Positions 1-8,177 are shown, numbered from the stretch's first letter. The stretch is 8,177 bases of DNA from Candidatus Desantisiibacteriota bacterium (GCA_016209155.1 JACQWU010000069.1:1610-9786), one strand, 5' to 3'. Numbers and translations are program-made. The notes: generated by a model from the letters alone, not told the origin.

Positions 1-475
1 ATTCAATCTGCCTTTTATCCTCAACTTTTTTAACTGTCCCAATCTGATTTCTTGAAACCTTCAATATCCTATCCGCAAGCGCTTTATCAAGCATACGGTG
101 AATGCGCGGATTTTCCAGTAATATCTCATCAAATAAAATCTTATCAAGCGAAAGAAGAATCAAATCTTTCGTAGCGCGCACACTGCGTGAACGCGGACTC
201 CCCGTCAAAAGAGAAAGCTCCCCAAAATGATCCCCCGGGCTCATATGCCCGATTACACTCATTCCCCCATCATCATAACTTACAACCAGCTCAACCTCAC
301 CCTCGGCAATAACATAAAAAGCATGCCCCATCTCCCCCTGACGATATACATAATCCCCTTTTTTAATTACAATTTCCTCCGAAACAGAAGCAACAATCTC
401 CAGCTCCTCCGGCCTCAACTTATGAAATAAAGGTGTATTCCCCAACAATTTTTTCTTATCCACTAAATTTCCCAT
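1..475 (-). CDS. Cyclic-nucleotide-binding domain protein (N-terminal part, runs off left edge)
   Basis: The 158 complete codons visible encode a cNMP-binding beta-roll domain of the CRP/PKA-R type. What is seen: an opening segment with TPLFHKLRPEEL (about residues 14-25), the KKGDYIYRQGE strand-turn (38-48), FYVIAEGEVEL (53-63), and a phosphate-binding cassette reading FGELSLLTGSPRSRSVRA (84-101), with the Gly-Glu and Arg-Ser pairs that bind the cyclic nucleotide phosphate and ribose. A helical segment (122-146) follows, where CRP would have its dimer helix. The remainder is cut off, so it cannot be said whether a DNA-binding, patatin or other domain follows. Start: ATG at 473-475 is the first start after an in-frame TAA, but AGGAG directly abuts it (see the RBS entry). 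The gene is about 44% GC, clearly richer than its neighbours, and may belong to the resident genome rather than the acquired block. Fold assignment is confident; the ligand and role are unknown. Confidence 0.9.
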   Translation of the reverse strand, partial: MGNLVDKKKLLGNTPLFHKLRPEELEIVASVSEEIVIKKGDYVYRQGEMGHAFYVIAEGEVELVVSYDDGGMSVIGHMSPGDHFGELSLLTGSPRSRSVRATKDLILLSLDKILFDEILLENPRIHRMLDKALADRILKVSRNQIGTVKKVEDKRQIE

Positions 476-480
476 CTCCT
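461..480 (-). promoter_or_regulatory. Ambiguous ribosome binding site / start of the cNMP-binding gene
   Basis: AGGAG at 476-480 sits directly against the ATG at 473-475 with no spacer, which is too close for normal initiation. An in-frame GTG at 461-463 (codon 5) lies 12 nt from the same AGGAG, somewhat long but more workable. The true start may therefore be GTG, four residues shorter. Confidence 0.4.
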
Positions 481-541
481 TAACTTAAATTAATGATTAA
501 CCGCGAATGAACGCTAATTAACGCTAATATTTTTTTATCTA

Positions 542-550
542 ATTCGCGTT
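542..550. repeat. Target-site duplication, left copy
   Basis: ATTCGCGTT directly abuts the left end of the element at 551 and is identical to 695-703. Confidence 0.8.
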
Positions 551-694
551 GGGTGCATCCTTAGTATTTGTATACGCGCAATGTAGCAAAGGGCTTTAGC
601 CCTGTAAAAAATTTATAAAATCAATAAGCGACACTAAAGGGTCTTGCTACATTTGAAAATATACAAAAAAATTTATAAATGCGGGGATACACCC
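551..694. mobile_element. 144-bp MITE-like element with terminal inverted repeats
   Basis: The ends are GGGTGCATCC (551-560) and, in reverse complement from 694, GGGTGTATCC, matching at 9 of 10 positions. A second pair of inverted arms lies inside: AATGTAGCAA at 580-589 and its exact reverse complement TTGCTACATT at 644-653, each followed inward by a GGG/CCC and TTTAG-type match, so most of the element can fold into one long imperfect hairpin. AGGGCT..AGCCCT (590-603) forms an additional small palindrome on the left arm. A perfect 9-bp direct repeat flanks the element and it carries no ORF. It is therefore a non-autonomous element that needs a transposase in trans. A 9-bp duplication occurs in several IS families, so the parent cannot be named from this window. 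It sits about 75 bp upstream of the cNMP-binding gene and could alter that gene's expression. Confidence 0.8.
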
Positions 695-703
695 ATTCGC
701 GTT
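695..703. repeat. Target-site duplication, right copy
   Basis: ATTCGCGTT directly follows the right end of the element (694) and is identical to 542-550. It also continues into TATTAGC, as the intact palindrome at 852-867 does. Confidence 0.8.
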
Positions 704-810
704 TATTAGCATACTTATCTTTCACCTGTGCAACCTCATACAGAAAATAATAGTCTCAATCGCTTCCCTTTACGCAAATAATATTTAAACTCAGCCATTA
801 AACCGTTCTT

Positions 811-881
811 AACCGCGAATGCACGCGAATGTACGCTAATTTTATTCCCTGATTCGCGTTTATTAGCGTTCATTAGCGGTT
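811..881. repeat. Palindromic intergenic repeat, copy 2 (intact)
   Basis: The left arm at 811-840 has three 10-bp units (AACCGCGAAT, GCACGCGAAT, GTACGCTAAT). The right arm at 852-881, in reverse complement, reads AACCGCTAAT, GAACGCTAAT, AAACGCGAAT. The arms match at 24 of 30 positions around an 11-nt loop (841-851). The mismatches are mostly G/T exchanges inside the units, so single-strand pairing is largely kept. This is a REP/MITE-like dispersed repeat rather than a terminator, because no U-run follows on the transcribed strand. Confidence 0.8.
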
Positions 882-894
882 CAGTACTCCTTTC

Positions 895-993
895 TTAATA
901 ATCCAAAATCACCTTATCAATTTTGAGGGTAGTTTTGGGGGTAGTTTTAAGGGTAGTTTCTATTACTTCTTTAACTACATTTTTGCCGATATT
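895..993 (-). pseudogene. Possible C-terminal relic of an AlbA_2-type gene
   Basis: An open frame of 32 codons, closed by TAA at 895-897 and preceded by an in-frame TGA, has no start codon with a ribosome site. It begins NIGKNVVKEVIE, passes through TTLK-TTPK-TTLK and ends KIDKVILDY. Low-complexity runs of the NVxK/TTxK kind are familiar near the C-terminal part of AlbA_2-domain (Schlafen-type) ATP-binding proteins, just before a winged helix. That makes it a plausible tail of the truncated AlbA_2 gene at 1572-1835, with the toxin-antitoxin pair now between the two pieces. The link rests on short, low-complexity sequence and is tentative; it could also be chance or the end of an unrelated gene. 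Confidence 0.35.
921..959. repeat. Three tandem 12-bp repeats
   Basis: TTTTGAGGGTAG, TTTTGGGGGTAG and TTTTAAGGGTAG follow one another (921-956), and TTT begins a fourth. Units differ only at positions 5-6. Read on the minus strand in the relic's frame, each unit is four codons, Thr-Thr-Leu/Pro-Lys, so the repeat length preserves the reading frame. Confidence 0.85.
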
Positions 994-1008
994 TCAAAGC
1001 TATATTAA

Positions 1009-1308
1009 TTAAATAATTTTTGGAAGCTCATGACTTCCATGAATAACAAGAACTAAATAAATTACATTCTTATTTATTTTATACACTATTCTGTAATTCT
1101 GATAAATAAGTTCTCTTATATCAGGGTTGCTATATTCAGGAACCAATCTACCTATTTGAGGAAAAGTATTTAACTTTTCAATTGAAAGCAATATTTTTTT
1201 AGCAAAATCACTCGCGTAGTATGGTGAATCATAAGAAATATATTGTATAACATCTTCAAAACTTTTTATCCCATCTTCAGTCCATATAAGTTTTTCTATT
1301 TTATCCAT
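1009..1308 (-). CDS. RelE/ParE-family type II toxin
   Basis: This 99-aa protein has the size and layout of the RelE/ParE toxin fold: two N-terminal helices (about residues 12-46), the FPQIGRLVPE turn (49-58), then the strands IRELIYQNYRIVYKI (64-78) and IYLVLVIHGSHELP (83-96). In this superfamily RelE members cleave mRNA on the ribosome and ParE members poison gyrase; the sequence alone does not decide which. The position often held by Arg in the HGxR motif is His93 here. The ATG at 1306-1308 has AGGA about 8 nt upstream, inside the antitoxin gene, and overlaps the antitoxin end by 13 bp. That gives coupled, antitoxin-first translation typical of such pairs. The ORF is intact, so the module is probably functional. 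Confidence 0.88.
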   Translation of the reverse strand: MDKIEKLIWTEDGIKSFEDVIQYISYDSPYYASDFAKKILLSIEKLNTFPQIGRLVPEYSNPDIRELIYQNYRIVYKINKNVIYLVLVIHGSHELPKII

Positions 1309-1481
1309 TTAGAAATCCTCTTTTTTGCATCTTCGTGACTTATAACTTTTCCTTCCTCGATTTGCCTTAAGCTAGTGTCAACTTTTTGCCTAAAATATAT
1401 TTCTGCCATAATTTCATCATAATCTACTTCATCAGACAATTTTTCAATCATACTTATAACGTCCTGTTTTATATGTGACAT
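1296..1481 (-). CDS. RelB-like antitoxin
   Basis: This is a 61-aa, charged, mostly helical protein placed immediately before and overlapping a RelE/ParE toxin. The region IMAEIYFRQKVDTSLRQIEE (residues 25-44) followed by GKVISHEDAKKRISKWI (45-60) resembles the toxin-wrapping C-terminal half common in RelB/StbD-type antitoxins. An obvious separate DNA-binding domain is not visible, but the N-terminal 20 residues are short enough to form part of a dimeric one. It is expected to neutralise the toxin by direct binding and to repress its own promoter with the toxin as co-repressor. The start at 1479-1481 is supported by a strong AGGAGG (1488-1493) at 6-nt spacing. Family placement rests on length, context and motif style. 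Confidence 0.82.
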   Translation of the reverse strand: MSHIKQDVISMIEKLSDEVDYDEIMAEIYFRQKVDTSLRQIEEGKVISHEDAKKRISKWIK

Positions 1482-1487
1482 AATGAA

Positions 1488-1493
1488 CCTCCT
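1488..1493 (-). promoter_or_regulatory. Strong ribosome binding site of the antitoxin
   Basis: A full AGGAGG lies 6 nt before the antitoxin ATG. It is the best Shine-Dalgarno match in the window and fits the need for antitoxin excess over toxin. Confidence 0.8.
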
Positions 1494-1521
1494 ATCAATT
1501 TACTTATTTTTTTCTGACTTT

Positions 1522-1550
1522 ATTATAACCTATCCTAACAAACTTCTCAA
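1522..1550 (-). promoter_or_regulatory. Sigma-70-type promoter of the toxin-antitoxin pair
   Basis: On the minus strand TTGAGA (1545-1550) and a perfect TATAAT (1522-1527) are separated by exactly 17 nt. The -10 box is about 40 bp upstream of the antitoxin ATG. This gives the pair its own transcription start, independent of the large genes upstream. The spacer contains a TTAGGATAGG stretch that could take part in operator recognition, but no clear inverted repeat is seen. Confidence 0.7.
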
Positions 1551-1571
1551 ATTTTAATCAATTTAAACTAT

Positions 1572-1835
1572 TTAAACCAATACTTGCAAACCAACAGAAA
1601 TAGGCGGGTCGCAATTCCTTGCAATGTCTGCAATTTGCGATTTTAAACTATTGGTTATACTTACCCCTTTTATCTGTCCGGAATCACTCACCCCTACAAA
1701 AATCTTTCCACCTATTGCATTCACAAATGCAATAATCTCTTTTGCAATTGAAGGATTAAATGACTCTTTAAACTCTATTGTCTGCCCTTCACCTTCCTGC
1801 AAAATTATTTGTAAATCCTGATTTGTTAATTTCAT
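1572..1835 (-). pseudogene. Truncated AlbA_2 (Schlafen-type) domain gene, N-terminal stub
   Basis: The 87-aa product opens with the classic start of an AlbA_2 domain: EGQTIEFKESFNPSIAKEI (residues 16-34), FVNAIGGKIFVGVSDSGQIKG (37-57) and a final IARNCDPPISVGLQ (71-84), where it stops abruptly. AlbA_2 domains run well past 100 residues and are usually followed by an ATP-binding/winged-helix part, so about the last quarter of the domain and everything after it are missing. ATG at 1833-1835 is preferred over more upstream starts because those overlap the ATPase gene and would add a low-complexity leader; the ribosome site is only a weak AGAGAA. The stub is co-directional, 40 bp downstream of the ATPase, and may once have been the third gene of that operon. 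AlbA_2 proteins act on nucleic acids; the Schlafen relatives bind or cut tRNA. A functional short protein cannot be excluded. Confidence 0.75.
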
Positions 1836-1875
1836 GTATTTATTCTCTTTTTCTTTTCTATTTTTTCTATTTAAT

Positions 1876-4800
1876 TTACTTATTATACATCTCAATTTCA
1901 GGCCCATTATCACCTATTGACTTAAACTCATAAAATATTGCCCTGTTTTTCATCCTGCTAAACTTCTGCCGCATTAATCTAAATAATCTTTCTTCGCAAG
2001 TAGATATAATAAATTGATGTTTCGATTCGTTATCCAGAATAAGTCCCTTAATAACATCAAGTAGGGAATAAGCATTTAAATCATCAAAATGTGTTACAGG
2101 ATCATCTAAAAGAATTGGGGAAAAAGATGACCAGGTTTGAGTTAAGGTTGCGGTCAAAAAAAGGCTTAACATAACTATCTGAATTTGAGATTCACTAAAA
2201 TAATCACTTGGAAATAGTTTTTTACTTGCTTCTCTTTCTACATGAACTAAAATACCACCTTTATCTGTTGATAGCTCTATATTTCCAAAACCATACACTG
2301 ACCTAAGCCTTTTTTGAATAATTGATGTTAATGGGCCATATTTATGCGTGTATTCTTTTAATGATTTATTTTGAACAGCTTGGAGTTCCTTGTTAATACG
2401 ATTTACATATAATAACCATTCTTCTATAGATTTTTTTTCTAACTTTAATTTTTCAAGTTGTTTTTCTCTTTCTTTTATTTCAGTTTCACTTTTTTTGATT
2501 GCGACAGATTTTTGCATGGAATCTAATGCAAATTGAAAATTAGTAATTTCATTTTGCAATACTTCCAAACGAGCTAATTTTTTATTTAATTTTTTCTTTT
2601 TATTTTGTATTTGCTCTATATCCGTTGTAATATTAAATTTGAAATATTTAAATAACTTTTCAACTTCGTTTATACAATTTGAATATTCAACAATTTTTCC
2701 ATTTATTTCCAAAATTTCTTTTTCTAAAACTTTTTTCCTCTCCAGTGAACTATCAATTTGTTTTTGTAAGTTCTGAGATTTAAATTGAGCGGATTCTAAT
2801 TGTTCTTTTAAATTGTTTATATCATTGACTGTTTTATTAAGTGTTTCATGAACGGATGAATTTTCAATCTCTAGTGAAACCTGACGTTCCAATGCATCGT
2901 TCTTTATATTATTTAATTTTAAATGCAGTTCCTTAATCTTTAATTTAGTTGTTGATAACTTCTGTTCAAACTCCTTTTTATTACCGATATACATTAAAGA
3001 ATTATTAAATTGTTCATCTTTAAAAACTTGCTGTTTTGACAACTCTTTTTGAATCAAATTTATTGAGTTTTCAATTTCTATTTTTTTCGAAAAAATTATT
3101 GCTGTTAAATTCTTTAGTATAACTGGTAAATTGAGGGAAGTTGCTAAATGCTCATATATTTTAAGCTTTTCTTTAGTATCAGAAAGTTCTTTTTTAAATT
3201 TGATATAATTCTCCTCTAAATTTTTGAGTTTTGAATTCATGCTATCAACTTGCTCTTTCATTTTTTTATGTTTAGATTCCATTTCATTAAATTCTTTAAG
3301 AACTATTTCTGTTTCTTTAGGCCTAACGCCTCTTTGCAATTTTAATTTTTCAATTAATTCTTGTTGAGATTTATGTGAAGTTCCGCATACCGGACAAATT
3401 TCATTTGATATATGTTTTTCTATACTATCAAGCAATCCTTGAAGCTCTGTCCCATTTTTTTGCAAGTTTTTAATGAATGTTCTCAGTTTTTCAATATTTA
3501 TATATTTGGCTTTTAAACTGTCTTCTTGAATTGGTATTATTTTCTTTAAATCAAAAATTTGAATTTCTAATTCATGTATATTTTTTTCTATCTCAATTAT
3601 TCGATTTAGTTTTTCATTCCAGTCATTTAAATTTTCCATCAAGGAAATAATCTTATTTAAATTATCTTCTTGCATTTTTTTATCTAGGATAATTTTATTT
3701 ATGCTATCTTGTTTTATTTCAATCTCAGAATTAGTTTTTGTTATATCAGTTTGTAAAATTATTAATTGTTTTTGTATTTCTTGAAAATTTTTTATTTCCT
3801 GATCAATTTGCACCTTAAACAAATCATATTGAGCTTTATTATTTGCAATCCAATCAAAATTTTCTTTTATTTTATTAAAATGTTTTTCTTCCAACAACAA
3901 CTTTTGATGGCTTTCTGTTATTAACACCAATTCTTTTTTATTTTTAATATATTCTTCTTCATTTTTTTCAATCAACTCTTTCCGTTGCTTTAATCCAATT
4001 TTTTTCTCATTAACTTTTTCTGTACAAATAATAAATTTTGGGAATTCAGTTTCTATCTCTTCAATTTTTTTTATATCAAAAGATACATCCCCTTTAGCAA
4101 TTATAACCTCTGCATCCAAGCCACGAACTATTTTTTCCGAAAATTCTTTTGGGGGTTCTATCGAAATTTTAATTTCATGTGATATTTTATCAAACATCTG
4201 TTTCCCAAGTTCAAGGACAGCATCAGGTCTCTCGAAATGTTTCAACTGTTGAGTCAATTGTTTAATTTCTTCTTCTTTAGAGGCTTGTAAATCTTTTAAT
4301 TTAACAATATCTTGTCCCTTTGCATTAACTTGTCTTTCCAATACTTCTGAAACTTTTTTTGTTTTATTAATTCCTTCAACATAATCTTGAAATGCAAGCA
4401 TTCGAGAAACAACATCCTCTGGTAACGTTGAATCGTCTTTAATTTGTGAAGTTAATGATTGATATTCTTGCCCAAAGATATGTATCGATCTAAATAAATT
4501 AACTAAATTTTCGATTCTCATATCATGTGATTCTTCTTCAACTCCTGTTAATTTTTTTAAAAAATCAATTCTATTAATAAAATTTTCAGTGGAATTAACA
4601 TTCATTCTATTATTTACATATCTTTCAAAAGTACTATTTTGATTATTTTCAGATATTGTCATCTTAACAAACGATTCTTTTTCAGAGGAATCTAAATGTT
4701 TTAAAATACTTTCTAATTTATTCTTACGTTTATCGAATCTGGTTACACCACCAGTACACATAAAATCTATAGCATCAAAAAATGATGTTTTACCTAAACC

Positions 4801-5511
4801 ATTTGAACCATATAAAACTACTAAATCCGCATCAAGATCGAATTTTTGATTTTTATATGCGCGAAAATTAGATATCTCCAGTTCTTTTATGCGAACATTT
4901 ATTTTACTTTCAAATTGTGAAGAATTTAAATATCCTGTTTCTGATTCAAACCAATTTGGAGTTTCAAACTTTCCTTTTAAACTTTCTTCAATAATTTTTT
5001 CAATACCTTTAAAATGCGGTACCGCAAAACTTTTTGCAAGTTCTGTTTTAACTCCATGCTTCATTAAAAATGTTTGAGCGCTAAGAGGTCTCTTTAATCC
5101 AATATTTTCAGGACGTAATGGAATAAAAGGAAGGTGCTCTAATTCGTCTTCAATCTTATTATTCCCATTAATAATAAATTTACGGCAGAAATAAGGATTA
5201 ATTTCTACTTCATTAAAAAAATTATCAAAGCTTTTATTTTTATCCATTCTACAAAGAACTAAATTAAGATCAAAATCAGCCCAATCCTTTGAACGAATCG
5301 TGTATAGTTCTTTTAACTTTTGAAATGCTGAATTATAATCTTTTTGAGGATTCTCATATAAAGATGCAAAAGCAATCAAATAGGGTTTTATATCCATTAA
5401 AAGAAAAAGTGGTAAAAAATCGCTGGAAGGGGATTCCATCTTAAGATGTGTATCGTTAAAAATATTAGTTAAAGCTTCTTTAAGTTTTACATCATTATAA
5501 GTTGGATTCAT
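1876..5511 (-). CDS. SMC/Rad50-like ABC ATPase with zinc-hook motif and N-terminal extension
   Basis: This 1211-aa protein is a split ABC ATPase with a long coiled coil. Domains in order: a ~195-aa N-terminal extension of unknown family; an ABC N-lobe (about 205-360) beginning IKELEISNFRAYKNQKF, with Walker A GSNGLGKT at 235-242 and a Q-loop-like GQEYQ (Gln348); coiled coil to about 700; a CPVCG hook-like motif at 706-710; returning coiled coil to about 1060; and an ABC C-lobe with the signature-like FSESQIQ (1105-1111), Walker B LLDDP (1134-1138), D-loop THFDDLN (1140-1146) and FIISTCEE (1167-1174) where the H-loop His is expected. CPVCG lies almost exactly midway between the Walker motifs, as the Rad50 hook does. 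Such ATPases form dimers that bind or tether DNA. The start ATG overlaps the stop of the nitrilase gene (ATGA), with AAGGA 11 nt upstream, so the two are translationally coupled. The gene is very AT-rich. It resembles the SMC subunit of Lamassu-like or other ABC-ATPase conflict systems; this is inference from architecture, not a match. Confidence 0.92.
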   Translation of the reverse strand: MNPTYNDVKLKEALTNIFNDTHLKMESPSSDFLPLFLLMDIKPYLIAFASLYENPQKDYNSAFQKLKELYTIRSKDWADFDLNLVLCRMDKNKSFDNFFNEVEINPYFCRKFIINGNNKIEDELEHLPFIPLRPENIGLKRPLSAQTFLMKHGVKTELAKSFAVPHFKGIEKIIEESLKGKFETPNWFESETGYLNSSQFESKINVRIKELEISNFRAYKNQKFDLDADLVVLYGSNGLGKTSFFDAIDFMCTGGVTRFDKRKNKLESILKHLDSSEKESFVKMTISENNQNSTFERYVNNRMNVNSTENFINRIDFLKKLTGVEEESHDMRIENLVNLFRSIHIFGQEYQSLTSQIKDDSTLPEDVVSRMLAFQDYVEGINKTKKVSEVLERQVNAKGQDIVKLKDLQASKEEEIKQLTQQLKHFERPDAVLELGKQMFDKISHEIKISIEPPKEFSEKIVRGLDAEVIIAKGDVSFDIKKIEEIETEFPKFIICTEKVNEKKIGLKQRKELIEKNEEEYIKNKKELVLITESHQKLLLEEKHFNKIKENFDWIANNKAQYDLFKVQIDQEIKNFQEIQKQLIILQTDITKTNSEIEIKQDSINKIILDKKMQEDNLNKIISLMENLNDWNEKLNRIIEIEKNIHELEIQIFDLKKIIPIQEDSLKAKYINIEKLRTFIKNLQKNGTELQGLLDSIEKHISNEICPVCGTSHKSQQELIEKLKLQRGVRPKETEIVLKEFNEMESKHKKMKEQVDSMNSKLKNLEENYIKFKKELSDTKEKLKIYEHLATSLNLPVILKNLTAIIFSKKIEIENSINLIQKELSKQQVFKDEQFNNSLMYIGNKKEFEQKLSTTKLKIKELHLKLNNIKNDALERQVSLEIENSSVHETLNKTVNDINNLKEQLESAQFKSQNLQKQIDSSLERKKVLEKEILEINGKIVEYSNCINEVEKLFKYFKFNITTDIEQIQNKKKKLNKKLARLEVLQNEITNFQFALDSMQKSVAIKKSETEIKEREKQLEKLKLEKKSIEEWLLYVNRINKELQAVQNKSLKEYTHKYGPLTSIIQKRLRSVYGFGNIELSTDKGGILVHVEREASKKLFPSDYFSESQIQIVMLSLFLTATLTQTWSSFSPILLDDPVTHFDDLNAYSLLDVIKGLILDNESKHQFIISTCEERLFRLMRQKFSRMKNRAIFYEFKSIGDNGPEIEMYNK

Positions 5512-7292
5512 ATTTTCAAAATTCCTTTCAGCTCATTACTTAATTCATTTATATCCTGGGCTTTAATATATTGATCACGTAATTCATGGTAACTGCAATG
5601 CAAATAATTATTTTGTGGATTTGTTATGTTCGTATCTTTATTATTGTCATCAACATCATAAATTGATTTAACTGTTCTACTAACATATATATCGTTATTC
5701 TGATCCCGAGTAATTAAAACTAAAAATCTTTGTCCACTTCCCGGATAATGTTTCTTTATATATTGAATACAATTGTCATGTTTATTTCCGGATATAACAA
5801 TAATATCAAAAACATTATTATTATTTTTCATAGTTCCATGTGTATGGTTATTTCCTATATCTACTGGAAAACAAGCTCCAATAATACAAAGAGAGTCAAT
5901 AATAGTTTTTAGACTTAATTCTTCCTGTTCATCCCAAACATCTACAATTTTTTCTTTTGGATCATCTTCTTTACATATACTTCTCGATATAAAATTAGTT
6001 AAAAACTTTCCATCTTTATTTCTAATTTCTTTTGATATTGATTCATATGTTTGATCAATATTATTGTATAGTAGATATTCATCTTGATTACACAAGAAAC
6101 ATGATTTTTCATCCAATTTATCATTTATCCACTTTATAGATGCTGGAACAGGCTTGCCTGAGACTCTTGGATCATCATGATTATTATCTATCGGATATAC
6201 AATAGCTGTTTCTATCGGCTGTTTTCTACCTGATGGATCTCTATTAAGAAAAATACGAGGGATAAATTTAAAAGAATGGATACATGCTCCTGCTTCTCTG
6301 AATAAAGCGTCCTGGCAGTTCCCAAGAGAATCAGTATCTCTAATTTTTTTTGTTGTTAAAGCAAAAGTTGGAGGACAAGCATTATCAATAGGATAAGCAT
6401 TATTTGGAAATACCAATGAACTATTACCATGATTTTCACATTTACCTGGTTTATTATTCCCAGCAGTATTAGCGAAAAAAATCGTTCCATTTTCCCTAAT
6501 AATAGCCGGGTTATTAGATGTATTAGAAAATAAATTTCGAGCATTCTCAAGGAAACTAATGTGATTTGGTTTTTCATTACACTGAATAACAAAAAACATA
6601 TGCAGTTCTCTTCTATTAAATTCTGTATTTATCCAAGAATCGTTAATTTTATTTAAGACATAATCTATTCCACTTTTTTGATCAAATTGAGCAATCCAAT
6701 CAAAACATATCAAAAATAAAAATCTACAAACAATTCCATTGCTAAATTTTGCAGAAAATAAATAAATCATGTCCCCTGTGAACATTTTATTGTAAGAAAT
6801 ATTTTGTTCTGGCCATGCAGCACTTAATTTTGGTTGAAGCCAGCATTTTAATGCACCATCTTCTTGTTTAGCCCAAAGCATACCGCAATTAATCCATTGG
6901 CCGTCAGGAATTGTAGTTGGGTCAATTCCAATAGTATCTTCATTATTGCAAAGAGTGGCATATTCATTTTTTGTTAAACCATCAACTCCACCAATAACTA
7001 TAGTTCCATTCTGCCATGAATTATCTAAAAGAAAATTTTGTATATTTTGAACAACATCTAATCCAGGAATTGAATATTCCGGAAATATTGTGAAATGAGT
7101 TTTTGGACACCCGTGTTCAGCTTTTTTGGCAATCTCTAAAGTTCTTATTATTCTCTCTATCTGCTTACTTTTTTTATCTGGCTGCCAATGATAAGGTTCG
7201 CTTGAAGACAACTCCACATAAGGTTGCATAAATACCATACCAATTTCATTATCAGGTAAAATTATATTTATTGGAATCTCTTTAATATTCAT
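5508..7292 (-). CDS. Nitrilase-superfamily (carbon-nitrogen hydrolase) protein with C-terminal module
   Basis: This 594-aa protein has the nitrilase fold in roughly residues 1-365. The catalytic triad is visible and in normal order: Glu72 in FTIFPEYS, Lys155 in WLQPKLS and Cys196 in FLICFDW. Further family marks follow: NARNLF (249-254), FFANTAG (272-278) and GNSSLVFP (289-296), matching the usual alanine/asparagine and G-x-S positions. Members hydrolyse or transfer C-N bonds of amides and nitriles; the substrate is unknown. Residues about 395-594 form a second module of unknown family with a CxxC at 398-401, additional Cys/His, and an alpha/beta pattern including FDIIVISG (495-502) and QRFLVLITRD (521-530). 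A usual nitrilase is 260-350 aa, so the tail is an addition. ATG at 7290-7292 is chosen because AGGTG lies 4 nt upstream; a TTG ten codons earlier lacks such a site. No signal peptide is seen. Coupling to an SMC-like ATPase suggests a conflict-system effector rather than a metabolic amidase; this is inference. Confidence 0.88.
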   Translation of the reverse strand: MNIKEIPINIILPDNEIGMVFMQPYVELSSSEPYHWQPDKKSKQIERIIRTLEIAKKAEHGCPKTHFTIFPEYSIPGLDVVQNIQNFLLDNSWQNGTIVIGGVDGLTKNEYATLCNNEDTIGIDPTTIPDGQWINCGMLWAKQEDGALKCWLQPKLSAAWPEQNISYNKMFTGDMIYLFSAKFSNGIVCRFLFLICFDWIAQFDQKSGIDYVLNKINDSWINTEFNRRELHMFFVIQCNEKPNHISFLENARNLFSNTSNNPAIIRENGTIFFANTAGNNKPGKCENHGNSSLVFPNNAYPIDNACPPTFALTTKKIRDTDSLGNCQDALFREAGACIHSFKFIPRIFLNRDPSGRKQPIETAIVYPIDNNHDDPRVSGKPVPASIKWINDKLDEKSCFLCNQDEYLLYNNIDQTYESISKEIRNKDGKFLTNFISRSICKEDDPKEKIVDVWDEQEELSLKTIIDSLCIIGACFPVDIGNNHTHGTMKNNNNVFDIIVISGNKHDNCIQYIKKHYPGSGQRFLVLITRDQNNDIYVSRTVKSIYDVDDNNKDTNITNPQNNYLHCSYHELRDQYIKAQDINELSNELKGILKI

Positions 7293-7296
7293 TAAA

Positions 7297-7301
7297 CACC
7301 T
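7297..7301 (-). promoter_or_regulatory. Ribosome binding site fixing the nitrilase start
   Basis: AGGTG lies 4 nt before the ATG at 7290-7292. It decides for this start over the TTG at 7320-7322, which has no comparable site. No convincing promoter is seen in the 81-bp gap to the HEAT-repeat gene, so read-through transcription from upstream is likely. Confidence 0.6.
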
Positions 7302-7373
7302 ACCATTTTTTTTGTTAAACAAATTGACAATATTGAATAAATATAAAATAATCTACTAAAAAATCCTTAATTT

Positions 7374-8177
7374 TTATATTGGATAGTTTCCAAGTAAAAT
7401 CCTTTCTTTAGTTCTTTTGCAAATTTTTTCAAGAGCAATAAAAGCTTCATCTATTTTTTTCGTATTTAATACTTCTAATAATGGCTCAATTGTTCTTTTA
7501 TCTCCTATTTCTCCAAGTGAATATGCTATTCCCCGCTTAATCGAATCATTGGAGCTGGTACATAATATTAATAAGAGAGTAGAAATATCTTTTTCATTAC
7601 CAAGCTTCCCAAGTACAAATGCCACTTGTGAACGAATACCAATATGTTCTTCCCCATTAGCTATAATTTTCAATAGTGTAGGCATAGCTTTATAATCATT
7701 TATTTTTGAAAGCGCAATTATTGCATTTTCTCGAATAAAAGGATCTATATTATCATCATTAGTAAAAATTTTTATTAAAGGCTCAAGAGCCCTCTCATCA
7801 CCAATTTTTCCTAAAGCAATTGCAGCATCCTTCTGAATTGAGTAATCTTCATCACTATTTAAAACTTTTATTAGTGGCTCAGCAGCTCTTTTATCCCCAA
7901 TTTCACCAAGTAAATGCAATATTTTCCAGCGTAAAAACGAATCCACTTTTTTATTAATTAAAATATATAAAAGTGAGTCAACAACTCTTGAATTTTTAAT
8001 TTCACTAATTACAGTTGCAGCATAATGGAGATCAATTTTACTTTCTTCATCATTTGTCAGGACTTTAATTAAAAAATCAATAGCTTTTTCTTCACCTTTT
8101 TTACAAAGTGCAATTGCCGTATAACTTAAAACAAAAATACTTTCTTTACTATTGTCAAAAATTTTCAAAAGTGGTTC
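7374..8177 (-). CDS. HEAT-repeat protein (C-terminal part, runs off right edge)
   Basis: The visible 267 residues are almost entirely HEAT/PBS-lyase-type helical repeats of about 33-36 residues, roughly seven units. Clear copies carry the unit core D-x-R-A-x-x-P-L-I-x-x-L followed by A-x-x-A-L-x-x-I-G: KRAAEPLIKVL, ERALEPLIKIF, YKAMPTLLKII, KRTIEPLLEVL, with IALGKIGD, IALSKIND and YSLGEIGD closing the units. The reading frame is open to the window edge (first residues EPLLKIFD), so no start is visible and an N-terminal domain may lie outside. HEAT arrays are protein-protein scaffolds; enzymatic function cannot be inferred. The last 20 residues (ICKRTKERILLGNYPI) are basic. It precedes the nitrilase gene by 81 bp on the same strand, so it may be co-transcribed, but it need not belong to the same system. 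Confidence 0.88.
   Translation of the reverse strand, partial: EPLLKIFDNSKESIFVLSYTAIALCKKGEEKAIDFLIKVLTNDEESKIDLHYAATVISEIKNSRVVDSLLYILINKKVDSFLRWKILHLLGEIGDKRAAEPLIKVLNSDEDYSIQKDAAIALGKIGDERALEPLIKIFTNDDNIDPFIRENAIIALSKINDYKAMPTLLKIIANGEEHIGIRSQVAFVLGKLGNEKDISTLLLILCTSSNDSIKRGIAYSLGEIGDKRTIEPLLEVLNTKKIDEAFIALEKICKRTKERILLGNYPI

Follow-up and report, generated by a model that had tools for sequence, protein, structure and literature searches.

The window analyzed here comprises 8,177 nucleotides of a 10.6 kb contig (L006) in a Candidatus Desantisiibacteriota genome (352 contigs, 78.8% complete), a phylum represented by four genomes. Two genes with intact reading frames lie on its minus strand: a 594-aa nitrilase-fold protein (LmuA, positions 7292-5508) and a 1211-aa SMC/Rad50-like ATPase (LmuB, 5511-1876). 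LmuA runs from an ATG at 7292, served by an AGGTG-like ribosome site that is better than that of an alternative TTG start at 7322, to a stop at 5508; LmuB runs from an ATG at 5511 to a stop at 1876. The stop and start codons overlap at 5508-5511, where the junction reads AAAATATGAATCC, that is, ATGA, and the two genes overlap or abut in 26 of 26 relatives when longest-ORF starts are used. Frames and junction are as an earlier sequence-only reading described them, and translational coupling of the nitrilase to the ATPase is supported.

Identity and genomic setting of the gene pair

Both proteins match dedicated PADLOC models end to end. LmuA matches PDLC03850 (LmuA) with 537 bits and an E value of 1.1e-161 over residues 2-591 of 594, and LmuB matches PDLC03861 (LmuB) with 809 bits and an E value of 2.3e-243 over residues 9-1209 of 1211. 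Because of these matches the pair is, by profile assignment, a two-gene Lamassu/ABC-three-component system whose effector is a nitrilase (C-N hydrolase). The same search bears out the earlier proposal of a Lamassu- or ABC-three-component-like plan with an exchangeable enzyme as effector. Pfam recognizes only the AAA_23/SMC_N head of the ATPase (AAA_23, E 1e-17) and finds no match in the nitrilase. Full-length matches to defense models at 1e-161 and 2e-243, together with the retention of the gene pair across phyla, place the identification far beyond chance.

The system defined by these two PADLOC models corresponds to the one named Lamassu-Amidase in DefenseFinder, a name not found in our literature search. 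The suggestion that a nitrilase newly takes the amidase role at this locus does not stand, since the family is already catalogued as LmuA (PDLC03850) and a 2023 review already lists a C-N hydrolase effector (PMC10586767). The locus is a clean example of an already catalogued system from a poorly sampled phylum, and the kind of system is not new. It resembles Lamassu with a C-N hydrolase or amidase effector in the whole-length matches of both proteins, the order of effector and SMC-like ATPase, the two-gene layout, and the intact nitrilase active site. It differs in sequence alone, with an LmuA that is about 29-42% identical to the main-group LmuA relatives found.

Just upstream of the pair and on the same strand (window 7374-8177, contig 8983-10584) is the end of a longer HEAT-repeat protein, the N-terminal side of which is cut by the contig end. 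This N-terminal side contains FLHLSFQEYFTSLELKE, which resembles sequence that follows a NACHT/STAND NTPase; the piece matched nothing in Pfam. An apparently truncated Schlafen AlbA_2 gene directly downstream of LmuB (window 1572-1835) covers the first 75 of 118 profile positions and ends in a stop. Farther along is a ParE-type toxin gene (window 1009-1481, Pfam E 5e-14), with an overlapping 61-aa ORF before it that is probably the antitoxin. A cyclic-nucleotide-binding protein and a GAF/sigma-54 activator are encoded at the other end of the contig (window 1-475 and contig 1-1584), where GC content rises from about 0.27 to 0.41; the defense genes look AT-richer than their surroundings. The HEAT-repeat end, the AlbA_2 fragment, and the ParE pair around the two genes are suggestive of a conflict-gene cluster. 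A PADLOC survey (E 1e-15) of the flanks of 12 relatives against distant control stretches gave 98 ORFs and 113 models versus 110 ORFs and 37 models, counts in which the models are redundant and from which gene-level enrichment cannot be read.

Domain anatomy of LmuA and LmuB

LmuA (5508-7292) consists of a nitrilase-superfamily (C-N hydrolase) domain (residues ~1-360) and a C-terminal module (~372-594), as indicated by its PADLOC match, an AlphaFold2 model, and fold comparison. In the model, built from a 27-row alignment (pLDDT 89.1, pTM 0.90), residues 12-353 adopt a nitrilase fold, with a Foldseek match to aliphatic amidase at E 2.3e-7. The Glu72-Lys155-Cys196 triad proposed in the sequence-only reading is found where it was placed and is invariant in the alignment of 27 nitrilases: Glu72 in an FPE motif (codon 7077-7079), Lys155 in QPKLS (6828-6830), and the nucleophile Cys196 in LICFD (6705-6707). 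Glu162 (codon 6807-6809), which probably represents the second glutamate of the superfamily active site, is likewise present in 27/27, and P71, N135, Q153, D198, and others are also invariant.

Pfam, searched at E 0.01, gives no family for any of the 27 LmuA members. This includes its C-N hydrolase model, which marks ordinary superfamily members but does not define the fold, so this family is, as judged from profiles, a divergent branch of the nitrilase superfamily. With PADLOC all 27 match LmuA, and their other matches are solely to defense-associated reverse transcriptase-nitrilases; two members match RT_UG5-nitrilase (best E 4e-7). Such reverse transcriptases (DRT; UG1 and UG5) share with this locus a nitrilase domain in a defense setting, but neither protein here contains a reverse transcriptase domain. 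As far as this comparison goes, the lack of a Pfam C-N hydrolase match and the matches to defense nitrilases argue against a clustering of LmuA with metabolic amidases, an outcome that would have counted against the sequence-only reading.

The best structural match of LmuA in VIA-align is the amidase domain of glutamine-dependent NAD synthetase (Z 18.5, rmsd 3.6, 233 residues aligned); Nit2, N-terminal amidase, formamidase, and Lnt score no more than about 1.5 Z lower. Over the nitrilase-fold matches as a whole, Z ranges from about 17 to 18.5 and rmsd from 3.0 to 5.0, with 219-263 residues aligned. Because of these near-ties between such different enzymes, the substrate is not readable from structure. 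A search of solved chains with the LmuA profile gave no match, no solved structure was found for this branch, and our searches returned no known substrate for nitrilase-type LmuA. One alternative is that the Lamassu nitrilase acts on a protein or an acyl group, which it would modify or cleave like N-terminal amidase or Lnt, and so marks or signals instead of starving the cell. In its favor, the active site is intact, and NTA1 and apolipoprotein acyltransferase Lnt tie structurally with small-molecule amidases (Z 17-18), but this ranking cannot separate substrates, and we regard such a role as rather improbable.

The extra module of about 200 residues that was noticed in the nitrilase does fold as a separate domain in the AlphaFold2 model (residues 372-594, 5508-6179, pLDDT 83.0). 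Seven of its residues (D451, W453, H505, R529, D530, T557, and P559) show full or near-full conservation. VIA-align returned mostly restriction-endonuclease-like folds at Z 4-6, including the LmuA nuclease entries 9hr5 and 9nxx, and the best value of 5.9 is at a level that may reflect merely a common arrangement and is too weak to name a fold. Foldseek gave no match to the module below E 0.17, Pfam gave none, and a survey of alignment columns revealed no conserved (D/E)xK nuclease motif in it. The module is probably a docking or oligomerization domain.

The observation that no separate third subunit gene lies between the two genes is literally true, but the subunit, which some Lamassu systems lack, is not absent. 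Residues 1-193 of LmuB (4933-5511), scanned alone, match Middle Component 1 (PF20289, MComp1; LmuC-like) at E 2.3e-5 with 24.5 bits, just under the Pfam gathering score of 27.3, and PF20289 is also matched at E<=1e-3 in 19 of 26 LmuB family members. Because of these matches we assign the N-terminus of the ATPase, on its profile similarity, as a fused third subunit (middle component). The Walker A motif GSNGLGKTS follows at residues 235-243 (4783-4809), with G235, N237, G238, G240, K241, T242, and S243 invariant in 26/26. The zinc hook CPxCG seen in many Lamassu LmuB proteins is present as CPVCG at residues 706-710 (3382-3396), and C706, C709, and G710 (CxxCG) are invariant in 26/26. In the Walker B region, DDPV at residues 1136-1139 (2095-2106), the catalytic-Glu position is Asp in 26/26, a count that is partly circular since DDPV was in the search pattern and part of the sample was thereby selected on the motif. 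A search of solved structures with the LmuB profile was swamped by coiled coils, and two fragments of the LmuB head matched Rad50/SMC and no Lamassu LmuB entry.

A partner enzyme alongside a long SMC-like ATPase would also be compatible with a Wadjet-like system acting on plasmids. Wadjet consists of kleisin, KITE, and SMC proteins with a Toprim subunit (PMC10586767), but of this set the window shows the SMC-like protein only; the 10.6 kb contig has no kleisin, KITE, or Toprim ORF next to the two genes, and the profile matched by the ATPase is that of LmuB and not one for Wadjet. A Wadjet assignment is therefore extremely improbable, and the two-gene Lamassu assignment is the one we follow.

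In its plan this Lamassu pair resembles the ABC-three-component system on plasmid NZ_CP011829.1 of Enterococcus faecium, which has an effector, a Middle Component 1, and an AAA_23/SMC-like ATPase. There, effector and ATPase genes flank a distinct gene for the middle component, which in the present pair forms part of the ATPase, and the plasmid effector is a trypsin-like peptidase with CTD4 instead of a nitrilase. The E. faecium set (locus L004, positions 1007-6277, on a conjugative plasmid) includes an MBL-fold hydrolase, the trypsin-CTD4 effector, the separate Middle Component 1, and the ATPase, and resembles the nuclease-protease pair of PMC12799240 in an ABC-three-component setting. The Lamassu systems of Vibrio and Salmonella (DdmABC) share an SMC-like LmuB as likely sensor and an exchangeable effector, but have a nuclease LmuA, a separate LmuC, and an LmuB of about 650 aa compared with 1211 here. 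The Walker B catalytic Glu is replaced by Gln in Vibrio Lamassu and by Asp here.

Relatives, pairing, and co-divergence

Scanning genomes with LmuA as the sole query gave no hits, for which a lack of conservation in the single-sequence patterns is the probable reason. When 193 diverse genomes were searched starting from LmuA, only one other genome was recovered, a member of candidate division KSB1 (another phylum, as identified by the matching contig). The architecture in this genome is the same, a 595-aa nitrilase overlapping a fused ATPase of 1191 aa whose hook reads CPCCG, and since the locus was found by LmuA it is independent of any choice by ATPase. The separate middle-component gene apparent in G004 was an artifact of truncation of the locus, as a longer piece of sequence encodes a fused 1191-aa ATPase.

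Searching 84,980 species genomes with patterns from the C-terminus of the ATPase yielded 36 related ATPase loci in Omnitrophota, Acidobacteria, Nitrospira, many Betaproteobacteria, Bradyrhizobium, Lentisphaerae, Planctomycetes, Aerophobetes, and one Asgard archaeon. Wherever the 5' side of the locus is undisrupted (26 loci), a nitrilase gene is directly upstream of the ATPase. The sequence-only reading had held that rare adjacency of the homologues would count against it; they are paired across phyla. The 36 loci were chosen by their ATPase and say nothing about other effectors with more distant LmuB proteins of this branch. Six of the other 10 loci are cut by or start at a contig edge (L007, L008, L012, L014, L040, and L041), and four are remnant or disrupted (L032, L034, L036, and L037), with L037 adjoining an apparent IS66-type transposase. 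Examination of 24 complete sets of genome contigs showed a single full-length LmuA in 21, in every case the copy paired with the ATPase; of the other three genomes, one carries a remnant and two carry no LmuA. No LmuA relatives were detected in plasmid and phage collections (tblastn, E 1e-5) or in scans of viral contigs.

Pairwise distances of LmuA and LmuB are correlated with r 0.98, a value reached in none of 2000 permutations (maximum 0.59). The two proteins diverged together, as would be expected if they are partners that move as a unit, and host ancestry may contribute. LmuB copies at L019, L032, L034, L036, and L037 are apparently frameshifted, truncated, or disrupted by a transposase, so the system seems to decay readily; the genomes of L032, L034, and L036 contain no intact nitrilase. 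Over the last 90 residues at the C-terminus, the LmuB of an Asgard archaeon MAG (Candidatus Sifarchaeum, L007) is the closest (80%), which hints at transfer between domains or at a binning error; its contig is only 3.4 kb long.

This distribution also bears on whether the locus could be a housekeeping operon, with a metabolic nitrilase or amidase by chance beside an SMC/Rad50-type DNA-repair ATPase. The LmuA fold does resemble those of metabolic amidases and formamidases, and by sequence the ATPase head is nearest Rad50/SMC among solved structures. However, 0/27 members match Pfam while 27/27 match the defense model, the family is sparse (2/193 and 1/386 diverse genomes) and scattered over phyla, and the ATPase is fused to a conflict-system middle component, is always paired, and has decayed copies in some genomes. 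A housekeeping role is thus very unlikely.

A putative sequestration and release mechanism

The detailed mechanism of Lamassu has been worked out for nuclease effectors, in systems where LmuC is a separate protein and LmuB, at ~650 aa, is much shorter. The pair described here may therefore differ in how the effector is sequestered and released. Lamassu occurs in about 10% of genomes; all share LmuB as the likely sensor with diverse effectors, including a C-N hydrolase, and these effectors harm the cell, presumably through abortive infection (PMC10586767). Hairpin and DNA-end sensing are listed for Lamassu (PMC12904381), and Lamassu effectors are activated by oligomerization when infection is sensed (PMC12799240). 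PDB entry 9hr5 is a tetramer of a Lamassu LmuA nuclease on DNA.

By analogy with these systems, LmuB with its fused middle component, together with the C-terminal module of the effector, would hold the nitrilase in an inactive complex. The Rad50-like LmuB dimer, with ATP-binding heads, a long coiled coil, and a zinc hook, would meet abnormal DNA such as invader ends or hairpins, upon which LmuA would be released, oligomerize, and become an active amidase. Functional nitrilases have an underlying dimer (PMC4700190), and release followed by oligomerization would therefore be a natural switch for LmuA. Active LmuA might then hydrolyze an essential cellular amide (a metabolite, a cofactor, or a protein end) and so stop the infected cell before the phage spreads, in line with the DNA sensing and hydrolysis suggested earlier. 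We consider it likely that the locus encodes a two-gene Lamassu (ABC-three-component) anti-phage or anti-plasmid system of the nitrilase effector type that operates in this way.

More tentatively, fusion of the middle component could force one middle subunit per ATPase and give a resting stoichiometry unlike that of three-gene Lamassu, and the released nitrilase could deplete one specific cellular amide; we consider this combined reading doubtful. To our knowledge, such chemistry has no report for a Lamassu effector. The 27 aligned effectors, with their invariant active site and compact two-gene layout, provide a ready panel for finding what LmuA cuts.
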